Shown: piece by piece, positions 1 through 64,000 of the stretch
How the letters are laid out: each line of letters opens with the position of its first letter
Position numbering within the stretch: position 1 is the stretch's first letter
The notes under the pieces: model-generated
What the model was told of the DNA's origin: nothing
Database searches by the model: none
The model's input: only the letters and a program-made list of their open reading frames with translations
Position numbers and translations under genes: made by a program
Source: Carboxylicivirga linearis
GTDB taxonomy: Bacteria; Bacteroidota; Bacteroidia; Bacteroidales; Marinilabiliaceae
Direction of reading: 5' to 3'
Length of the DNA stretch: 64,000 nt
Assembly (NCBI RefSeq): GCF_018271995.1
Contig: NZ_JAGUCO010000016.1
Coordinates: 1-64,000, forward strand

Positions 1-410
1 GCTTCACTCATAAAGCTACGGTTCATTGCCTAAAATCGCTGAACTCGCTACGCTCAAACAGCACCGATTTTTACGGCAACTTCACCTTGCTTTATGGCTC
101 ACCAGACAAGGCCGATCTAGGGCTAACTTTTACTCGAGAATTTTCACCCACTCAATTTCATATTGAAATTATATTTCTATACCAAATTCAACTTTTCTCA
201 TCAATACCATCTGATAATCAACCTTAGTGAGGTTAATTAGAAATTTAATCGTTGGGTAATACCTTTTTATAAACCCCAATAATCTGTGCCTATTGAATTA
301 ATAATTAACCTGATAATATTGAATTTTAATCATTTTTATTCGATAATAATACCATACCTTAAAGTACTTTTTATATATTAGCATCCATAATAATTTATAC
401 CTATTAATTT
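1..410. other. Window edge, no assignable gene
   Basis: No gene can be assigned here. Frame 3 of the plus strand stays open from the window edge to a stop near base 224 without a usable start, so it could be the tail of a gene outside the window. The first 140 bases are richer in GC than the following 270, which are strongly AT-rich and look like ordinary spacer. The edge sequence may instead be part of a dispersed repeat, but no second copy is present in the window. Nothing resembling a terminator or RNA gene is visible. Confidence 0.3.
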
Positions 411-773
411 ATGAAAGAACTAGTACCGTATACTAACCTGGAAACGGTTAAAGACAGCAACGGAAAAATTACAGAATTTGTAGTACGCACCGTATCGTAC
501 CTGCCTAAAGACAGCAAAATTACTACCAGCGGCGAAGGCCCCGTTGCTGATAATGTTTTATATCGCCCTTTAACCATCTCTTACGATGGTACCTCAACAG
601 ACTTTGATTATTTTGGCGCCGACTTTACCATTAAACGCGAAGATGTTGGTTTGTTGGAAAGAGGAGTGAATGTTAAAGTTAAATCTACAACCAGTAGTTT
701 AAAATCGGCAACATATGGTGATCCTGAAGATGAAGGTGGAGTTTCTATTGACTATATAGAAGGTGATATTTAA
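411..773 (+). CDS. Hypothetical protein with acidic GG/EGD tail, upstream of TPR kinase
   Basis: A 120-residue protein of unknown function. The start is fixed by an in-frame stop two codons upstream. There is no signal peptide, lipobox or membrane segment. The body is polar and probably beta-rich. The last 18 residues, GDPEDEGGVSIDYIEGDI, closely match the C-terminus of the small lipoprotein at 2922-3095 (GDPEESGGLIIEYEGGDV), which points to a shared tail module on an otherwise unrelated body. It lies 9 bases before the kinase gene at 783 and is probably co-transcribed with it. The 5' two thirds are clearly richer in GC than the last ~110 bases, which resemble the AT-rich start of the kinase gene; this suggests a mosaic origin. 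A role as partner or ligand of the kinase is inference only. Confidence 0.6.
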   Translation: MKELVPYTNLETVKDSNGKITEFVVRTVSYLPKDSKITTSGEGPVADNVLYRPLTISYDGTSTDFDYFGADFTIKREDVGLLERGVNVKVKSTTSSLKSATYGDPEDEGGVSIDYIEGDI

Positions 774-782
774 AATTTTAAT

Positions 783-2834
783 ATGGAGTATACAAGAAAA
801 ATTGCGCAAAGAGTGACTTGTATACTCTATTTACTTTTATTTGTATTATACACTAATGCAAATCCATTTCCAACATTAAATCTATGCGACACTTGTAGTT
901 ATTCAGTGAATAAGAAAATCGCATATAGCAATTTACTTATTTCAAACATAGATTCTATACCTTACATTATTGATAATTTAAATAATCACGAGAAAATTAT
1001 ATATAATTCTCAATACGGTAAGTTATTATATAAGAAACAAAGATTTGATGAATCAATAAATCATTTAAAACCTATTCTTGATAATTCATCTGCAGAAGTA
1101 GAATGTATAGCTGATTGTCACTATTACTTGGCTAAGAATTTCAGTAAGAAAAATAATTCTGAACTAACTTTATACCATTTTGAAGTGGCGTATAATAAAT
1201 ATACGGAACTTGGGAAATGGGACAATTGTTGTATTGTATATATGGATTTAGGTAGTTATTTTTCAATGAAGAAGAATAATGAACTAGCAGAGAAATACTA
1301 TTTAACTTCATACAATATTTCTCAAAAGAAGAATATAAAACACTCAACAAAAATTGCAATTGAATTAAATCTTGCCAATCATTTCAATAAAGTTGAGAAA
1401 AGAAATATAGCCTTAAAGCATTATATAAATGTTGAGAAAGAAGCTAAGAAAATTAAAAAGGAATCTGTTATAGCTTTAGTCAATAATAACATTGGAACTA
1501 TATATCTAAAAAATGAAGAATTTAAAAAAGCTGAAGAGTATTTTAATAGTGCTCTAAAAATAAGAAGGGCATTAAAGGATAATAAAGGTATAGCTTCCAC
1601 ATTATTAAATTTACTTCATATTGAAATAAAAAATGGCAACAAACAAGAATCTAAGTTAATTCTGTCGGAACTTTCTGAAATTTTCAAAATGTCTCCACCA
1701 AATATTGCCGATCAACGACTTTTTAGTTATAACAAGATTAGATATTATGCATTACTAGGTAAAACTGAACTTATTGGAAAAGAACTTGGCGCATATGATA
1801 AACTTCAAGACTCCCTCTCTAACATCGCCTTCTCCGACAAACTTATCGAAATGCAAAAAAGCTTTGAAATACAGGAGCGGGATAAAGATATAGCCTTACT
1901 ACAAAAAGAAGATGAGTTAAAAGAAGCCCGTTTAAGCAATCAATTGATTGTTATTATTTCTATTGGAGCTGTTTTGCTGCTATTGATTGTATTGGGCTAC
2001 TTTATAAATAAGCAACGGGTAAAACTAAAACGATCGGAGAGCCATCTTAAAAAGCAGCAAAAAAGAATTAAGCAAATTAACAGCGATTTAAAAACATCGA
2101 ACCTGGCCAAAGATCGTATTCTGTCTATTATTGGTCATGATTTACGCGGCCCAATTGGTGGCTTAAAAGAATTGATTGAACTATATATGGATATGCCGGG
2201 CTATGAGGAAGAAGATTTTAAAAGTCTGCTAAAGGCAGCCCGCGAAGCATCCACAGGCTCGTACTACCTACTTGAAAACCTATTAACCTGGGCCAACTCA
2301 CAAAATGGTCAAATTGATTTTAAACCGTTAACCGCACCTCTTTTACCATTGGCAAAAAATAGTATCGATCTGTTGGATAGCTCAATTAACACACGCAATG
2401 TTTCGTTTAAATACGATATATCGCCTGCCATTAAATTAACTGCCGACCTTAACATGTTACGCACCATTATTCGTAACCTGGTATCTAATGCGGTAAAATA
2501 CTCGCCACCCGAAAGCTGCATCACCATTTCGGCCACCCAAAATAATGAAGAGACTTTTATTTGCATTGCCGACCAGGGCTATGGCATGACCGCCGAACAA
2601 TCGTCGGCTCTGTTTGAAAAGAAAGAAACCTATTTTATTGAAGCCGGATATAATGCTAAAGGTTCGGGCTTAGGTCTGGTACTGTGCCGCGAGTTTGTAG
2701 AACAGCATAAAGGTAAAATTTGGGCCGACTCTATTCCTAATAAAGGAACGAAGGTTTGTTTTACCATTCCGCTAAATATCGAGCAACCAAAAACTACCAC
2801 CGCACTTCATGAGCATACTCCTGCAATGAATTAG
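783..2834 (+). CDS. TPR-containing membrane sensor histidine kinase (orphan)
   Basis: A 683-residue sensor kinase. Residues about 10-27 form a signal peptide or first membrane segment. Residues about 60-370 are helical repeats of TPR type (for example the NNIGTIYLKNEEFKKAEEYF repeat) and should lie in the periplasm. A membrane segment follows at about 386-408, then a coiled coil. The dimerisation domain has the H-box SIIGHDLRGPIGG with His452. The ATPase domain has an N-box (NLVSNAVKYSP, about 562-572), G1 (DQGYGM, about 597-602) and G2 (GSGLGL, about 626-631). There is no receiver or DNA-binding domain and no response regulator nearby. The first ~1 kb is far more AT-rich than the 3' half, as if a sensor half had been joined to a different kinase half. 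Two partial copies of its 3' end lie downstream. Confidence 0.9.
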   Translation: MEYTRKIAQRVTCILYLLLFVLYTNANPFPTLNLCDTCSYSVNKKIAYSNLLISNIDSIPYIIDNLNNHEKIIYNSQYGKLLYKKQRFDESINHLKPILDNSSAEVECIADCHYYLAKNFSKKNNSELTLYHFEVAYNKYTELGKWDNCCIVYMDLGSYFSMKKNNELAEKYYLTSYNISQKKNIKHSTKIAIELNLANHFNKVEKRNIALKHYINVEKEAKKIKKESVIALVNNNIGTIYLKNEEFKKAEEYFNSALKIRRALKDNKGIASTLLNLLHIEIKNGNKQESKLILSELSEIFKMSPPNIADQRLFSYNKIRYYALLGKTELIGKELGAYDKLQDSLSNIAFSDKLIEMQKSFEIQERDKDIALLQKEDELKEARLSNQLIVIISIGAVLLLLIVLGYFINKQRVKLKRSESHLKKQQKRIKQINSDLKTSNLAKDRILSIIGHDLRGPIGGLKELIELYMDMPGYEEEDFKSLLKAAREASTGSYYLLENLLTWANSQNGQIDFKPLTAPLLPLAKNSIDLLDSSINTRNVSFKYDISPAIKLTADLNMLRTIIRNLVSNAVKYSPPESCITISATQNNEETFICIADQGYGMTAEQSSALFEKKETYFIEAGYNAKGSGLGLVLCREFVEQHKGKIWADSIPNKGTKVCFTIPLNIEQPKTTTALHEHTPAMN

Positions 2835-2921
2835 ACTTATTTAGTTTATCTTATTATTTTACATGCATAACTATAGATAATTATTATATTCGCCTTAATT
2901 CTAATTTAAACTTTATAATTC
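2835..2921 (+). promoter_or_regulatory. Conserved leader/promoter region of the small lipoprotein genes
   Basis: This 87-base spacer between the kinase stop and the first small lipoprotein gene recurs almost unchanged before the second (3538-3624) and third (4236-4323) lipoprotein genes. It contains TATATTCG at 2885-2892 (3588-3595 in copy 2; TACATTCG at 4287-4294 in copy 3), one mismatch from the Bacteroidota -7 element TAnnTTTG, about 30 bases before each ATG. No convincing -33 element is seen. Conservation in all three copies suggests each lipoprotein gene carries its own promoter. Confidence 0.45.
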
Positions 2922-3095
2922 ATGAAAAAATTATTTTTATTAATGGCTATTATGGCCACTGCATTTGCTTTTCAGGCTTGCGATAAGGATGATGTGCAAC
3001 CAGAGGACAAAACAATTGATACTAATTTAAGAGCTGGTGGAGATCCGGAAGAAAGTGGTGGTCTAATAATTGAATATGAAGGAGGAGATGTTTAA
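2922..3095 (+). CDS. Small surface lipoprotein, copy 1 (tail type GGLIIEYEGGDV)
   Basis: A 57-residue lipoprotein gene. Residues 1-19 are a signal peptide (MKKLFLLMAIMATAFAFQA) and Cys20 is the likely lipidation site. The lipobox FQAC is relaxed, as is common in Bacteroidota. The next residues, DKDDV, fit the K-(D/E)2 type of lipoprotein export signal known to place lipoproteins on the outer surface in this phylum. Residues 21-38 are identical in all three copies; the tail (39-57) is acidic, ending GDPEESGGLIIEYEGGDV. After removal of the signal, only about 38 residues remain, which is short for an enzyme or structural lipoprotein. It follows the kinase gene and is followed by a terminator. 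The function is unknown; a signalling or binding peptide is a guess from context. Confidence 0.75.
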   Translation: MKKLFLLMAIMATAFAFQACDKDDVQPEDKTIDTNLRAGGDPEESGGLIIEYEGGDV

Positions 3096-3117
3096 CACAT
3101 CTTTTAAAGAATATAAA

Positions 3118-3166
3118 GAAGCATTTGAGCAATAGTATAATTTACTATTTCATTTGCTTTTTTTTC
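3118..3166 (+). terminator. Terminator after lipoprotein copy 1
   Basis: An imperfect hairpin: the left arm starts AGCATTTGAGCAATAGTA and the right arm is TACTATTTCATTTGCT, followed by a run of T. It has the same position and form as the perfect hairpin after copy 2, with several mismatches in the left arm. Confidence 0.6.
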
Positions 3167-3222
3167 TCTGTACCTTGATTATAGAAATACAAGTTCAAAA
3201 TAAGGGTCTTTTAAAGTTTATG

Positions 3223-3537
3223 AGCTACATCACCATTTCGGCCACCCAAAACAATGAAGAGACCTTTATTTGTATTGCCGACCAAGGCTATGGCATGACA
3301 GCCGAACAATCGTCGGCTCTGTTTGAAAAGAAAGAAACCTATTTTATTGAAGCCGGATATAATGCTAAAGGTTCCGGTTTGGTACTGTGCCGCGAGTTTG
3401 TAGAACAGCATAAAGGTAAAATTTGGGCCGACTCTATTCCTAACAAAGGAACAAAGGTTTGTTTTACCATTCCGCTAAATATCGAGCAACCCAAAACTAC
3501 GAGCGCACTTCACAAGCATACTCCTGCCATGAATTAG
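3223..3537 (+). pseudogene. 3' fragment of histidine kinase gene (ATPase domain), copy 2
   Basis: This encodes roughly the last 104 residues of the kinase at 783-2834, from ITISATQNN to HTPAMN, with nearly identical sequence. It lacks the sensor, membrane segment, dimerisation domain and N-box, so it cannot be a working kinase. A six-base deletion turns the G2 box GSGLGLV into GSGLV. An open frame extends upstream to about 3154 through unrelated sequence, but there is no convincing start. It is best read as a duplicated fragment carried along with the lipoprotein gene that follows. A translated ATPase-only protein is possible but unlikely, given the broken G2 box. Confidence 0.8.
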
Positions 3538-3624
3538 ACTTATTTAGTTTATCTTATTATTTTACATGCATAACTATAGATAATTATTATATTCGCCTTA
3601 ATTCTAATTTAAACTTTATAAATC

Positions 3625-3789
3625 ATGAAAAAATTATTTTTTTTAATGGCTATTATGGCGACTGCTTTTGCTTTTCAGGCTTGCGATAAGGATGATGTAC
3701 AACCAGAGGACAAAACAATTGATACCAATTTAAGAGCCGATGGAGATGAGGGGGGAACTTTGATAGATTTTGAAGGTGGTGATGTTTAA
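3625..3789 (+). CDS. Small surface lipoprotein, copy 2 (tail type GGTLIDFEGGDV)
   Basis: A 54-residue lipoprotein. It differs from copy 1 at one residue in the signal peptide (Phe6) and then only after residue 38. Cys20 with DKDDV and the linker VQPEDKTIDTNLRA are the same. The tail is DGDEGGTLIDFEGGDV. It lacks the PEES segment of copy 1 but keeps the GG..I(D/E)(F/Y)EGGDV pattern. It has its own copy of the conserved leader and a strong terminator. Constant leader and variable tail is the notable feature; the function is unknown. Confidence 0.75.
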   Translation: MKKLFFLMAIMATAFAFQACDKDDVQPEDKTIDTNLRADGDEGGTLIDFEGGDV

Positions 3790-3811
3790 CACATCTTTTA
3801 AACAACATAAA

Positions 3812-3857
3812 AAAGCACATGAAATAGTAAGTTTTACTATTTCATGTGCTTTTTTTG
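3812..3857 (+). terminator. Strong terminator after lipoprotein copy 2
   Basis: A near-perfect hairpin with stem AGCACATGAAATAGTAA / TTACTATTTCATGTGCT and a very short loop, followed by T7. A-rich sequence before the stem would also allow it to act on the other strand. Confidence 0.85.
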
Positions 3858-3908
3858 CCCTGTACCTTCATTATAGAAATACAAGTTCAAAATAAGGGTC
3901 TTTTAAAG

Positions 3909-4235
3909 TCCGAAAGTTGCATAACCATTTCGGCCACCCAAAACAATGAAGAGACCTTTATTTGCATTGCCGACCAAGGCTATGGCATGACCGCCGAACA
4001 ATCGTCGGCCCTGTTTGAAAAGAAAGAAACCTATTTTATTGAAGCCGGTTACAATGCCAAAGGTTCGGGTTTAGGTTTGGTACTGTGCCGCGAGTTTGTA
4101 GAACAGCATAAAGGTAAAATTTGGGCCGACTCTATTCCTAACAAAGGCACAAAGGCTTATTTTACCATTCCGCTAAATATCGAGCAACCCAAAACTACGA
4201 GCGTACTTCACAAGCATACTCCGGCGATGAATTAG
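3909..4235 (+). pseudogene. 3' fragment of histidine kinase gene (ATPase domain), copy 3
   Basis: This encodes the last ~108 residues of the kinase, starting slightly further upstream than copy 2 (ESCITISATQNN). Here the G2 box GSGLGLV is intact. Compared with the full gene, most changes are silent; the exceptions are near the end (KVCF to KAYF, and TTTALHEH to TTSVLHKH). The N-box and everything before it are missing. The open frame can be extended to 3846 through the ~50-base unit-boundary sequence, but no good start is visible. It is probably not functional as a kinase. Confidence 0.8.
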
Positions 4236-4323
4236 ATTATATTTAGTTTATCTTATTAATTTACATGCATAACTATAGATAATTATTACATTCGCCTTAA
4301 TTCTAATTTAAACTTTATAAATC

Positions 4324-4491
4324 ATGAAAAAATTGTTTTTATTAATGGCTATTATGGCCACTGCATTTGCATTTCAAGCTTGCGATAAGGATGATGTGCA
4401 ACCAGAGGACAAAACAATTGATACCAATTTAAGAGCCGATGGAGATGAGGGGGGAACATCTATCGAATATGAAGATCCGGAATTACCATAA
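4324..4491 (+). CDS. Small surface lipoprotein, copy 3 (tail type GGTSIEYEDPELP)
   Basis: A 55-residue lipoprotein. Residues 1-38 match copy 1 (signal peptide, Cys20, DKDDV export-type signal, VQPEDKTIDTNLRA). The tail, DGDEGGTSIEYEDPELP, follows copy 2 up to the acidic stretch and then ends in DPELP instead of EGGDV. It is the last unit of the array and has a different terminator from the other two. The function is unknown. Confidence 0.75.
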   Translation: MKKLFLLMAIMATAFAFQACDKDDVQPEDKTIDTNLRADGDEGGTSIEYEDPELP

Positions 4492-4499
4492 GTAATAAA

Positions 4500-4541
4500 A
4501 CAAAAGAGGCAATCTTATCATAGGTTGCCTCTTTTGTTTTT
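4500..4541 (+). terminator. Terminator after lipoprotein copy 3
   Basis: A hairpin with stem CAAAAGAGGCAA / TTGCCTCTTTTG and an 11-base loop, followed by T-rich sequence. It is unrelated to the hairpins after copies 1 and 2 and so marks the right end of the duplicated array. Confidence 0.8.
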
Positions 4542-4720
4542 GCAAAAAAGTAAAGCCCATCTATTTTATAAGAGATAAATCAGAGCAATTACATTAAAAG
4601 TCAAGAATCAGATAATTTAACATTTTCTTCTCTTGATAATTCTTGAAAAATCGATAAATTTATCAAGTACAAAGCACACTCCTTTCAGCTAACATATTGT
4701 TAAACCTTAATGCTTGAGCT

Positions 4721-5152
4721 ATGATTGTTACTTCTACCTCAGCCATACAAAACATTGTACGTCTGCTCGACAACGGTTACCTGGTTTATATTCATAAATC
4801 AACTGGTAAGGTTACGGCAATTCCTGAATTTGATGGTTTTATTGACTTTAATGATGATACCAACTCTGAAGTGAATAATGTAGAAGCTAATCCGGATGAT
4901 TACCTGCAGGTTCAGGGAATGAATTCGCGTGAGATGTTTAACCTGATGATGGATTTTGCACAGGAACAGGAAGATATGAGTGTTACCCGAAAGCTGGTTG
5001 AAGCATTGCGTAAATCGGATGGTATTGGACATTTTAATAGTGCCATAAAACAAATGCCTGATATTAAAATGGAATGGCTCGAATACCGCGACGAAAAGCT
5101 GCAACGTTTTATTAAAAATAAATTGATGCGAAAACGCCAGATGTTTAATTAG
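4721..5152 (+). CDS. UPF0158 family protein
   Basis: A 143-residue soluble protein that resembles the UPF0158 family of uncharacterised proteins. The supporting region is the C-terminal half: a helical segment (REMFNLMMDFAQEQED), then LRKSDGIGHFNSAIKQMPDI and WLEYRDEKLQRFI, which is the family's typical arrangement. The N-terminus (IVRLLDNGYLVYIHKSTGKV) fits the small beta hairpin with which these proteins begin. No catalytic residues are known for the family. It stands alone, 180 bases after the lipoprotein array terminator, and is followed by a repeat-rich spacer. Confidence 0.7.
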   Translation: MIVTSTSAIQNIVRLLDNGYLVYIHKSTGKVTAIPEFDGFIDFNDDTNSEVNNVEANPDDYLQVQGMNSREMFNLMMDFAQEQEDMSVTRKLVEALRKSDGIGHFNSAIKQMPDIKMEWLEYRDEKLQRFIKNKLMRKRQMFN

Positions 5153-5220
5153 AAAACATACAAATCTTAGCATTTGCATACTATGCTAGAACAAAAGCCT
5201 TTCTATTCATTTATTATTAA

Positions 5221-5264
5221 CATAGCACTTACGTACTATGCTGTTACAAACGTCCCTCCGGGAC
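5221..5264 (+). repeat. 44-bp palindromic intergenic repeat, copy A
   Basis: CATAGCACTTACGTACTATG forms an imperfect hairpin arm pair, followed by a short link and CCCTCCGGGAC, itself a small GC-rich palindrome. The same 44-base arrangement recurs at 5286-5329 and 8614-8657 in the same orientation. Confidence 0.8.
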
Positions 5265-5285
5265 TTACATACCGCTTCATTATTC

Positions 5286-5329
5286 CATAGCACTTACGTG
5301 CTATGCTAGTACAGGCATCCCTCCGGGAC
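5286..5329 (+). repeat. 44-bp palindromic intergenic repeat, copy B
   Basis: The second direct copy, with one change in the hairpin (ACGTGC for ACGTAC), which improves pairing with the opposite arm. It again ends in CCCTCCGGGAC. Confidence 0.8.
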
Positions 5330-5508
5330 TACCTATATAGTTGAAGGGCGTAGCCCTGACTGTATTAAAACAGTAAGTGAGTGCTGTGATGAGCGAGAAG
5401 GAAATCAGAGCCCCGGAGGGGCGACTATGATTGTTGGCCTACACATTGCCCCCTTAATAGACATTCTAGCTAGTAGCCAGCAGCTATAAGCTATCAGCCT
5501 TTTTTAGA

Positions 5509-8448
5509 CTATTCATCCAAATTACGATTGCGTAAACGATACATCTTACTCACCTCAATGCTAAGAAAACCATATTCTTCTACCACAGTCCCGAAGATAT
5601 GATAGCATCCCGGACCACGAAACGGATACCGCGCTGCCGCTTCTACAAAATGAACCGTATCAATCCATCTTCCTTGCATATCGAGCCAGGTACCAAAAAA
5701 CATAGCTGATCCATTGGCTGTTCGGGTGGGTTTGCGCGTTACCAGATAACCTACTATCGACACATATTTATTAATCAGTATAGGTAAATCACGAGCACGC
5801 AAGGTACTGGGTAACTTCTCAGCCAATAGTTTAAACGGGCTAATTAGCGGAAAGCCCAGTAGCTCAATTTCATCAAAAGCATTCTCTAAATCGTGACTCC
5901 ACAACTCGGGCAACTCAAAAGCTTTCACCTCAGCAGGTGCAAATAAGCTAGCTTCCGCTTTTACCTTTTTAGTATATCCTAACAGATGATGGGCATCCCA
6001 TAATAACTCTTTCTTGCCTTTACCAGTAAAACGAAACGCTCCTACCCGTATCAGAATCAGTAGTTGCTCCAGCGAAATTCCCGTACGTGTTACAAAGTCA
6101 GACAAATTTTTAAACTGACCATGCAGCTCCCTATCTTCCAATATTTTCCGTATCGTTCCTTTCTCCAGATTGTACAACATCATAAAACCCAAATAAATTC
6201 GATTACTCGAAATACGATTGAACCAATCACTCCGATTCACACAAGGCGCTTCCACCTCTGCCCCATTAATGCGAGCCTCGTGCAGATATAACTCGGGTCG
6301 ATAAAAACCTCCACCATTATTGAGCGTTGCCACCATATATTCCAGCGGATAATGCGCTTTGAGATACAACGCCTGATAACTCTCAATGGCATAACTGGCC
6401 GAATGGCCTTTGGCGAAAGCATAGTTGGCAAAGCTCTCAATCTGCATCCAGATGTCTTTGACAGTTTGCTCAGCATACCCTTTTTTGCGACAATTGCTGT
6501 AGAATTTATCACGCACCTTCCAGAATTCATTACGTTGCCTGAACTTCCACGACATTCCCCTACGTAGGATATCAGCTTCATCCAGAGTGAGACCCGCAAA
6601 ATAATGCGCCACCTTAATCACATCCTCCTGATACACCATCACACCATAAGTCTCATCCAATATTTCGTATAACTGCGGAAGATCCTGCCTGGCTTTCTCT
6701 CTTCGTTTCTCATCCTGAAATCTTAGGATATACTCACGCATCATACCGCTTTTTGCAACTCCGGGGCGAATAATAGAACTAGCCGCCACCAAACGCAGAT
6801 AATCATCAGCCTTTAACTTAGTCAACAACATACGCATGGCCGGCGATTCAACGTAGAAACAACCAATGGCCTTTCCCACCTTCAGATGCTCTTTAATTGC
6901 CTCATCTTCTTTAAACTTATTGATGTCGTGAATATCAATCTCCACTCCCTTGTTTTCTTTGATGATATCCAATGCATCCTTAATCTTACTCAACCCACGC
7001 TGACTAAGAATATCGAATTTATGCAAGCCCACATCTTCGGCCACATACATATCAAATTGTGTTGACGGGAAGCCTTTAGGCAGCATCTCGGTAGCAGAAT
7101 AATACGATATGGGCTTTTCGGATATAATGATACCGCTGGAATGAATACTGCAATGACTGGGAAATCCGTCGATGTATTTGCTATACTGGATCACCCATTT
7201 ACCATACTGCCCGTAATTTTTGGGTGATGGATCTTTTTGCAGGGCCACAATCTCCTCATCGGGCAAACCAAACACTTTGCCTATCTCTCTGAAAGCTGAT
7301 TTATGATTAAAAGTGATATAAGTTCCCAACAAAGCAACATGATCATAGCCGTATCGCTCAAAAATATAACGTGTCACATCATCGCGATCAGTCCACGAAA
7401 AGTCGATATCAAAATCGGGTGGTGAAGTACGATAAGGATTAATAAAACGCTCGAAATAAAGGTTCAGATCAATGGGATCAACATTGGTAAGTCGCAACAA
7501 ATAAGCCACCAAACTATTGGCTCCACTACCCCGCCCCACATAATAATAGCCCTGATTGCGGGCATACTTCACAATATCGTTAGTCACTAAAAAGTAAGCA
7601 CAGAACCCCAAATCGCGGATGGTATTCAGCTCTTTATTCATCCGTTCAATTACTTCTTTAGGACGATTGGGGAAACGATATTTCAAGCCTTTCTCACACT
7701 CATCTTTCAACAACAGAAAATCTTTTTCGTCGGAGCCCAAGAAATAGCGTTTATTCTTATTTACTCCCAGCTCAAAATCAATATTGCACGACTCCATCAG
7801 CTTTTGCGTATTGTGTAATATGGCCGGATACCTGCCAAACAAACTAATCAACTCATCTTTCGACAGAAGCTTTTCATTCATCGTTCCCTGCTCCTCTTTG
7901 GGTAGTTTGCTCAGTAACATATTCAGGTCGATGGCACGCAACAAACGATGCACATTATAATCGTGCTTATTCCGGAAAGTCACCGTATGCTGGATTACCA
8001 ACTTACTTTTCTGATCTTTCCATACCGAGAAAGGCAGGTTCTTCAACTGATCGGGCCGTATCCCTACAAACTCGTTATAACGCAACTCACGCTTTTTGTT
8101 TGTAAACGGATAGATAACATAGGCATGTTTAAATTCAGGCGCCTTGGTGTCCAATTCTTCTCCCGAATGACGATAATCGGTAAGATGTTCGCACAACTCG
8201 CGATAGCCCTCGTTGTTGCGGGCAATGCCCACATACATCTGCTCCACTCCATTCCGGAAATCGATGCCCACCACAGGCTTAATCCCAAACTCAGCCGAGC
8301 GACGAACCATATCAATACAGGCCGAAGTACTGTTGATATCAGTAATTGCAAGTGTACTGTAGCCTTTTTCAGAAGCTTCCTTCAGCAAATCTTCGGAGGA
8401 GATGGTCCCGTATTTAAAACTATAATATGTATGACAATTAAGTAGCAC
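5509..8448 (-). CDS. dnaE2: DNA polymerase III alpha-type subunit, DnaE2-like (error-prone type)
   Basis: A 979-residue C-family DNA polymerase. It has an N-terminal PHP domain (residues 1-~200, starting LLNCHTYYSFKYG), the polymerase palm with the metal-binding PDFDIDF motif (residues ~345-351) and the third acidic residue in KFDILSQRGL, the GRGSGANSLVAYLL loop, finger region, tandem HhH region and a C-terminal OB-fold. It is shorter than the usual replicative DnaE of Bacteroidota (about 1,200 or more residues). The PHP motif TDIN replaces the metal-binding TDH, so that domain may be inactive. It is encoded with a Y-family polymerase (8775-9977) and an S24 repressor (10140), the usual partners of damage-inducible DnaE2. 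I infer translesion synthesis rather than bulk replication. Direct 44-base repeats lie on both sides of the gene. Confidence 0.88.
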   Translation of the reverse strand: MLLNCHTYYSFKYGTISSEDLLKEASEKGYSTLAITDINSTSACIDMVRRSAEFGIKPVVGIDFRNGVEQMYVGIARNNEGYRELCEHLTDYRHSGEELDTKAPEFKHAYVIYPFTNKKRELRYNEFVGIRPDQLKNLPFSVWKDQKSKLVIQHTVTFRNKHDYNVHRLLRAIDLNMLLSKLPKEEQGTMNEKLLSKDELISLFGRYPAILHNTQKLMESCNIDFELGVNKNKRYFLGSDEKDFLLLKDECEKGLKYRFPNRPKEVIERMNKELNTIRDLGFCAYFLVTNDIVKYARNQGYYYVGRGSGANSLVAYLLRLTNVDPIDLNLYFERFINPYRTSPPDFDIDFSWTDRDDVTRYIFERYGYDHVALLGTYITFNHKSAFREIGKVFGLPDEEIVALQKDPSPKNYGQYGKWVIQYSKYIDGFPSHCSIHSSGIIISEKPISYYSATEMLPKGFPSTQFDMYVAEDVGLHKFDILSQRGLSKIKDALDIIKENKGVEIDIHDINKFKEDEAIKEHLKVGKAIGCFYVESPAMRMLLTKLKADDYLRLVAASSIIRPGVAKSGMMREYILRFQDEKRREKARQDLPQLYEILDETYGVMVYQEDVIKVAHYFAGLTLDEADILRRGMSWKFRQRNEFWKVRDKFYSNCRKKGYAEQTVKDIWMQIESFANYAFAKGHSASYAIESYQALYLKAHYPLEYMVATLNNGGGFYRPELYLHEARINGAEVEAPCVNRSDWFNRISSNRIYLGFMMLYNLEKGTIRKILEDRELHGQFKNLSDFVTRTGISLEQLLILIRVGAFRFTGKGKKELLWDAHHLLGYTKKVKAEASLFAPAEVKAFELPELWSHDLENAFDEIELLGFPLISPFKLLAEKLPSTLRARDLPILINKYVSIVGYLVTRKPTRTANGSAMFFGTWLDMQGRWIDTVHFVEAAARYPFRGPGCYHIFGTVVEEYGFLSIEVSKMYRLRNRNLDE

Positions 8449-8774
8449 TTTTTTAGAGATTAGACTTTTTAGACGTTAGACTGATAAATATGTAGAACTG
8501 TTGAATTGTCGAGTTGTTAAATTGATTTTTTACAAATAAACGATTCAACGAATCGGCAAATCAACTCTCAATACAGACAGCCCTCCGGGCTTTGGTTTTA
8601 CATTATTTTTAATCATAGCACTTACGTACTATGCTGGTACAGTCGTCCCTCTGGGACTCCAAAATAGATGATGAATTGCAGAACTGCCCAATTGTTAAGT
8701 TGATTTTATTACAATTAAACATACAAGCTAGTAGCTATCAGCCATTAGCTTAATTCACAATTCATCATTAATAA
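8449..8774. other. Repeat-rich spacer between dnaE2 and dinB
   Basis: No gene. It holds reiterated short words (GTTGAATTGTCGAGTTGTTAAATTGA near 8500-8526 and a variant near 8672-8704), a GC-rich CCCTCCGGG remnant near 8581, the third copy of the 44-base palindromic repeat, and AGCTA-type words near 8727-8752. Because of its length it may separate dnaE2 from dinB transcriptionally, although both run leftward. No terminator is clear. Confidence 0.6.
8614..8657 (+). repeat. 44-bp palindromic intergenic repeat, copy C
   Basis: Same orientation as copies A and B, with the hairpin identical to copy A. The GC-rich end is CCCTCTGGGAC, one base different. Together with A and B it brackets dnaE2. Confidence 0.8.
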
Positions 8775-9977
8775 TTAACCATTAAGTACTGCCGGTTGTC
8801 CATTAAAAGGGTTGGGTCGGGCAATGGTTTTAGAACTCATTCCAATGGCACGAGCCACTGCTTGTTGTCCATAACGATCGCGTACCTTATCCATAGCCTG
8901 ATAGAGTTTAATCAGCTTAAACGAGTCTTCGAACAGTCTTATCTGGTAGCTTCCGCCAATCAAATGACTAAAACGAACGCCCACCAATCGTACCAGTACC
9001 CGACGATCGTATACCTTATCAAACAAATCTTTCACCACCTCAATTAGAGTATGATCCAACGATGTATACGGAATGCGTTTTTGCTTACTATGCGTTTGAA
9101 AATCGCTGTAACGCACTTTTACCGTTACACAGGCTGTAAGCTTATTTCCATGTCGTAGCTGAAATGCCAGATTCTCGGCCATCCCCATAACAATGGCACG
9201 CAGTTTATATACATCGGTAGTATCTTTATCGAAAGTACGCTCCATCGAAAGCGATTTACGTTCGTGATAAGCTACCACAGGTGAATTATCAATGCCCTGC
9301 GCCTTTTTCCAGATAACATTACCGTTTTTACCCAGTACACGCTCCATCAATTCAACTGGCATCTCCTGAACCGTTTTTACACGCTCCACTCCCATGCTTC
9401 GCAGCAAACGATAAGTTTGATTTCCCACCATTGGTATTTTCTTCACAGATAAAGGTGCCAGAAAGGGTTTTTCATAACCATCTTCGATACGCATATAGTT
9501 ATTAGGCTTAGCCTCACCCGTTCCTACCTTCGACACCGTTTTACTGGTTGATAAGCCAAAGGAAATAGGCAGATGCGTTTCGCGAATAATCTCATCACGC
9601 AATTCCTGAGCCCACATGTAGGTCTGCTTTACATAGCGATCCATCCCACTCACATCCACATAAAACTCATCAATTGATGATTTTTCAAACAAAGGAGAGC
9701 GATCTTTTATAATCTCTGTCACAGCATCTGAAAACTTGCTATACACTCCACTATTTCCCCTTATCACCGTAGCATGCGGACACAACTGCCTTGCCATACG
9801 CATGGGCATGGCCGAATGAATACCGTATTGCCTCGCCTCGTAACTGCACGCAGCCACTACTCCCCTGTCGGAAGTTCCTCCTATCAGCACCGGACGATTG
9901 TTTAGTTTACTATCCATCAGGCGCTCGCACGACACAAAAAAGGTGTCTAAATCCAGATGTAAAATTGACTTTTGCAT
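8775..9977 (-). CDS. dinB: Y-family DNA polymerase (DinB / UmuC type)
   Basis: A 400-residue lesion-bypass polymerase. The N-terminus ILHLDLDTFFVSCERL carries the first metal-binding Asp, and SSIDEFYVDVSGM has the Asp-Glu catalytic pair (residues ~103-104). VVAACSYEARQYGIHSAMPM is the typical finger segment. A helix-hairpin-helix region (VKKIPMVGNQTYRLLRSMGV) and the little-finger domain (SMERTFDKDTTDVYKL onward) follow. The C-terminus ends without a recognisable clamp-binding motif. It is transcribed divergently from the S24 repressor, with 162 bases between, and upstream of dnaE2 on the same strand. The family inserts bases opposite damaged templates. Whether it is nearer Pol IV or the ImuB/UmuC branch cannot be settled by eye; the catalytic residues are intact, unlike ImuB. 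Confidence 0.9.
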   Translation of the reverse strand: MQKSILHLDLDTFFVSCERLMDSKLNNRPVLIGGTSDRGVVAACSYEARQYGIHSAMPMRMARQLCPHATVIRGNSGVYSKFSDAVTEIIKDRSPLFEKSSIDEFYVDVSGMDRYVKQTYMWAQELRDEIIRETHLPISFGLSTSKTVSKVGTGEAKPNNYMRIEDGYEKPFLAPLSVKKIPMVGNQTYRLLRSMGVERVKTVQEMPVELMERVLGKNGNVIWKKAQGIDNSPVVAYHERKSLSMERTFDKDTTDVYKLRAIVMGMAENLAFQLRHGNKLTACVTVKVRYSDFQTHSKQKRIPYTSLDHTLIEVVKDLFDKVYDRRVLVRLVGVRFSHLIGGSYQIRLFEDSFKLIKLYQAMDKVRDRYGQQAVARAIGMSSKTIARPNPFNGQPAVLNG

Positions 9978-10139
9978 TTATGTCGATATTTTCGTCATTT
10001 TCCTGACTATAATTTAATCATTTTATTTATCTTTATGAAATAAATAGGTAGTTAGTTTTTAGTCAGAAGGCAGAAGAAATTGAATATTAAGAACAAAAAA
10101 AGCTATCGGCTAAGAGCTACCTGTTAAAAGCTAAAACAT
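9978..10139. promoter_or_regulatory. Divergent dinB / S24 repressor control region
   Basis: A 162-base region between divergent genes, expected to carry both promoters and the repressor's own operator. An inverted repeat, TATTTAT (10024-10030), 9 bases, ATAAATA (10040-10046), is a candidate operator. TATCTTTA at 10028-10035 is one base from the TAnnTTTG -7 element for the repressor gene and overlaps the left arm. The part near the repressor start (10063-10139) is filled with reiterated AGCTA-type words. No E. coli-type LexA box is present. Confidence 0.45.
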
Positions 10140-10865
10140 ATGTATTTCGCAGAAAACATCAAGTTCCTACGCCAACGACGAAAACTATCTCAAAGCGATT
10201 TGGCCACCAACTTAGAATTGACACGAACCACATTGGCGGGGTACGAAAAAAGTGTGCAACCACCATTTAAAACACTAATTAAATTTGCCGATTATTTCAA
10301 GATATCACTTGATGCTTTAATCCGTTATAACCTGCAAGAGCTATCCGAATTTCAGTTATCGCAGATAGAAGATGGTTTTGATATTGATGTTACAGGACAA
10401 AAGCTACGTTTACTGACAGTGTCGGTAGATAAAGACGGAAACGAGAATATAGAAATGGTGCCTGTTAAAGCGCAGGCTGGTTATACATCAGATTATGGTG
10501 ATATGGAGTTTATTTCATCTCTACCCAAGTTTTCGTTACCTTTTTTACCTCAGGACAGAACCTATCGCACCTTTCAGATCAAAGGAGATTCGATGTTACC
10601 CATTCCCGAAGGATCGTGGATTACGGGAAGCTACGTGCAAAACTGGAAAACCATTAAAGACGGCACTCCATGCATTATTGTTACCCGCGACGAAGGAATT
10701 GTTTTTAAAGTAGTATACAATCAATTTGAGAAAAACCAAACCTTATTACTGGTATCAACCAACAGGAACTATAAACCCTACCAAATAGAAGCCAATAAAA
10801 TAATTGAGGTATGGCAATTCGTTACTTATAATGGTTTTGAGGTGGAGAGAGGTACAACATTATAG
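10140..10865 (+). CDS. LexA/UmuD-like repressor: XRE helix-turn-helix + S24 peptidase
   Basis: A 241-residue repressor. Residues 5-60 form a Cro/C1-type helix-turn-helix (LRQRRKLSQSDLATNLELTRTTLAGYEKS). Residues ~105-235 form an S24 peptidase domain with the nucleophile in KGDSMLPI (Ser151), the general base in IVFKVV (Lys190), and an Ala113-Gly114 pair in AQAGY, the expected self-cleavage position. In this family, RecA filaments trigger self-cleavage and derepression after DNA damage. The gene is divergent from dinB, with dnaE2 beyond, so it is the likely regulator of that module. It could also be a stand-alone phage-type regulator, but no phage genes are nearby. Confidence 0.88.
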   Translation: MYFAENIKFLRQRRKLSQSDLATNLELTRTTLAGYEKSVQPPFKTLIKFADYFKISLDALIRYNLQELSEFQLSQIEDGFDIDVTGQKLRLLTVSVDKDGNENIEMVPVKAQAGYTSDYGDMEFISSLPKFSLPFLPQDRTYRTFQIKGDSMLPIPEGSWITGSYVQNWKTIKDGTPCIIVTRDEGIVFKVVYNQFEKNQTLLLVSTNRNYKPYQIEANKIIEVWQFVTYNGFEVERGTTL

Positions 10866-10879
10866 CAATACCATTATTC

Positions 10880-10902
10880 ACCCCAAACCCCTAAAGGGGC
10901 TT
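10880..10902 (+). repeat. CCCCTAAAGGGG palindrome, left of DUF559 gene
   Basis: CCCCAAACCCCTAAAGGGGC, with the 12-base palindrome at 10888-10899, lies 17 bases before the DUF559 start. An inverted, slightly longer version (CCCCTTTAGGGGATTTAGGGG, 11316-11336) lies after the gene. Confidence 0.75.
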
Positions 10903-10916
10903 AAACACAAAGAACA

Positions 10917-11246
10917 ATGAGCGTGAGTGATCAGGTTAATATGTTTTACAATGCTAAACCGCATATATTTGAAAAGGCAAAAGCTTTACGTAAAAACATG
11001 ACTAAAGCAGAACTCATCTTATGGGGTAAATTAAAAGGTAAACAAATACTAAACTTACGTTTTAGGACTCAACATCCAATCGATATATTTATAGCCGATT
11101 TCTATTGTCATCGGATAAAACTAGTTATTGAAGTTGATGGTGATATACATTTAAAACAACAACAAATAGAATACGATATTGGCAGAGAGGCTGAATTAAA
11201 TAATGGGGGCATTAAAGTAATTCGCTTCTCTAATCTAGAGATATAA
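10917..11246 (+). CDS. DUF559 endonuclease-like protein, C-terminally truncated
   Basis: A 109-residue protein of the DUF559 family, a PD-(D/E)XK-like fold related to very-short-patch repair endonucleases. Typical segments are visible: MTKAELILWGKLKGKQI, FRTQHPIDIFIADFYCHRIKLVIEVDGDIH with the acidic D/E-x-D residues, and GIKVIRFSNLEI. The frame stops with TAA right after SNLEI, but the next bases in the same frame read SNLEYVVRKINIEC, like the family's normal C-terminal helix. A nonsense mutation has therefore probably removed about 15 residues. The core residues remain, so partial activity cannot be excluded. The gene sits between inverted CCCCTAAAGGGG palindromes. Substrate and role are unknown for the family. 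Confidence 0.75.
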   Translation: MSVSDQVNMFYNAKPHIFEKAKALRKNMTKAELILWGKLKGKQILNLRFRTQHPIDIFIADFYCHRIKLVIEVDGDIHLKQQQIEYDIGREAELNNGGIKVIRFSNLEI

Positions 11247-11314
11247 TCTAACCTTGAGTATGTTGTAAGGAAAATAAATATTGAATGCAAACATAGACTA
11301 TCCCAAAGCCAAAA

Positions 11315-11337
11315 TCCCCTTTAGGGGATTTAGGGGT
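11315..11337 (-). repeat. CCCCTAAAGGGG palindrome, right of DUF559 gene (inverted)
   Basis: On the minus strand this reads CCCCTAAATCCCCTAAAGGGG, an inverted partner of the element at 10880-10902. Between here and 11440 there are also AGCTA-type reiterated words (11357-11440) that reach the start of the next gene. Confidence 0.75.
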
Positions 11338-11469
11338 AAACAAAACTAATAAACGTTAGCCTTTAGCTGACGGCCTGTTAAGTGCATTAAGAAATCTTAA
11401 AAAAGCTATCAGCTAATGGCTATAGGCTATCCGCTTTTTACTATCTTGTATGCTCTAATTTTAATTTGC

Positions 11470-12126
11470 ATGAAGAACCTATTTTTATTAGCCCTTGTAC
11501 TATTGGGCGCCACTCAACTAAAGGCACAAATTAAAGCCACTACCGAAACAGGTAATACGGTAATACTACATAAAAACGGCACCTGGGAATATTATGAAGC
11601 AGGTATGGAGGAATCTACTCAACAAGAAACACCTACTCAACCGGCTGTTACAGCTCCGGCATTGAATATCGATGTAACAAAAGAAGTCACTTCAGATCGG
11701 CATGAACTGTTTTATGAGGTGAGTCCACGTATGGCTCGTTTTTTCGGTGAAGAGAAAGGAAAAATAAGAACCCATGCTACCATCAGCAATCACAAAGGAC
11801 AGTTTCTGATTTCGTTTGAGATTAATGTACCGGTGGGTGATGCCAACCGTTATTTCGGACCTACATTGGCTGAAAGAAGCATTACATTAGAACTCAGTAA
11901 CGATGTTGATATCGTGATTCCTATTACGGAGAATATCAGTCAAAAATGGATGGATAAATTCAATCAAAGTTATTATTTGGGAGGTGGTTTTTTGAGCCAT
12001 GATAATATAAAAGCCATCATGAAAAACCCCATTACCAATGTTTACATCGATTGGAAAAAGCATCCTGAAAATTATAAAGTAAGCAATAAATCAGTACTTC
12101 AAACAACTATTAAAGAAGTACTTTAA
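11470..12126 (+). CDS. Secreted protein of unknown function (DUF3157-like N-terminus)
   Basis: A 218-residue exported protein. The start at 11470 is chosen because it begins a clean signal peptide ([20 protein letters not shown]); the longer frame from 11416 would put repeat-derived sequence in front of it. Residues ~22-40 ([21 protein letters not shown]) resemble the short beta motif seen in DUF3157-type proteins, where a modified gene-product value is followed by 'NGTWEY'. The remainder (about 75-218) is a beta-rich domain without recognised motifs. It ends 17 bases before the AIM24 gene and is probably co-transcribed with it. Location: periplasm or outer membrane. No function is proposed. 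Confidence 0.65.
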
Positions 12127-12143
12127 CCTATAAATCATACCCT

Positions 12144-12911
12144 ATGAATTCACACGAAATTGATTATGAAATTAAAGGTCATGATGTTCAGTTTGTAGAA
12201 ATTGAGCTCGATCCTCAGGAAACCGTCATTGCCGAAGCCGGAGCCATGTTGTATATGGAAGATGGCATTGACTTTGAAGCTAAGATGGGCGATGGTTCAA
12301 ATCCTTCGCAAGGCTTTTTTGGTAAGATCATGGCCGGAGCATCACGTGTAATTACCGGCGAATCGTTATTTCTTACTCATTTTACGCATCGTGGTTACGG
12401 CAAGAAAAAGGTAGCTTTTTCGGCTCCTTACCCCGGCACCATCGTTCCTCTAGATTTGACTCAGTTAGGAGGAAGAGTGATTGTGCAAAAAGATGCCTTC
12501 TTATGTGCTGCTTTGGGCACTAAGCTATCCATGCATTTTAATCAACGATTGGGCGCAGGTTTCTTTGGTGGCGAAGGCTTTATCCTTCAGAAATTGGAAG
12601 GTGATGGCAAAGCATTTATTCATGCCGGAGGAACACTAATTGAACGCCAACTGAATAACGAATCATTGCGTATAGATACAGGTTGTGTAGTTGGTTTTAC
12701 TGATGGTATTGATTTCAGCGTTCAGAAAGCCGGCAATCTTAAATCGATGATTTTTGGTGGTGAAGGATTGTTTCTTTCTACCTTAAGAGGTACCGGAACG
12801 GTTTGGATTCAGTCGATGCCAATCAGCAAATTAATCAAAGCTGTAACTCCTTATGGAAAAAACTCAGGCAAGGAAGAAAGTGGCGGTTTGTTGAATAATA
12901 TTTTTGAGTAA
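12144..12911 (+). CDS. AIM24 / TIGR00266 family protein
   Basis: A 255-residue soluble protein of the AIM24 family (TIGR00266, older DUF124). Family signs are the opening [85 protein letters not shown] and [22 protein letters not shown], all spaced as expected for the internally repeated beta-prism-like fold. The bacterial members have no established function; the yeast relative affects mitochondrial inner-membrane organisation. There is no signal peptide. It follows the secreted protein gene after 17 bases. The 148-base spacer after it contains a near-palindrome, GGTCAGTAGACC, of the reiterated-word type. Confidence 0.85.
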
Positions 12912-13059
12912 AACTCAACCCGTATTTTGTGGTCAGTAGACCATATAAGCCGTATATTTTCTACTGACTACAAACTAAATACCTAAACATTTCCTCTTTC
13001 ACTTAAGAAAGACGATGTGGATAACATTAACACAGTAAAGAAAACTCCACCTCAATACT

Positions 13060-13845
13060 TTACTGATTCACCCAGTCTTTAAACTGAACCGCTTTACCTC
13101 GGCTGATCATTATTTTATCGTTGAGTTTATTAACTAGCTTAACTACCAGTTTGCCACTAAAATAAGCCTCAAAATGATCGATGGCTTCAATGTTTACGAT
13201 GGATTGACGGTTGGTTCTAAAGAACATTTGCGGATCCAGCTCCTCTTCCAGCTTATCCAAAGCTTGATTGATTATATGCTGTTTTCCATCAAAACTCACA
13301 GCAAAAGTAACGCGTGACTCAAAGTAGAAATAGGCAATATCTTCAACCGGTAACTTAAAGAAAGAATCTCTTTTTGAAATAAGAAAGCGTTTACGATACC
13401 CTCCACTTGCCGACATAATATTTTTTGCCAATTGCTGATAATCAACACTCTTATCTGATTGCACCACATTGGTTTCAAACAGTTCTATGGCGCGTTCAAA
13501 CTTCTCAATGCTTTTTAACAATTCCGATTCTTTAATTGGTTTTAGCAGATAATCAATACTATTCAGCTGAAAAGCTTTTAATGCAAATTCGTTGTAGGCA
13601 GTGGTGAATATTACAGGGTGTTCCACCTTCATCTGCTCAAAAATAGAGAATGAGTTACCATCAGCTAATTCAATATCCAGAAAAATTACGATATTTTCGG
13701 TATTCTCCTTCAACCATTCAACCGTTTCAGATACACTTTGTAAAATTGCCATCACATTCCATTCAGGACGTAACGAAAGAATCATTTCTTTTAGCATACC
13801 GGCACTGTGTACTTCATCCTCTACAATAATAACGTTTATCTGCAT
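13060..13845 (-). CDS. LytTR-type response regulator
   Basis: A 261-residue response regulator. The receiver domain (1-~120) has the acidic pair in IIVEDEVHS, the phosphoacceptor in VIFLDIELADG (Asp57 region), the Thr in IFTTAYNEFAL and the Lys in YLLKPI. The C-terminal ~100 residues are a LytTR DNA-binding domain (ISKRDSFFKLPVEDIAYFYFESRVTF, then FFRTNRQSIVNIEAI). It starts 2 bases after the stop of the LytS-like kinase gene, so the two form a pair. It is the last gene of the minus-strand operon that begins with the efflux adaptor at 20487, which suggests the pair senses or regulates the pump or its substrate. Confidence 0.92.
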   Translation of the reverse strand: MQINVIIVEDEVHSAGMLKEMILSLRPEWNVMAILQSVSETVEWLKENTENIVIFLDIELADGNSFSIFEQMKVEHPVIFTTAYNEFALKAFQLNSIDYLLKPIKESELLKSIEKFERAIELFETNVVQSDKSVDYQQLAKNIMSASGGYRKRFLISKRDSFFKLPVEDIAYFYFESRVTFAVSFDGKQHIINQALDKLEEELDPQMFFRTNRQSIVNIEAIDHFEAYFSGKLVVKLVNKLNDKIMISRGKAVQFKDWVNQ

Positions 13846-13847
13846 AT

Positions 13848-14873
13848 CTAATCCGTTAAAGGTAATTCTACTATAAATTCATTTTCATCTTGTGCAACAT
13901 GCATTTGACGATCGGTTAAAAAAGCAATTCTCTTCTTTAGGTTTTTAAGTCCGGTATTGGTCGAATAAGTAGTATTTTTCAAGTTAAGATTATTAGTCAC
14001 TCTAACCATATCATTACTGGCCTCGATAGTTATTTTCAAAGGATCTCCAATAGTAGCTACATTATGCTTGATTGCGTTTTCTACTAAAAACTGTAAACTC
14101 AATACAGGTAATTTTTTCGCATTGGCATTTTGATCTACTTTATAGAATAGTTGAAGTCCTTCACCTAAACGTTCTTTGTGCAAATCAAGGTACGACTTTA
14201 TAAAACCCAATTCTTCTTCTAAAGTAACAGATATATCATCTTTACTTTTTAATACATACCTGTACACATCAGAAAAATTTTCTGCAAAACGAATAGCAGC
14301 TTTCTGATCGTGCCGGATAATAGCAATAAGTGTGCTTAAATTATTAAACAAAAAATGAGGGTTGATCTGATCTTGCAATGCTCTGTAATCCAACTGCAGT
14401 TTTTCGTTTTTTAAAGCCTCGTTCTCTTTAATAAACATAGCAAGACTTTGGTGATAGTTATACGCAATTAGTAAGCTGACATAAATAGAAACAAACAAAA
14501 TGGAAATGACCATACTGGCCAGAAAGAGTGTCTTAGGAATCTCTGTTTCCTTTTCAATTAAAGGTTTTGTTATATTAGCAACATAAGCTACTATGGCATA
14601 CCAAAATATGGTAAAAAGCAGCAACAAAATAAGGCGTTTTAAGGTATGTTGATGCCAGGTGTACTTATAATCAAGGAGCTTATTAAATGCAAAAATTCCT
14701 TCAGAAATAGTAACAAAAAGGCAGATGGTAAACGCAACACCTTCTATGGAAAAGACTGCCCCCGCAAAGAATGTTTTTACAACAATCATATTAAAAACAA
14801 TACCGATAATCACCTCAAAAAGAAGCCGGGCTTTGTATCTTATTTTCTTTGGCTGGCAGTTTCTCATCATCAT
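13848..14873 (-). CDS. LytS-like membrane sensor histidine kinase
   Basis: About 341 residues with four predicted membrane segments in the first ~140 residues, a linker helix, and the His_kinase (PF06580) domain with the H-box DQINPHFLFNNLSTL, plus a short ATPase domain (LVENAIKHN, then TGLKNLKKRI). The start is placed at the first ATG (14873) of an ATG-ATG-ATG cluster; a longer frame would need a TTG at 14903. Kinases of this kind pair with LytTR regulators, and one follows after 2 bases. The gene starts 88 bases after the TolC-like gene stop. The signal is unknown; the short extracytoplasmic loops suggest sensing within the membrane. Confidence 0.9.
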   Translation of the reverse strand: MMMRNCQPKKIRYKARLLFEVIIGIVFNMIVVKTFFAGAVFSIEGVAFTICLFVTISEGIFAFNKLLDYKYTWHQHTLKRLILLLLFTIFWYAIVAYVANITKPLIEKETEIPKTLFLASMVISILFVSIYVSLLIAYNYHQSLAMFIKENEALKNEKLQLDYRALQDQINPHFLFNNLSTLIAIIRHDQKAAIRFAENFSDVYRYVLKSKDDISVTLEEELGFIKSYLDLHKERLGEGLQLFYKVDQNANAKKLPVLSLQFLVENAIKHNVATIGDPLKITIEASNDMVRVTNNLNLKNTTYSTNTGLKNLKKRIAFLTDRQMHVAQDENEFIVELPLTD

Positions 14874-14961
14874 TATTAATATTGGCTTTAAAGGTAGCGA
14901 CAAGTATGGATTTTCTTGCCGCTATCCGTTAAAAATAATCAGGAATGCATTTATACCAATG

Positions 14962-16320
14962 CTAATTTAACATCTGGTTTAACTGACCAATTCCTTTATA
15001 GTAACTGGTTTTGGCAATTTCGTAGTCGGCCAAAGCAGTTAGCAATTGGGCATGAGCACTTTGCCAGCTGGCTTGCGCATCCAACAAATCGGTAGTGGAA
15101 TTCAATCCGGCTTCGTAACTGATCTTTACCTCTTCCAAACTCTCTTCCGCTTCTTCTTTGGCACTCTTTGCCAACACAATTGTCTCATATGCCTCCATCA
15201 GATTAAGCATATATTGCTGAACTTCCAGTTGCACCAATTCTTTGGTATCATCCAATTGAAGTTGCGCCTGTTGTTTTTTATATCGGGCTGCATCCATCTT
15301 ATGCTTACGCTCGCGCCAATGTACAATGGGAATGGATAATTGAGCATTTACCTGAGTCATATAACGACTCGTTTCAAATGTTGGGATATCCATGTATCCA
15401 TAACTAACCTGAGCTCCCAATTGAGGAAGATATTCTGCAGCTGTTGACTTTTTCTGAAGTTCAGCTATTTCCACCTGTCCATCCAGCATCTTCAGTTCAT
15501 TCCGGTTATCCAATGCCAAATTTAATGCATCTCCCACATTGATCATCTCAGGGTTATCGTGGAGCGACTCACTGAGTTCGATTTGTGTAGAAAGAGGCAA
15601 TCCAACTAACTGACAAAGATTCATTTGCAGTATTTTATATCCGTTACGTGCTTTTATCAGGTTTAATTCAGCCTCATTCTTTTGTACTTTAACTTTTAAG
15701 TATTCACTTCTTGGCGTTAAACCAACATCATACATGGTTTGCAGCTGACTTTGCAATGAGTCTAACATTTCAACATACTTATCTGCCACAATCAAATTTT
15801 CTTTCAAAGCAACCAATTGCCAATACACATTATCGGTATTTAAAATCACCTCATCTGTTTTTAGTTGATAATCCTGATGAGCGATTTCAACACCTTTATC
15901 GGCCATTTTATTACCATAGCGTATCTGACCTCCGGCGTAAATTGGAACCGCAGCCGCCACCTGAGCCTGATACAGTCTTAAGCCGGCTGTTTCAAGAGCC
16001 ATGCCCGGAAAATAAACATCACTTTCTCCCGTAATATTACCATTAGCATCAGCCGTTGGCATAAACATGCCGGGTATTTCAATGTCATCCATATCAGGCA
16101 GATAAGTTAACGTACCTGTTCCATCAATCATTGGTAAATAAGCGGTACGAGCTTCTTTTTGATTCGAAATAACCTCCTTCTCTCTCAGGTCCGCTACTTT
16201 CAAAGTTCGATTATACTCCAAAGCCATGTTCCTTGCCTTATCAATGGTAAGAACCTCTTGCCCATTAACTGCTGAAGCTGTTAGAATACAAATTAATATA
16301 TATATGTTTCTCAATTTCAT
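14962..16320 (-). CDS. TolC-family outer membrane efflux protein
   Basis: A 452-residue outer membrane channel of an efflux pump. The start at 16320 gives a normal signal peptide (MKLRNIYILICILTASAVNGQ) and has AGGAT seven bases upstream; the longer frame from 16344 is less likely. The two-fold repeated outer membrane efflux domain is recognisable: long amphipathic helices (RNMALEYNRTLKVADLREKEV; LNLALDNRNELKMLDGQVEIAE) and, near the end, YEAGLNSTTDLLDAQASWQSA, the typical 'G..(T/S)..D(L/V)LDAQ' stretch. It forms a trimeric tunnel with the RND pump (16356) and adaptor (19435) encoded just upstream in the same operon. Confidence 0.92.
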   Translation of the reverse strand: MKLRNIYILICILTASAVNGQEVLTIDKARNMALEYNRTLKVADLREKEVISNQKEARTAYLPMIDGTGTLTYLPDMDDIEIPGMFMPTADANGNITGESDVYFPGMALETAGLRLYQAQVAAAVPIYAGGQIRYGNKMADKGVEIAHQDYQLKTDEVILNTDNVYWQLVALKENLIVADKYVEMLDSLQSQLQTMYDVGLTPRSEYLKVKVQKNEAELNLIKARNGYKILQMNLCQLVGLPLSTQIELSESLHDNPEMINVGDALNLALDNRNELKMLDGQVEIAELQKKSTAAEYLPQLGAQVSYGYMDIPTFETSRYMTQVNAQLSIPIVHWRERKHKMDAARYKKQQAQLQLDDTKELVQLEVQQYMLNLMEAYETIVLAKSAKEEAEESLEEVKISYEAGLNSTTDLLDAQASWQSAHAQLLTALADYEIAKTSYYKGIGQLNQMLN

Positions 16321-16355
16321 ATTTATCCTTTTTTTGGCAACCACCTCTATCTGTC

Positions 16356-19300
16356 CTATTCTTCTTTATTATGTAATGATCGGGTATTGACCTTATAGAA
16401 TACTGCATACAGCACCGGTACCACAATTAAAGTGATGAGCGACCCAATTAATAATCCAAACATTATGGAAATAGCCAGGCTGTTAAACATCTTATCCCAC
16501 ACCAATGGCAACATACCCAAGATAGTGGTTAATGAAGCCATCATCACAGGACGGACCCTTGATATGGCAGAATCAATAATAGCTTGAAGTGTATCTTTAC
16601 CGGCCTTTATCTCCAGGTTGATTTCATCGAGTAGTACAACAGCATTTTTAATCATCATACCCATTAACCCTAATGATCCAACCAAAGCAAAGAATGTGAA
16701 GTAGGTTTGTGTCACCACAAATCCCCATATCACACCAATAAAAGCCAATGGAACCAATAAGAAAATGATAACAGGTTGGCGGAAGTTGCCAAACAAGCCA
16801 ATGATGATAATTACCATTAAAAATAAAGCCAAAGGTAAATTCTCAGCCAATCCGGCATTGGCATCTTCGCTTGTTTTTGTTTCACCTAACCACTCTAACT
16901 GATAACCTTCAGGCAATTGAATTGCCTCTACCTTATCTTTGATTTTGGCCATTACCTCTCCGGTTGATGAACTTACAACAGGATCGCACTGTGCCTTAAT
17001 GGCTTTTTGGCCATCGTAATGCATAATACGGTTGTTACGCCACTCAATAGTAATTGAATCAACTACCTGATTTAATGGTACACTATTAGGTAATTGCGCC
17101 CAAACAGGTACAGAAGTTACCAGTCCAACATCATCAGATAAGGTATTTTTTAGTCGGAGCATAACCGGCAACTGATAATCACCTTCATAATACAATCCAA
17201 CAGGTGTTCCATTGGAAGCAATAGCTAATGCGCGAGCCACATCCTGACGATTAACATTTATCTCACGTGCCTTTACATTAGAATAAACAGGTTTTAGCAC
17301 CTTCACCTCATTCTTCCAGTTATCCGTTACAAATTCTGCTGTGGGCTCCTCTGTCATTATAGTTTTGGCCTGTTCAACAAGGTTACGTAATACCATTTCA
17401 TCAGGCCCCGAGAACTTTGCTTCAATCTTAGCATCTCCACCCACAGCAATGTATTCTCTAACCCTGGCATATGCTTGTGGATTATGCTCATTTACATATG
17501 TTTGAAGGCGCTCCATAACAGGTCCAGCATATTCTGCATCCTCTACACTAATTATAAGCTCACCATAACTCTGACTTAAACCATTCATAGGACGTAATAA
17601 GGTATAACGAGTTGGAGTACTACCCAAACCAGTTACTACGTAATTGATTTCATCCCAGTTTACTATTTCCTTCTGAATAATCTCTAAATCAGTCTCCACT
17701 TGCGACAAATCGGTTCCTTCAGGCAATCTATATTCAAGAATAAACTGATCGTAGTTTGCACCAGGAAAGAAATTCTGCTTTACGAAACGAAATGACATAA
17801 ATGACAAAATCAGAATAACAAAGGTTGCTATGGTTACCAATGACTTATGCCATAAAGAGAACCTAACAATTCGTTCGAAGAAACGATAAAATGGTGTATC
17901 GTACGGATCTTTACTCTCATTATCTTTACCCTTATTCGAAACTCCTTTTTTATAAAAAAACTGAGCCATAAAAGGTGTTTGTATCATGGCAAAGATCCAA
18001 CTAACGAACAATGAAATAGCTAACACAAAAAACAAGGGCTTTAAAAACTCACCGGCGCCTGTACTGTTAAACCCTAGCGGCATAAAAGCAAGGATGGCTA
18101 CTAAGGTAGCAGCTAATAATGGCATGGCCGATTTTTTAGCAGCATCAACAAAGGCCTTTTTTCTTTTCATCCCCTTTTGAAGATCGATTAAGATACCATC
18201 GGCAACCACAATAGCATTGTCAACCAACATACCCATGGCAATGATGATGGCAGCTAACGACACACGGTGAAGTTCAATGCCCATGCTCTCCATTACAATA
18301 AAAGTACCCAGAATAGTAAACACCAATCCGCTGGCAATTAACAATCCGGCTTTCATTCCCATAAAAACCAATAGAACAGCAATAACAATTAGTACAGACA
18401 CAACCAAATTGACCATAAAGTCGCTAATGGCATCATCTACATTCTTATGCTGATAAAAGATGGGATGAATCTCCATTCCTACCGGCAAATCGTTTTGCAA
18501 CTGAGCTAAACGATGCTCTACCCGTTCTCCTAACTCAATAACGTTCCCACCTTTTTCCATTGAAATGGCCAAACTGATAGCCTCCATTCCATTGAACTTC
18601 AATTTTTGCATGGTAGGCTCATAATAAGCACGCTCCACCTTAGCAATTTCGCCTAATTTATAACGACCTCCATTGGGTAAGACTACTTCAAAATCCTTTA
18701 TTTCGTCCAAATCCTGAAACTTCTTACCTATATCAATACTAATACGTTCACTTCCTGACTTAAAATTCCCGGGAGCCATTACTGTTCCCTGATCCTGAAA
18801 CTTTTGAAAGATCATCATTGGATTGATACCCAATGAAGCAAAATATTCATTGTCGAAAGTAATGTTGATGGTTTCGGTTTGTTTACCAAACTCTTCAATT
18901 CGTTTCACTCCATCTACCAACAACATTTCCTCCTTCACATAATCAACATAGTCCTGAAACTCGCGATATTTATAACCATCGTTACTTATAGCGAAGAAGA
19001 TACCTGACACATCACCAAAATCATCATTTACAATGGGCTCTCCGGCACCTTGCGGCAATGATCCTTTTGCATCGTGTACCTTACGCCGCAAGTGGTCATA
19101 CAACTGAGGCATTTCGTTGGAACGCACGCCCGTTTTTATATTAACGGTAATCTCCGACATGCCCGGAATAGAACGAGACTCGATAAAATCGATATTCTCT
19201 AAGCGTTGAATAGCTTTTTCTAATACCTCGGTCACTTCCTTTTCTACCTCTTCGGCCGAAGCTCCCGGATAAGTAGTTATAACAACAGCTGCTTTGATAG

Positions 19301-19415
19301 GAATTTCAGGATCTTCGAGCTTTCCCATTCCATTGAATGATCCAATCCCACCAATGATCAAAGCCACAAAGAAGAAGCTTAAAAAAGCTTTTTGACTTAA
19401 TATTTTATCTAACAT
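16356..19415 (-). CDS. RND-family inner membrane efflux transporter
   Basis: A 1,019-residue transporter of the AcrB/MdtF (hydrophobe/amphiphile) type. A first membrane helix is followed by the large periplasmic loop (LEDPEIPIKAAVVITTYPGASAEEVEKEV), helices 2-6 with GMLVDNAIVVADG (where the proton-relay pair is Asp-Asn instead of AcrB's Asp-Asp), the amphipathic linker, a second periplasmic loop and helices 8-12 with GLMGMMIKNAVVLLDEIN carrying the conserved Lys. Full length for the family. It lies between adaptor and TolC genes with 19 and 35 bases of spacing. The substrate cannot be told from sequence; drugs, bile-like detergents or organic solvents are usual. Heavy-metal (CusA) type is unlikely because its methionine relay is not evident. 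Confidence 0.93.
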   Translation of the reverse strand: MLDKILSQKAFLSFFFVALIIGGIGSFNGMGKLEDPEIPIKAAVVITTYPGASAEEVEKEVTEVLEKAIQRLENIDFIESRSIPGMSEITVNIKTGVRSNEMPQLYDHLRRKVHDAKGSLPQGAGEPIVNDDFGDVSGIFFAISNDGYKYREFQDYVDYVKEEMLLVDGVKRIEEFGKQTETINITFDNEYFASLGINPMMIFQKFQDQGTVMAPGNFKSGSERISIDIGKKFQDLDEIKDFEVVLPNGGRYKLGEIAKVERAYYEPTMQKLKFNGMEAISLAISMEKGGNVIELGERVEHRLAQLQNDLPVGMEIHPIFYQHKNVDDAISDFMVNLVVSVLIVIAVLLVFMGMKAGLLIASGLVFTILGTFIVMESMGIELHRVSLAAIIIAMGMLVDNAIVVADGILIDLQKGMKRKKAFVDAAKKSAMPLLAATLVAILAFMPLGFNSTGAGEFLKPLFFVLAISLFVSWIFAMIQTPFMAQFFYKKGVSNKGKDNESKDPYDTPFYRFFERIVRFSLWHKSLVTIATFVILILSFMSFRFVKQNFFPGANYDQFILEYRLPEGTDLSQVETDLEIIQKEIVNWDEINYVVTGLGSTPTRYTLLRPMNGLSQSYGELIISVEDAEYAGPVMERLQTYVNEHNPQAYARVREYIAVGGDAKIEAKFSGPDEMVLRNLVEQAKTIMTEEPTAEFVTDNWKNEVKVLKPVYSNVKAREINVNRQDVARALAIASNGTPVGLYYEGDYQLPVMLRLKNTLSDDVGLVTSVPVWAQLPNSVPLNQVVDSITIEWRNNRIMHYDGQKAIKAQCDPVVSSSTGEVMAKIKDKVEAIQLPEGYQLEWLGETKTSEDANAGLAENLPLALFLMVIIIIGLFGNFRQPVIIFLLVPLAFIGVIWGFVVTQTYFTFFALVGSLGLMGMMIKNAVVLLDEINLEIKAGKDTLQAIIDSAISRVRPVMMASLTTILGMLPLVWDKMFNSLAISIMFGLLIGSLITLIVVPVLYAVFYKVNTRSLHNKEE

Positions 19416-19434
19416 ATACTGGCTTTGTTTCAGA

Positions 19435-20487
19435 TTAAAGTGTGTTATTTTCCAGGACTCTTACTTCCTGATTGTCGCTTAGGCTGTGCACTCCGGCTGT
19501 CACAATGACTTCATTCCCCTGCAGTCCTTTATCAACCACCACGTAACCTTTATTTTCTAATTGACTGATTTGAACCTTTTGTTTACTTACCTGTGATTTA
19601 TCTGAATTATATATCCAAACATATGAATCATCATCTTGTCGAAAAACAGACTCAACCGGAACCAGCATATGGTGCGTTCCGGCACTGGATAATTGAACAT
19701 TTACTTTAGCTGACATACCCGGACGGAGCTTTGTACTTTGCCCTTTGGACAATGCAAGACGAACATCATACATATCGCTGCCATTGGCTTTTTCATTCAC
19801 CGACAATAATTCAGCCGTTACTCCGGAAACACCGGCATTGGCCACATCACAGGTGATTACTTTAAAATCCTTAGCTTGTGCCACCTGTCTTTCCGAAAGA
19901 CTAAAATGAACCTCCAACTGACTTACATCCAATAGTGAAATAATAGGTTGACCGGGTCCAACATTTTCGAACTTATGGATATTACGCTTGTAAACATATC
20001 CAGAGAAAGGAGCCTTCAGTTCAGTATCATTCAGCGCATTAACTGCTGCCTCATACTGACTTTTAGCTCCCAGATAACCTGCTTCTAATTTTTCCAATGT
20101 ATTAGCCGGAAGTTTGTTTTTTTCATACAACTCTTTGTAGCGTGTATATTCTCCTTCTACCTGCTTATATTGAGCTTTAGCTCCTTGTAAACGAATGACA
20201 TAATCACGTTTTTCAATCTGTGCAATTAATTGGCCTTCATTCACATAATCTCCCTCATCAACCAACAAATCAACTACCTGACCGCCAACTTTAAACGCTA
20301 CATTTACATCACGTTTTTCTTTTACCTGACCATTAAAATGTAATTGATTACCTGACTGATTACTATCCAGCTGCATCACTTTTACATAGCGTGCTTTTTG
20401 AATTGCCTGTTCTGTTTTATTACCACAACCTGTTAGAACTAAAACAAAGGTTGAGAACAATAAAACCTGTTTAAACTTTTTTTGCAT
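19435..20487 (-). CDS. RND efflux periplasmic adaptor (membrane fusion lipoprotein)
   Basis: A 350-residue adaptor of the HlyD/AcrA type, the first gene of the five-gene pump operon. The signal peptide ends in the lipobox LTGC (Cys21), so it is anchored as a lipoprotein. Order: beta-barrel and lipoyl half (VNVAFKVGGQVVDLLVDEGDYVNEGQLIAQI), helical hairpin (~85-145), second lipoyl half (LKAPFSGYVYKRNIHKFENVGPGQPII), beta-barrel (VHFSLSERQVAQ) and membrane-proximal domain. It bridges the RND pump and the TolC channel. CAAAACTA at 20531-20538 (TAGTTTTG on the coding strand) is a good -7 element about 44 bases before the start. Confidence 0.93.
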   Translation of the reverse strand: MQKKFKQVLLFSTFVLVLTGCGNKTEQAIQKARYVKVMQLDSNQSGNQLHFNGQVKEKRDVNVAFKVGGQVVDLLVDEGDYVNEGQLIAQIEKRDYVIRLQGAKAQYKQVEGEYTRYKELYEKNKLPANTLEKLEAGYLGAKSQYEAAVNALNDTELKAPFSGYVYKRNIHKFENVGPGQPIISLLDVSQLEVHFSLSERQVAQAKDFKVITCDVANAGVSGVTAELLSVNEKANGSDMYDVRLALSKGQSTKLRPGMSAKVNVQLSSAGTHHMLVPVESVFRQDDDSYVWIYNSDKSQVSKQKVQISQLENKGYVVVDKGLQGNEVIVTAGVHSLSDNQEVRVLENNTL

Positions 20488-20530
20488 GATTTGTTGAATA
20501 AATTGTAGTTAATGTTTTAAAACTCTACAA

Positions 20531-20538
20531 CAAAACTA
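20531..20538 (-). promoter_or_regulatory. Candidate -7 element of efflux operon
   Basis: On the minus strand this reads TAGTTTTG, an exact match to the Bacteroidota TAnnTTTG element, leaving a leader of roughly 35-40 bases. No clear -33 TTG is found at the usual distance, so it may depend on an activator such as the operon's LytTR regulator. Confidence 0.45.
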
Positions 20539-20745
20539 GATCAGCAAACAACTAATATTCAGTATAATTGCAGGAAACGGAGAATATTCAGTATGAAACT
20601 GTTCATTATAAGTATCAACCAAACCCATTAAACTCCTCTACAGGAAAGAAATTGGATCAAAGGGTTAATATCGGAGGTCAAAAAGCCTGTAAACATTCAA
20701 CAAAGAAGTTGGTTTGATAAGTACTGCACCTTTGAATATTAAATT

Positions 20746-21615
20746 ATGAATCTAGCACACGTAAAACCAACCATCTTCGTTTTCCTCCTTTTTACAATGA
20801 TCAATCCGGCTTTCGCTCAAAAGAAGAAAGCCTATCAGATATTTACTTCTAAAGGGAAAAAGGTAACATATAAAAAGATACTGAAGAAACTATCGGCAGC
20901 AGATATTGTGTTTTTTGGTGAACTTCATAACAATGCTATTGCGCATTGGCTGCAATATGAGACAACAAATGATTTACTGCAAAAAAGAGAACTGATTCTG
21001 GGTGCCGAAATGATAGAAGCAGATAATCAGGATGCATTAAACCAATATTTGAAAGGTTCAATTACAGAAAAAGAATTGAGTGAAAAAGTAAGACTTTGGC
21101 CTAATTATAATACGGATTATAAACCCTTAGTTGAAATTGCTAAAAATAATCAACTCCCTTTTATTGCCACAAATGTACCTCGAAGATATGCCAGTATGGT
21201 TTATAAAAAAGGCGTTAAATCGCTGGATACACTCAGTACTAAAGAAAAAGCATGGATAGCTCCTCTGCCTTTTGCATATGATGCTGAAGTAAACTGTTAT
21301 AAAAAAATGTTAAGTATGGGTGCCGGACATGGCGGCGATAACCTTCCTAAAGCCCAGGCGTTAAAAGATGCTACAATGGCCCATTTTATACTCAAAAACC
21401 ACAAAGCTGATAAGCTTTTTCTACATTTCAATGGTGCCTACCACAGCGATTACTACGAGGGCATTATCTGGCAGCTTCGTCAAACCAATCAAAAACTTAA
21501 TATTGTAAGTATTTCAACAGTTAATCAAAGTCAGCTTAAAAAACTAAATGATGATGCTAAAGGAAAAGCTGACTTCATTATAGTTGTTGATGATAATATG
21601 CCCACTACTTATTAA
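20746..21615 (+). CDS. ChaN-like protein (haem-binding uptake / Tiki superfamily)
   Basis: A 289-residue exported protein. A signal peptide (residues 1-~25, ending NPAFAQ) is followed by a domain like the ChaN family: ADIVFFGELHNNAIAHWLQYE (the conserved GE.H motif), LILGAEMIEADNQDALNQYL, LWPNYNTDYKPLVEIAK, LPFIATNVPRRYASMV, then ATMAHFILKN and FLHFNGAYHSDYYEGI. In Campylobacter ChaN is an iron-regulated haem-binding lipoprotein; the wider superfamily has the fold of Tiki-type metalloproteases. Here Cys is absent at the signal cleavage point, so it is periplasmic rather than a lipoprotein. It is convergent with the cytochrome operon (stop codons 22 bases apart). Confidence 0.8.
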   Translation: MNLAHVKPTIFVFLLFTMINPAFAQKKKAYQIFTSKGKKVTYKKILKKLSAADIVFFGELHNNAIAHWLQYETTNDLLQKRELILGAEMIEADNQDALNQYLKGSITEKELSEKVRLWPNYNTDYKPLVEIAKNNQLPFIATNVPRRYASMVYKKGVKSLDTLSTKEKAWIAPLPFAYDAEVNCYKKMLSMGAGHGGDNLPKAQALKDATMAHFILKNHKADKLFLHFNGAYHSDYYEGIIWQLRQTNQKLNIVSISTVNQSQLKKLNDDAKGKADFIIVVDDNMPTTY

Positions 21616-21636
21616 AACATCATCAATACAAAAAGA

Positions 21637-23958
21637 TTAATTCCTTTCCAGCTGCTGAATTACCGGGTTCAAATCCTGCGATGCTTCCGGATAATCTGTT
21701 AGCATTTTATGTGCAAGAGGAAGTGCTTTTTGCTGCATCCTGTTATTCAGATAGAATTGTAATAATCCCGCATTGCTGTTATAATCATTCATTAATTGTA
21801 CCTCTTTCTTCAAATAAGCCTCAGCTTTGACTTTATCACCTTTGAAATCGTACATCATACCAATATTATGGGCTACACGCGGACGAGTAGCATCAGCTTG
21901 GTACGATTTTTCAAGCATTTCTAACGATTCATCATACCTTTTCATTTCTGATAACAACAATCCAAAGGAATACATCGCATTGGCATCTGTTGGTTCATTC
22001 TTTAAATAATCGGAGAATAAAAGTGCTGCCTTATTATTATCACCTAAACGATTGTAACAATGAGCCAGATTAAGCTTTACAAAATGCAATTCTTTATCCT
22101 GCTTCAAGGCTTTTTTATAATGCTCAACTGCTTTTTCAGTCATCCCTTGATTGTAATAGAAATTACCCAGATTGAATTTACCAACAGGAAAATCGGCATT
22201 ATATTTTAACACTTCCTCGTACTCTTCCTTTACTTTCTCATAGGTCTTCTGGTAATTGACAGGAATATTATCCTTACCTACGCCCATTAAAATCCTATAA
22301 GCTTCGGTGCGCACAGCTTTAGTCTCATCGCTCAATAAAGGCAATAATCGCTTAATGTCGTCTTCCGACTGCAACTGATCAGCTCGCACAGCCGCCACCC
22401 TCATTGTAGGATCAAGATTATGAAGGTAATTATCCAACTGATTTTTTAATGAATCCTGAAAATAGGTTCCCAAATGTTGCACTGCCAAAGCGCGAATATT
22501 CATAGGATACAATTCATCGTTGGCAATAATCTCCAATCGTTTAACGGCAGCCGTATCTTCATCCTGAGCGGCACTAAAAGTCTGAGCAAAATGAAAACGT
22601 CGGCTTTTTCCAAACCATTCGGTGATATGATTTTCCGACCATTGAGGCGTCTCATCCGTATGGCACTGGTTACAGGCATTAGGAACGCCATATTTCATGG
22701 TTAAATCAGGGCGAGGAATCCTAAAACTATGATCGCGACGATAATCCACTCCCATATAATTTTGCCCGTGCATATGGCAATTGACACATAAAGCACCCGA
22801 TCCAACATCCATTTTTATACCAGCTTCTGAAATCAACGCCTCGCCTTCCATTCCTTCTGTCTTATGGAAATGGTGCTCAGGAGTATCATAAATATCAGGC
22901 ACATGACATTGAGCACACAATTGGTTGTATTGCGTTCCTTGGTTTCCAAATAACAACTTACCACTATGCACATTATGACAATCGTTGCACTGCACTTCTT
23001 TCATGTGCATTCTACTCTGCATAAATGAAGCATACACATAATCTTCCTCTAAAATCTGACCATCGATATGCCAGGTTGGGTTTTCGGGTAAATTAGGTAT
23101 AACATGGTCGTAAATACTACCAGCATGATGATCAAAATCCTGTAACGAAGCTCTTCGGCTATGGCAACGAATGCAGTTATTCACATACTCGGTATGATCG
23201 ATACCGCTGGTTTTCACCACCAATCCGTAATTAGGTATATCTTCCTGCGCATATTCAGGTAAATCAGCCCATTCGAGATGCTTTGAACCCGGTCCGTGAC
23301 AAGCCTCACAGCTCACATTAATTTCCGACCAGGTAGTATTATATGTATCTGTAACATGATCATAACCTTTCTTCAGGTTGGTTGAATGACAATCGGCACA
23401 CATACTATTCCAATTTTGCGCCTGATTGGTCCAGTGCAACCAGTTATCAGATTGGATAGGTTTCTGATCGGCATACACATAGTCGGCCATATGATACCAC
23501 TTATTTCGGTCACAGTCCCATGTTAGCGCCAGTGTTTGTAATCGCCCCCCCGGAAACTCTACCAAATATTGCTGCAAAGGATAATATCCGAAAACATATT
23601 TTATTTCAAAATCCTGCATAGTTCCATCGGCTCCATCGGTATTAACCATGAACTTACCATCCTTTTGAAAGAAACGATGCCTTAAACCTTGTGCCTCAAA
23701 TGTCACATCATTAAAATCGCCCAATACCGTTTCATCATTGGCATGATCCATGGCTTTATTATGATGTGATTGCAACCAGTCATTGTATTCAGGCTGATGA
23801 CATTCAATACAGGTTTCAACTCCCGTATATTCAGCCTTTGTACTTTTACTCACATCAGCACTCACATATGTTTTAATAACCAGGTAGAAGGGCAAAAGCA
23901 AAACAGCCAGGATTCCCAGTATACGTATTAGCTTATTGTATTTTGATATATCTGTCAT
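21637..23958 (-). CDS. Octaheme cytochrome c with C-terminal TPR domain
   Basis: A 773-residue protein anchored by one N-terminal membrane segment (residues ~10-31). Eight CxxCH haem motifs are visible in order: CIECH, CADCH, CEACH, CIRCH, CNDCH, CAQCH, CVNCH, CNQCH, between about residues 50 and 435. A helical HEAT-like stretch follows (~445-560), then TPR repeats (~590-760; for example FNLGNFYYNQGMTEKAVEHY). The family occurs in Bacteroidota and Planctomycetes as multihaem cytochrome-TPR proteins of uncertain substrate. It directly follows the Rieske gene (stop and start adjacent), so I infer that it replaces cytochrome c1 as electron acceptor of this complex. A nitrite or hydroxylamine reductase cannot be excluded, but all motifs are CxxCH with no CxxCK. 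Confidence 0.9.
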   Translation of the reverse strand: MTDISKYNKLIRILGILAVLLLPFYLVIKTYVSADVSKSTKAEYTGVETCIECHQPEYNDWLQSHHNKAMDHANDETVLGDFNDVTFEAQGLRHRFFQKDGKFMVNTDGADGTMQDFEIKYVFGYYPLQQYLVEFPGGRLQTLALTWDCDRNKWYHMADYVYADQKPIQSDNWLHWTNQAQNWNSMCADCHSTNLKKGYDHVTDTYNTTWSEINVSCEACHGPGSKHLEWADLPEYAQEDIPNYGLVVKTSGIDHTEYVNNCIRCHSRRASLQDFDHHAGSIYDHVIPNLPENPTWHIDGQILEEDYVYASFMQSRMHMKEVQCNDCHNVHSGKLLFGNQGTQYNQLCAQCHVPDIYDTPEHHFHKTEGMEGEALISEAGIKMDVGSGALCVNCHMHGQNYMGVDYRRDHSFRIPRPDLTMKYGVPNACNQCHTDETPQWSENHITEWFGKSRRFHFAQTFSAAQDEDTAAVKRLEIIANDELYPMNIRALAVQHLGTYFQDSLKNQLDNYLHNLDPTMRVAAVRADQLQSEDDIKRLLPLLSDETKAVRTEAYRILMGVGKDNIPVNYQKTYEKVKEEYEEVLKYNADFPVGKFNLGNFYYNQGMTEKAVEHYKKALKQDKELHFVKLNLAHCYNRLGDNNKAALLFSDYLKNEPTDANAMYSFGLLLSEMKRYDESLEMLEKSYQADATRPRVAHNIGMMYDFKGDKVKAEAYLKKEVQLMNDYNSNAGLLQFYLNNRMQQKALPLAHKMLTDYPEASQDLNPVIQQLERN

Positions 23959-24435
23959 TTAAACATAAGTTAATTGTGAAGCCTCATATTTATCTCGTCT
24001 GATAGGATTATTGATATTGACCAATACTTTATTATCTCTAATACTGATAGGAAAAATATCTAAAGCTCGCGTTGCTGGTGGCGACAGCACCTCACCATGT
24101 TTATTAAATGCTGAAGCATGACACGGACACACAAACCGATCTTTATTCTGATTAAATTGAACGGCACATCCAAGATGAGTGCAATGAATAGAAATAGCTA
24201 ACATACCTCCGTCTTCTAATCTGGATAAATAAAAATGAGCCGAGCCAAATGGGTATACTTTGTTATTTTCAAAAAAGTTGATGTTGCCTGCATCAAACCA
24301 TCCATCCACTACATCTCCATCCTTCTTTTTACCTAATAAGCTATAAAAAATATATACTACTTCGAGCGATAACAATGCGTAAATAGCTCGTTTTATAAAT
24401 GTTCGTCGGGTAAATTTCAGTTTCATCAATCGCAT
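23959..24435 (-). CDS. Rieske iron-sulfur protein
   Basis: About 158 residues. A twin-arginine-type segment (FTRRTFIKRA) precedes one hydrophobic helix (YALLSLEVVYIFYSLL), the usual Tat-exported, membrane-anchored form. The [2Fe-2S] cluster motifs are complete: CTHLGC and CPCHAS, 16 residues apart. The ATG at 24435 is chosen; a TTG at 24444 would add three residues, and ATG 24426 is also possible. The gene overlaps neither neighbour but is packed between cytochrome b and the octaheme cytochrome. It carries electrons from quinol at the Qo site of cytochrome b to the c-type haem partner. Confidence 0.93.
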   Translation of the reverse strand: MRLMKLKFTRRTFIKRAIYALLSLEVVYIFYSLLGKKKDGDVVDGWFDAGNINFFENNKVYPFGSAHFYLSRLEDGGMLAISIHCTHLGCAVQFNQNKDRFVCPCHASAFNKHGEVLSPPATRALDIFPISIRDNKVLVNINNPIRRDKYEASQLTYV

Positions 24436-24444
24436 TCTAAACAA

Positions 24445-25719
24445 TTAAGCAAATAAGTGCATTCCTTCTCCCCTAAGCAAACTGCCTACTATAGTCATAA
24501 CAATATATGCAGTAATAAGAATAGTAAACATTGCCATTACAATGTCTATTTTGGCAGCATCGAATTTCGATTTTATGTAATACAGATAGGCAGCAGCCGG
24601 AACCATATACAACAATAATAAAAGCAGACCCGTGCTAATTAAAACGGGTACCTGAGGCATCCAGTCACGTAAATCCAGAAAATACTCGCTGGTTACTATC
24701 ACTACCAGCGTTAATAACACTGCAAATACAAAAGTTATAAGGGTTAACTTCTTACCTTTATCAGAGTTAAACCAAACTCCTACCTTCAGATCGGTATATT
24801 TCATGTATGGTATATATACAAGAAAAGCTGTTACCAGCAACGGAATTACAAATATACCAAACCCCGGATGAATGTGTAATAACAACTCCTGAAAGCCCAT
24901 AAAATACCATGGTGCTTTACTTGGATTAGGACTAATAAGTGGATTGGCTTTATCTTGCAAGGGCGCATTCACCAACATCGAAAACAAAAACAAGGCTACT
25001 ATCACAATCAACGCAACCACAATCTCTTTATACAGCAAATTAGGGTGCGTAGGAACCATCTCTCTTTTTTCACTGGTTTGAACGGTTACACCTTTTGATT
25101 TTCGTACCAACCAGAAATGAATCGACATCAAGAACACCATCAACAGGGGTAGTAATCCGGTATGAAAATGATAAAACCTTAATAGTGTAATCTCTGTCAC
25201 CTCGTCTCCTCCCCGCACCATATCAGCTAATGCATCTCCAATAAATGGAATATAACTCAGCATATTCGTCATGATGGTTACGGCCCAAAAAGCCAACTGA
25301 TCCCAGGGTAACAAATAACCTGTAAAGTTAGAGAACAAAACCAGGAACATCATTAACAACCCGTAGATCCAGTTTTTACGGCGCTCGTAATAAATCGATT
25401 GCGAGTAAAAAACACGAATCACATGCAGAAACGAAACCAATACCAATCCCATCCCACTCCAATAATGCAGGTTACGCAGTAACTGACCAAACACTACATT
25501 ATTCTGTAGTTCTATAATAGAATCATAAGCCTCTTTAACTGAAGGTACGTATGCAAAACGCAGTAACATTCCGGTTATAAACAAGATTACAAACAATAAA
25601 GCTGCCACACCTCCCAAACCAAAGGTGCGGGTAAATTTTATGGATTGTTCATCAACCTTATTAGGATGTAAATGCAACAAAAGCTTGGTAATTGCCTTGG
25701 AATGCCCGGCTGTATTCAT
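24445..25719 (-). CDS. Cytochrome b (bc-type complex, full-length fused form)
   Basis: A 424-residue membrane protein with both the haem-binding N-terminal four-helix part (LRNLHYWSGMGLVLVSFLHVIRVF and FYHFHTGLLPLLMVFLMSIHFWLV give the two His pairs) and the C-terminal subunit-IV-like part. The Qo-site motif PEWY appears as KAPWYFMGFQELL, i.e. the Glu is replaced. Forms with Pro-Trp-Tyr but without Glu are found in several bacterial variant complexes. It is the first gene of the operon cytochrome b, Rieske, octaheme cytochrome. A promoter with an exact -7 element lies about 55 bases upstream. Confidence 0.92.
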   Translation of the reverse strand: MNTAGHSKAITKLLLHLHPNKVDEQSIKFTRTFGLGGVAALLFVILFITGMLLRFAYVPSVKEAYDSIIELQNNVVFGQLLRNLHYWSGMGLVLVSFLHVIRVFYSQSIYYERRKNWIYGLLMMFLVLFSNFTGYLLPWDQLAFWAVTIMTNMLSYIPFIGDALADMVRGGDEVTEITLLRFYHFHTGLLPLLMVFLMSIHFWLVRKSKGVTVQTSEKREMVPTHPNLLYKEIVVALIVIVALFLFSMLVNAPLQDKANPLISPNPSKAPWYFMGFQELLLHIHPGFGIFVIPLLVTAFLVYIPYMKYTDLKVGVWFNSDKGKKLTLITFVFAVLLTLVVIVTSEYFLDLRDWMPQVPVLISTGLLLLLLYMVPAAAYLYYIKSKFDAAKIDIVMAMFTILITAYIVMTIVGSLLRGEGMHLFA

Positions 25720-25774
25720 TATAATTCGAGTATTTAGAATCTTAGTACTGAGTGTTTGGTATTATTTTGTAATT

Positions 25775-25807
25775 CAAAAGTAACCATTTTATAAATTTTA
25801 AAAACAA
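25775..25807 (-). promoter_or_regulatory. Promoter of the cytochrome operon
   Basis: On the minus strand TACTTTTG (25775-25782) is an exact TAnnTTTG -7 element, with TTG (25805-25807) 22 bases upstream as a possible -33 element. The predicted start is near 25768, leaving a leader of about 50 bases. Confidence 0.5.
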
Positions 25808-25894
25808 TCTTGGAATTTTAGTGGCGTTTTTAAACATTACTATTAATTTTTAAACAAATAGAGAAATCCTGTATCCTCTCAAATTCAATTTTAT

Positions 25895-25902
25895 TAGTTT
25901 TG
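25895..25902 (+). promoter_or_regulatory. Candidate -7 element of DPP-IV gene
   Basis: TAGTTTTG is an exact TAnnTTTG element 47 bases before the ATG at 25950. No clear -33 element is seen. Confidence 0.45.
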
Positions 25903-25949
25903 AGTCTCCGAAAAAACGGCTAATAGAAATAATTAAAACTAATTATAAC

Positions 25950-28133
25950 ATGCGTAAGCTTTTTTATTTAATGGCTTTTTTAGCACTACCAGCTATGGTA
26001 TTTGCTCAAAAAAAGACCGTAACACTAGATGATTTTACGAAAAAAGGTACTTTTTATGCTCAATCGGTATATGGTTTAACATCCATGAACGATGGTATTC
26101 ATTTTACTACTTTAGAAGAAGGATCTAAAATTGAGAAATATGAGTATAAAACCGGCAAAAAAGCAGGTACCATCATGGATTTAAAAGCCATTGAAGATTG
26201 TCCGGTAACACATATGCAGGGTTATGAATTAAATGCTGACGAAACCAAAGTGTTGTTTTACACCAATAGTGAGAAGATTTATCGTCGTTCATTCCGAGCC
26301 GACTATTACATCTACGATTTAGTTCATAAAGAATTAAGCCCTCTGTCGGAAAATGGTAAACAACAAGTTGCATCTTTCTCTCCCAATGGCGAGATGGTAG
26401 CTTTTGTGCGCGACAATGATCTATTTCTTAAAAAACTAAAGTTCGGAACCGAGAGTGCCATCACCGAGGATGGTGAATACAACTCTATAATCAATGGTGC
26501 ACCCGACTGGGTTTACGAAGAAGAATTTGAATTTAACAAAGCCTATGACTGGTCGCCGGATAGTAAAGAAATTGCTTTCATCCGTTTTGATGAGTCTAAT
26601 GTAAAGGAATATTCATTCCCCGTTTATCAGGGATCTAATCCTACTCACGAAGAAAACGCGTTGTACCCTGATCAATACCGATTCAAATACCCGAAAGCCG
26701 GTGAAGAAAACGCTATTGTTAGTGTTCATGTTTTCAACATTAAGAACCGTACCACCAAAACAATGGATATTGGTGAAGAAACCGACATTTACATCCCTCG
26801 TGTTAGATTCACAAAAACCGAAGGTAAATTGGGTGTAATGAAGTTTAATCGTCATCAGAACCAATTTGACCTGATGATAGCCAATACAGCTTCAGGCATT
26901 TGCAACACTATTTTTACGCATCGTAACGATTATTTTGTGGATCAGAATGTGTTGGATAATCTGCAATTCCTAGATGACAATAAGCACTTTGTGTACGTTG
27001 GAGAAATGGATGGATACAACCACATTTATATTTACACACTAGCCGGAGCAAAAGTGGCACAAGTAACTAAAGGAAACTGGGACGTTACCAAATACCTTGG
27101 GTATGATGTTAAGAAAAAGCTGTTCTATTATGAAGCCGCTGCAAAATCTCCACTTCAACGTGAAGTTTATGCAGCAAGTGCTGATGGCAAAAAGAAAATT
27201 TCATTCTCGAAAAAAGAAGGAACCAACAGAGCGTCTTTCAGCAAGGGATTCAAGTATTACATTAATTACTTCTCCAATACCACAACTCCCACTCTGGTAA
27301 CCCTTCACGATGGTAATGGAAAATTGGTAAGAACTCTCAAGGATAATGCCGATCTGAAAAAACGTGTTGAAGGATTTGATTTAAGTCCTAAAAAATTCTT
27401 CACTTTTAAAACATCCGAAGGAGTTGAATTAAACGGCTGGATGGTGAAACCTTTAAACTTTGACGCCAACAAAGAGTATCCTTTATTAATGGTTCAATAC
27501 AGTGGTCCTAACTCGCAACAGGTTCTTGATAACTGGAGCATTGGATGGGAACAATACCTTGCTTCGGAAGGATATATGGTTGCTTGTGTCGATCCTCGTG
27601 GCACAGGAGCCCGTGGAGAAGAATTTCGTAAATGCACTTATCTTAACTTAGGTGAGATTGAGTCGCATGACCAGATAGAAGCGGCTAAATATTTTGGTAG
27701 CCTTCCATATGTTGATGCCTCACGCATTGGTATTTGGGGATGGAGTTACGGTGGTTATATGACAGCCATGTGCTTAAGCAAATCAGATGTATTTAAAATG
27801 GGTATTGCTGTTGCTCCGGTAACCAGCTATCGCTATTATGATTCTATTTACACTGAGCGATATATGCGTACACCTAAAGAAAATCCTAAAGGATATGAGA
27901 ACTGCCCAATGAATCTGGCTGAAAATGTAAAGGGTCGCTTATTCCTGATTCACGGAACAGCAGATGACAATGTTCATTACCAAAATACCATTGAATATGT
28001 TGATCGTTTAGTGCAGGCAGGCATACAGTTTGATATGTTCTCATACACCAACCGCAACCATAGTATTTACGGAGGTAACACACGCTCACATCTTTACAGA
28101 ATGAAAGCCGATTATATTTTCCGCAATCTGTAA
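25950..28133 (+). CDS. Dipeptidyl peptidase IV (S9B)
   Basis: A 727-residue exported serine peptidase that removes Xaa-Pro dipeptides from peptide N-termini. The signal peptide is residues 1-~20 (MRKLFYLMAFLALPAMVFAQ). A beta-propeller domain (~40-470) contains DWVYEEEF, with the Glu190-Glu191 pair that binds the substrate amino group. The alpha/beta-hydrolase domain has the triad Ser599 (GWSYGGY), Asp672 (GTADDNV) and His704 (RNHSIYGG). Spacing agrees with the family. It stands alone with its own terminator. In Bacteroidota these enzymes act in the periplasm in protein or peptide use. Confidence 0.95.
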   Translation: MRKLFYLMAFLALPAMVFAQKKTVTLDDFTKKGTFYAQSVYGLTSMNDGIHFTTLEEGSKIEKYEYKTGKKAGTIMDLKAIEDCPVTHMQGYELNADETKVLFYTNSEKIYRRSFRADYYIYDLVHKELSPLSENGKQQVASFSPNGEMVAFVRDNDLFLKKLKFGTESAITEDGEYNSIINGAPDWVYEEEFEFNKAYDWSPDSKEIAFIRFDESNVKEYSFPVYQGSNPTHEENALYPDQYRFKYPKAGEENAIVSVHVFNIKNRTTKTMDIGEETDIYIPRVRFTKTEGKLGVMKFNRHQNQFDLMIANTASGICNTIFTHRNDYFVDQNVLDNLQFLDDNKHFVYVGEMDGYNHIYIYTLAGAKVAQVTKGNWDVTKYLGYDVKKKLFYYEAAAKSPLQREVYAASADGKKKISFSKKEGTNRASFSKGFKYYINYFSNTTTPTLVTLHDGNGKLVRTLKDNADLKKRVEGFDLSPKKFFTFKTSEGVELNGWMVKPLNFDANKEYPLLMVQYSGPNSQQVLDNWSIGWEQYLASEGYMVACVDPRGTGARGEEFRKCTYLNLGEIESHDQIEAAKYFGSLPYVDASRIGIWGWSYGGYMTAMCLSKSDVFKMGIAVAPVTSYRYYDSIYTERYMRTPKENPKGYENCPMNLAENVKGRLFLIHGTADDNVHYQNTIEYVDRLVQAGIQFDMFSYTNRNHSIYGGNTRSHLYRMKADYIFRNL

Positions 28134-28200
28134 GATTAAACTAATAAAGCAAATCCAGGTTTCTAACATACCTACAGATCAAAACATAACAATATAAAAC

Positions 28201-28231
28201 GAACCGATTGGATGATTCTGATCGGTTCTTT
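28201..28231 (+). terminator. Terminator of DPP-IV gene
   Basis: Hairpin GAACCGAT / ATCGGTTC with a 12-base loop, followed by a short T run, 67 bases after the stop codon. Confidence 0.75.
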
Positions 28232-28255
28232 CATATAATTATCAAACTGAAATAG

Positions 28256-28263
28256 TATATTTG
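28256..28263 (+). promoter_or_regulatory. -7 element of tRNA-Leu
   Basis: TATATTTG is an exact TAnnTTTG element ending 10 bases before the tRNA, so transcription should start just ahead of its 5' end. Confidence 0.55.
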
Positions 28264-28273
28264 CTCTCCGCAA

Positions 28274-28357
28274 GCCCAGTTGGCGGAATTGGTAGACGCG
28301 CTGGTTTCAGGGACCAGTGACCGCAAGGTCGTGAAGGTTCGAGTCCTTTACTGGGCA
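28274..28357 (+). tRNA. tRNA-Leu (CAG)
   Basis: An 84-base class II tRNA. Acceptor stem GCCCAGT / ACTGGGC; anticodon stem CTGGT / ACCAG with loop TTCAGGG, anticodon CAG; a variable arm (TGACCGCAAGGTCG); T arm GAAGG TTCGAGT CCTTT region. Discriminator A at 28357; CCA is not encoded. Confidence 0.95.
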
Positions 28358-28362
28358 CAACA

Positions 28363-28396
28363 ACTCCCGATTGATGATTCAGTCGGGATTTTTTTT
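28363..28396 (+). terminator. Terminator of tRNA-Leu
   Basis: Hairpin with stem TCCCGA / TCGGGA, followed by a run of eight T. Confidence 0.75.
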
Positions 28397-28575
28397 ATAG
28401 CACACAAGAAAACCTAAAACCGCCTCCCTTGAACAAATTTTTAACAATTTTTGTAGAATTTCTATTATAAAAATCACTCTATTACTAATTGATTTAAATT
28501 CTCTTACATAAATTTCAGATCACACGCTCTATTTTTACTATCTGAATTATTAATCTTTTCTTTAAAGAACAACCT

Positions 28576-31500
28576 ATGATAAAAAATGTACCTAAGTATA
28601 CTTGGGCAGTACTTTTATTTATTGGAATCACATATTTTCCGATAATAAAAGCACAAACAGATGTAACAAGTTCTTACATTACGAATGCAGGATTTGATGA
28701 AGATTGTAGTTATCTGACCGGAGGCACTGCTACTATCGGTTCAGCCGATCCCGGCAACATGGTTACCATCACAGGATGGAGCATAGGTAGTCGCCCGGCT
28801 TGGAGTGCTGCCGGCGACTTCGAATTTGGATGGAATGGCACCTTTAATGGTGTTAGTATACCTGCAACTTCATATGACGGATCAACCGGATCGGGTCATG
28901 GAACAGTTGGATTCTCGGTTGGATGGAGTGGAATTATTTCCTATACTCAACAGGTAACACTTCCCGTGGGTAATTATGGATTAGTTGTGGCAACCACTAT
29001 ACAGGGTGCCGACAATATTTTTGCTAACCATACAGGATGGGTTCCGGAAAGCGGTGAGAGCACCCTTTCTGATTTAACAACTGTCTCAACAAGCGGACAG
29101 TGGGTACTGGACACCATTCGCTTTAAGACTTACGAATCAACAACCGGTGCAATTCAGGTGGGCATGCAGGCATATGGTTCTACTTCAACTGCAAATGGCA
29201 GGTTGTTTATCGACTATGTTCAACTTTTAGAACTGGAAGCCGACAAAACAGATTTGGAAGCCCTATTAGCAACTGCTTCAGATATGTTGGCAAATCAACA
29301 ACCAATACCTGACGGATCAACTGCCTATACCGATTTATCTGCTGCCATCTCAACTGCTCAAACTATATACGATAACGAGGCTGCCACTACCGTTGAAGTT
29401 ATACAGGCAGAGAAGGACTTAACGGATGCTATTTCAGATGTTGAGGCGGCTATTTACCTATACGAATTGCAAGGAGCCAGTTATGAAAATCCGATCAATA
29501 TCACTGAAAAAATAATAAATCCCGATTTTGAAGCGAATGGCGGATCAACCGACGGTTGGATTTCAACATTTGGGGTATTTAACGGTGCTAATGCTGTGTT
29601 TGACGGCGCTCCATCTCCTAATCATGTGATGGATGGTGATCCAAATTCATCAACCATCAACTACCAAACAATAGCTGGTATTCCGGCTGGTGCCTATAAA
29701 GTAGATGCAATTGCTCGTGGTAGAGTTGAATCATCAGGCAAAATGTTTATTGGAGCACAACCAGGTAGTACTTTAAGCTCTGCAGCCATCGCTAATGTTG
29801 AAGTCAACCGTATAGGTGATGTTGGAGGAGCTTTAAACTATGGATTTAATCCTTACCAAACACCCTATGTGATAATACCGGAGGGGGAAACCTCAGTTTC
29901 AATTGGTATTTATTTTGATGGTGATTGTGGATGGTCGAGTGTAGATAATTTTGAGCTTACTTATTTTGGCTCAGCAGCTGCATTGGCTGAAGCCTTAAAA
30001 ACAGAGCTTACAGCATTAAAAGACTCATCTGATTTACCGGATAGCTTCGATACCACGGAAGCAGAAACTTTGTTATCAACTGACTTAACTTCAGAAAATG
30101 AAGCTGAATTGACCATTCAATTAGAATCAACCATCAATTCATTAAAAGAAGTTATTGCTCAAAACATCGATGCTTCATTGGCCGATTTACAGGTTGATGG
30201 AATAACCATCAGAGACTTTGATGCAGAAACATTGGAATATACTTACAATATTTATTCATCAACGGTTCAAACACCTGATGTACCAGTTGTTACTGCCACT
30301 AAAAACAGTTCATACGCAGCTGAGCCGGCTATTACACCAGCTACCCAGGTACCAGGAACAACTCAGGTTACTGTTACTGCCGGTAATGGATCTGAAATAA
30401 CTTATTCGATACATTTTGAGTTTGTACAGTTAAGCAGCCTTGAGAATTATACCGCTACAGTAGAAACTTTCCAGAATCAAGCTGCTGAAATTAGTGGTAA
30501 CGGTCAATTAACCATCACCGGAAATACAAACCCTCTAAGCGGCAGTTCCATTAACCTGGTTTCAACCGATGCGTGGATTTATTTCGCCAGCTTAAAACCT
30601 TCTGAAGTAATTAACTCAGAACTTACCTACATTACGGTTAATGGCGAAGTTGCCGAACATGGAGTGAACGTAAGAGTGGCTCCATACTTAAACGGAGCAA
30701 TGGTTATCCCTCATTCCACTTCGTATGCAGCTTTAACTGTATACAGCAATCAATCATTAGGCGGATCGTCAATGGACTTTGTTAGCGGCTATCATTATAC
30801 CGGAAGCCAATTGGGTGAATTGGATAACGACATTGAATCGTTTGTTCTGAAAAAAGGTTACATGGCAACCTTTGCCACTAATACTGATGGTACAGGAAAA
30901 AGCAGGGTATACATTGCCGACGACTATGATGTAACCATCAATATTATGCCTGAGGGACTTGACAATTCTGTATCTTTTATTGTAGTTCGCCCATGGAGAT
31001 GGACCGTTAAAAAAGGCTGGAGAGGCAGTTCGGCCGGAGCTGATCGTTTTAATGCCGGATCGCACTACGACTACAATAATTCTGCTTATTCTACTATTGA
31101 TGTTGAATATGTACCAATGCGTCATAATCCAAACTGGAATGCATATAGTAACTTCTACGATAAATATTCTTCTACCAGTGCTTTAGGTTATAACGAGCCT
31201 GACAACTCGGTGGATGATGGTTATAGTACAGTTGAAGGGGCTATTGCCAGCTGGCCTAACATGATGGAGTCAGGATTACGTTTAGGATCACCGGCTGTTA
31301 CAGATGGCGGATTAAGTTGGTTAGCTGATTTTATGGCTCAGGCTGAAGCTTTGGATTATCGTGTTGACTTTATTGCATGGCACTTCTATAGAGCCGGATA
31401 CACCGCAAAAGGCTATTACGATGCTTTAAAATCTATTTATGACACTTACAAGCGCCCAATCTGGATTACCGAGTTTAACAATGGTTGTAACTGGACCTAT

Positions 31501-32763
31501 GACGGCAATGTACCAAGCATTGAAGAGAATGGAGCAGTAATTGAAGAATTCATCAATATGCTGGATACTACTTCATTTGTTGAGCGCTATTATGTTTGGG
31601 ATGGATGTAACGAGGAGTTGCGAATGACCAATTCAGGAACAGGTGAGTTGTATCCGGCAGGAGAAGCTTATCAAAATCTTGTTTCAACCATGTCCTATAC
31701 TGCTGATTTCTATAACGATCAGGATATAGCCAAAATAGAAGAAAATGCGAAAGGATTTTGCAGCATTGATGGAACCATTGAAAATGGCTATGCTAACACT
31801 ACTGATGCAACCGGAAGTGGTATTGATTACAAGGTGATATATAAATCTGATGGACTAAAAACAATTAATATTGTGTATGCATCAACCGAAGCAACAACTG
31901 CCAATATAATTGTTAATGGCGTAACGGTTGTGGAAGATTTAGAAATCAGTGCATCAGGTAGCCTTGACTATAACCAAATTGTTTCATTGAGCTTCCCTGC
32001 TGAACCTGGAATAGCTGATATTCGCATAGAAGCAACTACATCAGCAGGTCTTCCGAATATCGATTATATTGAGATTACGGATGGAACACCTGCCGATTGC
32101 GAAGCATCATATCCGGTTATATTATCTTATACCAACGAACAAACGGGTAATTATGCTTCTAATATTCTGGATGGAAGCACTGCAACACGTTGGTCGGCTC
32201 AGTATTTCCCACAATCATTAGTTATTGATTATGGCGAAATAAAATCCATTATCGGAACCAAGGTATATACCTACTCCAATAGAAATTACCAATATACCAT
32301 AGAGCTAGATGACGATGTTAACTTCTCTGATCCGTATACTGTTGATCGCACAGCAAACACATCAACCACTCAACCAATAAGCGACGCGTTTAATGCTGTT
32401 AATGCCCGCTATGCCCGCCTAACGGTAACCGGAGTTGGAAATTCATATTCTGGTGACTGGGTGAGTATTACTGAGCTGCAGATTGAAGAGGGTACCTCAA
32501 CAGCTATTGGAGACGTTGAAAGCAGCTCCAACGGTGTTACCATTTATCCAAATCCAGCTAAGAACTACTTCAATGTTTCCATTGAAAATAGTCTGGATGA
32601 GGCCTTGTTATATATTTATAATAACAGCGGACAATTGATAAAGAAGGTTACCATTGTTAATGCAGAAGGAGTTATTAACTGCTCTGATCTTACAAGTGGA
32701 ATTTACCTTATTAAAGTAGTATCAGACAATAAAACAGATACCCAAAAGCTGATTATTGAATAA
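28576..32763 (+). CDS. Secreted GH128 beta-1,3-glucanase, multidomain, T9SS sorting domain
   Basis: A 1,395-residue exported enzyme. After the signal peptide (1-~27): a beta-sandwich domain (~30-220), a FIVAR-like helical segment (~223-295), a second carbohydrate-binding-like sandwich (~305-465), another helical segment (~470-540), a cadherin-like beta domain (~545-620), and the catalytic core at ~800-1035. The core has YNEPD (acid/base Glu) and PIWITEFN (nucleophile Glu), with FIAWHFYR and LRLGSPAV between, as expected for glycoside hydrolase family 128, which cleaves beta-1,3-glucans such as laminarin or curdlan. A galactose-binding-like domain (~1,170-1,300; ILDGSTATRWSAQYFPQSLV) and a type IX secretion C-terminal domain (VTIYPNPAKNYFNVSI to SDNKTDTQKLIIE) follow. 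It stands alone, with its own terminator. The exact glucan is uncertain. Confidence 0.88.
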   Translation: MIKNVPKYTWAVLLFIGITYFPIIKAQTDVTSSYITNAGFDEDCSYLTGGTATIGSADPGNMVTITGWSIGSRPAWSAAGDFEFGWNGTFNGVSIPATSYDGSTGSGHGTVGFSVGWSGIISYTQQVTLPVGNYGLVVATTIQGADNIFANHTGWVPESGESTLSDLTTVSTSGQWVLDTIRFKTYESTTGAIQVGMQAYGSTSTANGRLFIDYVQLLELEADKTDLEALLATASDMLANQQPIPDGSTAYTDLSAAISTAQTIYDNEAATTVEVIQAEKDLTDAISDVEAAIYLYELQGASYENPINITEKIINPDFEANGGSTDGWISTFGVFNGANAVFDGAPSPNHVMDGDPNSSTINYQTIAGIPAGAYKVDAIARGRVESSGKMFIGAQPGSTLSSAAIANVEVNRIGDVGGALNYGFNPYQTPYVIIPEGETSVSIGIYFDGDCGWSSVDNFELTYFGSAAALAEALKTELTALKDSSDLPDSFDTTEAETLLSTDLTSENEAELTIQLESTINSLKEVIAQNIDASLADLQVDGITIRDFDAETLEYTYNIYSSTVQTPDVPVVTATKNSSYAAEPAITPATQVPGTTQVTVTAGNGSEITYSIHFEFVQLSSLENYTATVETFQNQAAEISGNGQLTITGNTNPLSGSSINLVSTDAWIYFASLKPSEVINSELTYITVNGEVAEHGVNVRVAPYLNGAMVIPHSTSYAALTVYSNQSLGGSSMDFVSGYHYTGSQLGELDNDIESFVLKKGYMATFATNTDGTGKSRVYIADDYDVTINIMPEGLDNSVSFIVVRPWRWTVKKGWRGSSAGADRFNAGSHYDYNNSAYSTIDVEYVPMRHNPNWNAYSNFYDKYSSTSALGYNEPDNSVDDGYSTVEGAIASWPNMMESGLRLGSPAVTDGGLSWLADFMAQAEALDYRVDFIAWHFYRAGYTAKGYYDALKSIYDTYKRPIWITEFNNGCNWTYDGNVPSIEENGAVIEEFINMLDTTSFVERYYVWDGCNEELRMTNSGTGELYPAGEAYQNLVSTMSYTADFYNDQDIAKIEENAKGFCSIDGTIENGYANTTDATGSGIDYKVIYKSDGLKTINIVYASTEATTANIIVNGVTVVEDLEISASGSLDYNQIVSLSFPAEPGIADIRIEATTSAGLPNIDYIEITDGTPADCEASYPVILSYTNEQTGNYASNILDGSTATRWSAQYFPQSLVIDYGEIKSIIGTKVYTYSNRNYQYTIELDDDVNFSDPYTVDRTANTSTTQPISDAFNAVNARYARLTVTGVGNSYSGDWVSITELQIEEGTSTAIGDVESSSNGVTIYPNPAKNYFNVSIENSLDEALLYIYNNSGQLIKKVTIVNAEGVINCSDLTSGIYLIKVVSDNKTDTQKLIIE

Positions 32764-32796
32764 TTACACCAAGATTGATTTTTAGCTATAGATTAA

Positions 32797-32830
32797 TACC
32801 CCCGGGACCTTCAGGCCTTGGGGGTTTTTC
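32797..32830 (+). terminator. Terminator of GH128 gene
   Basis: GC-rich hairpin CCCCCGGGACC-TTCA-GGCCTTGGGGG (outer five pairs perfect, inner part imperfect) followed by T5C. Confidence 0.75.
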
Positions 32831-32833
32831 TTT

Positions 32834-33085
32834 TATAAATCTTCCTATACCGATAAATTTGCTGATTTGTGGGCCGAAGCCAACGACAATAAAGCCGATT
32901 CTAATGAGTCGAAAATTATTCGCGATAAAGCATATACATATATGAAAAATCTGGTAGACGAGATTCGTGAAGCCGGAAAATATGTATTCCGTAAAAATCC
33001 TAAAAGACTAAATGGCTATTCAAGCGCCTACTGGCGAAAACAAAATCAAAATAAGAAGGATAGCAACAGCACTGTATCTGAGTAA
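32834..33085 (+). pseudogene. 3' remnant of a DUF6261-like gene
   Basis: An open frame joins directly onto the glucanase terminator without a start codon (the only start-like codon is a TTG at 32867). The protein ends VDEIREAGKYVFRKNPKRLNGYSSAYWRKQN, which resembles the C-terminus of DUF6261-type proteins, common multicopy proteins in Bacteroidota. Only about 80 of the expected ~200 residues remain. It appears to be a truncated remnant left by rearrangement. It is followed by a cluster of short repeats. The family assignment is by memory of the C-terminal pattern and is moderate. Confidence 0.5.
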
Positions 33086-33642
33086 TATTAATCTGTACTA
33101 ATTAGGTGCGTCCTGTATCACATGCAGGGCGCCCTGTTTGTTTCCATACCTCCCTGTACCATTTTTACATCTTCCTGTACCACTGGAACTCGTAAAAATG
33201 ATGCAGGTCTTCAAAATTTGCTACAGAAAGCCAAAAAAACATAACAGGATAATAAGAAAGCCTACAGGAGAACTCAAATTTGGTACAGGGCGATAAAAAA
33301 GCCTGCAGGAAAGCATAAATAGTGTGCAGGGCTATGGCAAGGGGTGATTTTGATAATCACCTCATTCCGGCCTTCTCCTTTAAGAAGAAGGAGTTGTTTA
33401 CGGTATGTCTTCCTCTCCTTGAGGAGAGGATTAGAGGAGAGGTGAATTATCAATAAAGATAGACACAATGTTTGAGGCTGAAGAATACTGAAGGTCTAAC
33501 TCTAAGACAGGTATTCGGGATTATGATTTGCATATCAGTCCTCATCTAACAACTTATTTATAAATAACATACTACTCCAACAGCAGAACAACCGTATAAT
33601 TTAAATATGGAGTTAAAATAATACAATAATTAGATGAAGCTT
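33086..33642. repeat. Cluster of short degenerate repeats, no gene
   Basis: A spacer of about 550 bases. From 33108 to 33335 the words CCTGTACCA, CCTGTATCA, GGTACAGGG, CCTGCAGGA and TGCAGGGC recur on both strands about ten times at 20-30-base intervals. From 33366 to 33445 a second type occurs: CTTCTCCTTTAAGAAGAAGGAG and CTCTCCTTGAGGAGAG, two neighbouring palindromes followed by an AGAGGAGAGG echo. The short frames here lack start signals and look accidental. The last ~170 bases are plain AT-rich spacer. Confidence 0.7.
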
Positions 33643-34440
33643 TTATCTTACTTTAAGAAAAATGCCGACAACTACTCCAACGACTGCAATGAGTAGAACA
33701 AACCCCAAGAGAATAGCAATAAATTTTAACAGCTTAAGCAATGTTTTTCCAAACGAATGCTTTCGGTACTTTTTATAAGCATACAAATAAAAAACTCCTG
33801 TTAATAAAATAGAGCCGACACTATAAACGTCATAGCGTAATAGTTGTGTTAGAAAAAATAAAGGCAATCCAAAGAAAAAGAGCATTCCTTGTATGTAAGC
33901 ATTTATTACCAAATGCTCTCCGTAGTATTCAGGTTTACCATAAACCATTAGTGCAATAAGAGCATATATTGGCAATATAAGAAACGACAAATAGTAGTAA
34001 TATTTAAACATAAAGACGAAGATCTTCTTGTTAAACTCTTGTTGTTTCTTAATAAAATCAGCCTTATCAGTATTAGCTTTATCTTTTTGCTGATAAACTA
34101 TAGCTTCAGAAGATTTTGAACTTGCCTTGGAAGAAATTTCAACTAACTCATTAGAATAAAAGCTTAGTACAAAAACAGAAAGTGCGGTTCCAATGGCAAA
34201 AAAAGTAAATGGATTAGTATACTTCTTTCGTGTTCCACTCAGATACCTCTCAAATACCAAGTGAGGTTTCAACAATAAATCCCGGAATGTGACAAAAAAT
34301 TGGCTGTCCCAGCCTAATGAAACCAGTAAACCTGAAATAAGGCTTTTTACTGTTATTCGTTGACTAATAATCTTAGCTCCACATTCATTGCAATACTTAT
34401 ATTCTGTGTTAATTGGGGTTTGGCAGTTTTTACAATTCAT
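33643..34440 (-). CDS. DUF3667 membrane protein with zinc ribbon
   Basis: A 265-residue membrane protein. The first 25 residues form a zinc ribbon (MNCKNCQTPINTEYKYCNECGAK; four Cys). A segment typical for DUF3667 follows: TFRDLLLKPHLVFERYLSGTRKKYTNPFTFFAIGTAL. Four to five membrane helices then run to the C-terminus (for example YYYLSFLILPIYALIALMVYG and LLKFIAILLGFVLLIAVVGVVVGIF). The family is frequent in Bacteroidota and uncharacterised; bacitracin-like or lantibiotic contexts do not occur here. It stands alone on the minus strand, with repeat-rich spacer downstream and ~290 bases of AT-rich spacer upstream. Confidence 0.8.
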   Translation of the reverse strand: MNCKNCQTPINTEYKYCNECGAKIISQRITVKSLISGLLVSLGWDSQFFVTFRDLLLKPHLVFERYLSGTRKKYTNPFTFFAIGTALSVFVLSFYSNELVEISSKASSKSSEAIVYQQKDKANTDKADFIKKQQEFNKKIFVFMFKYYYYLSFLILPIYALIALMVYGKPEYYGEHLVINAYIQGMLFFFGLPLFFLTQLLRYDVYSVGSILLTGVFYLYAYKKYRKHSFGKTLLKLLKFIAILLGFVLLIAVVGVVVGIFLKVR

Positions 34441-34678
34441 TCTTGTTTGTTTTTTTCAATACTCTTTGGGTTATCAGAATAAATTTCAAATCACATAATG
34501 CTTGAAAGGCTCTCGACAACCCAAACAACCAATTAATTTACAATGGTTAAAGGCATTCAATATAGGAATTTATTACGATATTGTTGAGTACCCTATATTT
34601 ATAATCATCATTACCTCAACTACCCAAACATACAAGAAACTAAAAATAAATGCGAACTATCTTATATCATTACAAGCC

Positions 34679-34710
34679 TAAAAAACTCCCGAATCAGTTT
34701 CCGAGAGCTT
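34679..34710 (-). terminator. Terminator after DUF5009 gene
   Basis: Read on the minus strand, an imperfect hairpin (CTCTCGGAA / TTCGGGAG) is followed by T6. It lies 23 bases after the stop of the DUF5009 gene. The rest of 34441-34732 is AT-rich spacer in which I see nothing. Confidence 0.6.
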
Positions 34711-34732
34711 AATAATTAGTACTTATGCATTG

Positions 34733-35842
34733 CTATACCTTAATAAATATCTTGCGCTTATAAAGTATCCAGCCAATAAACCAGAAGAAAATAATATGGG
34801 CCAAGCCAAATAAAAGTGAACCATTCATATTGTCTGCCAGTGGAACAAATACCTTTTCGTACAAGGCCTGATATCCACTCATCGTTTCCACTTTAACTGG
34901 ATCGGAGAATTGGAAACTATACAAAAGATTCACCCAAATGCCAGATAATGCATAAATAAACAATGGATTCATACCAAACACTACAAAAAATGAAGTCCAT
35001 TTTTTATATTCCCTGATGTCGATAATCCATATCAGAATGGCTAAAAAGATGGTACCTAATCCGGCTGTATAAACCACATATGAACCTGTCCAGATGGGTT
35101 TATTGATGGGCCAAACAAAATCCCACAACCAACCTGCAGCGGTTAATACTGCTCCTACAATCAGCAGATGAAGTGGTAATTTTACTTTTTCGATGGTTTT
35201 TATCGATCGTCCCACCAAATAACCTATTAAAGTGGTTACCACAGCCGGTAAAGAACTTAACAATCCCTCCGGATCAAAAGCAATACCAAAACCATGATAC
35301 ATATGCTGCTCTCCAAAAATCCATCGATCAATATTAGTCACTATATTGCCTTCGAGGCTATATGGTTCTGTTCCTCCAAAGAAATAAAGGATTGCCCAGT
35401 AAGCAAGCAGAATTGCTCCGCCTATATACTGTATGGTTCGGTATTTAAACGAAAGAACCAACACAGCACTGATTCCATAAACAATGGCAATACGTTGCAG
35501 GACTCCCATAATGCGCAATTCCGAAAAGTCGTGTTTCCACTGAGGAAATGAATTCATAAATAAGCCAATGGCAAAGATGAGTAACGTACGTTTTGCTATT
35601 TTATACAACGATTGCTTATTGAGTTCGCTTCCGTACTTGGCAAAGGAGAAAAACATAGAAACACCCATCACAAAAAGGAAGAATGGAAAAACCAGATCAG
35701 TTGGTGTACAGCCATTCCATTCCGAGTGCCGCAGCGGAGGATAAACATACGACCAACTGCCGGGGGTATTCACTAATATCATACCGGCAATGGTAATGCC
35801 TCGTAATACATCGAGAGCTAAGTAACGCGGGGATTTTGTCAT
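34733..35842 (-). CDS. DUF5009 / COG4299 membrane protein (NagX-, HGSNAT-like)
   Basis: A 369-residue membrane protein with about ten helices. The N-terminus, RYLALDVLRGITIAGMILVNTPGSW, then HSEWNGCTPTDLVFPFFLFVMGVSM, is characteristic of the family that includes heparan-alpha-glucosaminide N-acetyltransferase and bacterial NagX; the His-Ser-x-Trp-x-Gly pattern covers the proposed active-site His. Bacterial relatives sit in amino-sugar gene clusters, and a member has, to my recollection, been linked to MurNAc uptake in Tannerella. Here it starts the same-strand run that continues with an AmpG-like permease and lies 9 kb from murK-murQ. A role in transport or modification of GlcNAc or MurNAc sugars is inferred. 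Confidence 0.82.
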   Translation of the reverse strand: MTKSPRYLALDVLRGITIAGMILVNTPGSWSYVYPPLRHSEWNGCTPTDLVFPFFLFVMGVSMFFSFAKYGSELNKQSLYKIAKRTLLIFAIGLFMNSFPQWKHDFSELRIMGVLQRIAIVYGISAVLVLSFKYRTIQYIGGAILLAYWAILYFFGGTEPYSLEGNIVTNIDRWIFGEQHMYHGFGIAFDPEGLLSSLPAVVTTLIGYLVGRSIKTIEKVKLPLHLLIVGAVLTAAGWLWDFVWPINKPIWTGSYVVYTAGLGTIFLAILIWIIDIREYKKWTSFFVVFGMNPLFIYALSGIWVNLLYSFQFSDPVKVETMSGYQALYEKVFVPLADNMNGSLLFGLAHIIFFWFIGWILYKRKIFIKV

Positions 35843-35863
35843 TTTAAATTGGGTTTAATTGTT

Positions 35864-36001
35864 ATTAGCTACTCGCCGCTAGCTGATGGCTGATAGCTTG
35901 TTTGTATTTTCACTATAATTTGTAACATTGCTACTCTGTTCTTAGAATTTTCACCTTTAAACATACATAAAATAAATGCAAAAAAGGCTAACAGCTAATA
36001 G
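35864..36001. repeat. Reiterated AGCTA-type words between DUF5009 and permease genes
   Basis: Two runs, at 35864-35900 (TTAGCTACTCGCCGCTAGCTGATGGCTGATAGC, written here in part) and 35985-36014, made of imperfectly repeated GCTA/AGCTAA words. The second run extends into the final codons of the permease gene. Related runs occur near 5472, 8727, 10101, 11357, 11403 and 37391. Confidence 0.7.
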
Positions 36002-37303
36002 CTAACGGCTAGCATCTTTTTTTATTCCAAACGACGGATCAATCTTCAAAAACCTAATGATAACAAAGGCAGGGATAGTACAAATCATCACCCAAATAAA
36101 GAAGTGTTGATAGCCGATCATTTCCTGTAACCAACCCGAAATCATTCCGGGAATCATCATGCCCAATGCCATAAAACCGGTGCAAAAAGCAAAGTGTGCC
36201 GTTTTATGCTCTCCTTCTGATACATATATCTGATAAAGCATAAAGGCAGTAAACCCAAAGCCATAACCAAACTGCTCAACAGCAACAGCCGCACTTATCA
36301 ACACAATAGAATTGGGTAAGGCATACGAAAGATACACATACACGAGGTTGGGCAAGTTAATGGCAAATACCATGGGCCATAACCAGTATTTCAATCCTTT
36401 TTTTGATACAACCAACCCTCCGAGGATTCCTCCAATTGTTAGGAAAATTACTCCGATGGTTCCGTATACCACACCCACATCGCTGGTGCTTAATCCCAAG
36501 CCGCCAACTTCTGGTTTATCCAGCAAAAAAGGAGAAGCCATCTTTACCAATTGCGATTCGCCCAATCGATAGGTTAACAGCATACCCATTATTAGCCAGA
36601 TATCTTTTTTTGCAAAGAAGGTAACAAAGGTATGTCCGAAATCATCCATGATCTCATTCAGGCTCTTCACTTCCTTATCTTCATCTTTGGTAGGATGAGG
36701 CAATACCAGTTTATGATACACAGCCAGCAAAAGAAACAGAGCTGTGATCACATAAAAAGTAAGCGACCATGCCAGTGGAATGCTGGGAGCATCCTTTCCA
36801 AACAGCGTCATCTCTTCTAACTGACCGGCCAGATAAACCAATAACCCCTGTCCGGTAATCATGGCTATTCGATAAAAAGTACTTCTGATTCCAACAAAAT
36901 AGGCTTGCTGATGCTCATCCAAATCCAACATATAAAAACCGTCGGCAGCAATATCGTGCGTAGCTGAGCTAAAGGCCAGCAACCAGAAAAATGCCAGCGT
37001 TGACTGAAAGAAAAAAGTAGTGGGAATGGTAAAAGCTACACCAGCCAGACCAGCACCTATCAGTAGTTGCATACTAACGATCCACCAGCGTTTACTTTTC
37101 AAAATATCAACTATCGGGCTCCAAATGGGTTTAATTACCCAAGGCAGATAAAGCCACGAAGTATATAAGGCAATATCTGTGTTTGATATTTCCAGCTTCT
37201 TATACATGATAACCGCCAAAGTCATCACCACCACATAGGGTATGCCCTCAGCGAAATAGAGTGTGGGCACCCACGCCCAGGGAGATGTAGATTTTTTATT
37301 CAT
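36002..37303 (-). CDS. MFS permease, AmpG-like
   Basis: A 433-residue transporter with twelve predicted helices in two halves and a cytoplasmic loop near residue 205-225. The beginning, WAWVPTLYFAEGIPYVVVMTLAVIMYKKLEISNTDIALYTSWLYLPWVIKPIWSPIVD, and the SATHDIAADGFYM motif are typical of the AmpG branch, which carries anhydro-muropeptides into the cytoplasm. The location beside cell-wall salvage genes fits this; sugar-only uptake (MurNAc or GlcNAc) is an alternative. It reads in the same direction as the DUF5009 gene, separated by 160 bases of repeats. The last codons overlap a reiterated-word repeat, so the C-terminal KKDASR may be a late addition. Confidence 0.8.
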   Translation of the reverse strand: MNKKSTSPWAWVPTLYFAEGIPYVVVMTLAVIMYKKLEISNTDIALYTSWLYLPWVIKPIWSPIVDILKSKRWWIVSMQLLIGAGLAGVAFTIPTTFFFQSTLAFFWLLAFSSATHDIAADGFYMLDLDEHQQAYFVGIRSTFYRIAMITGQGLLVYLAGQLEEMTLFGKDAPSIPLAWSLTFYVITALFLLLAVYHKLVLPHPTKDEDKEVKSLNEIMDDFGHTFVTFFAKKDIWLIMGMLLTYRLGESQLVKMASPFLLDKPEVGGLGLSTSDVGVVYGTIGVIFLTIGGILGGLVVSKKGLKYWLWPMVFAINLPNLVYVYLSYALPNSIVLISAAVAVEQFGYGFGFTAFMLYQIYVSEGEHKTAHFAFCTGFMALGMMIPGMISGWLQEMIGYQHFFIWVMICTIPAFVIIRFLKIDPSFGIKKDASR

Positions 37304-37456
37304 TTTATTATAGTGCTTTGTGCTAAGTGCACAGTGCTAATTTTAGATCGAAGCGCAAGGTCCGAAGTCCGTGACGCCATTTTATATTCAAGCTAATAGC
37401 TATATGATTTCCCTCTGCCTCCTTAGAAGTACTGACCACTGACTACTCTCTACTGA
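37304..37456. repeat. Reiterated words in the permease / DUF4922 spacer
   Basis: It contains GTGCTTTGTGCTAAGTGCACAGTGCTAA at about 37314-37341 (here given as the repeating unit GTGCTAAGT), AGCTAATAGCTAT at 37391-37403 and ACTGACCACTGACTAC...CTACTGACTA at 37432-37460. No gene. Confidence 0.65.
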
Positions 37457-39733
37457 CTAATATCTCTTCTCTAACCCCGCTCCTCTGAAATAATGCATCA
37501 AGATAGTATTATAATCGTAACCTTTAGCTCCCATCACGGCTGCTCCAATCTGGCAAAGTCCAACACCATGGCCCCATCCTGCACCTTTAAGAATAAACTT
37601 CACAGCGTTATTTTCTTCCACTTTTTCAACCACAAAGGCAGAACTATATAAATGCGATTCAGACAATGCTTTTCTAATCTCCAACTCTTTACCGATAATC
37701 ATGGTCTTTTTATCACCAACAATCTTTAATCTGATTAAACGTGAGGAATCACCCCGCTCAACAGGTATTAACTCCTGTATAGTACCAAAATCAATACCTG
37801 TCCGTTTTGCTACCAACGTACTGATTTCTTCCTGTGTATATTCAACCGTCCATCGATAAAAGTCGTTAGTTTCCTGATCGTAATCATTCAGCACCTGACT
37901 CAATACCTCCTTATCGTTGGTATTACAAAATGCATCGGGTTCACCTAAAATCCATTTTTGAGCAGATGATTCAGTCTTCAGATCCAAACTAAAACCTTTC
38001 GGATCAAATTCATTATCAACAAGCTTTTGCAGATAAGAATGATTAACAGGTTCCCAAACATTCTCAAATACCTCAACCATACCTCCGCAACACTTCGAGA
38101 AACGGGCATCGCAAATAGCTCCTTCGTATGTCAAAACTTCGCCCCAGGTTTCTTTAACTGCCTGCACAACCATTGGTGTATTGGCCCGGGTTATTCCTTG
38201 ATAACGTTGACAATGATCGTCGGCACACACATCAAAATTGGCATGATCCTCCCGATCGTACCATCTGATTAATTCGGTTTCGGTTTGATATGTCGAACTG
38301 TATTTCTCCACTTTTTGTTCTAAAGCTTTATTCTTTTCGATCTGTGCCAACAGCCAGCTTCGTGAAATAACCGCATGAGCCTTCAATAGCTGTAATGACG
38401 AGGTTGCACTCATCTCCGATGAAATCACACTCATCAGGTAATCCTCAACCGAAAGAATATTGATTGCAGTGATTTTTTCATCTTCAATCAGCAACTTTAA
38501 ACCACCCCTGAAAACCTGATCTTCATCGCGCTGCCAATGAAAATTAATACCGATGGTAACATTATGGAGTGTAAACTGACAATCTTCATTCATCGGGTTC
38601 AGAACGGCCCCAGATAAAACTTCAAGCTCTATTTCACCATTACTTAATATCTGATCCGCCCCCTTTATCTGAACTTTCCATCTTCCGGATAGTTTTTCAC
38701 CTTTTTCGGTTTGATAAATCCCTTCTAATGTAAATTCAACTTTAGGTTTAAAAAGAATCCCAACATTGATTACGGGTATATATTCATTGCTATGATTTTC
38801 GATTAACAACTGTGCGAATTGCTCACAATCGGAAGAACTCATACAAACCTGATCTAATATTTCTTCCACATCTGATGACGATAACTTTTCGTAATCTTCG
38901 AACCTAGGAGTGATAAAAACTCCGCCCATATCAACCGAAGCGGGACTTATTAAAATTTGATCTAGTCCATCCTTAAAATAACAATCAGGTCGGTGCAGAA
39001 TGCGTGGAAAAATATGAACAACCAGTTCACCTTCTTCAAAGTAAGTTAGCACATTCATCATTGGCTCCACCTCATCCGGTTGGTTCTTTTGCAACAACAC
39101 ATATAAGTCATTAAACAAAGTAACCAAAGCCTCCATATCATCAGCCATAAAAGTTATTACACCCCGGTTATAGTTCTCCCAGGTATAAATAGCCACCTCA
39201 TCAACCAGCCCTGTTAGCTTTGCATATTTACCTGATCTAAAATCAGCTTCGATCGGCATAAAATCCTTATTCCCTGCCTGAAAATGAAAATGATCGGGTG
39301 CCGATGCTCCACATTTAGGTCCGTTATAAAACAAAGTAAAATCCGGCAACTCATATGCTAATTCCAACATCGATTGAAAATAAGGCTGAATCAACTGTGG
39401 AGTATGATTATTGTGTGGAATGGTTAAGTGCCTCCGGAAAATAGGAAACGGATTAATCAGGATGGTATAATCATCAAAACTAACACCCTCCTGCTCTTTG
39501 GGTCGGTTACTTTCACATAAAAAACAAGGCCTCGCTTCAATTGATTGGGCATCAACCTTTGCTGCCGACGATCGAATACGCTCGGAATTAAATTGCACTT
39601 TAATCTCACTACCTCCCGATAAAGTTAAGCTGCGTGTTTTCACTTTATCCAAACCGGCATAATTCTTCTTTGCCGCTTCCCAATTGATAAGCTGAGATTT
39701 AATCAGCTGATTTACCTTATATGATGTTTCCAT
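37457..39733 (-). CDS. DUF4922 (HIT-like) - SpoIID/LytB fusion protein
   Basis: A 758-residue fusion. Residues 1-~320 match DUF4922, a HIT-superfamily fold: CFLCESNRP, the region LINPFPIFRRHLTIPHNNHTPQ, and the histidine triad PDHFHFQAGNK, as in nucleotide-sugar phosphorylases. Residues ~340-758 are a SpoIID/LytB domain: EDYLMSVISSEMSATSSLQLLKAHAVISRSW (the conserved catalytic Glu lies in SSEM), DVCADDHCQRYQG, FSKCCGGMVEVFENVW and GAGWGHGVGLCQIGA. SpoIID cuts glycan strands as a lytic transglycosylase. There is no signal peptide, so the protein should be cytoplasmic, where SpoIID domains are not normally found. The gene lies between the AmpG-like permease and GT2 genes, 80 bases after the latter. 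Processing of imported cell-wall fragments is a possible role, not shown. Confidence 0.85.
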   Translation of the reverse strand: METSYKVNQLIKSQLINWEAAKKNYAGLDKVKTRSLTLSGGSEIKVQFNSERIRSSAAKVDAQSIEARPCFLCESNRPKEQEGVSFDDYTILINPFPIFRRHLTIPHNNHTPQLIQPYFQSMLELAYELPDFTLFYNGPKCGASAPDHFHFQAGNKDFMPIEADFRSGKYAKLTGLVDEVAIYTWENYNRGVITFMADDMEALVTLFNDLYVLLQKNQPDEVEPMMNVLTYFEEGELVVHIFPRILHRPDCYFKDGLDQILISPASVDMGGVFITPRFEDYEKLSSSDVEEILDQVCMSSSDCEQFAQLLIENHSNEYIPVINVGILFKPKVEFTLEGIYQTEKGEKLSGRWKVQIKGADQILSNGEIELEVLSGAVLNPMNEDCQFTLHNVTIGINFHWQRDEDQVFRGGLKLLIEDEKITAINILSVEDYLMSVISSEMSATSSLQLLKAHAVISRSWLLAQIEKNKALEQKVEKYSSTYQTETELIRWYDREDHANFDVCADDHCQRYQGITRANTPMVVQAVKETWGEVLTYEGAICDARFSKCCGGMVEVFENVWEPVNHSYLQKLVDNEFDPKGFSLDLKTESSAQKWILGEPDAFCNTNDKEVLSQVLNDYDQETNDFYRWTVEYTQEEISTLVAKRTGIDFGTIQELIPVERGDSSRLIRLKIVGDKKTMIIGKELEIRKALSESHLYSSAFVVEKVEENNAVKFILKGAGWGHGVGLCQIGAAVMGAKGYDYNTILMHYFRGAGLEKRY

Positions 39734-39813
39734 ATTAAATTAATAGTTCTCAGGCAGTAGCCAGAAGGCAGAAGTTTAAACTGCCGTTATTAAATAAACT
39801 TACAACTTCTGCC

Positions 39814-41277
39814 TTAAATCTTCTGCCTTTTTACCACTTGTTGACGTGCCTTTAATTCCATCGTCCGGATTTTATCCTTATACAAATTATGCACATTCAT
39901 TTTATTGATATCTAGCGAAGCATCAGAGTTATCTTCCCAACGACGACACAGATATAACGGATTGTAGATACGCCCGATCTGATAATTTCGACTGATATTC
40001 AAACCTAAAGCATAATCCTCTCCATAGCTCGTATTTGGCACTTTTACATCACGAATAACCGGGGTATAAAAAGCTCGCGGAGCACCCAATCCGTTTATCC
40101 GAAGTGCATTATTTCGCCCGTTATCAGCTGTCCACTCTTTATGATCGATTAATCCGGGAGGAATCTCTTCCAGCTTGAAATTAACCATTTGATAGCTACC
40201 CACCACCATGGCACAATTCTGCTCATAAAAAGCTTGTACAACCTGCTCCAGAACCGTTTCATCAATATATAAATCATCGCTATCGAGCTGAACAGCAAAC
40301 TTACCGCATCGCTCATCCTCAACTGCTCTGTTCCAGCAGCCTCCTATTCCCAAATCATCACGCTCAGGAATGATATGCACGATTCGATCATCCTTAAATG
40401 ACTGAATAATTTCAGTTGTTTTGTCTGTAGAATGATTATCAACTATAATGAGGTTAAATGCAAAAATGGTCTTTTGCTTCAACACCGATTCAATGGCATC
40501 AGCAACCGTCTTCTCCCTATTTCGGACAGGAATAATCACCGAAGCCTCAACAGGAAATTTCGACTCAGAAAAATCTATCTTTTTAAAATCGGGTTTCAAA
40601 TAAGCTCCAACCTTTTTGAGATGGGCAGTACATGCCAGTTCCATTTCAACTTGACGATCGCGGTTACGAGGATCGACATAATCGAACATTTTTTCACCCG
40701 ATTTACGTGTATCCAACTCTACTTCGGTATATAACAACTCAGGCAAATGAAACAACTCATAATTTTGCGAAACCCGAAGACGTACATCGTATAAAGCAGC
40801 AAATTTATAATCGGCATCCATTTCGTTAATCGCCTTTACAAAAGCTTCCTTCTTGAAAAACATTAACGATCCAAAATCAAAATCATCTCTCAAACTGCCT
40901 TCCTGATAATCAATTACAGGATGAGCTGCTAATTGCCCTTCTTTTCGCTCATAGAAATCGGAATAAACCATTCCGGCACCGGTATCTGCACAAGCTTTAC
41001 TCATTCGTTCCAATGCATTTTGCCCCAATACCAAAGCCATTGGTTTGGTATAAACAGCCACACATCCTCCCAACATTCTCTCAACCAAGGCTTTCCATGT
41101 GGATGATACATAGATTCCACCTTCTGCAACTAAAACATCAACTCCTTCAACATCTACAACCTCAGGTGCAACAACTATTATCTTCTCAACCATAGCAGAG
41201 TCTTTTAGATTCTTTATAGTTGATTTTAATTCATCTATTGGTGCATATGGTAGAATGCACGTTATATTTTTGTTCAT
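39814..41277 (-). CDS. Glycosyltransferase family 2 protein (two GT-A-like halves)
   Basis: A 487-residue cytoplasmic protein. The C-terminal half is a typical GT2 domain: ASVIIPVRNREKTVADAIESVLKQ (residues ~245-270), LIIVDNHSTDKTTEIIQSF, and VQLDSDDLYIDETV with the metal-binding DxD-type acids (~335). The first ~210 residues look like a second, degenerate GT-A half (ITCILPYAPIDELKSTIKNL; MVYSDFYERKEGQL). No membrane segment. It follows the secreted amidase gene by 136 bases and precedes the DUF4922-SpoIID gene, all on the minus strand. The acceptor is unknown. Confidence 0.85.
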   Translation of the reverse strand: MNKNITCILPYAPIDELKSTIKNLKDSAMVEKIIVVAPEVVDVEGVDVLVAEGGIYVSSTWKALVERMLGGCVAVYTKPMALVLGQNALERMSKACADTGAGMVYSDFYERKEGQLAAHPVIDYQEGSLRDDFDFGSLMFFKKEAFVKAINEMDADYKFAALYDVRLRVSQNYELFHLPELLYTEVELDTRKSGEKMFDYVDPRNRDRQVEMELACTAHLKKVGAYLKPDFKKIDFSESKFPVEASVIIPVRNREKTVADAIESVLKQKTIFAFNLIIVDNHSTDKTTEIIQSFKDDRIVHIIPERDDLGIGGCWNRAVEDERCGKFAVQLDSDDLYIDETVLEQVVQAFYEQNCAMVVGSYQMVNFKLEEIPPGLIDHKEWTADNGRNNALRINGLGAPRAFYTPVIRDVKVPNTSYGEDYALGLNISRNYQIGRIYNPLYLCRRWEDNSDASLDINKMNVHNLYKDKIRTMELKARQQVVKRQKI

Positions 41278-41413
41278 AATTTATTAGTTCGTTAGTTTTT
41301 AGGCAGTAGGCAGTAGTTCATTCACTACTCAATTGGAATAGATAATAATCCATTTATACATCAAAATTCCTAAAAGAGCCCATTAAACTATTATTATAAT
41401 CATTCGTCATCTT

Positions 41414-44344
41414 TCAATTCTTATTATAAAAGAGATCCAGAATATCCTTCATCAATTGATCACGTTCCTGTTCTGAAATTATTGTCTCGAACGGAAAGCC
41501 TAAAACAACCGTTTTATACTCTCCCTCATACAACGTTCCTGCACTTGAATTATTCTCTTTATATCTGAATGCCGTTACCGCATTTTCTCCAACAGGCTCA
41601 ATGGCATCAGGTGCTTCCACACTATAAAAATCAGGATGATAAGCTGCATTAAAACTAAGCTCTCCTGAAAAATAAGGCATTGCAAAATTACTTGTATAAA
41701 CATCCCCGCTTTTTACGGCATGATTGGTTCGCCATTTGAACTTGAGCACATCCATTGCAAACTGAGCCGCCAACGTATCCTTTGTAAGATGAATATCAGA
41801 TCCCACATAAGCACCACTTATAAAAACGTTCTGATTATTCTGGGTCAAGCTGCTCAGCTTTGCCATAAATTCAGGCGTATATATTTGATAGCGAACCGTA
41901 TTGTTTTTGTACGACACCATTGTTTTTTCTTCTCCTAAAATGATATCAACTGCCTTATAAGCTGACGCATCATAGTAGCTTTGATTAAATGCTTCATCAC
42001 TCACCGAAACAAAGGAATAACCTGCTTTTAGAATTGATTGACCGTGTAAATAAACATTATCGAAGGAATTACCCTTGATAATCTTTCCTTCATAATCGGC
42101 ATAACTTGCTCCCCACCCAGGGCTGTCATCATCAAGCCATGGCGATTGTCGATTAAAATCGTACTGAAAACCCGTAAAAGCAATATCGTATCTATCTGGC
42201 ACTCCCTGATCATCCCACCAGGCAACACCAGCAAAATCTCCTTCATCGATAAAAGCAGGGGCACTCACCCGGTTAAAAGCATTTACCACCAATACTTTTT
42301 CAGCATCCTCTGTGGCTATACCCATTGACAATATTTCGCTTGCAAAGCTTTCTCCACCTTCATTTATGGCCGACACTTTATAGCTGATTATTTGTCCCGC
42401 ATCAGGTTCTGGAAACAGAAATGAGGTTCCGTTCACAATCACTCCGTTATCAAAACCATTATCATTAATCCGTTGATACACTTTATATTTTGTTGGTTTG
42501 GCTGATGGCTCCATAGGATCATCAACCGGCTGCCAGCTTAATTCATATCCGCTACTTGTTTCTTTTATTGCCAAATGATCAACAGGCAAAGGCTGAACCA
42601 CATAACCCCGTCCTTCCTGATAGGCCAAAAATTTAAGCATCCCTTTATAAACAGCCCGACAAACATCGAACTTGAAATTCGGATCCAAGCCGTATCGCAT
42701 ATCAGCGACATTCTGATGCGACAGTAATTCCAACAACATAGTTGGTACATTAGGACGCCACGCTTCGGAATATTGCTTATCCCAAAGGCCTCTTCGAGTC
42801 CAATCCTGATTATATAAAACGCGAATATCTTCTACAATTTGTGTTTGAATAATATCTGCCAAATCGCGACTCGCCAACTTGGATTGACCATTAGGAAATT
42901 TGCCTTCGTCACGCACCGTACTGAAAATTCCCAAAGTGCCAATAACAGAATCGTTAGGAGTTACCCCTGCATCACTGTGAAAAGCAAAAGCCAAATCAAT
43001 GGGTAGATTCAAGCCCGATACATTTTGATCACATAAGTAATTCACCCATTCACCACGGCTCATGTAATCATCTTTATAATCATTCTTTTCATCATTCAGG
43101 CTAAATACCAAAGTATCGGGCATACCGGCATATTGCATCCAATATCGGGCAGCTTCCATATATCTGGGTTTACCGGAAGTCTTTGCTGCAACAGTTGATG
43201 TTGCCTGACGAGCTACATTGCCCATACCACTTCCTAAACGAACAGCATCCAACGAAATAGTTCCTTCGCCTGAAACTTCAATAACGGCATCTTCATCTGA
43301 TTTAAAATGAAATGTGCCCAAATAAATCCAGGTTCCACCTCCCATTGTCTGGCTAACCGTATAGCTAGTTTTCCCTCCGCTATGATGAATTGTATATTGA
43401 ACCTTTTTCGAATAGTCTTCTCCCTGTTGATACGAAATATAAACGGCATAATCTCCTGTTTCAGAAACTTGTGATCGATATTCAGCCACTTTACCGTTGG
43501 CATTATTCACCAGTAAAGAAGTACCCATTTGAAAAGGATTATCACCTGCAAACAAAGTGTCTTTGTATGCAAAACCGCTTTTACAAGAAGTATCTATTCC
43601 TTCTTTTAGTTGAAATACAGAATGACCTGTGGAAAAGTCATTATCAATAATCACTTCGTTTGTTTGCAAACAACGTTCGCGAGGCAAGAAAACATTAGCA
43701 CCTGCGTTTTCAAGCATGGGCAACAGGTATGGCAACACATACGACATGGTATAAATATCTTCAACAGTTCCGTAAAGGCGAGCCCGCTGCCACTCCCATC
43801 TATTCAGTTTTTGATCGAAATGATAACCATGACTATGCCAAAGAGCTATCAAATGATCTGATAAACCTTTTGAATAATATAATTGATCTTCTCTTGTTAT
43901 AAAGTTTTCTGATTGCTTCTTTTCTGCGAATCGATTTTTATCAATCTCCTGATTAGTGCGATAAATATTGGGTATCAATTCAGATAATTCGTAGCCATTG
44001 GTATAAACTACGGTTGAATAATTCTTAAGCTTTCTCTTTTGCAAGCCAGACAAGCTATTGACAAATTTTTCAACATCATCGTTTCTCCATGGAATATATG
44101 ATAAGGTAGAATTGTAATAAAAATTTATCTGTGCAGAAGACTCGTCAATCTGAATTGAATCCAACTTAATGGCTCCCAATCCGCCCCATTCTTTCATTGG
44201 ATTCTGCCATTTTTCCATTGACTTTTTTAGTCGATGCTGCATTCTCTCGGACTTTTTATCCTGCGCATTAGACATCGAAATTAATATCAACATCAAAAAT
44301 AAAACAACCAGCTCCCTTCTTTTTATAAAACTCATGAATGCCAT
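41414..44344 (-). CDS. Secreted N-acetylmuramoyl-L-alanine amidase-like protein, multidomain
   Basis: A 976-residue exported protein with a signal peptide (1-~27, ending ISMSNAQ); the start may be ATG 44335 rather than 44344. An Amidase_3-type zinc peptidase is recognisable, split by an insertion: LIALWHSHGYHF (first His, ~residue 170), WQRARLYGTVEDIY (Glu), AFAFHSDAGV (second His) and PTMLLELLSHQNVADMRYG (catalytic Glu). The insert (~240-370) is a galactose-binding or golvesin-like beta domain (YISYQQGEDYSKKVQYTI; TWIYLGTFHF). A fibronectin type III domain follows (~590-680), and a C-terminal domain (~680-976) of the kind seen in xanthan-lyase-like proteins. It removes stem peptides from MurNAc, consistent with the salvage genes nearby. 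It is divergent from murK. Confidence 0.85.
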   Translation of the reverse strand: MAFMSFIKRRELVVLFLMLILISMSNAQDKKSERMQHRLKKSMEKWQNPMKEWGGLGAIKLDSIQIDESSAQINFYYNSTLSYIPWRNDDVEKFVNSLSGLQKRKLKNYSTVVYTNGYELSELIPNIYRTNQEIDKNRFAEKKQSENFITREDQLYYSKGLSDHLIALWHSHGYHFDQKLNRWEWQRARLYGTVEDIYTMSYVLPYLLPMLENAGANVFLPRERCLQTNEVIIDNDFSTGHSVFQLKEGIDTSCKSGFAYKDTLFAGDNPFQMGTSLLVNNANGKVAEYRSQVSETGDYAVYISYQQGEDYSKKVQYTIHHSGGKTSYTVSQTMGGGTWIYLGTFHFKSDEDAVIEVSGEGTISLDAVRLGSGMGNVARQATSTVAAKTSGKPRYMEAARYWMQYAGMPDTLVFSLNDEKNDYKDDYMSRGEWVNYLCDQNVSGLNLPIDLAFAFHSDAGVTPNDSVIGTLGIFSTVRDEGKFPNGQSKLASRDLADIIQTQIVEDIRVLYNQDWTRRGLWDKQYSEAWRPNVPTMLLELLSHQNVADMRYGLDPNFKFDVCRAVYKGMLKFLAYQEGRGYVVQPLPVDHLAIKETSSGYELSWQPVDDPMEPSAKPTKYKVYQRINDNGFDNGVIVNGTSFLFPEPDAGQIISYKVSAINEGGESFASEILSMGIATEDAEKVLVVNAFNRVSAPAFIDEGDFAGVAWWDDQGVPDRYDIAFTGFQYDFNRQSPWLDDDSPGWGASYADYEGKIIKGNSFDNVYLHGQSILKAGYSFVSVSDEAFNQSYYDASAYKAVDIILGEEKTMVSYKNNTVRYQIYTPEFMAKLSSLTQNNQNVFISGAYVGSDIHLTKDTLAAQFAMDVLKFKWRTNHAVKSGDVYTSNFAMPYFSGELSFNAAYHPDFYSVEAPDAIEPVGENAVTAFRYKENNSSAGTLYEGEYKTVVLGFPFETIISEQERDQLMKDILDLFYNKN

Positions 44345-44487
44345 TAATTCTGTTCAATTACCAAATTTAATTAACTATTGCGAGGAACAAACACAAATTT
44401 TAGGACCAGGTACTCAACTTACCCTAATTAATACCTTCATCTAATTAAAACAGCTTACTTTTACATTAATAAAACCAAAGTAGAATA

Positions 44488-45327
44488 ATGATATTAATTG
44501 CAGACAGCGGATCTACCAAAACAGAATGGCGACTTATTTCGAATGATAAATCAACAATTGAACCCTATTTTACAAAGGGAATAAATCCTTTTTACCAAAG
44601 CACAGAAGACATCGTTCAAAGTTTAGAAGAATCATCAACACTGAGAGATTTAGTACCTCAATCCATCTATTTCTATGGTGCCGGATGTGCCAATACAGAT
44701 AAAAACCAAATAGTTGAAGATGCTTTAAAATCATTTTTCAATGCGAAACAGGTTTTGATCGAAAGCGACCTGACTGGTGCAGCACGATCGTTATGTCAGA
44801 AGGAAGAAGGAATTGCCTGCATTTTGGGTACGGGATCCAATTCTTGTCATTACAATGGAGAGAAGATTACATCAAACATATCACCACTGGGTTTTATTAT
44901 TGGAGATGAAGGAAGTGGTGCTGTTCTGGGTAAAAAGTTATTGGGTGACATTTTAAAAAATCAACTACCTAAAGAATTGATCGATTTATTTTTCAGCACC
45001 TACCAAACTGATAGGGTAGAAATATTAGATCATATCTACAAAAGGCCTTTCCCGAACAGGTATCTGGCTCAATACACAAAGTTTTTGTCGCAAAACATCA
45101 GAAATGATGAATTACAGAACTTGGTCATCCAATCTTTTAAAGAGTTTATACAGCGAAACCTATTGCAATACAATAATATTGCACAGCTTCCCATTCATTT
45201 TACCGGAAGCATTGCCTTTTATTTTAAAGAACAGTTGAAAGATGCTCTTTCAAGTTTCAATTTAAAGCCTGGTACTATTTGTCAATCTCCCATGGAAGGT
45301 TTGATTCGCTATCATCTAGAAAGATAA
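44488..45327 (+). CDS. murK: BadF/BadG-type sugar kinase, probable MurNAc (or GlcNAc) kinase
   Basis: A 279-residue kinase of the ASKHA fold. ILIADSGSTKTEWRLI is the phosphate-1 loop, YFYGAGCANTDKN and SDLTGAARSLCQ contain the catalytic Asp, and ACILGTGSNSCHYNGEKI is the phosphate-2 loop; GDEGSGAVLGKKLL and HFTGSIAFYF follow. Members phosphorylate N-acetylglucosamine or, as in Clostridium and Tannerella MurK, MurNAc at the 6-hydroxyl. It is separated from murQ by only 3 bases, so the product is likely MurNAc-6-phosphate, the MurQ substrate. That is the reason for the symbol; GlcNAc kinase activity is possible too. Confidence 0.82.
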   Translation: MILIADSGSTKTEWRLISNDKSTIEPYFTKGINPFYQSTEDIVQSLEESSTLRDLVPQSIYFYGAGCANTDKNQIVEDALKSFFNAKQVLIESDLTGAARSLCQKEEGIACILGTGSNSCHYNGEKITSNISPLGFIIGDEGSGAVLGKKLLGDILKNQLPKELIDLFFSTYQTDRVEILDHIYKRPFPNRYLAQYTKFLSQNIRNDELQNLVIQSFKEFIQRNLLQYNNIAQLPIHFTGSIAFYFKEQLKDALSSFNLKPGTICQSPMEGLIRYHLER

Positions 45328-45330
45328 AGA

Positions 45331-46155
45331 ATGAAAAAAAAGGATAATCCCATTAATATCACCGAATCTTCATCGCATTACAATCATCTTGAAAAAATGT
45401 CGGTTGAAGAGTTATTAACAAATATAAATAATGAAGATGCAAGCGTTCATCTGGCTGTTCAAAAGGCGCTTCCTCAAATAATTGCTCTGACTGAACAAAT
45501 TGTTGAACGAATGAGGAGAGGTGGTCGAGTATTTTACTTGGGAGCCGGCACCAGTGGACGTTTGGGAGTACTGGACGCATCTGAACTACCACCCACATTC
45601 GGAGTTCCTGACAATATGGTAATTGGACTGATTGCCGGTGGTGACACCGCCTTACGAAAGGCTGTAGAATCAGCTGAAGATGATACAGAAATGGCATGGA
45701 AGAAACTTTGCGAATACAAGGTGGATGAGTTGGATACCGTTATTGGCATTGCTGCCTCCGGTACCACGCCTTATGTTATTGGCGGTATTGAACAAGCACG
45801 CCAACATGGATTATTAACAGGATGCATTACCTGTAACCCCAACAGTCAAGTAGCTGAAGTTGCAGAATTCGCTATTGAAGCCATTGTTGGACCTGAGTTT
45901 GTGACCGGAAGTACCCGAATGAAAGCCGGAACTGCTCAGAAGATGATTTTAAATATGATGACTACTACCATTATGATTCAGTTAGGACGTGTAAAAGACA
46001 ACCAGATGGTGAACATGCAATTAACCAACAACAAACTGATTGACAGGGGAACCCGAATGATTATTGAAGCATTAAGAATTTCTTATAGTGAAGCCAAATC
46101 CCTTCTTTTAAAACATGGATCGGTGAAAAAGGTTATTGACAATTATAAGCAATAG
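45331..46155 (+). CDS. murQ: N-acetylmuramic acid 6-phosphate etherase
   Basis: A 274-residue SIS-domain enzyme that splits the lactyl ether of MurNAc-6-phosphate to give GlcNAc-6-phosphate and D-lactate in the cytoplasm. Diagnostic segments: ITESSSHYNHLEKMSVEELL, VFYLGAGTSGRLGVLDASELPPTFG, GLIAGGDTALRKAVESAEDD (the Glu in this area is catalytic), GIAASGTTPYVIGGIEQARQ and GPEFVTGSTRMKAGTAQKMILNM. Slightly shorter than E. coli MurQ (298) because of a short C-terminus. Co-transcribed with the kinase upstream. With AnmK at 63249 it completes recycling of MurNAc and anhydro-MurNAc. Confidence 0.95.
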   Translation: MKKKDNPINITESSSHYNHLEKMSVEELLTNINNEDASVHLAVQKALPQIIALTEQIVERMRRGGRVFYLGAGTSGRLGVLDASELPPTFGVPDNMVIGLIAGGDTALRKAVESAEDDTEMAWKKLCEYKVDELDTVIGIAASGTTPYVIGGIEQARQHGLLTGCITCNPNSQVAEVAEFAIEAIVGPEFVTGSTRMKAGTAQKMILNMMTTTIMIQLGRVKDNQMVNMQLTNNKLIDRGTRMIIEALRISYSEAKSLLLKHGSVKKVIDNYKQ

Positions 46156-46167
46156 TTTTTCAATAAA

Positions 46168-46204
46168 CAGTAATAAAAAAAGCGGCTCGAATGAGCCGCT
46201 TTTA
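46168..46204. terminator. Bidirectional terminator between murQ and the LamG gene
   Basis: Hairpin AAGCGGCTC-GAAT-GAGCCGCTT with A7 before and T run after, between convergent genes, so it can serve both strands. Confidence 0.9.
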
Positions 46205-46222
46205 CATTTTAGCTAACTAAGG

Positions 46223-49200
46223 CTATTTTTTAATTACTTTAAATAGCTCTGTTTCTCCATCTACATCCACTTTCAGAATGTACATTCCTCTATTTTCAAT
46301 TGAAATAACTTCGCGTTTATTATTTGTTTCAACTTGTGTCACAAGTCTTCCTGAAAGATCAAATACAGTAATGATAGAAGATTGACCATTTACTTCAACA
46401 GTGAACTCACCTGAAGAAATTGTTGGGTAAACCTTTACATTACTTTCTTTAACTCCATTACCAATTCCAGTTGCTATTTCAAACTCAATTGAATAAGTAA
46501 GTTGAGTAGACCCATCAGATGCTGTAACAACCACTGTTCCAATTCCAGGGATTGCATCAGGAGCATTCACAACATATGTTGCACCCGCTACTTTTACAGT
46601 ACCATCAATCACAGGTGTTGATCCCTCATCAACTGCAATTGTATAACTAATGTTTACAGGATTAAATCCTTCAATGGTAGTTCCATTAATTGTTAAGTCA
46701 CTTAATGTAGCATCCGTTGTGGCATCTTCTTCCGGTAAATTCTGAGCTCTGCTTAGGATAGTAGCCTCATCCATTTCACCTGAGTATATATTAAACTCAT
46801 ATACAGATCCTAACCAAGTTGGATCAGGATATCCACCCTTACAAATCCATGCATTTTCGGTACTTAAGTCATTAATATAATAATCTTCATGAATAGCTAT
46901 TTTAGGAACAGCTTGTCCATTAATATACAGTGATATTGAATCATTTGTTAGAGTAGTAACATAATGATAAATCTCACCATCTGAGGCTTCCGGAACAGTT
47001 TGTACACTGTTTGCTCCTTGCCACTCATCAATAACAGCTCTGGTTACATTATCATTATTCTGTACTGAAACCCAATAAGATTTATATCCACTTAATCCGC
47101 CAAAATAACTTAACATTGACCAACCGTCATTAGCACCTGCTTTAACATATGCTTCCATTGTGATTGAAGGATACGTATTGATAGCTATTTCTTCGGCTGG
47201 TAAAGTAATATAACCACCGTCACCATCACTTACAAACATACCATTGTCGACATAACCATCCATTGCTACACCATCAGCACTTCCTTGCATATCTCTAACT
47301 GAACCATCCTCAAATGTGTATGAATGCTTCAACGTCAACTCTGTATCTTGCACATAATGTATAACATACTCTGTGAAATAAGCAGGATCAGCTCCGGATA
47401 CCTTAATAATGAAATCACCAGCAGTTTCGGTTACTTCCACATTGCCAGCTCCACTAATCAATGAATTTTCATCAATTGGAATAGCATTAATGTCAATTGT
47501 TGATGCTGCCTTTGGAGTTGTCATATAGTATTCAGTCAAGAAACTATCAAAAGCAGGCTTAAGTGTTGCCTGATCGCAAGTTAATGAACTTAAATGTGTT
47601 TCGTAAGGATCAACCACATCGTTTGGCAACTTAATATTCCAGGTTGTATTGCCTTGGTTAATTGGAAGGTCGGAGAAAATACCATCACCTGGATTAGGAT
47701 CCCATGCACCAACATATTTCTTAACATCCTGACTGGCTCTGGCTACTGTTAATATCTTAAATCTTCCTGGCTCAAATTCTTTAATTCCAAACCTACAACT
47801 ATCTAAATCATTTGTTAAAGTCGGAGTCATAACCATATCCCATTCCGAAACTGAGATTGGAGTAAGTGTTAAGTATTGACTCTCTCCATTCTTTAAATAG
47901 TATTGACCATCAACTCCACTATCTTCTAACTGGAATAACTGAGCTGTGTTACCCACTGTCGCGTTTTGTTGATTAATATAACTATCAGGTTGTCCTTCTA
48001 ATACTAATCCTGATTCTTCATTTACGATATAAAAATCCTGACCTGTTCTTATATCTGAAGTTGAGATACTTAGATTATAGTCTTTTTCATTTAATCCATC
48101 TTCAGAAACAACATGTATGGTTGCTGATCCAACACCATCAGTCAACTGAACTTCTCCATTACCTGTAACCACAGCATTAGAACCCATTGCAATTCCTTCA
48201 ATGGTAACTGATGTAACGCCATAATCAGCAATTAAATAATAACCTGTTGTATCAGGATGGAATTCTGAACCAAGAGAACCATTTGTAACAACTATATCAG
48301 AAAGTCTATCGGATGTTTTTTCATCATAATGGTAAATTGAAACATAGTATGATTTTGTGGTTGTTCCATCTAAGGCTGTAACTTCTATTTCTAAATCAAT
48401 TCCATCAGGACCAAATGTAACAATGTCATTTTCATCTCCTACAGGATTACCCTGACCATCATAAATCACATATGAAGAAACTTCAGTGTCTTTAATAATA
48501 TTAAGTTGAGTTTCTGTCTGACCAAATGGAACATACAAATCGTAGTAAATTTCATCTGTACTAAAAGCAGGAGCTAAATCACCTGGGTTTGCAGATAAGT
48601 CCGCTAAATTAGAATTTACATAGTCTTCACCAACAAAATTCACATAATTACTATATACGGTTGCTTCATCCATCTCACCTTCATAGATGTTAAACTCTAA
48701 AATAGATCCATTATAATTTGGATCATTCCAACCGTCAACTCCTCGGAAAAGATTGGCAACATCGGTACCAATAGTAGAAATATAATCAGCATCACCTGTT
48801 GCTGTTTCAACTAATAATGCTCCATCAAGATAATAAACCAGTCTAGTGCCGGTAAGTACACCAACAACATGATGCATTTTTCCATCATCCAGTTCATTAC
48901 CTACACTATAGGCTGCAATACTTGAGGAAGTATTATTCGTTTCAAATTTAGATTCATCATTTGGCTGTCTGGTAGGTTGAAACCATAAACATCCATTACC
49001 TGGAGTTGATGTTCCAAAATAAGCCAACATAGTATAATCATCCACATTTTCGGCATTCCCAGCTTCAATCATAAACTCTACAGTAAGGGACGAATAGGTA
49101 TTTAGAGCAAGAGATGCTCCATCAAAAGAAATCCATCCATCAGTGTTTACTGTAGCACCTGATACTGTACACTTACCATCCGCTATGGAAATGTTATCTC

Positions 49201-49372
49201 CTCCAATTACTCCATTTAATGTACCGGTTTGGTCAAAAACATTTGTATCATCATACGTACCATCCTCAAAGGTATATGAATGCATTAATGTTTGACTGTT
49301 TATTGTTGACAATCCAACAAAGACCATCAACAATAAGATAGTTCCTTTAAAAAGTAAACTTCTTTTTTTCAT
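46223..49372 (-). CDS. Secreted lectin-like protein: two LamG domains, beta-trefoil-like and cadherin-like domains, T9SS sorting
   Basis: A 1,049-residue exported protein. The signal peptide (1-~26) is followed by a LamG/concanavalin-like domain (~28-245; LMHSYTFEDGTYDD, MHHVVGVLTGTRLVYYLDG), two cadherin-like beta domains (~255-440), a ricin-type beta-trefoil-like stretch (~445-595; DFYIVNEESGLVLEGQ, YYLKNGESQYLTL), a further beta segment, a second LamG domain (~680-885), another cadherin-like domain (ATLSDLTINGTTIEGFNPV) and a C-terminal type IX sorting domain (VKVYPTISSGEFTVEV to GETELFKVIKK). I see no catalytic domain. It follows the SusCD pair on the same strand, behind a terminator, and probably presents glycan-binding modules at the cell surface or in secreted form. 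Confidence 0.82.
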   Translation of the reverse strand: MKKRSLLFKGTILLLMVFVGLSTINSQTLMHSYTFEDGTYDDTNVFDQTGTLNGVIGGDNISIADGKCTVSGATVNTDGWISFDGASLALNTYSSLTVEFMIEAGNAENVDDYTMLAYFGTSTPGNGCLWFQPTRQPNDESKFETNNTSSSIAAYSVGNELDDGKMHHVVGVLTGTRLVYYLDGALLVETATGDADYISTIGTDVANLFRGVDGWNDPNYNGSILEFNIYEGEMDEATVYSNYVNFVGEDYVNSNLADLSANPGDLAPAFSTDEIYYDLYVPFGQTETQLNIIKDTEVSSYVIYDGQGNPVGDENDIVTFGPDGIDLEIEVTALDGTTTKSYYVSIYHYDEKTSDRLSDIVVTNGSLGSEFHPDTTGYYLIADYGVTSVTIEGIAMGSNAVVTGNGEVQLTDGVGSATIHVVSEDGLNEKDYNLSISTSDIRTGQDFYIVNEESGLVLEGQPDSYINQQNATVGNTAQLFQLEDSGVDGQYYLKNGESQYLTLTPISVSEWDMVMTPTLTNDLDSCRFGIKEFEPGRFKILTVARASQDVKKYVGAWDPNPGDGIFSDLPINQGNTTWNIKLPNDVVDPYETHLSSLTCDQATLKPAFDSFLTEYYMTTPKAASTIDINAIPIDENSLISGAGNVEVTETAGDFIIKVSGADPAYFTEYVIHYVQDTELTLKHSYTFEDGSVRDMQGSADGVAMDGYVDNGMFVSDGDGGYITLPAEEIAINTYPSITMEAYVKAGANDGWSMLSYFGGLSGYKSYWVSVQNNDNVTRAVIDEWQGANSVQTVPEASDGEIYHYVTTLTNDSISLYINGQAVPKIAIHEDYYINDLSTENAWICKGGYPDPTWLGSVYEFNIYSGEMDEATILSRAQNLPEEDATTDATLSDLTINGTTIEGFNPVNISYTIAVDEGSTPVIDGTVKVAGATYVVNAPDAIPGIGTVVVTASDGSTQLTYSIEFEIATGIGNGVKESNVKVYPTISSGEFTVEVNGQSSIITVFDLSGRLVTQVETNNKREVISIENRGMYILKVDVDGETELFKVIKK

Positions 49373-49593
49373 AACAACTTGATTAAATTAAACTAGAATT
49401 AATAAATCGAAATTAGTTTTAAATAATGTTACACATGATCTGTATATCGTCAATAAGGAATCACAAATTCGCCAGAACATTGAAGAAATCACATCAATTA
49501 GTTGATCCTATTATGCGATCAGCCACTCTATCCAACTAGTATTTAATTAATTACAAATATCACAAATCATTCATCTGTTTTCAGACTGGTAAT

Positions 49594-49624
49594 AAAAAAA
49601 GGCTGTCGTGATAGGACAGCCTTT
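49594..49624 (-). terminator. Terminator of the SusCD operon
   Basis: On the minus strand a hairpin AAGGCTGTCC-TATCAC-GACAGCCTT is followed by T7. It lies 27 bases after the susD-like stop and separates the pair from the LamG gene. The remaining spacer up to 49372 (about 220 bases) is AT-rich and holds the LamG gene's upstream region; no clear -7 element is seen. Confidence 0.85.
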
Positions 49625-49650
49625 GAGTTCATTTTACTTTTTTTTGAGGA

Positions 49651-51393
49651 CTATTTTTCTCTTCCGGTCCACCAAACAGGTGTATCATGATCATTTTTAT
49701 GGGCAACTTCTGCAAAATTATCCGGATTGGTTGTTTCCTCGTCACTTGGATAATAGAAACGCTCCATCCAAACAAATATATTGGAGGTAGGTGTTAGTAT
49801 ACCGTAATCTTTCTGTAATCTACGGGTCTCACTCCATATCTCCCAATAGTTTAAGATATTCAAATGCGCCATTTTCTGATAAAAGATTTCCTTGATCTTA
49901 TCTTCATCGCTCATTGCCATAAAAGCAGCCACCTTATTATCTAAAAATGCATCAATTACTGTTGCCTCTGGTTTTGTTGGCTTTGAACCATCCATAATGG
50001 CAACCGGAATGGCAGGCGTTGATGTTTCATTAAATGTATTACTTGCGTTTACATTGTAATACCAGTCAATAGATTGAGATATGGCTGTTCGATATTCTGT
50101 TGCTACATCAATTGAACCTGCTACATCCGCAAATCGAATAGCTGCTTCAGCCAAAAGAAGATGTGTTTCTGTTGGACTAAACGCAGGGTATTCCATATCA
50201 AAATTAAAGTAAGTCATTTTGTTATAAAAAGAGAAGTATGGCTCCAGGTGATCGTCATAAGCCCAGTTTTTGGCAATATCTATTCGTTCCTGATCGTACC
50301 CCAGAGCCTCCATATCAACTTGAATCGAATCAAATTGGTTAGGACCCCAACTTGGGCATCCTACATAATCGCCAAACTGATTGGGTTGAAACATCACGTA
50401 CATACGCGGATCAACTTGGTCTTGGGGAGTATCGGGACCTGTATATCCCAAAATATCCTGAACAATAAAACGTGGTGCATGAAAGTTATACCACATTTCC
50501 GACATTGCTCTTGGCCAGTACCATTCCATAACATGGGCATAATCTGTTTCTGCCAAACCAATAAAATCATTCGGTTCGCTAACTACAGGTAAGTCATTAC
50601 TGATAATATCTGAAATAATTGCTTTTGCTTCATTGGGTGACACAATAGACATACGCATAGCCATTCTTAAACGCATTGAATTGGCAAACTTTCTCCATTG
50701 CTCAACATTACCATTATTTAGTATGTCGTGTGTTAAAAACTTCTCATGAGCCACTGAGCTATTTAACTCATATCCATCTAACGCATCTTGTATTTCATCT
50801 AATGATTCCAACAATGTTGTATAAATATATTCCTGGGTATCGTACTTAGCCCAGAATTGCTTTTGATAAGCTCCATTTGCCTCACTGAATGGCACATCAT
50901 CATATATATCTGTTAAACGTTGAAACATATATGCTTTTACAATATTTATACAATGAACATATATTGAATAATCCTCTTTTTCTTCTTCAGGAAGATTATT
51001 CAGAAGCAGATTCATTACCGGAATATTCTTATTAAAATCGATATAAGTCTTATTAAATTGCGTATTACGCAAGGTTGCTCCAGACCAACCTGTCCAAAGA
51101 GTATATGAGTTGGGCTCCATACCATTAAAACCCGCATAAGGAAAAGTTCCCAAACCAAACAAGCGGTTAAAAGCTCTTGATTGATGGTATCCAGGGCCGT
51201 ACTCTAGTCGGAATAACTCTGTAGGTTGTAAAGCACCTGTGAAAAGCATTGCAAAATCAGCTTGCGTAACTTTATCCGGATCATAAAATTCTTTCTCTAA
51301 TTCATCTTCGCAAGATGAAAATCCAATTGACATGCCTATTACAAAGAGAAGACTGACTATTTGAAATAGGTATTTTATATTATTCTTTTTCAT
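49651..51393 (-). CDS. SusD/RagB-like outer membrane lipoprotein
   Basis: A 580-residue glycan-binding lipoprotein. The start is placed at ATG 51393 (MKKNNIKYLFQIV); an upstream ATG at 51402 would add three residues. The signal peptide ends in the lipobox FSSC, followed by EDELEKE, an acidic surface-export type signal. The helical TPR-like scaffold of the SusD_2-type subfamily is recognisable: AMLFTGALQPTELFRLEYG, AYMFQRLTDIYDDVPFSEA, WRKFANSMRLRMAMRMSIV, FSPTETHLLLAEAAIRF and MSDEDKIKEIFYQKMAHLN...NYWEIWSETRRLQ. It caps the SusC channel encoded 11 bases upstream. The subfamily matches proteins found with diverse glycans; the substrate cannot be read from sequence. Confidence 0.93.
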   Translation of the reverse strand: MKKNNIKYLFQIVSLLFVIGMSIGFSSCEDELEKEFYDPDKVTQADFAMLFTGALQPTELFRLEYGPGYHQSRAFNRLFGLGTFPYAGFNGMEPNSYTLWTGWSGATLRNTQFNKTYIDFNKNIPVMNLLLNNLPEEEKEDYSIYVHCINIVKAYMFQRLTDIYDDVPFSEANGAYQKQFWAKYDTQEYIYTTLLESLDEIQDALDGYELNSSVAHEKFLTHDILNNGNVEQWRKFANSMRLRMAMRMSIVSPNEAKAIISDIISNDLPVVSEPNDFIGLAETDYAHVMEWYWPRAMSEMWYNFHAPRFIVQDILGYTGPDTPQDQVDPRMYVMFQPNQFGDYVGCPSWGPNQFDSIQVDMEALGYDQERIDIAKNWAYDDHLEPYFSFYNKMTYFNFDMEYPAFSPTETHLLLAEAAIRFADVAGSIDVATEYRTAISQSIDWYYNVNASNTFNETSTPAIPVAIMDGSKPTKPEATVIDAFLDNKVAAFMAMSDEDKIKEIFYQKMAHLNILNYWEIWSETRRLQKDYGILTPTSNIFVWMERFYYPSDEETTNPDNFAEVAHKNDHDTPVWWTGREK

Positions 51394-51404
51394 GATTAAC
51401 ATTT

Positions 51405-54400
51405 TTAGAAACCTAATTTAACTTCAACACCAAAGCTTCTTACCCCTGGTAAACCCGAATACTCAGTAAATTCGTTTGTTCCGGCAAATGACTCAGGAGT
51501 AACGTTTGGAATATCTTTGTATAAATAAGCAATGTTATTACCAAAAACAGCCAGCCTAACATTATTCAAGAAAGTCTTATTCAATAAATTTTTAGGTAAG
51601 GTGTATGCCAAGGTTATACGTCGTAATGACAAATAATCACTTTTAAATACAACATCTTCGGTAATATCCATATAGCCCTGCCAATAGGTTCTTTCGTAAT
51701 ACTGCTGCGCATTAATCAAAACATCATTAGCTGTTCCGTCTGCCTTAACACCTGGTAAGATGACTCCATCATGAAAGATCCACCCATATTTTGAGTCTGC
51801 AGGAGCAGGCGCGCCATGCGAGTCAAGCAAATGCCTGTTACCATCTACATCAATATAATATGGCAAACCTCCTCTGGCCTCATCTCTGTATTGTAATGAC
51901 TCTACTCCCGTACCATTTCCACGCAAATACATATTTGTTTGAGAAATAAGAGTACCTCCAAACTGGAAGTCAAAATCTACTCCCAGAAATATTCCTTTAT
52001 ATTCGAAATTAGAACTAAATCCTCCGATTATATCTGGTAATTCTTTTCCTACTTTCTTCTGATTCTCAGTATCAAATTCATAAACACCATTTGAACCAAC
52101 AACCAAATTACCATCATCATCTCTTAACCAAGGATTGATAAAATACTCTCCATATTCTCCTCCAACCCGCGCTTCTCTACTTGCACCAGTTACTCCCCAC
52201 AGCGGATATACATCAATACCTTCGGCAAGTTTTTTAATCTCTGTTTTATATTTCGCCAGGTTAAGAGTCATATCCCACACAAAATTGTTTGTCAATACAG
52301 GCTTACCTGTCAATTGCAACTCAACACCATTGTTTTGAATATCTCCTGCATTGGTAATAATTCTATCTACACCAGAGGAAGCCGGAACCTGAAGTCCCAT
52401 TATTTGGTCGTATGTATTGGCTTTGAACCATGCGAAATCAAGACCTAAACGATTACGCTGAAAGAAACTCATCTCAAAACCTAATTCAATTTCTCTTTTC
52501 CGTTCTGGCTTTAGGTTTTCTTCCGGGAATTTTCCTTCTGCAATTGCTTTTTCAAAGTCAACCGGAGGCATACTGCTTGATACAGTTTGATATGGAATTC
52601 CGTTATAACTACTCAAATTAAAATTCAGGTTTCCGAAATACGGAGGCCCTGGCCTACCCACATCCGCATACGATGCACGAACCTTAGCGTACTTAATTAC
52701 ATCCGGCAGGCTTAACGATTCACTAACTATCCATGACACACTTGCACCAGGATAAAAGTAACTATTGTTAGCTGGAGGTAATATACTTGACCAGTCATTT
52801 CTTCCTTGTAATTCTAAATACAAGTAGTCTTTAAAAGTAATCTGAGCTGAAGCCAAAAAACCATAAAGTTTATAAGATTCTCTTCCCCCACTTCCTTCCG
52901 ATTTGACATCTTTTCGCGAATTATCTAATGCAAAATGATTTTCAATCAAAAATTCCTGCGTAATAGATTTCAGGTTTCTATCCATGCTATATTCATAAAC
53001 TCCGCCTACAAATCCCGAAAGTCGAAAATCATCAGATAATTTCTTATCAAAATTCAACAATGCCTGATTGCTTAATTTCAACACATTTCTTTCAGCTACT
53101 GAATAATAGCCTTGCGTTGGGTCATCAGCTAATGGTCGTGTTACTTTCTTTTTGACTTCATTCAATTTACGTGTCATATCAAATCCTGAACGCACTGATA
53201 GTGAAAGCCAATCAGCAAAATCAATATTCAGGTTAGCTGATTGAATAAAGTGATGTCGTTCTTCATCAAAGGCGTTTTGTGTTTGATTCCAGAAATAATT
53301 AGCTCCAATCTGACCTGCTTGCTGACCTGCTGCCTCAGAACGCTCTTTATCTCTAAAATACCAGTAAATACCAGTTTCATCCACAATATTATCCTTCCAT
53401 AATTCGGGCTTCATATCGCGATGTACACCATAAGTCACTAACTCATCCTGCATACGGTATGGTGCATTATGATTAAATGTGTAATAGTAATTACTAATAT
53501 AACCCAACTTAATTCTATCGGAGATATTAATATTACCATTAAAGCTGAGTGCATGATTCTTCTGATCTGCACCTATAATTGTACTTGTATAATCTTTGTT
53601 AGTGTAAGAGAAACGGAAACTACCAATATCACCTGCATTTGATAAGGCAACACTGTTTGTCATTAAGTGTCCGGTTCTAAACAAATCGGAATAATTATCT
53701 GGTTGAGGAGAGTATGGCCTCATTTGACCATCCCACCATAATATCCGACGACCATCCATCTTCGGTCCCCAACCGGCAGCACCTCCTGAACCCCAATAAA
53801 CCGGAGTTTTAACTCCATCTATCATTTGATACTTAAAACCATCTTCATCTGTTAAATCAGCATCTAAACCATCTACAGCCATTGTATTACCAGTACCAAA
53901 CTCATTTTGAAGATCAGGTAGAAAAGCCGTATTATCCCATGTATAACTTGAAGACACATCGACTCCAAAACCTTTTCTGCTTTTACCCGATTTAGTTGTA
54001 ATTAAAACAACTCCATTGGCTCCTGCATGCCCATATAGAACCGAAGCTTTGGCACCTTTCAAAATTTCAACCGATTCAATATCTTCAGCATTAATATCAT
54101 TAATACCTGTACCTCTATCACGTCCATCTCTGTCGTTTCTATTCATTCCTGAATTTTCATCAAAAATGGGAATACCATCTACAACAAATAAAGGACGGGT
54201 AGAAGAACTCTCTGTCAGTGAAACAGAGTTTCTAATATTAATAATCATACCTCCTGTTGGACCGTTAGCTGTACCCGAAATTTTTACACCGGCAGCTTTT
54301 CCGTATAATGAGGTAAGGGGGTTAACAGGAATACCACTCTTAACCAATTCATCAGCTTTAATGGAGCTGATTGCATAACCTAGAGCTTTCTTTTCCCTTT

Positions 54401-54812
54401 TAATACCTAAAGCGGTTACCACAACTTCATCCAGGTCGGTAATTTCCTCAATTAAAACAACATCTATCTTTGATCTTCCATTAATACCAATTTCTTGGGT
54501 ATCGAATCCTATAAATGAAAAAACCAAGATATCATCTGATGAATCTACTTCAATTGAGTACGTTCCATCAATTCCTGTAATAACGCCGTGAGTAGGCTTA
54601 TTTTGCTCAAAAACATTAACTCCAGGCAAAGGATCGCCATTAGAATCGACTATTTTACCTGTAACATTAAAAGTTTGTTGAAGTGAAGGATTTGCCAGGA
54701 GTGGCAAGGAGCTTGTGCAAAAAAGCAACAAGAAGAATACACTTATCCCTATTGCTCTATAAGAGGAAGTATATGAACTCCCCACACAGAAACTTTCTGC
54801 ATTTTTTTTCAT
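51405..54812 (-). CDS. SusC-like TonB-dependent outer membrane transporter
   Basis: A 1,135-residue importer. The N-terminal signal region (~1-43) is unusually long, with a polar start (MKKNAESFCVGSSYTSSYRA). A carboxypeptidase-regulatory-like domain follows (~47-130; VTGKIVDSNGDPLPGVNVFEQN), then the TonB box region DEVVVTALGIKREKKALGYAI, the plug (PLFVVDGIPIFDENSG; NDINAEDIESVEILKGAKASVLYGHAGANGVVLITTK) and the 22-strand barrel. It forms a pedal-bin complex with the SusD-like lipoprotein. The pair lies between a ROK regulator gene and a lectin-like gene and makes up a small polysaccharide utilisation locus with no classical SusR or hybrid two-component regulator. Confidence 0.95.
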   Translation of the reverse strand: MKKNAESFCVGSSYTSSYRAIGISVFFLLLFCTSSLPLLANPSLQQTFNVTGKIVDSNGDPLPGVNVFEQNKPTHGVITGIDGTYSIEVDSSDDILVFSFIGFDTQEIGINGRSKIDVVLIEEITDLDEVVVTALGIKREKKALGYAISSIKADELVKSGIPVNPLTSLYGKAAGVKISGTANGPTGGMIINIRNSVSLTESSSTRPLFVVDGIPIFDENSGMNRNDRDGRDRGTGINDINAEDIESVEILKGAKASVLYGHAGANGVVLITTKSGKSRKGFGVDVSSSYTWDNTAFLPDLQNEFGTGNTMAVDGLDADLTDEDGFKYQMIDGVKTPVYWGSGGAAGWGPKMDGRRILWWDGQMRPYSPQPDNYSDLFRTGHLMTNSVALSNAGDIGSFRFSYTNKDYTSTIIGADQKNHALSFNGNINISDRIKLGYISNYYYTFNHNAPYRMQDELVTYGVHRDMKPELWKDNIVDETGIYWYFRDKERSEAAGQQAGQIGANYFWNQTQNAFDEERHHFIQSANLNIDFADWLSLSVRSGFDMTRKLNEVKKKVTRPLADDPTQGYYSVAERNVLKLSNQALLNFDKKLSDDFRLSGFVGGVYEYSMDRNLKSITQEFLIENHFALDNSRKDVKSEGSGGRESYKLYGFLASAQITFKDYLYLELQGRNDWSSILPPANNSYFYPGASVSWIVSESLSLPDVIKYAKVRASYADVGRPGPPYFGNLNFNLSSYNGIPYQTVSSSMPPVDFEKAIAEGKFPEENLKPERKREIELGFEMSFFQRNRLGLDFAWFKANTYDQIMGLQVPASSGVDRIITNAGDIQNNGVELQLTGKPVLTNNFVWDMTLNLAKYKTEIKKLAEGIDVYPLWGVTGASREARVGGEYGEYFINPWLRDDDGNLVVGSNGVYEFDTENQKKVGKELPDIIGGFSSNFEYKGIFLGVDFDFQFGGTLISQTNMYLRGNGTGVESLQYRDEARGGLPYYIDVDGNRHLLDSHGAPAPADSKYGWIFHDGVILPGVKADGTANDVLINAQQYYERTYWQGYMDITEDVVFKSDYLSLRRITLAYTLPKNLLNKTFLNNVRLAVFGNNIAYLYKDIPNVTPESFAGTNEFTEYSGLPGVRSFGVEVKLGF

Positions 54813-55142
54813 AATTTTGTATTGAAGGTTAACAAATATCCAACTACCAATTGGATGTTTAGATCTTAACAGGGGAATGGGCCAACATTCTCCTGTTTCT
54901 TATAATACCATATCCATCTATTTATAATATTAAATTTTATCTCATATAGAGTATTCCAAAAAACGGAATGAAATTTCTACACCTATACTTAGTTAAAAAT
55001 ATAACCTTCTCTCAAAGCTTAATAAATTTAACTTTTATCATTTATAAAATCAATATAATTAACTCATTATCTATCTATTCGACATAAGAACACTCCAAAT
55101 AATTAATACAAACTAACATTTCAATAACACAATCGACTATTC
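54813..55142. other. AT-rich spacer upstream of the SusC gene
   Basis: A 330-base spacer. On the minus strand GATATTTG (54833-54840) is one mismatch from the -7 element TAnnTTTG and lies about 20 bases before the SusC gene start. No gene, hairpin or repeat is otherwise evident. The ROK gene ends at the right edge, so its product's operator could lie here. Confidence 0.35.
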
Positions 55143-56378
55143 TTATTTAATATATTCTTCAAATATTTTATCCATTACAATAGCCAAAGCTCCATAAAGC
55201 CCCAGTTCTTTACCAAACTTGCTAATTTCAATCTTTACATGTTCACTAATTTGTTTCATAGCATGGGTATTTATTCCTTGCTTAATAGGGTTGGTAATTA
55301 AATCACCTGACTCAGATAATATACCGCTTAGAACAATAGACTTAGGATTAAATAACTGAATTAATGTAGATATACCCTTACCTAAAATTTTACCAGTTTC
55401 ATCCAATATTCGTATAGCATATTGATCTCCCTCTACTGCAGCATTTATTACCTTAATGAGTTCTTTATATTTCGACGTTTTGTCAACATCATCTAGTTGT
55501 ATGGAAGTTATTCCCTGTTGCACGCCTTCTTCAACCATAGAAATAATATTAATTCCCGAAGCAACAGTTTGAAGACATCCCAATTTACCACACTCACAAA
55601 GCTTACCGTCTTCTACAATAGGTATGTGACTAAATTCTCCAGCAAATCCCATAGCCCCTCGATATAACTTACCATTTAACACCATGCCTAACCCTACTCC
55701 CATATCTATAAACAGCAGAAGAAAATCATTAACACCTTTCGCACTTCCCAATATATGTTCAGCTAATGCCATCGCTTTCGCATCATTCTCTATAAAAACA
55801 GGACACCCAATTTTATTTTGAATAATTTCAGTAATTGGTCTGTTATTATAATTAAGAAAAGTGTAGTTGACTCCTTTTTCTGAATCAACTAATCCTGGCA
55901 TGCTAATACCAATACCAAGTAGTTTTTTATGGTCAATTTTTGTTTTATTAATTAAGGAATTAGTTCTATCAATGATGGTATCCAGCGTACTTTCGTTGTT
56001 ATCTAAATACAATGAATACTCTTCCGCTTCAACTACTTGTTCATTAATAGCATTAAATATTGAAATTCGCATTTGATAAACACTCAGTTCAATCGCCACT
56101 ATAAACAAACTTGTTGAAACAAAACCATATAAATCAGGTTTTCTTCCTCCAATAGACTTCCCAAATCCTTTCTTCTCAATGATATTCCGGGCGAGCATCT
56201 CATTTAAAATACTCATTGCATTTGGAGAACTTACTTTTACATTTTTACAGATCCAAGATACAGTCTGCGGCCCATTCACAAACAATGCTTTAAGAATGCG
56301 AATTTTTAATAGGTACTTTTTCTTTTCAACACCTTTTAATTGATCAATTACAGCTGTATCTAAATTTAACTGACTCAT
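55143..56378 (-). CDS. ROK-family transcriptional regulator (NagC/Mlc-like)
   Basis: A 411-residue repressor-type protein. An N-terminal winged helix (~20-85; LKALFVNGPQTVSWICKNVKVSSPNAMSILNEMLARNIIEK) is fused to a ROK domain. The ROK domain has LGIGISMPGLVDSEKG, FIENDAKAMALAEHILG (with Glu-Asn-Asp sugar-binding residues), DFLLLFIDMGVGLGMVLNGKLYRGAMGFAGEFSHIPI (Glu-x-x-His) and the zinc motif CECGKLGCLQT. Such regulators sense sugars or amino-sugar phosphates and release DNA. It lies directly upstream on the same strand as susCD with a 330-base gap, making it the probable local regulator. With murK/murQ 10 kb away, an amino-sugar effector is reasonable but unproven. Confidence 0.88.
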   Translation of the reverse strand: MSQLNLDTAVIDQLKGVEKKKYLLKIRILKALFVNGPQTVSWICKNVKVSSPNAMSILNEMLARNIIEKKGFGKSIGGRKPDLYGFVSTSLFIVAIELSVYQMRISIFNAINEQVVEAEEYSLYLDNNESTLDTIIDRTNSLINKTKIDHKKLLGIGISMPGLVDSEKGVNYTFLNYNNRPITEIIQNKIGCPVFIENDAKAMALAEHILGSAKGVNDFLLLFIDMGVGLGMVLNGKLYRGAMGFAGEFSHIPIVEDGKLCECGKLGCLQTVASGINIISMVEEGVQQGITSIQLDDVDKTSKYKELIKVINAAVEGDQYAIRILDETGKILGKGISTLIQLFNPKSIVLSGILSESGDLITNPIKQGINTHAMKQISEHVKIEISKFGKELGLYGALAIVMDKIFEEYIK

Positions 56379-56628
56379 AAATTTGGATAGGTTACTTTTA
56401 TAATAGTATAAATTTACATTTATATATTATTTTTAACAATAGTTTTTAATTTTTTTTCAAAAAGTTAACCCACTTAAATTATTTTTTCAGTTTTAAATAC
56501 ATCAGCAGACATTAAAAAGTATTAATGACCTAGATAGTGAAGATAAAAAACAAGATGTTACTTCCAGAAGTGTAGAAGATTTAGTTTAATTTGAACAAAA
56601 CACTCATTGAAAAGTAATTGTTATCACT

Positions 56629-57153
56629 TTACCAGAAGATATACCAACTCTTTTTTGTCATTTTTTTAAGTTTCTTCTCAAGTTCATCTCCCCTGAGATT
56701 TACGGCCACAATAACACCTTCGCCATCTATTAAAAAATTAGCCGGTATACCTCTAACCCCATACAACTTCGAAGCCTCATTGCGCCACCCTTTCATATCA
56801 CTAACATGATATGGCCATATTAGGCCATCTTTTTCGATAGCTGCTTCCCAGTCAGGCTTTTTCATATCTAACGAAACTGAATAAATGGTAAAACCTTCCC
56901 CATTTTTAAAAGTTGTATCCTTATAAGTTTCATATGCTTTTACCAAACTAGGATTTTCTTTTCGACAAGGCTTGCACCATGAGGCCCAAAAATCAATCAA
57001 TACTATTTGTCCTCTTAACGAAGACAAGGCAAGAGTTTCACCTTCTGGTGTCACCTGCACAATATCAGGTGCTATGTCTCCCACTTCGTACTTTTGCCCC
57101 TTTGCTGTTAATACAAATGTGAATAAGGATAATATTAATATAAACCTAGTCAT
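56629..57153 (-). CDS. TlpA-like periplasmic thioredoxin
   Basis: A 174-residue exported thiol-disulfide protein. The signal peptide is residues 1-~20 (MTRFILILSLFTFVLTAKGQ). The thioredoxin fold has the redox centre ASWCKPCRKENP (Cys-Lys-Pro-Cys) and the cis-Pro in YGVRGIPANFLID. The family reduces disulfides in the periplasm, for instance in cytochrome c maturation; multihaem cytochromes are present in this genome at 21637. The gene is divergent from the PAP2 gene and is a single-gene unit. The spacer to the ROK start (56379-56628) is AT-rich with nothing notable. Confidence 0.9.
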   Translation of the reverse strand: MTRFILILSLFTFVLTAKGQKYEVGDIAPDIVQVTPEGETLALSSLRGQIVLIDFWASWCKPCRKENPSLVKAYETYKDTTFKNGEGFTIYSVSLDMKKPDWEAAIEKDGLIWPYHVSDMKGWRNEASKLYGVRGIPANFLIDGEGVIVAVNLRGDELEKKLKKMTKKSWYIFW

Positions 57154-57354
57154 ACTTCAATTCTTGTTTAAAACAAAGCTAATATAATGCTTTCGCACAA
57201 TTATCATACAATCTGCAATTAATACACCTCTAACCAGCAATAAGTTTCACTATCAGCCAAATTTGAGAGTATCTTAATAGGCACAAAATTTTTAATTGCT
57301 TACATTAAGCCTTCAAACTATTTAATCAGTTACAATTACTATCAATTATAGACA

Positions 57355-58137
57355 ATGCAATCACGAATTAAAATATTACTAATAAGTACAATTATTTGCT
57401 TGTTAACATTGTCCACTACATTTATATTACCATACGGTTTTTCTGCTATTCATGATGGTTGGGCTGCTGAGCTCTGGTTATTTATATCAAATACAGGAGG
57501 TACTTTTGGTGTACCTCTGATTACCATTAGTTTTTGCTTATTAATTAGTCTTCAATACAAAGGCCTTGCCAAAAAAATGCTTTTCCTATTTATATCTCTT
57601 ATCTCTTTTTCAGCCATACTAGGTGGTTTTGCCCAACTCAACGAGCATTTTATCAAAGAAAAGTTACGTATTGAACGACCTAACATTATTTATCTGCACA
57701 ACCAAAAAGGATTTGATAGTGAAACGTTTTATAATTTACCTTCAAAAGCAGAACGTAGACAATACCTCGAAGTTTATTTGAATGAGAAAGGGTCTGAATT
57801 CATTACTTTTAACGACAAAACACTTCACCCCGAAGTATTGAATCACTGGCTGCATGAAACCGGTTTTTCTTTTCCTTCCGGCCATTCGGTTAATGCCTTT
57901 CTAATGGCCACACTAATGGCCTATATACTGTTGTTTACATATCATGATTTCCGAAGACGAAGCTTTTTTATTCTTCCACTTCTTTGGGCTACACTCGTAG
58001 CTTTTTCACGTGTTATTCTTGGCGTGCATTCTCCTACCGATATAACCATTGGTGCCTTAATGGGAAGTTTACTAGCCTACACAATAGTTAGTAGCGGTCT
58101 AATCGATAAATTTTTCAAACAAAAACAAATCAAATAA
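57355..58137 (+). CDS. PAP2-family membrane phosphatase
   Basis: A 260-residue membrane protein with six predicted helices. The three phosphatase motifs are in order: KEKLRIERPN (KxxxxxxRP form), FSFPSGHS and SRVILGVHSPTDI. Between motifs 1 and 2 there is a ~55-residue periplasmic insertion (residues ~115-170, rich in charged residues: FYNLPSKAERRQYLEVYLNE). The catalytic face points to the periplasm. Members remove phosphate from undecaprenyl diphosphate, phosphatidylglycerol phosphate or lipid A. The exact substrate is not clear. Confidence 0.9.
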   Translation: MQSRIKILLISTIICLLTLSTTFILPYGFSAIHDGWAAELWLFISNTGGTFGVPLITISFCLLISLQYKGLAKKMLFLFISLISFSAILGGFAQLNEHFIKEKLRIERPNIIYLHNQKGFDSETFYNLPSKAERRQYLEVYLNEKGSEFITFNDKTLHPEVLNHWLHETGFSFPSGHSVNAFLMATLMAYILLFTYHDFRRRSFFILPLLWATLVAFSRVILGVHSPTDITIGALMGSLLAYTIVSSGLIDKFFKQKQIK

Positions 58138-58491
58138 CACACTTCAAACACCTGTCAATTAAGATCCTCTCTTACTAAGAAGTAATTTCTATAAATAGTT
58201 ATTCAATTTTAATGTAACTGATTTATTCCTATAACGTATAACAGTTGTTTAATCCATTTAATTAATGACTATTAGCAGTATCTGGCATTAAACAAAGGGG
58301 AACATTTTCAATCATTTATTTAGATATTTTATAGCATTGCATCATTTTAATAAGGCAACTCTGCACGCTGTAACAAGAGTTATTCTTTATTACTAAAGGC
58401 AATATTACATGTTAACACCATAAAGCGTGGAACCAATCGTATATCTATTTAAATGCTACATTCTACATATATACCTATTGATGGATTAACA

Positions 58492-58499
58492 TATGTTTG
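58492..58499 (+). promoter_or_regulatory. -7 element of H-NOX gene
   Basis: TATGTTTG is an exact TAnnTTTG element, giving a predicted start near 58506 and a leader of about 70 bases. No -33 TTG at the usual distance. Confidence 0.5.
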
Positions 58500-58525
58500 A
58501 ATAAAATATTATTTGGGGAACAACA

Positions 58526-58550
58526 CGATAGTTAAGCAATACAACTATCG
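58526..58550 (+). promoter_or_regulatory. Perfect inverted repeat in the H-NOX leader
   Basis: CGATAGTT (58526-58533), 9 bases, AACTATCG (58543-58550), 24 bases before the ATG. It could be an operator just downstream of the transcription start or a hairpin in the mRNA leader close to the ribosome binding region. Confidence 0.5.
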
Positions 58551-58574
58551 AAGAATTAATATTAAAATTGAGAT

Positions 58575-59096
58575 ATGAAAGGGGTTATTATAGATTGCTT
58601 AAGAAATTTAGTTTCAAAAGAATTTGGAACAGATCAGTGGTCGGACATATTAGTAGATTCGGGATTAAAACCTAACGAAACAATTTTATCAACAATCGAT
58701 TTCGATGACAAAACAGCAATTAGTTTAATACATTCAACTTGTAAAGTATTAAACCTAAGCATTGAACAAGCTGCAGAAGCTTTTGGTGATTATTGGATGA
58801 ATTATTATGCGTCAAAAATCTATTCTGCATACATGGCAAAAGCAAATTCAGCTAAAGAGCTTCTTCTAATGTTGGATAACATTCATTTAAAAGTAACGAA
58901 GAGCATGCCGAATGCCCGTCCGCCAAAATTTTCATATGACTGGAAAGACGACTCAACATTAGTTATGACTTACATTTCTGATAGAAACTTAATTGACATT
59001 TTTATAGGTCTGGTAAAGAGCGTTGGTAAGTTTTATAACGAAAATCTTAAAATTACTAAAGGATCGAATAATGAGGTAATTATTAAATTCCTCTAA
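58575..59096 (+). CDS. Stand-alone H-NOX haem nitric oxide sensor
   Basis: A 173-residue protein that is a complete H-NOX (HNOB) domain with nothing attached. The beginning MKGVIIDCLRNLVSKEFGTDQWSDIL is typical. The proximal haem ligand is His104 in LDNIHLKVT, and the propionate-binding YxSxR motif is Tyr133-Ile-Ser135-Asp-Arg137. The position equivalent to the distal Tyr140 of the Thermoanaerobacter protein is an aliphatic residue (Ile142 by offset), so NO rather than O2 binding is expected. In other bacteria such proteins regulate a neighbouring kinase or cyclic-di-GMP enzyme; here no such gene is adjacent. The nearest kinases are at 783 and 13848. Its partner must lie elsewhere or be of a new kind. 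Confidence 0.9.
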   Translation: MKGVIIDCLRNLVSKEFGTDQWSDILVDSGLKPNETILSTIDFDDKTAISLIHSTCKVLNLSIEQAAEAFGDYWMNYYASKIYSAYMAKANSAKELLLMLDNIHLKVTKSMPNARPPKFSYDWKDDSTLVMTYISDRNLIDIFIGLVKSVGKFYNENLKITKGSNNEVIIKFL

Positions 59097-59113
59097 TTAT
59101 TCAATAATTAAAT

Positions 59114-59147
59114 AAAGCACTTTACTTCTGGGTGAGTGCTTTTTTAT
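59114..59147 (+). terminator. Terminator of H-NOX gene
   Basis: Hairpin AAGCACTTTA / TGAGTGCTT (inner mismatches) followed by T6. Confidence 0.7.
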
Positions 59148-59190
59148 TATTTGTAAATCATTACAAATCCATAGAATAGATATGTATTTA

Positions 59191-59228
59191 AAATAAAAGC
59201 ACCTACAATTTCTTGTAAGTGCTTCTTA
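59191..59228 (-). terminator. Terminator of tRNA-Met
   Basis: On the minus strand, stem AAGCACTTACAA / TTGTAGGTGCTT with an A-rich loop, followed by TTTTATTTTAA. It lies 8 bases after the tRNA. Confidence 0.75.
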
Positions 59229-59235
59229 ATTTACG

Positions 59236-59309
59236 TACCGAGAGGCGGGCTTGAACCGCCGACCTCAGGATTATGAATCCTGCGCTCTAACCAGCTGAGC
59301 TACCTCGGC
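59236..59309 (-). tRNA. tRNA-Met (CAT), elongator-like
   Basis: A 74-base tRNA. Acceptor GCCGAGG pairs with TCTCGGT (three wobble pairs), D arm GCTCAGCTGGTTAGAGC, anticodon stem CAGGA / TCCTG with loop TTCATAA (anticodon CAT), T arm GGCGG TTCAAGC CCGCC. Discriminator A; CCA is not encoded. The first pair is G-T rather than the unpaired C-A of initiator tRNA, so an elongator, or possibly an Ile tRNA with modified CAT, is meant. Confidence 0.93.
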
Positions 59310-59361
59310 ATTATTTTTCGGAGGCTATTGATGCCGCTGCATCTCTCCGTTTTTGCGGTTG

Positions 59362-59393
59362 CAAATGTACAAGAAATAGTATCAAACTTCCAA
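59362..59393 (-). promoter_or_regulatory. Promoter of tRNA-Met
   Basis: On the minus strand TACATTTG (59362-59369) is an exact -7 element and TTG (59391-59393) is the -33 core, with 21 bases between, the best-formed promoter in the window. Start near 59355, about 45 bases before the tRNA. Confidence 0.7.
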
Positions 59394-59416
59394 CTAAAAA
59401 TCAAAAAAAAATCATT

Positions 59417-59527
59417 TTAATTTAAAACCTCCTGATCATCAATGTAATAATTTTCACCATTTGGATCGTATTTACAAAAACGCCCTGCAACTCCATTCAT
59501 TGCAACTAAAATAAATAATCTTAACAT
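59417..59527 (-). CDS. Possible 36-residue small protein
   Basis: A short reading frame in a 336-base gap between tRNA-Met and the START-like gene. ATG at 59527 is preceded by AAGGAGA, 8-9 bases upstream, the clearest Shine-Dalgarno-like sequence in the window. The product has a hydrophobic N-terminus (MLRLFILVAMNGVAG) and a polar C-terminal half (KYDPNGENYYIDDQEVLN). It could be a small membrane-associated protein. I do not recognise a family. It stops 24 bases before the tRNA-Met promoter. Chance cannot be excluded for so short a frame. Confidence 0.35.
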   Translation of the reverse strand: MLRLFILVAMNGVAGRFCKYDPNGENYYIDDQEVLN

Positions 59528-59645
59528 TACTATACTCTCCTTATCTCTTTAATAATTTGTCATTTACGGGTTCGAAATAAATATAGGTTTTATTTTTTGG
59601 AGAATTACACTATATTGTGAACCGTTACTTTAAAAATATAACACC

Positions 59646-60035
59646 ATGTCAATTCAAAAAGAAAGATTTGAATTAGAATATATTATCAAGACCTCTCCTT
59701 CTATCTTGTACGCACGATTGAGTTCTCCTAGTGGCTTATCAGAATGGTTTGCCGATGATGTTAATCTTAAAGGTAAGATTTTCACCTTTGTATGGGATGG
59801 TTCAGAACAGCAAGCTGAACAAACTTTGAAAAAAGAAAACAAAATGGTACGTTTTCATTGGTTGGATGACGATGATGAAAAATCATATTTCGAGTTCAGA
59901 ATAAATGTTGATGATCTTACGGGCGAAACAGCATTATTGGTTATTGATCATGCCGAACCAGATGAAAAGGAAGATGCCATTGAATTATGGAATCAGCAGG
60001 TTGATGAACTTAAGCATGGTTTGGGTTCTGTTTAA
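59646..60035 (+). CDS. START-like domain protein
   Basis: A 129-residue soluble protein of the START/SRPBCC fold, in the form common in Bacteroidota as 'START-like domain-containing protein'. Recognisable segments: FELEYIIKTSPSILYARLSSPSGLSEWFADDVNLKGKIFTFVWDGSEQQAEQ, FHWLDDDDEKSYFEFRI and ETALLVIDHAEPDEKEDAIELWNQQVDELKHGLG, where the last helix closes the hydrophobic pocket. A ligand is not known. It sits 185 bases before an LptF/G permease gene with a terminator in between. Conserved neighbourhood in related genomes is my recollection, not shown here. Confidence 0.8.
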   Translation: MSIQKERFELEYIIKTSPSILYARLSSPSGLSEWFADDVNLKGKIFTFVWDGSEQQAEQTLKKENKMVRFHWLDDDDEKSYFEFRINVDDLTGETALLVIDHAEPDEKEDAIELWNQQVDELKHGLGSV

Positions 60036-60058
60036 TCAGTTTAAAGAAATTAATTATC

Positions 60059-60091
60059 AGGGGTTGTTACTTTTAACAGCCCTTTTTAGTC
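60059..60091 (+). terminator. Terminator of START-like gene
   Basis: Hairpin AGGGGTTGTTA / TAACAGCCCT with one bulge, followed by T5. Confidence 0.7.
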
Positions 60092-60176
60092 TCCGACTTG
60101 TATTCTAAGCCTTGATATTTTTAGTCTATAAATGCAAAAAAATATCTGATACTTAAAAATTACACCTGCTTTCAAC

Positions 60177-60184
60177 TACCTTTG
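60177..60184 (+). promoter_or_regulatory. -7 element of the LptF/G-type gene
   Basis: TACCTTTG is an exact TAnnTTTG element 36 bases before the ATG. The -33 region is not convincing. Confidence 0.45.
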
Positions 60185-60220
60185 TAACGAATATTAATAG
60201 TTCGGCACACAACGTAAGGA

Positions 60221-61729
60221 ATGAAGAAATTACACTTATTTATAGTTAAAAGTTACTTGGGGCCGTTGGCCATGACATTCTTTATTTCACTATTTATATT
60301 AGTGATGCAATTTCTTTGGAAATATGTAGATGACATGGTTGGGAAAGGACTAGACACTTTGGTTCTGGCCGAGTTACTGTTTTATGCAACCCTGCAAGTT
60401 GTTCCCATGGCACTTCCTTTGGCAATACTATTAGCCTCCTTAATGACTTTTGGAAACCTTGGAGAAAACTACGAACTAACAGCTATTAAAGCTGCCGGGG
60501 TCTCCTTACCTCGCACCATGAAACCATTGATATACATAACAATAGGAATATCAATAGCTGCTTTCTGGTTCTCAAACAATGTAATGCCATATGCCAATTT
60601 AAAACTATATTCACTTTTATACGATGTAAAACAAGCCAAGCCTGAACTGGAGATAAAAGAGCAGGTGTTTTACGATGGCTTTGATAATTTTCGTATTAAA
60701 ATTGATAGAAAAGATAACGAAACGAATCTGCTTCATGATATTATGATCTATGATCATCGCGACAGATTTAATAAAAACTCCAACGTAACATTAGCAGACT
60801 CTGGTCGTCTTCAAGTATCACAGGACAAACGAAACATGGTACTCACCTTGTTTGATGGAGTTCGATATGATGAAAAAATAAGCGATAACAACAAACGCCT
60901 TCGAGACCGGGATCAACAACGTTTCCGACGAGATATCTTTAAGGAGCAAATTGCTTTAATTGAGTTGCAAGGTTTAAATTTCGATAGAACTGACGAAAAT
61001 TTATTTGCCAATTACGACAGAATGAAAAACCTGAACCAATTAACTTACGACATTGATTCGTTTAATGTACAACGTAACACCCATGTTGAAAGGTTGGCTC
61101 AAACATCTGAAAACTTTTATTTCCAGAATGCCAGATACGCTGCTCGCAAAAAAAAGATGGACACAAATCTGTCGTTTATGGATTCTGTCAGTGTAATGAA
61201 CCCTGATTCGCTGTATGAGAAACTAACCATTCATCAGAAGAAAATGGCTATTGAAAGTGCCTTACGAAAAGCGCGCGACAACAAAAACCAAATGGACGAT
61301 GCAAAAAGACATATCAATGCTCAGGATAGTAAAATAAGGAAACATACCATTGAGGTTCATCGAAAATTTACTTTGTCATTTGCCTGTTTTATTTTCTTCT
61401 TTATTGGGGCCCCGCTAGGAGCAATTATACGTAAAGGAGGGCTGGGTATGCCTGTAGTAATTTCGGTATTGTTCTTTATTGTTTATTACATCATCGACAC
61501 CATGGGTGCAAAAATGGCGCGCGAAGGCATATGGCCTGTATATCAAGGCATGTGGCTATCCTCATCGGTTCTGTTACCTCTGGGAATATTCCTTACTTAT
61601 AAGTCTGCAACCGATTCAACATTACTAAATGCTGATGCCTATATCATTTTCTTCCGTAAATTATTTAAGCGTGAGAAATATGATTTATCTAACAAAATGG
61701 ATAAGCCAGAAGACAATAAAACAGACTAA
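60221..61729 (+). CDS. LptF/LptG-family permease (LPS export)
   Basis: A 502-residue inner membrane protein of the YjgP/YjgQ family, the permease part of the LptBFG transporter that moves lipopolysaccharide out of the inner membrane. Three N-terminal helices with YLGPLAMTFFISLFILVMQFLWKYVDDMVGKGLD and LPLAILLASLMTFGNLGENYELTAIKAAGVSLPRTMKPL (the coupling helix region), a periplasmic beta-jellyroll (~125-230), a long charged helical insertion (~255-375, coiled-coil-like; unusually long compared with the ~360-residue E. coli proteins), then three C-terminal helices (FTLSFACFIFFFIGAPLGAIIRKGGLGMPVVIS). Bacteroidota usually have this long form. It is followed by ribBA after 59 bases, but ribBA has its own promoter. 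Confidence 0.9.
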   Translation: MKKLHLFIVKSYLGPLAMTFFISLFILVMQFLWKYVDDMVGKGLDTLVLAELLFYATLQVVPMALPLAILLASLMTFGNLGENYELTAIKAAGVSLPRTMKPLIYITIGISIAAFWFSNNVMPYANLKLYSLLYDVKQAKPELEIKEQVFYDGFDNFRIKIDRKDNETNLLHDIMIYDHRDRFNKNSNVTLADSGRLQVSQDKRNMVLTLFDGVRYDEKISDNNKRLRDRDQQRFRRDIFKEQIALIELQGLNFDRTDENLFANYDRMKNLNQLTYDIDSFNVQRNTHVERLAQTSENFYFQNARYAARKKKMDTNLSFMDSVSVMNPDSLYEKLTIHQKKMAIESALRKARDNKNQMDDAKRHINAQDSKIRKHTIEVHRKFTLSFACFIFFFIGAPLGAIIRKGGLGMPVVISVLFFIVYYIIDTMGAKMAREGIWPVYQGMWLSSSVLLPLGIFLTYKSATDSTLLNADAYIIFFRKLFKREKYDLSNKMDKPEDNKTD

Positions 61730-61742
61730 GTGAACATTTTCA

Positions 61743-61774
61743 TTGTTCTGATGCAAATATTTTGACTAATTTTG
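61743..61774 (+). promoter_or_regulatory. Promoter of ribBA
   Basis: ATTG/TTG at 61742-61745 and an exact -7 element TAATTTTG at 61767-61774, spaced by 21 bases. The predicted start is about 61781. The ATG at 61789 would leave only ~8 leader bases, whereas ATG 61810 gives ~29. No FMN riboswitch is visible in this short leader. Confidence 0.6.
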
Positions 61775-61809
61775 CAGTCTGAAAACGGATGATTCCGATA
61801 AAACAATTA

Positions 61810-63048
61810 AAAATGCCAGAAGCTCAGGAATTTAAACTTAACACCATTGAGGAAGCAATTGATGCGATCAAAAATGGTGAATTAATTATTGTTGTTGATG
61901 ATGAAGATCGTGAGAACGAAGGCGATTTTATAGCAGCGGCAGAACTCATTACTCCCGAGAAAGTTAACTTTATGGCAACGCATGGCAGAGGCCTGATTTG
62001 CGCCCCATTAACCGAAGAGCGTTGCAATGAGTTAGATTTGGAATTAATGGTTGGAAAAAACACTTCCAGTCACGCAACTCCTTTTACCGTTTCGGTTGAT
62101 TTATTAGGACATGGATGTACCACAGGTATATCTGCTTCCGATAGAGCTAAAACCATTGCTGCCTTGGCTGATCCCAAAACAGAACCGGAAGAATTAGGCC
62201 GACCAGGACACATCTTCCCGTTAAAAGCAAAAAATAAAGGTGTCTTACGTAGAGCCGGACATACTGAAGCAGGTGTTGATCTTGCTCGTTTAGCTGAATT
62301 GTCTCCAGCAGCCGTATTGGTTGAAATACTGAATGAAGATGGTACAATGGCTCGTATGCCTGAATTGATTAAGATTGCTGAAAAATTCAATTTAAAGATT
62401 GTCACCATTAAAGATCTGATTGCTTATCGTCTTAAAAAAGAAAGCCTGATCATTAAAGGTGTTGAAGTTAATCTACCAACAGCTTACGGTGATTTTAGAT
62501 TTATCCCGTTCAAACAAAAATCGAATGGTATTGAGCACATGGCTTTGATAAAAGGTGAATGGAAAGAAGATGAAGCCGTATTGGTTCGTGTTCATTCATC
62601 ATGTGCTACCGGTGATATTTTTGGTTCATTACGATGCGAGTGCGGAGAACAGCTTCATAAAGCGATGGAAACCATCGACAAAGAAGGAAAAGGTGTAATT
62701 GTATACATGAATCAGGAAGGTAGAGGCATTGGTTTGATGAATAAAATTGCCGCTTACAAGCTACAGGAGGAAGGTTTAGACACCGTTGACGCTAATACTG
62801 AATTAGGTTTTGATGCCGACGAACGTGACTATGGTGTTGGCGCCCAAATATTACGCGAATTAGGAATAAGAAAGATGCGTTTAATGTCAAACAATCCTAT
62901 TAAACGTATTGGACTGGAAGGATACGGGCTGCAGGTTGTAGAAAATATACCTATTGAAGTAAACCCCAATCCTCATAATGAATTTTACATGAAGACTAAA
63001 TTGGAGAGAATGGGACACAACCTACAATTCTTCAAGTACAAGAAATAA
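61810..63048 (+). CDS. ribBA: Bifunctional riboflavin biosynthesis protein RibBA
   Basis: A bifunctional enzyme of 412 residues (419 if started at 61789). The N-terminal half is 3,4-dihydroxy-2-butanone-4-phosphate synthase ([13 protein letters not shown] metal site, [27 protein letters not shown]). The C-terminal half is GTP cyclohydrolase II ([24 protein letters not shown] with the three zinc Cys, [43 protein letters not shown]). The two supply both precursors of riboflavin. The start at 61810 ([11 protein letters not shown]) is preferred because the promoter lies too close to the first ATG, at 61789. A single-gene unit with its own promoter and terminator. Confidence 0.95.
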
Positions 63049-63064
63049 TTCAAAAAAAAACAGA

Positions 63065-63088
63065 AAGGAGGTTAAGCCTCCTTTTTTT
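63065..63088 (+). terminator. Terminator of ribBA
   Basis: Hairpin AAGGAGG-TTAAG-CCTCCTT followed by T5. The following spacer to 63248 contains ATATGTGTTTATA twice (63125-63137 and 63181-63193) but no gene. Confidence 0.8.
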
Positions 63089-63248
63089 ATGCAATTCTGC
63101 AAACAATAAAAACATATTCCCACAATATGTGTTTATAGTATAGTTCTGGTGGGTACCATTACTTATTTTGCGGTCAAGTAATATGTGTTTATAAAGGGTT
63201 AGATGGGTGTATGAATGTAATAAACACTGTTGGACCCACCGGTTCTTC

Positions 63249-64000
63249 TTATATTCTGTGAATTACTCCTGAAGATGAATTCTTTTTGGCTCCTGTAACT
63301 GAAGACCAGCAGTTTACTTCTCCTTGCATACGCAATGCTCCCAAAAGTGCAAACACTAGGGCCTCTTTATACTCTATTAAATTCCTATCAGGTATTTCAA
63401 TGAATTGTCTCATTTTGTTTTGAAGTAGCTCTATCAGGTAACTGTTATAAACTCCACCGCCTGTTATAAGTACTGAGCCATCACCCACAACCTCTAATTC
63501 GCAACTTATTACCTCTGCTACATGATGATAATAAGTATGAGCAATATTCTCTACCGGTTCAGAATTATATTTATCTATAATCGGCCACAACTCTTTTTCT
63601 ACCCATTCCTGCCCAAGTGATTTGGGAGCTCGCCCCTTATAGTATTCTAAATTACTTAAATCATCTAATAGAGATCGTATAATTTTCCCTCTTCGCCCCA
63701 ACGCTCCACCTTCATCATAATCTTCTCCTACCTGTTTAGCCAACTTATTTAAAACAAAATTTAACGCACATATATCCCAGGCTAATCTTTTTCCATCTTT
63801 AACAACTGAAACATTAGCAAAACCACCCAGATTGATACAAGCCGAATAGCTTTCAAACAATAATTGATCACCAACCGGAACCAAAGGAGCACCTTGTCCT
63901 CCGAGACAAATATCTAGCGTACGAAAATCACTTACAACTGTAATACCCGATGTGGCTGCCAACATACCTCCGTCACCCAGTTGAAAGTTCATTTGATTAT
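63249..64000 (-). CDS. anmK: Anhydro-N-acetylmuramic acid kinase, 3' part (5' end outside the window)
   Basis: The gene runs off the right edge; about 250 C-terminal residues of the usual ~350-370 are visible. Matching segments: NFQLGDGGMLAATSGITVVSDFRTLDICLGGQGAPLVPVGD, SACINLGGFANVSVV, AWDICALNFVLNKLA (family D(T/I)GPGN position is altered to DICALN), ITGGGVYNSYLIELL and EYKEALVFALLGALR. An internal ATG at 63992 is not the start, since family sequence continues upstream. The enzyme opens the 1,6-anhydro ring of anhydro-MurNAc and phosphorylates it to MurNAc-6-phosphate, the substrate of MurQ (45331). It is not operon-linked with murQ here. Confidence 0.9.
   Translation of the reverse strand, partial: NQMNFQLGDGGMLAATSGITVVSDFRTLDICLGGQGAPLVPVGDQLLFESYSACINLGGFANVSVVKDGKRLAWDICALNFVLNKLAKQVGEDYDEGGALGRRGKIIRSLLDDLSNLEYYKGRAPKSLGQEWVEKELWPIIDKYNSEPVENIAHTYYHHVAEVISCELEVVGDGSVLITGGGVYNSYLIELLQNKMRQFIEIPDRNLIEYKEALVFALLGALRMQGEVNCWSSVTGAKKNSSSGVIHRI

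Follow-up and report, generated by a model that had tools for sequence, protein, structure and literature searches.

The locus and its genes

The window, a stretch of 64,000 nucleotides from Carboxylicivirga linearis (contig NZ_JAGUCO010000016.1), carries near its start a small gene, ORF1, which is followed after 9 bp by the gene of a TPR sensor histidine kinase (Table 1). A sequence-only reading had described one full TPR kinase, three tiny lipoprotein genes and two 3' fragments of the kinase gene, and all of them were recovered from the open reading frames and repeats. By tblastn, the flanking UPF0158 gene was detected in 6 of the 15 loci of one set and in 3 of the 5 of another.

Table 1. 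Features of the C. linearis locus (positions within the window)
Feature	Position	Strand	Description
ORF1	411-773	+	120 aa; conserved beta-rich body, variable C-terminal tail (alignment of 18, AF2)
ORF1 variable tail GDPEDEGGVSIDYIEGDI	717-770	+	proposed ligand; left end of the block exchanged in relatives
TPR sensor histidine kinase	783-2834	+	683 aa; H452 in HDLR motif (Pfam, AF2)
TPR superhelix region, residues 34-340	882-1802	+	hypervariable sensor; probably periplasmic
Transmembrane segment, residues 388-406	1944-2000	+	hydropathy; within helix 328-451 of the AF2 model
Leader 1, 5' of lipoprotein 1	2835-2921	+	unit alignment; repeated at 3538-3624 and 4236-4323
Lipoprotein 1, tail GGDPEESGGLIIEYEGGDV	2922-3095	+	57 aa; lipobox Cys20 (by inspection), then DKDD
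Inverted repeat, unit 1	3115-3163	.	terminator-like; absent from separate promoter/site scan
Kinase 3' fragment, unit 2	about 3220-3537	+	open frame; shortened G2 box
Lipoprotein 2, tail DGDEGGTLIDFEGGDV	3625-3789	+	54 aa; ORF
Inverted repeat, unit 2	3809-3855	.	terminator-like; placed on - strand by separate site scan
Kinase 3' fragment, unit 3	about 3906-4235	+	open frame
Lipoprotein 3, tail DGDEGGTSIEYEDPELP	4324-4491	+	55 aa; tail closest to ORF1 tails of other species
Inverted repeat, unit 3	4497-4541	.	unrelated to unit 1/2 repeats; absent from separate site scan
UPF0158 protein, flanking gene	4721-5152	+	common to some relatives

ORF1 was found at the locus in 13 of the 14 Carboxylicivirga genomes examined. 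When ORF1 was sought beyond Marinilabiliaceae, 2 of 295 genomes of the order gave a match, both of them from this same family, and a pattern-limited scan of a genome contig collection yielded 17 ORF1 loci. Alignment of 18 sequences showed that the body is conserved and that hypervariability begins at the tail, which is short, acidic and C-terminal and contains an invariant tyrosine (Y115). The AF2 model of ORF1 has a mean pLDDT of 82.9. The protein matched no Pfam or NCBIfam family above cut-off and no PDB fold at E 0.001 or better. No export signal was found in ORF1, and a hydrophobic 19-mer was absent from all 20 sequences.

The C. linearis kinase contains HATPase_c (7.2e-23), TPR_12 (4.7e-15) and a weak HisKA match in Pfam. 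Its AF2 model has a mean pLDDT of 73.3 and a pTM of 0.47, with the TPR part mostly above 80. In the fold search the best 50 of 1649 matches were all histidine-kinase-type proteins, none of them on the TPR part. Mean identity among kinases, calculated per 20-residue block, was 13-32% up to residue 340, 56% for residues 341-360 and 40-88% beyond residue 360, except for the last block (23%). An N-terminal hydrophobic stretch exceeded the threshold in 16 of 26 kinases; that of C. linearis fell below it. The TPR domain is probably periplasmic, behind the outer membrane.

Repeat units and kinase fragments

One site of the kinase gene is present three times, at 2523, 3232 and 3924, with spacings of 709 and 692 bp. 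The 300-nt repeat pairs in the array are 96% and 93% identical, which excludes a chance origin, and a leader of about 87 nt is common to all three units. An inverted repeat ends each unit; those of units 1 and 2 are terminator-like and mutually related, but the repeat of unit 3 is unrelated. A promoter scan placed sigma-70-like matches in the leaders at 2858 and 3561, which are not evidence of function.

Consistent with the sequence-only reading, the kinase segments differ mostly at silent sites (synonymous/nonsynonymous 13/2, 17/5 and 10/3 in the three comparisons; binomial probability under neutrality 1.7e-7, 5.1e-8 and 3.2e-5). The segments differ at 4-7% of sites and therefore do not represent an assembly duplicate. 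Silent divergence between units is 15-25%, which ruled out recent slippage as the origin of the array. The fragments of units 2 and 3 start at the same junction, pointing to one truncation followed by duplication of the unit. Of the simple origin that the sequence-only reading had set against its own proposal, with no other kinase-lipoprotein pair and one recent slippage event, the single event is compatible with the shared junction, but its recency is not compatible with the silent divergence. The G2 box of unit 2 is also shortened, from GSGLGL to GSGL, by a deletion of 6 bp that keeps the frame.

Further near copies of the kinase were not found in the C. linearis genome, where the kinase with the second-highest score has 30% identity and others reach up to 37% over the core. 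We also considered the second tandem kinase (B) of relatives as a source of the fragments. This was unsupported, since all three C. linearis segments are nearer to kinase A of locus L105 (pS 0.62-0.67) than to its kinase B (0.80-0.86).

The array could have arisen by ordinary amplification, in which the small lipoprotein gene was tandemly duplicated with the kinase 3' end as a passenger. The hypervariable sensor would then simply detect something in the environment and evolve fast, and the C-termini in common would be no more than a minor motif. The common junction of units 2 and 3 fits this explanation, and so does the finding that, among 14 Carboxylicivirga genomes, strong lipoprotein matches occur in that of C. 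linearis only. The silent excess in the fragments is left unaccounted for, as are two results given below, the sharp limits of the replaced block at tail and sensor and the tail-TPR association. We regard this explanation as unlikely.

Replacement of the ORF1 tail and TPR sensor between relatives

The DNA of C. mesophila and C. sediminis was compared across the locus. On the left, where 855 bp could be aligned as far as ORF1 codon 107, identity is 94.7%; to the right it is 91.9% over 3125 bp, starting from kinase codon 347/341. Between these flanks lies a contiguous block of 1115/1102 bp that is unrelated in the two species and corresponds to the ORF1 tail plus the TPR sensor. Consistently, the ORF1 body is 94% identical and the tail 37%, and kinase A shows 31% amino acid identity in the TPR sensor versus 96-98% in the core. 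The TPR part of the tandem kinase B is 94% identical, and that of an orthologous control TPR kinase 97%. These alignments show that tail and sensor were replaced as one block between related species.

The idea of an exchange locus thus stands for these relatives, with the conserved kinase core as one flank, but the exchanged part is the ORF1 tail and TPR sensor. Its edges are codon 107 of ORF1 and codon 341-347 of the kinase instead of points inside the ATPase region, where recombination had been proposed. The sequence-only interpretation is partly supported, and the centre of the locus shifts upstream.

Among 11 genomes, every one of the 55 pairs had a lower TPR identity for the target than for the control kinase (G010, G012 and G013, with partial kinase A or no ORF1, were left out). 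The less variable control kinase argues against generic TPR hypervariability. Mean core identity was also lower for the target (70.5%) than for the control (86.6%), so part of the TPR contrast reflects a faster locus; this lower core conservation is a further point for ordinary amplification. Between tandem kinases A and B, HATPase identity was 62.6% within a locus versus 54.8% between loci, a difference given without a significance test. Recent gene conversion between A and B in relatives was not supported, because A-B pS in L090 is 0.62.

Arms races usually involve replacement by alleles that diverged long ago, and this favours the idea that a phage, bacteriocin or other aggressor targets the TPR domain or the tail, with swapping as escape and the tail as interaction partner. 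The surface-export signal on the lipoproteins (see below) also agrees with it. The conserved ORF1 body and the predicted position of the TPR domain behind the outer membrane speak against an arms race, which we consider very improbable.

Association between tail and sensor types

The TPR data rejected two groupings of the kinase-core tree, C. mesophila with C. sediminis (p-AU 1.3e-8) and C. linearis with L105 and L089 (AU p 1.3e-4); these clades were picked after the identities were seen. The association of tails with sensors was analysed in 14 loci, leaving out L098-L103. When tail was compared with TPR identity across all 91 pairs, a plain Mantel test was null (rho 0.07, 1352 of 5000). A clade-based test was designed on the TPR tree after this null result, so its permutation counts are exploratory: tail similarity was 0.63 within five TPR clades versus 0.39 in other pairs (49 of 100000 permutations). 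Grouping by kinase-core clades gave no signal (19109 and 86588 of 100000), and neither did the ORF1 body, used as a control against the TPR clades (12814 of 20000). L109 and L096 joined the set once a 20-row tree had first revealed the pattern.

Tail type and TPR type co-segregate in 4 of the 5 TPR clades. The exception is the clade of C. linearis itself, in which C. linearis, L089 and L111 do not share tails (similarity 0.21, 0.48 and 0.33). L094 also departs from the pattern: its tail resembles those of L090, L093 and L107, which form a clade that its TPR domain, of half length, does not join.

Tail and sensor are adjacent in the DNA, and linkage by itself would be enough to keep them together. 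Such hitch-hiking would explain the association if ORF1 acted in the cytoplasm to regulate the kinase or proteolysis, with the tail as a docking or degradation tag. The absence of hydrophobic 19-mers and the short gap between the ORF1 and kinase genes in C. linearis agree with a cytoplasmic ORF1. It is harder to reconcile with a hypervariability that starts at the tail and not the body, and with the recurrence of the tail on carriers with export signals. In our view a cytoplasmic role is quite unlikely.

Tails on lipoproteins and other carriers

Motif scans found tail-bearing lipoproteins in 2 of 20 loci, C. linearis and L099, which argues against kinase-lipoprotein pairs as the exchanged unit proposed earlier. 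The gene of L099 lies upstream of the kinase, and an array downstream of the kinase was present in C. linearis only (1 of 20 loci). In L098 the tail is found on a GG-leader-like peptide. With lipoprotein 1 as an unguided query, the C-terminus of ORF1 in G006 was matched at E 0.007. Lipoprotein 1 is nearest to the ORF1 of its own locus only when 18-20 residues are compared; at 10-15 residues that ORF1 ranks 3-7 of 20. The occurrences on lipoproteins and on the L098 peptide show that the tail has been reused on unrelated carriers.

All four tail-bearing lipoproteins fit the surface-export signal, whose consensus is C-X-K-(D/E)2 (PMC5080379), and their tails are probably displayed on the surface. 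ORF1, lipoproteins 1 and 3 and the L098 and L099 peptides matched no Pfam or NCBIfam family above cut-off. Against the PG1828 family lipoprotein model (NF050142), whose cut-off is 50, lipoprotein 1 scored 18.9 bits and lipoprotein 3 scored 19.2 bits, over residues 1-28. BSAP-5 matches were weak (10.8-16.7 bits versus cut-offs of 150-380); both in lipoprotein 3 and in that of L099 they covered no more than the N-terminal signal region. No second convincing copy of the L098 GG-type peptide was seen in 60 family genomes, and 10 further loci of 3-5 kb with other TPR kinases gave no convincing case of the tail motif.

A possible ligand-receptor locus

We slightly favour the explanation that this is a polymorphic, pherotype-like ligand-receptor locus with a swappable tail-sensor cassette and, downstream, orphan ligand modules. 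The ligand would be the acidic C-terminal tail of ORF1 with its invariant tyrosine, and the receptor the TPR superhelix of the adjoining kinase, presumably on the periplasmic side. The ORF1 tail would then have to be exported and to bind the TPR domain, and the signal would pass from there through the long helix and transmembrane segment to the conserved kinase core. Tail and sensor would be swapped as one cassette when the conserved parts on either side, the ORF1 body and the kinase core, recombine, and lineages would consequently differ in signal specificity. The locus may serve in kin or density sensing, with a corresponding output.

In C. linearis a lipoprotein would also display the tail on the surface. 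The kinase 3' end and the lipoprotein gene may have been left behind as a unit and then multiplied into the two orphan modules, possibly derived from former pherotypes. The orphan lipoproteins would retain the carrier and bear other tails, at least one of which resembles a foreign type. Several results count against this ligand-receptor reading: the null Mantel test, the unshared tails in the TPR clade of C. linearis and the case of L094, the linkage of tail and sensor, the less conserved target core, the lack of an export signal in ORF1, the sub-threshold N-terminal stretch of the C. linearis kinase, the occurrence of tail-bearing lipoproteins in 2 of 20 loci and the length-dependent ranking of lipoprotein 1. 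In addition, no cognate response regulator was identified, and units 2 and 3 show a silent excess despite their shared truncation, which the reading does not explain.

A fuller version, which is tentative and rather doubtful, is a Gram-negative pherotype system of Marinilabiliaceae. An exported tail would be read by a periplasmic TPR kinase, cassette exchange would switch specificity, and C. linearis would store ligand modules whose surface lipoproteins present its own and foreign tails, to serve as reserve, decoy or mimic signals.

Relation to known systems

Bacteroidota commonly have TPR histidine kinases, most of whose ligands are to our knowledge unknown. The best NCBIfam match of the C. 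linearis kinase was the TPR histidine kinase FimS of P. gingivalis, whose equivalog model NF053520 scored 200.7 bits, below its cut-off of 600. We know of no ORF1 or tail for FimS.

Like the Gram-positive pherotype systems agr (AgrD/AgrC) and comCD, the present locus combines a variable peptide and a variable sensor half of a histidine kinase with conserved flanks. In those systems allele groups cut across strain phylogeny; here this was seen in 4 of 5 TPR clades, with the Mantel test null. According to PMC8768832, agrBDC is group-specific and agrA is not. The present locus differs in its TPR/HATPase_c kinase, in a ligand that would be the C-terminal tail of a folded carrier and in the Gram-negative envelope. 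No homology to AgrC/ComD or AgrD/ComC was found, and no processing gene was among the listed neighbours. By analogy, the locus may work like agr and comCD, with ligand specificity presumed, without being related to them by descent.

RRNPP proteins (Rap, Rgg, NprR, PlcR, PrgX) are cytoplasmic Gram-positive TPR regulators of reimported peptides. The proposed binding of a short peptide by a TPR superhelix is similar, but here the TPR domain is fused to a transmembrane segment and HATPase_c, its side of the membrane being predicted. In Bacteroidales RiPP clusters, GG-leader peptide genes occur near TPR-like or histidine kinase genes, together with radical SAM and PCAT genes, and pheromone binding has been suggested; the accessible portion of that source does not mention ORF1, tail exchange or kinase fragments (PMC10352776). 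No such ligand-receptor system in Bacteroidota was found in the accessible portions of the open-licence literature, including PMC10352776 and PMC8895600. Here the sequence by itself leads to a proposal of what the ligand and the receptor domain are, where exactly the exchange borders lie and which specificity types, several in number, there may be. If this proposal is true, polymorphic peptide recognition of the agr/comCD type exists in Gram-negative Bacteroidota.

The layout had been called undescribed, which needs qualifying. In CDI/Rhs systems each orphan module is a main-gene fragment with a small gene, and recombination has been proposed to reload these modules (PMC3150448); the downstream modules of C. 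linearis share this architecture. No toxin or immunity family exceeded the Pfam/NCBIfam cut-offs at the C. linearis locus. If the ligand-receptor reading holds, orphan-module arrays, known from toxin systems, would also arise at signalling loci. The two arrangements differ in that the fragment in C. linearis is the conserved part of the main gene, the variable end being encoded in the small gene.

Distribution of the ORF1 locus

ORF1, the small protein gene 5' of the TPR kinase, was present in 13 of the 14 Carboxylicivirga genomes examined, G012 being the sole one without detectable ORF1. Matches were obtained in 16 of 60 family genomes (E 0.01), of which one (G080, E 0.0056) was taken as chance. 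At the level of the order, 2 of 295 genomes matched, and both belong to the same family. Twenty loci, including that of the window, were compared. Two TPR kinases (A and B) follow ORF1 in tandem in nine of them, with kinase A split across two contigs in G010. A single TPR kinase was visible in 11, among which L091, L103 and L109 are at contig ends; the window locus has a single kinase plus fragments. In another relative's locus, L090 (2695-6978), tandem kinases A and B match at 86% in the HATPase domain versus 27% in the TPR sensor.

Exchange of the ORF1 tail and the kinase sensor

Across 55 pairs from 11 genus genomes, mean identity was 76% for the conserved ORF1 body and 70% for the kinase A core, 39% for the variable C-terminal ORF1 tail and 31% for the kinase A TPR sensor. 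The control kinase, an orthologous TPR kinase of the same genomes, averaged 53% (TPR) and 87% (core), and target TPR identity was below that of the control in all 55 pairs.

The decisive pair for block exchange was C. mesophila (L093) and C. sediminis (L113). As far as ORF1 codon 107 (855 aligned bp) they share 94.7% DNA identity. The next 1115/1102 bp, which comprise the ORF1 tail, the gap and the sensor, are unrelated. Identity returns at kinase A codon 347/341, with 91.9% over 3125 bp that extend through kinase B. The TPR part of the control kinase is 97% identical between the two species. At the 3' end of kinase A (L093, 2766-4808; L113, 7399-9423) silent divergence was 0.41, higher than the 0.21 of kinase B, which suggests that the imported block may have reached into part of the core. 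Genus-wide identity per 20 residues was 13-32% to kinase residue 340, 56% at 341-360 and 40-88% thereafter, save the last block (23%). An AF2 model of the kinase places the TPR superhelix at residues 34-325, with the signalling helix beginning at 328.

Tail type and sensor type

The TPR and kinase-core trees disagree: the TPR data reject a mesophila + sediminis grouping (p-AU 1.3e-8) and a window + L105 + L089 grouping (p-AU 1.3e-4). A careful TPR tree of 14 kinases contained five TPR clades, and in four of them tail and sensor co-segregate. ORF1 tails end in DYEGGLV in L091+L092, and are of the form VVEYDDxxxP in L105+L113, EY(E/D)-acidic-L(P) in L093+L107+L090+L096 and (D/E)YEGDI in L097+L109. 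Tails of the fifth clade (window, L089 and L111) were not alike (similarity 0.21, 0.48, 0.33), and L094 departs from the pattern.

Tail similarity within all five clades was 0.63 versus 0.39 (49/100000 permutations), and 0.72 versus 0.38 when the fifth was left out (10/100000). The two clades cutting across the core tree gave 312/100000. No signal was observed for tail similarity in kinase-core clades (19109 and 86588/100000) or for the ORF1 body against TPR clades as a control (12814/20000). Counting against the association, a plain Mantel test of tail versus TPR identity over all 91 pairs was null (1352/5000). The co-segregation may be linkage, because tail and sensor adjoin.

The kinase-lipoprotein array of the window

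The sequence-only reading had described a tandem array of kinase fragments and lipoprotein genes, and this description was accurate: the array holds one full kinase, three lipoprotein genes and two kinase 3' ends. The window starts where its contig starts, and the three units are spaced by 709 and 692 bp. A search found no further near copy in the window's own genome.

Features of the ORF1 locus in the window
Feature	Position	Context
ORF1	411-773	Followed by the kinase
TPR histidine kinase, 683 aa	783-2834	3' of ORF1
Lipoprotein 1 gene, 57 aa	2922-3095	3' of the full kinase
Two further units, each a kinase 3' end plus lipoprotein gene (products of 54 and 55 aa)		After the lipoprotein 1 gene
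UPF0158 gene	4721-5152	After the array

Downstream of the locus (5166-5330) are interspersed intergenic repeats of the CATAGCACTTACGT... type; inspection by eye also places such repeats in L089 (5116-5604), in the stretch separating kinase A from kinase B. An apparent SOS mutagenesis cassette adjoins the window locus at 5509-10865 and comprises a DNA polymerase III alpha-like gene, a Y-family polymerase (IMS) and an HTH/S24 regulator.

Pairwise synonymous/nonsynonymous differences among the kinase segments were 13/2, 17/5 and 10/3, a silent excess (binomial P under neutrality 1.7e-7, 5.1e-8 and 3.2e-5, respectively). Silent divergence was 0.15-0.25 over the whole segment and 0.15-0.21 over the first 86 codons; over these codons it reached 0.67 against kinase A of L105, the window's nearest relative as judged by the control kinase. 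It follows that the segments parted long ago, and mostly while still encoding working kinase ends. Both kinase fragments (units 2 and 3) start at one common junction, and the unit 2 fragment is missing part of its G2 box. The simplest history would be one truncation and then unit duplication, which leaves the silent excess between units 2 and 3 unaccounted for. The junction may have spread by conversion. In the first 38 residues of lipoproteins 1-3 nearly all differences were silent (5/1, 5/0, 6/1 synonymous/nonsynonymous), and the C-terminal tails vary in both sequence and length. The terminator-like repeat of unit 3 is unrelated to those of the other units.

ORF1-type tails on other carriers

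The ORF1-type tail was also found at the C-terminus of the window lipoproteins, an L099 lipoprotein and an L098 peptide. The L099 (Alkalitalea) gene (2616-2795) lies between ORF1 and the kinase, and its product ends in GVIVEYGWP versus GVIIDYGWP in its own ORF1. In L098, a 61-aa peptide gene upstream of ORF1 (1868-2053) combines a GG-leader-like N-part with the tail; this peptide had no family match and no convincing second copy across 60 family genomes. The observed match of window lipoproteins 1-3 to their own-locus ORF1 was attained by 0, 6 and 23 of 5000 composition-preserving shuffles, and that of the L099 and L098 tails by 0 of 5000 each, counts that are biased since both were chosen by motif scan. 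An unguided search with lipoprotein 1 matched the ORF1 C-terminus in a relative's genome (G006, E 0.007). For the lipoprotein 1 tail, its own ORF1 was nearest at 18-20 residues only, ranking 3-7 of 20 at 10-15 residues. The lipoprotein 2 tail groups with L092/L097-type tails; over five lengths tried, that of lipoprotein 3 was nearest to L090 or L094, with L093 and L107 close.

All four lipoproteins (window 1-3 and L099) carry C-X-K-(D/E)2, which PMC5080379 defines as the optimal surface-export signal in Capnocytophaga. It may act as such in Carboxylicivirga.

Proposed mechanism and comparison with known systems

In the proposed mechanism, the ORF1-type tail would serve as ligand for a receptor formed by the TPR domain, exchange of the tail + sensor cassette would alter specificity, and the array would represent orphan ligand modules remaining from earlier states. 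The case for tail-TPR binding draws on the limitation of variability to tail and sensor and on the reuse of the tail on other carriers. The sequences show the exchange and its borders, tail-sensor co-segregation in four clades and the recurrence of the tail; we infer this binding, and likewise export, topology, output and purpose. A hydrophobic stretch was absent from ORF1 in 20 of 20 sequences; an N-terminal one was over threshold in 16 of 26 kinases, the window kinase being below.

The locus would work like the agr and comCD pherotype (signal-specificity type) loci (for agr, PMC8768832), and no homology to agr/comCD was found. The array is similar in layout to the CDI/Rhs orphan modules (PMC3150448); unlike in CDI/Rhs, no toxin or immunity family scored above cut-off in the locus. 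The window kinase fails the cut-off for a FimS equivalog. Searches of open-licence PMC papers did not find a comparable ligand-receptor exchange system in Bacteroidota, and the nearest published case found in the phylum was the Bacteroidales RiPP clusters, which combine GG precursors with TPR-like genes (PMC10352776).
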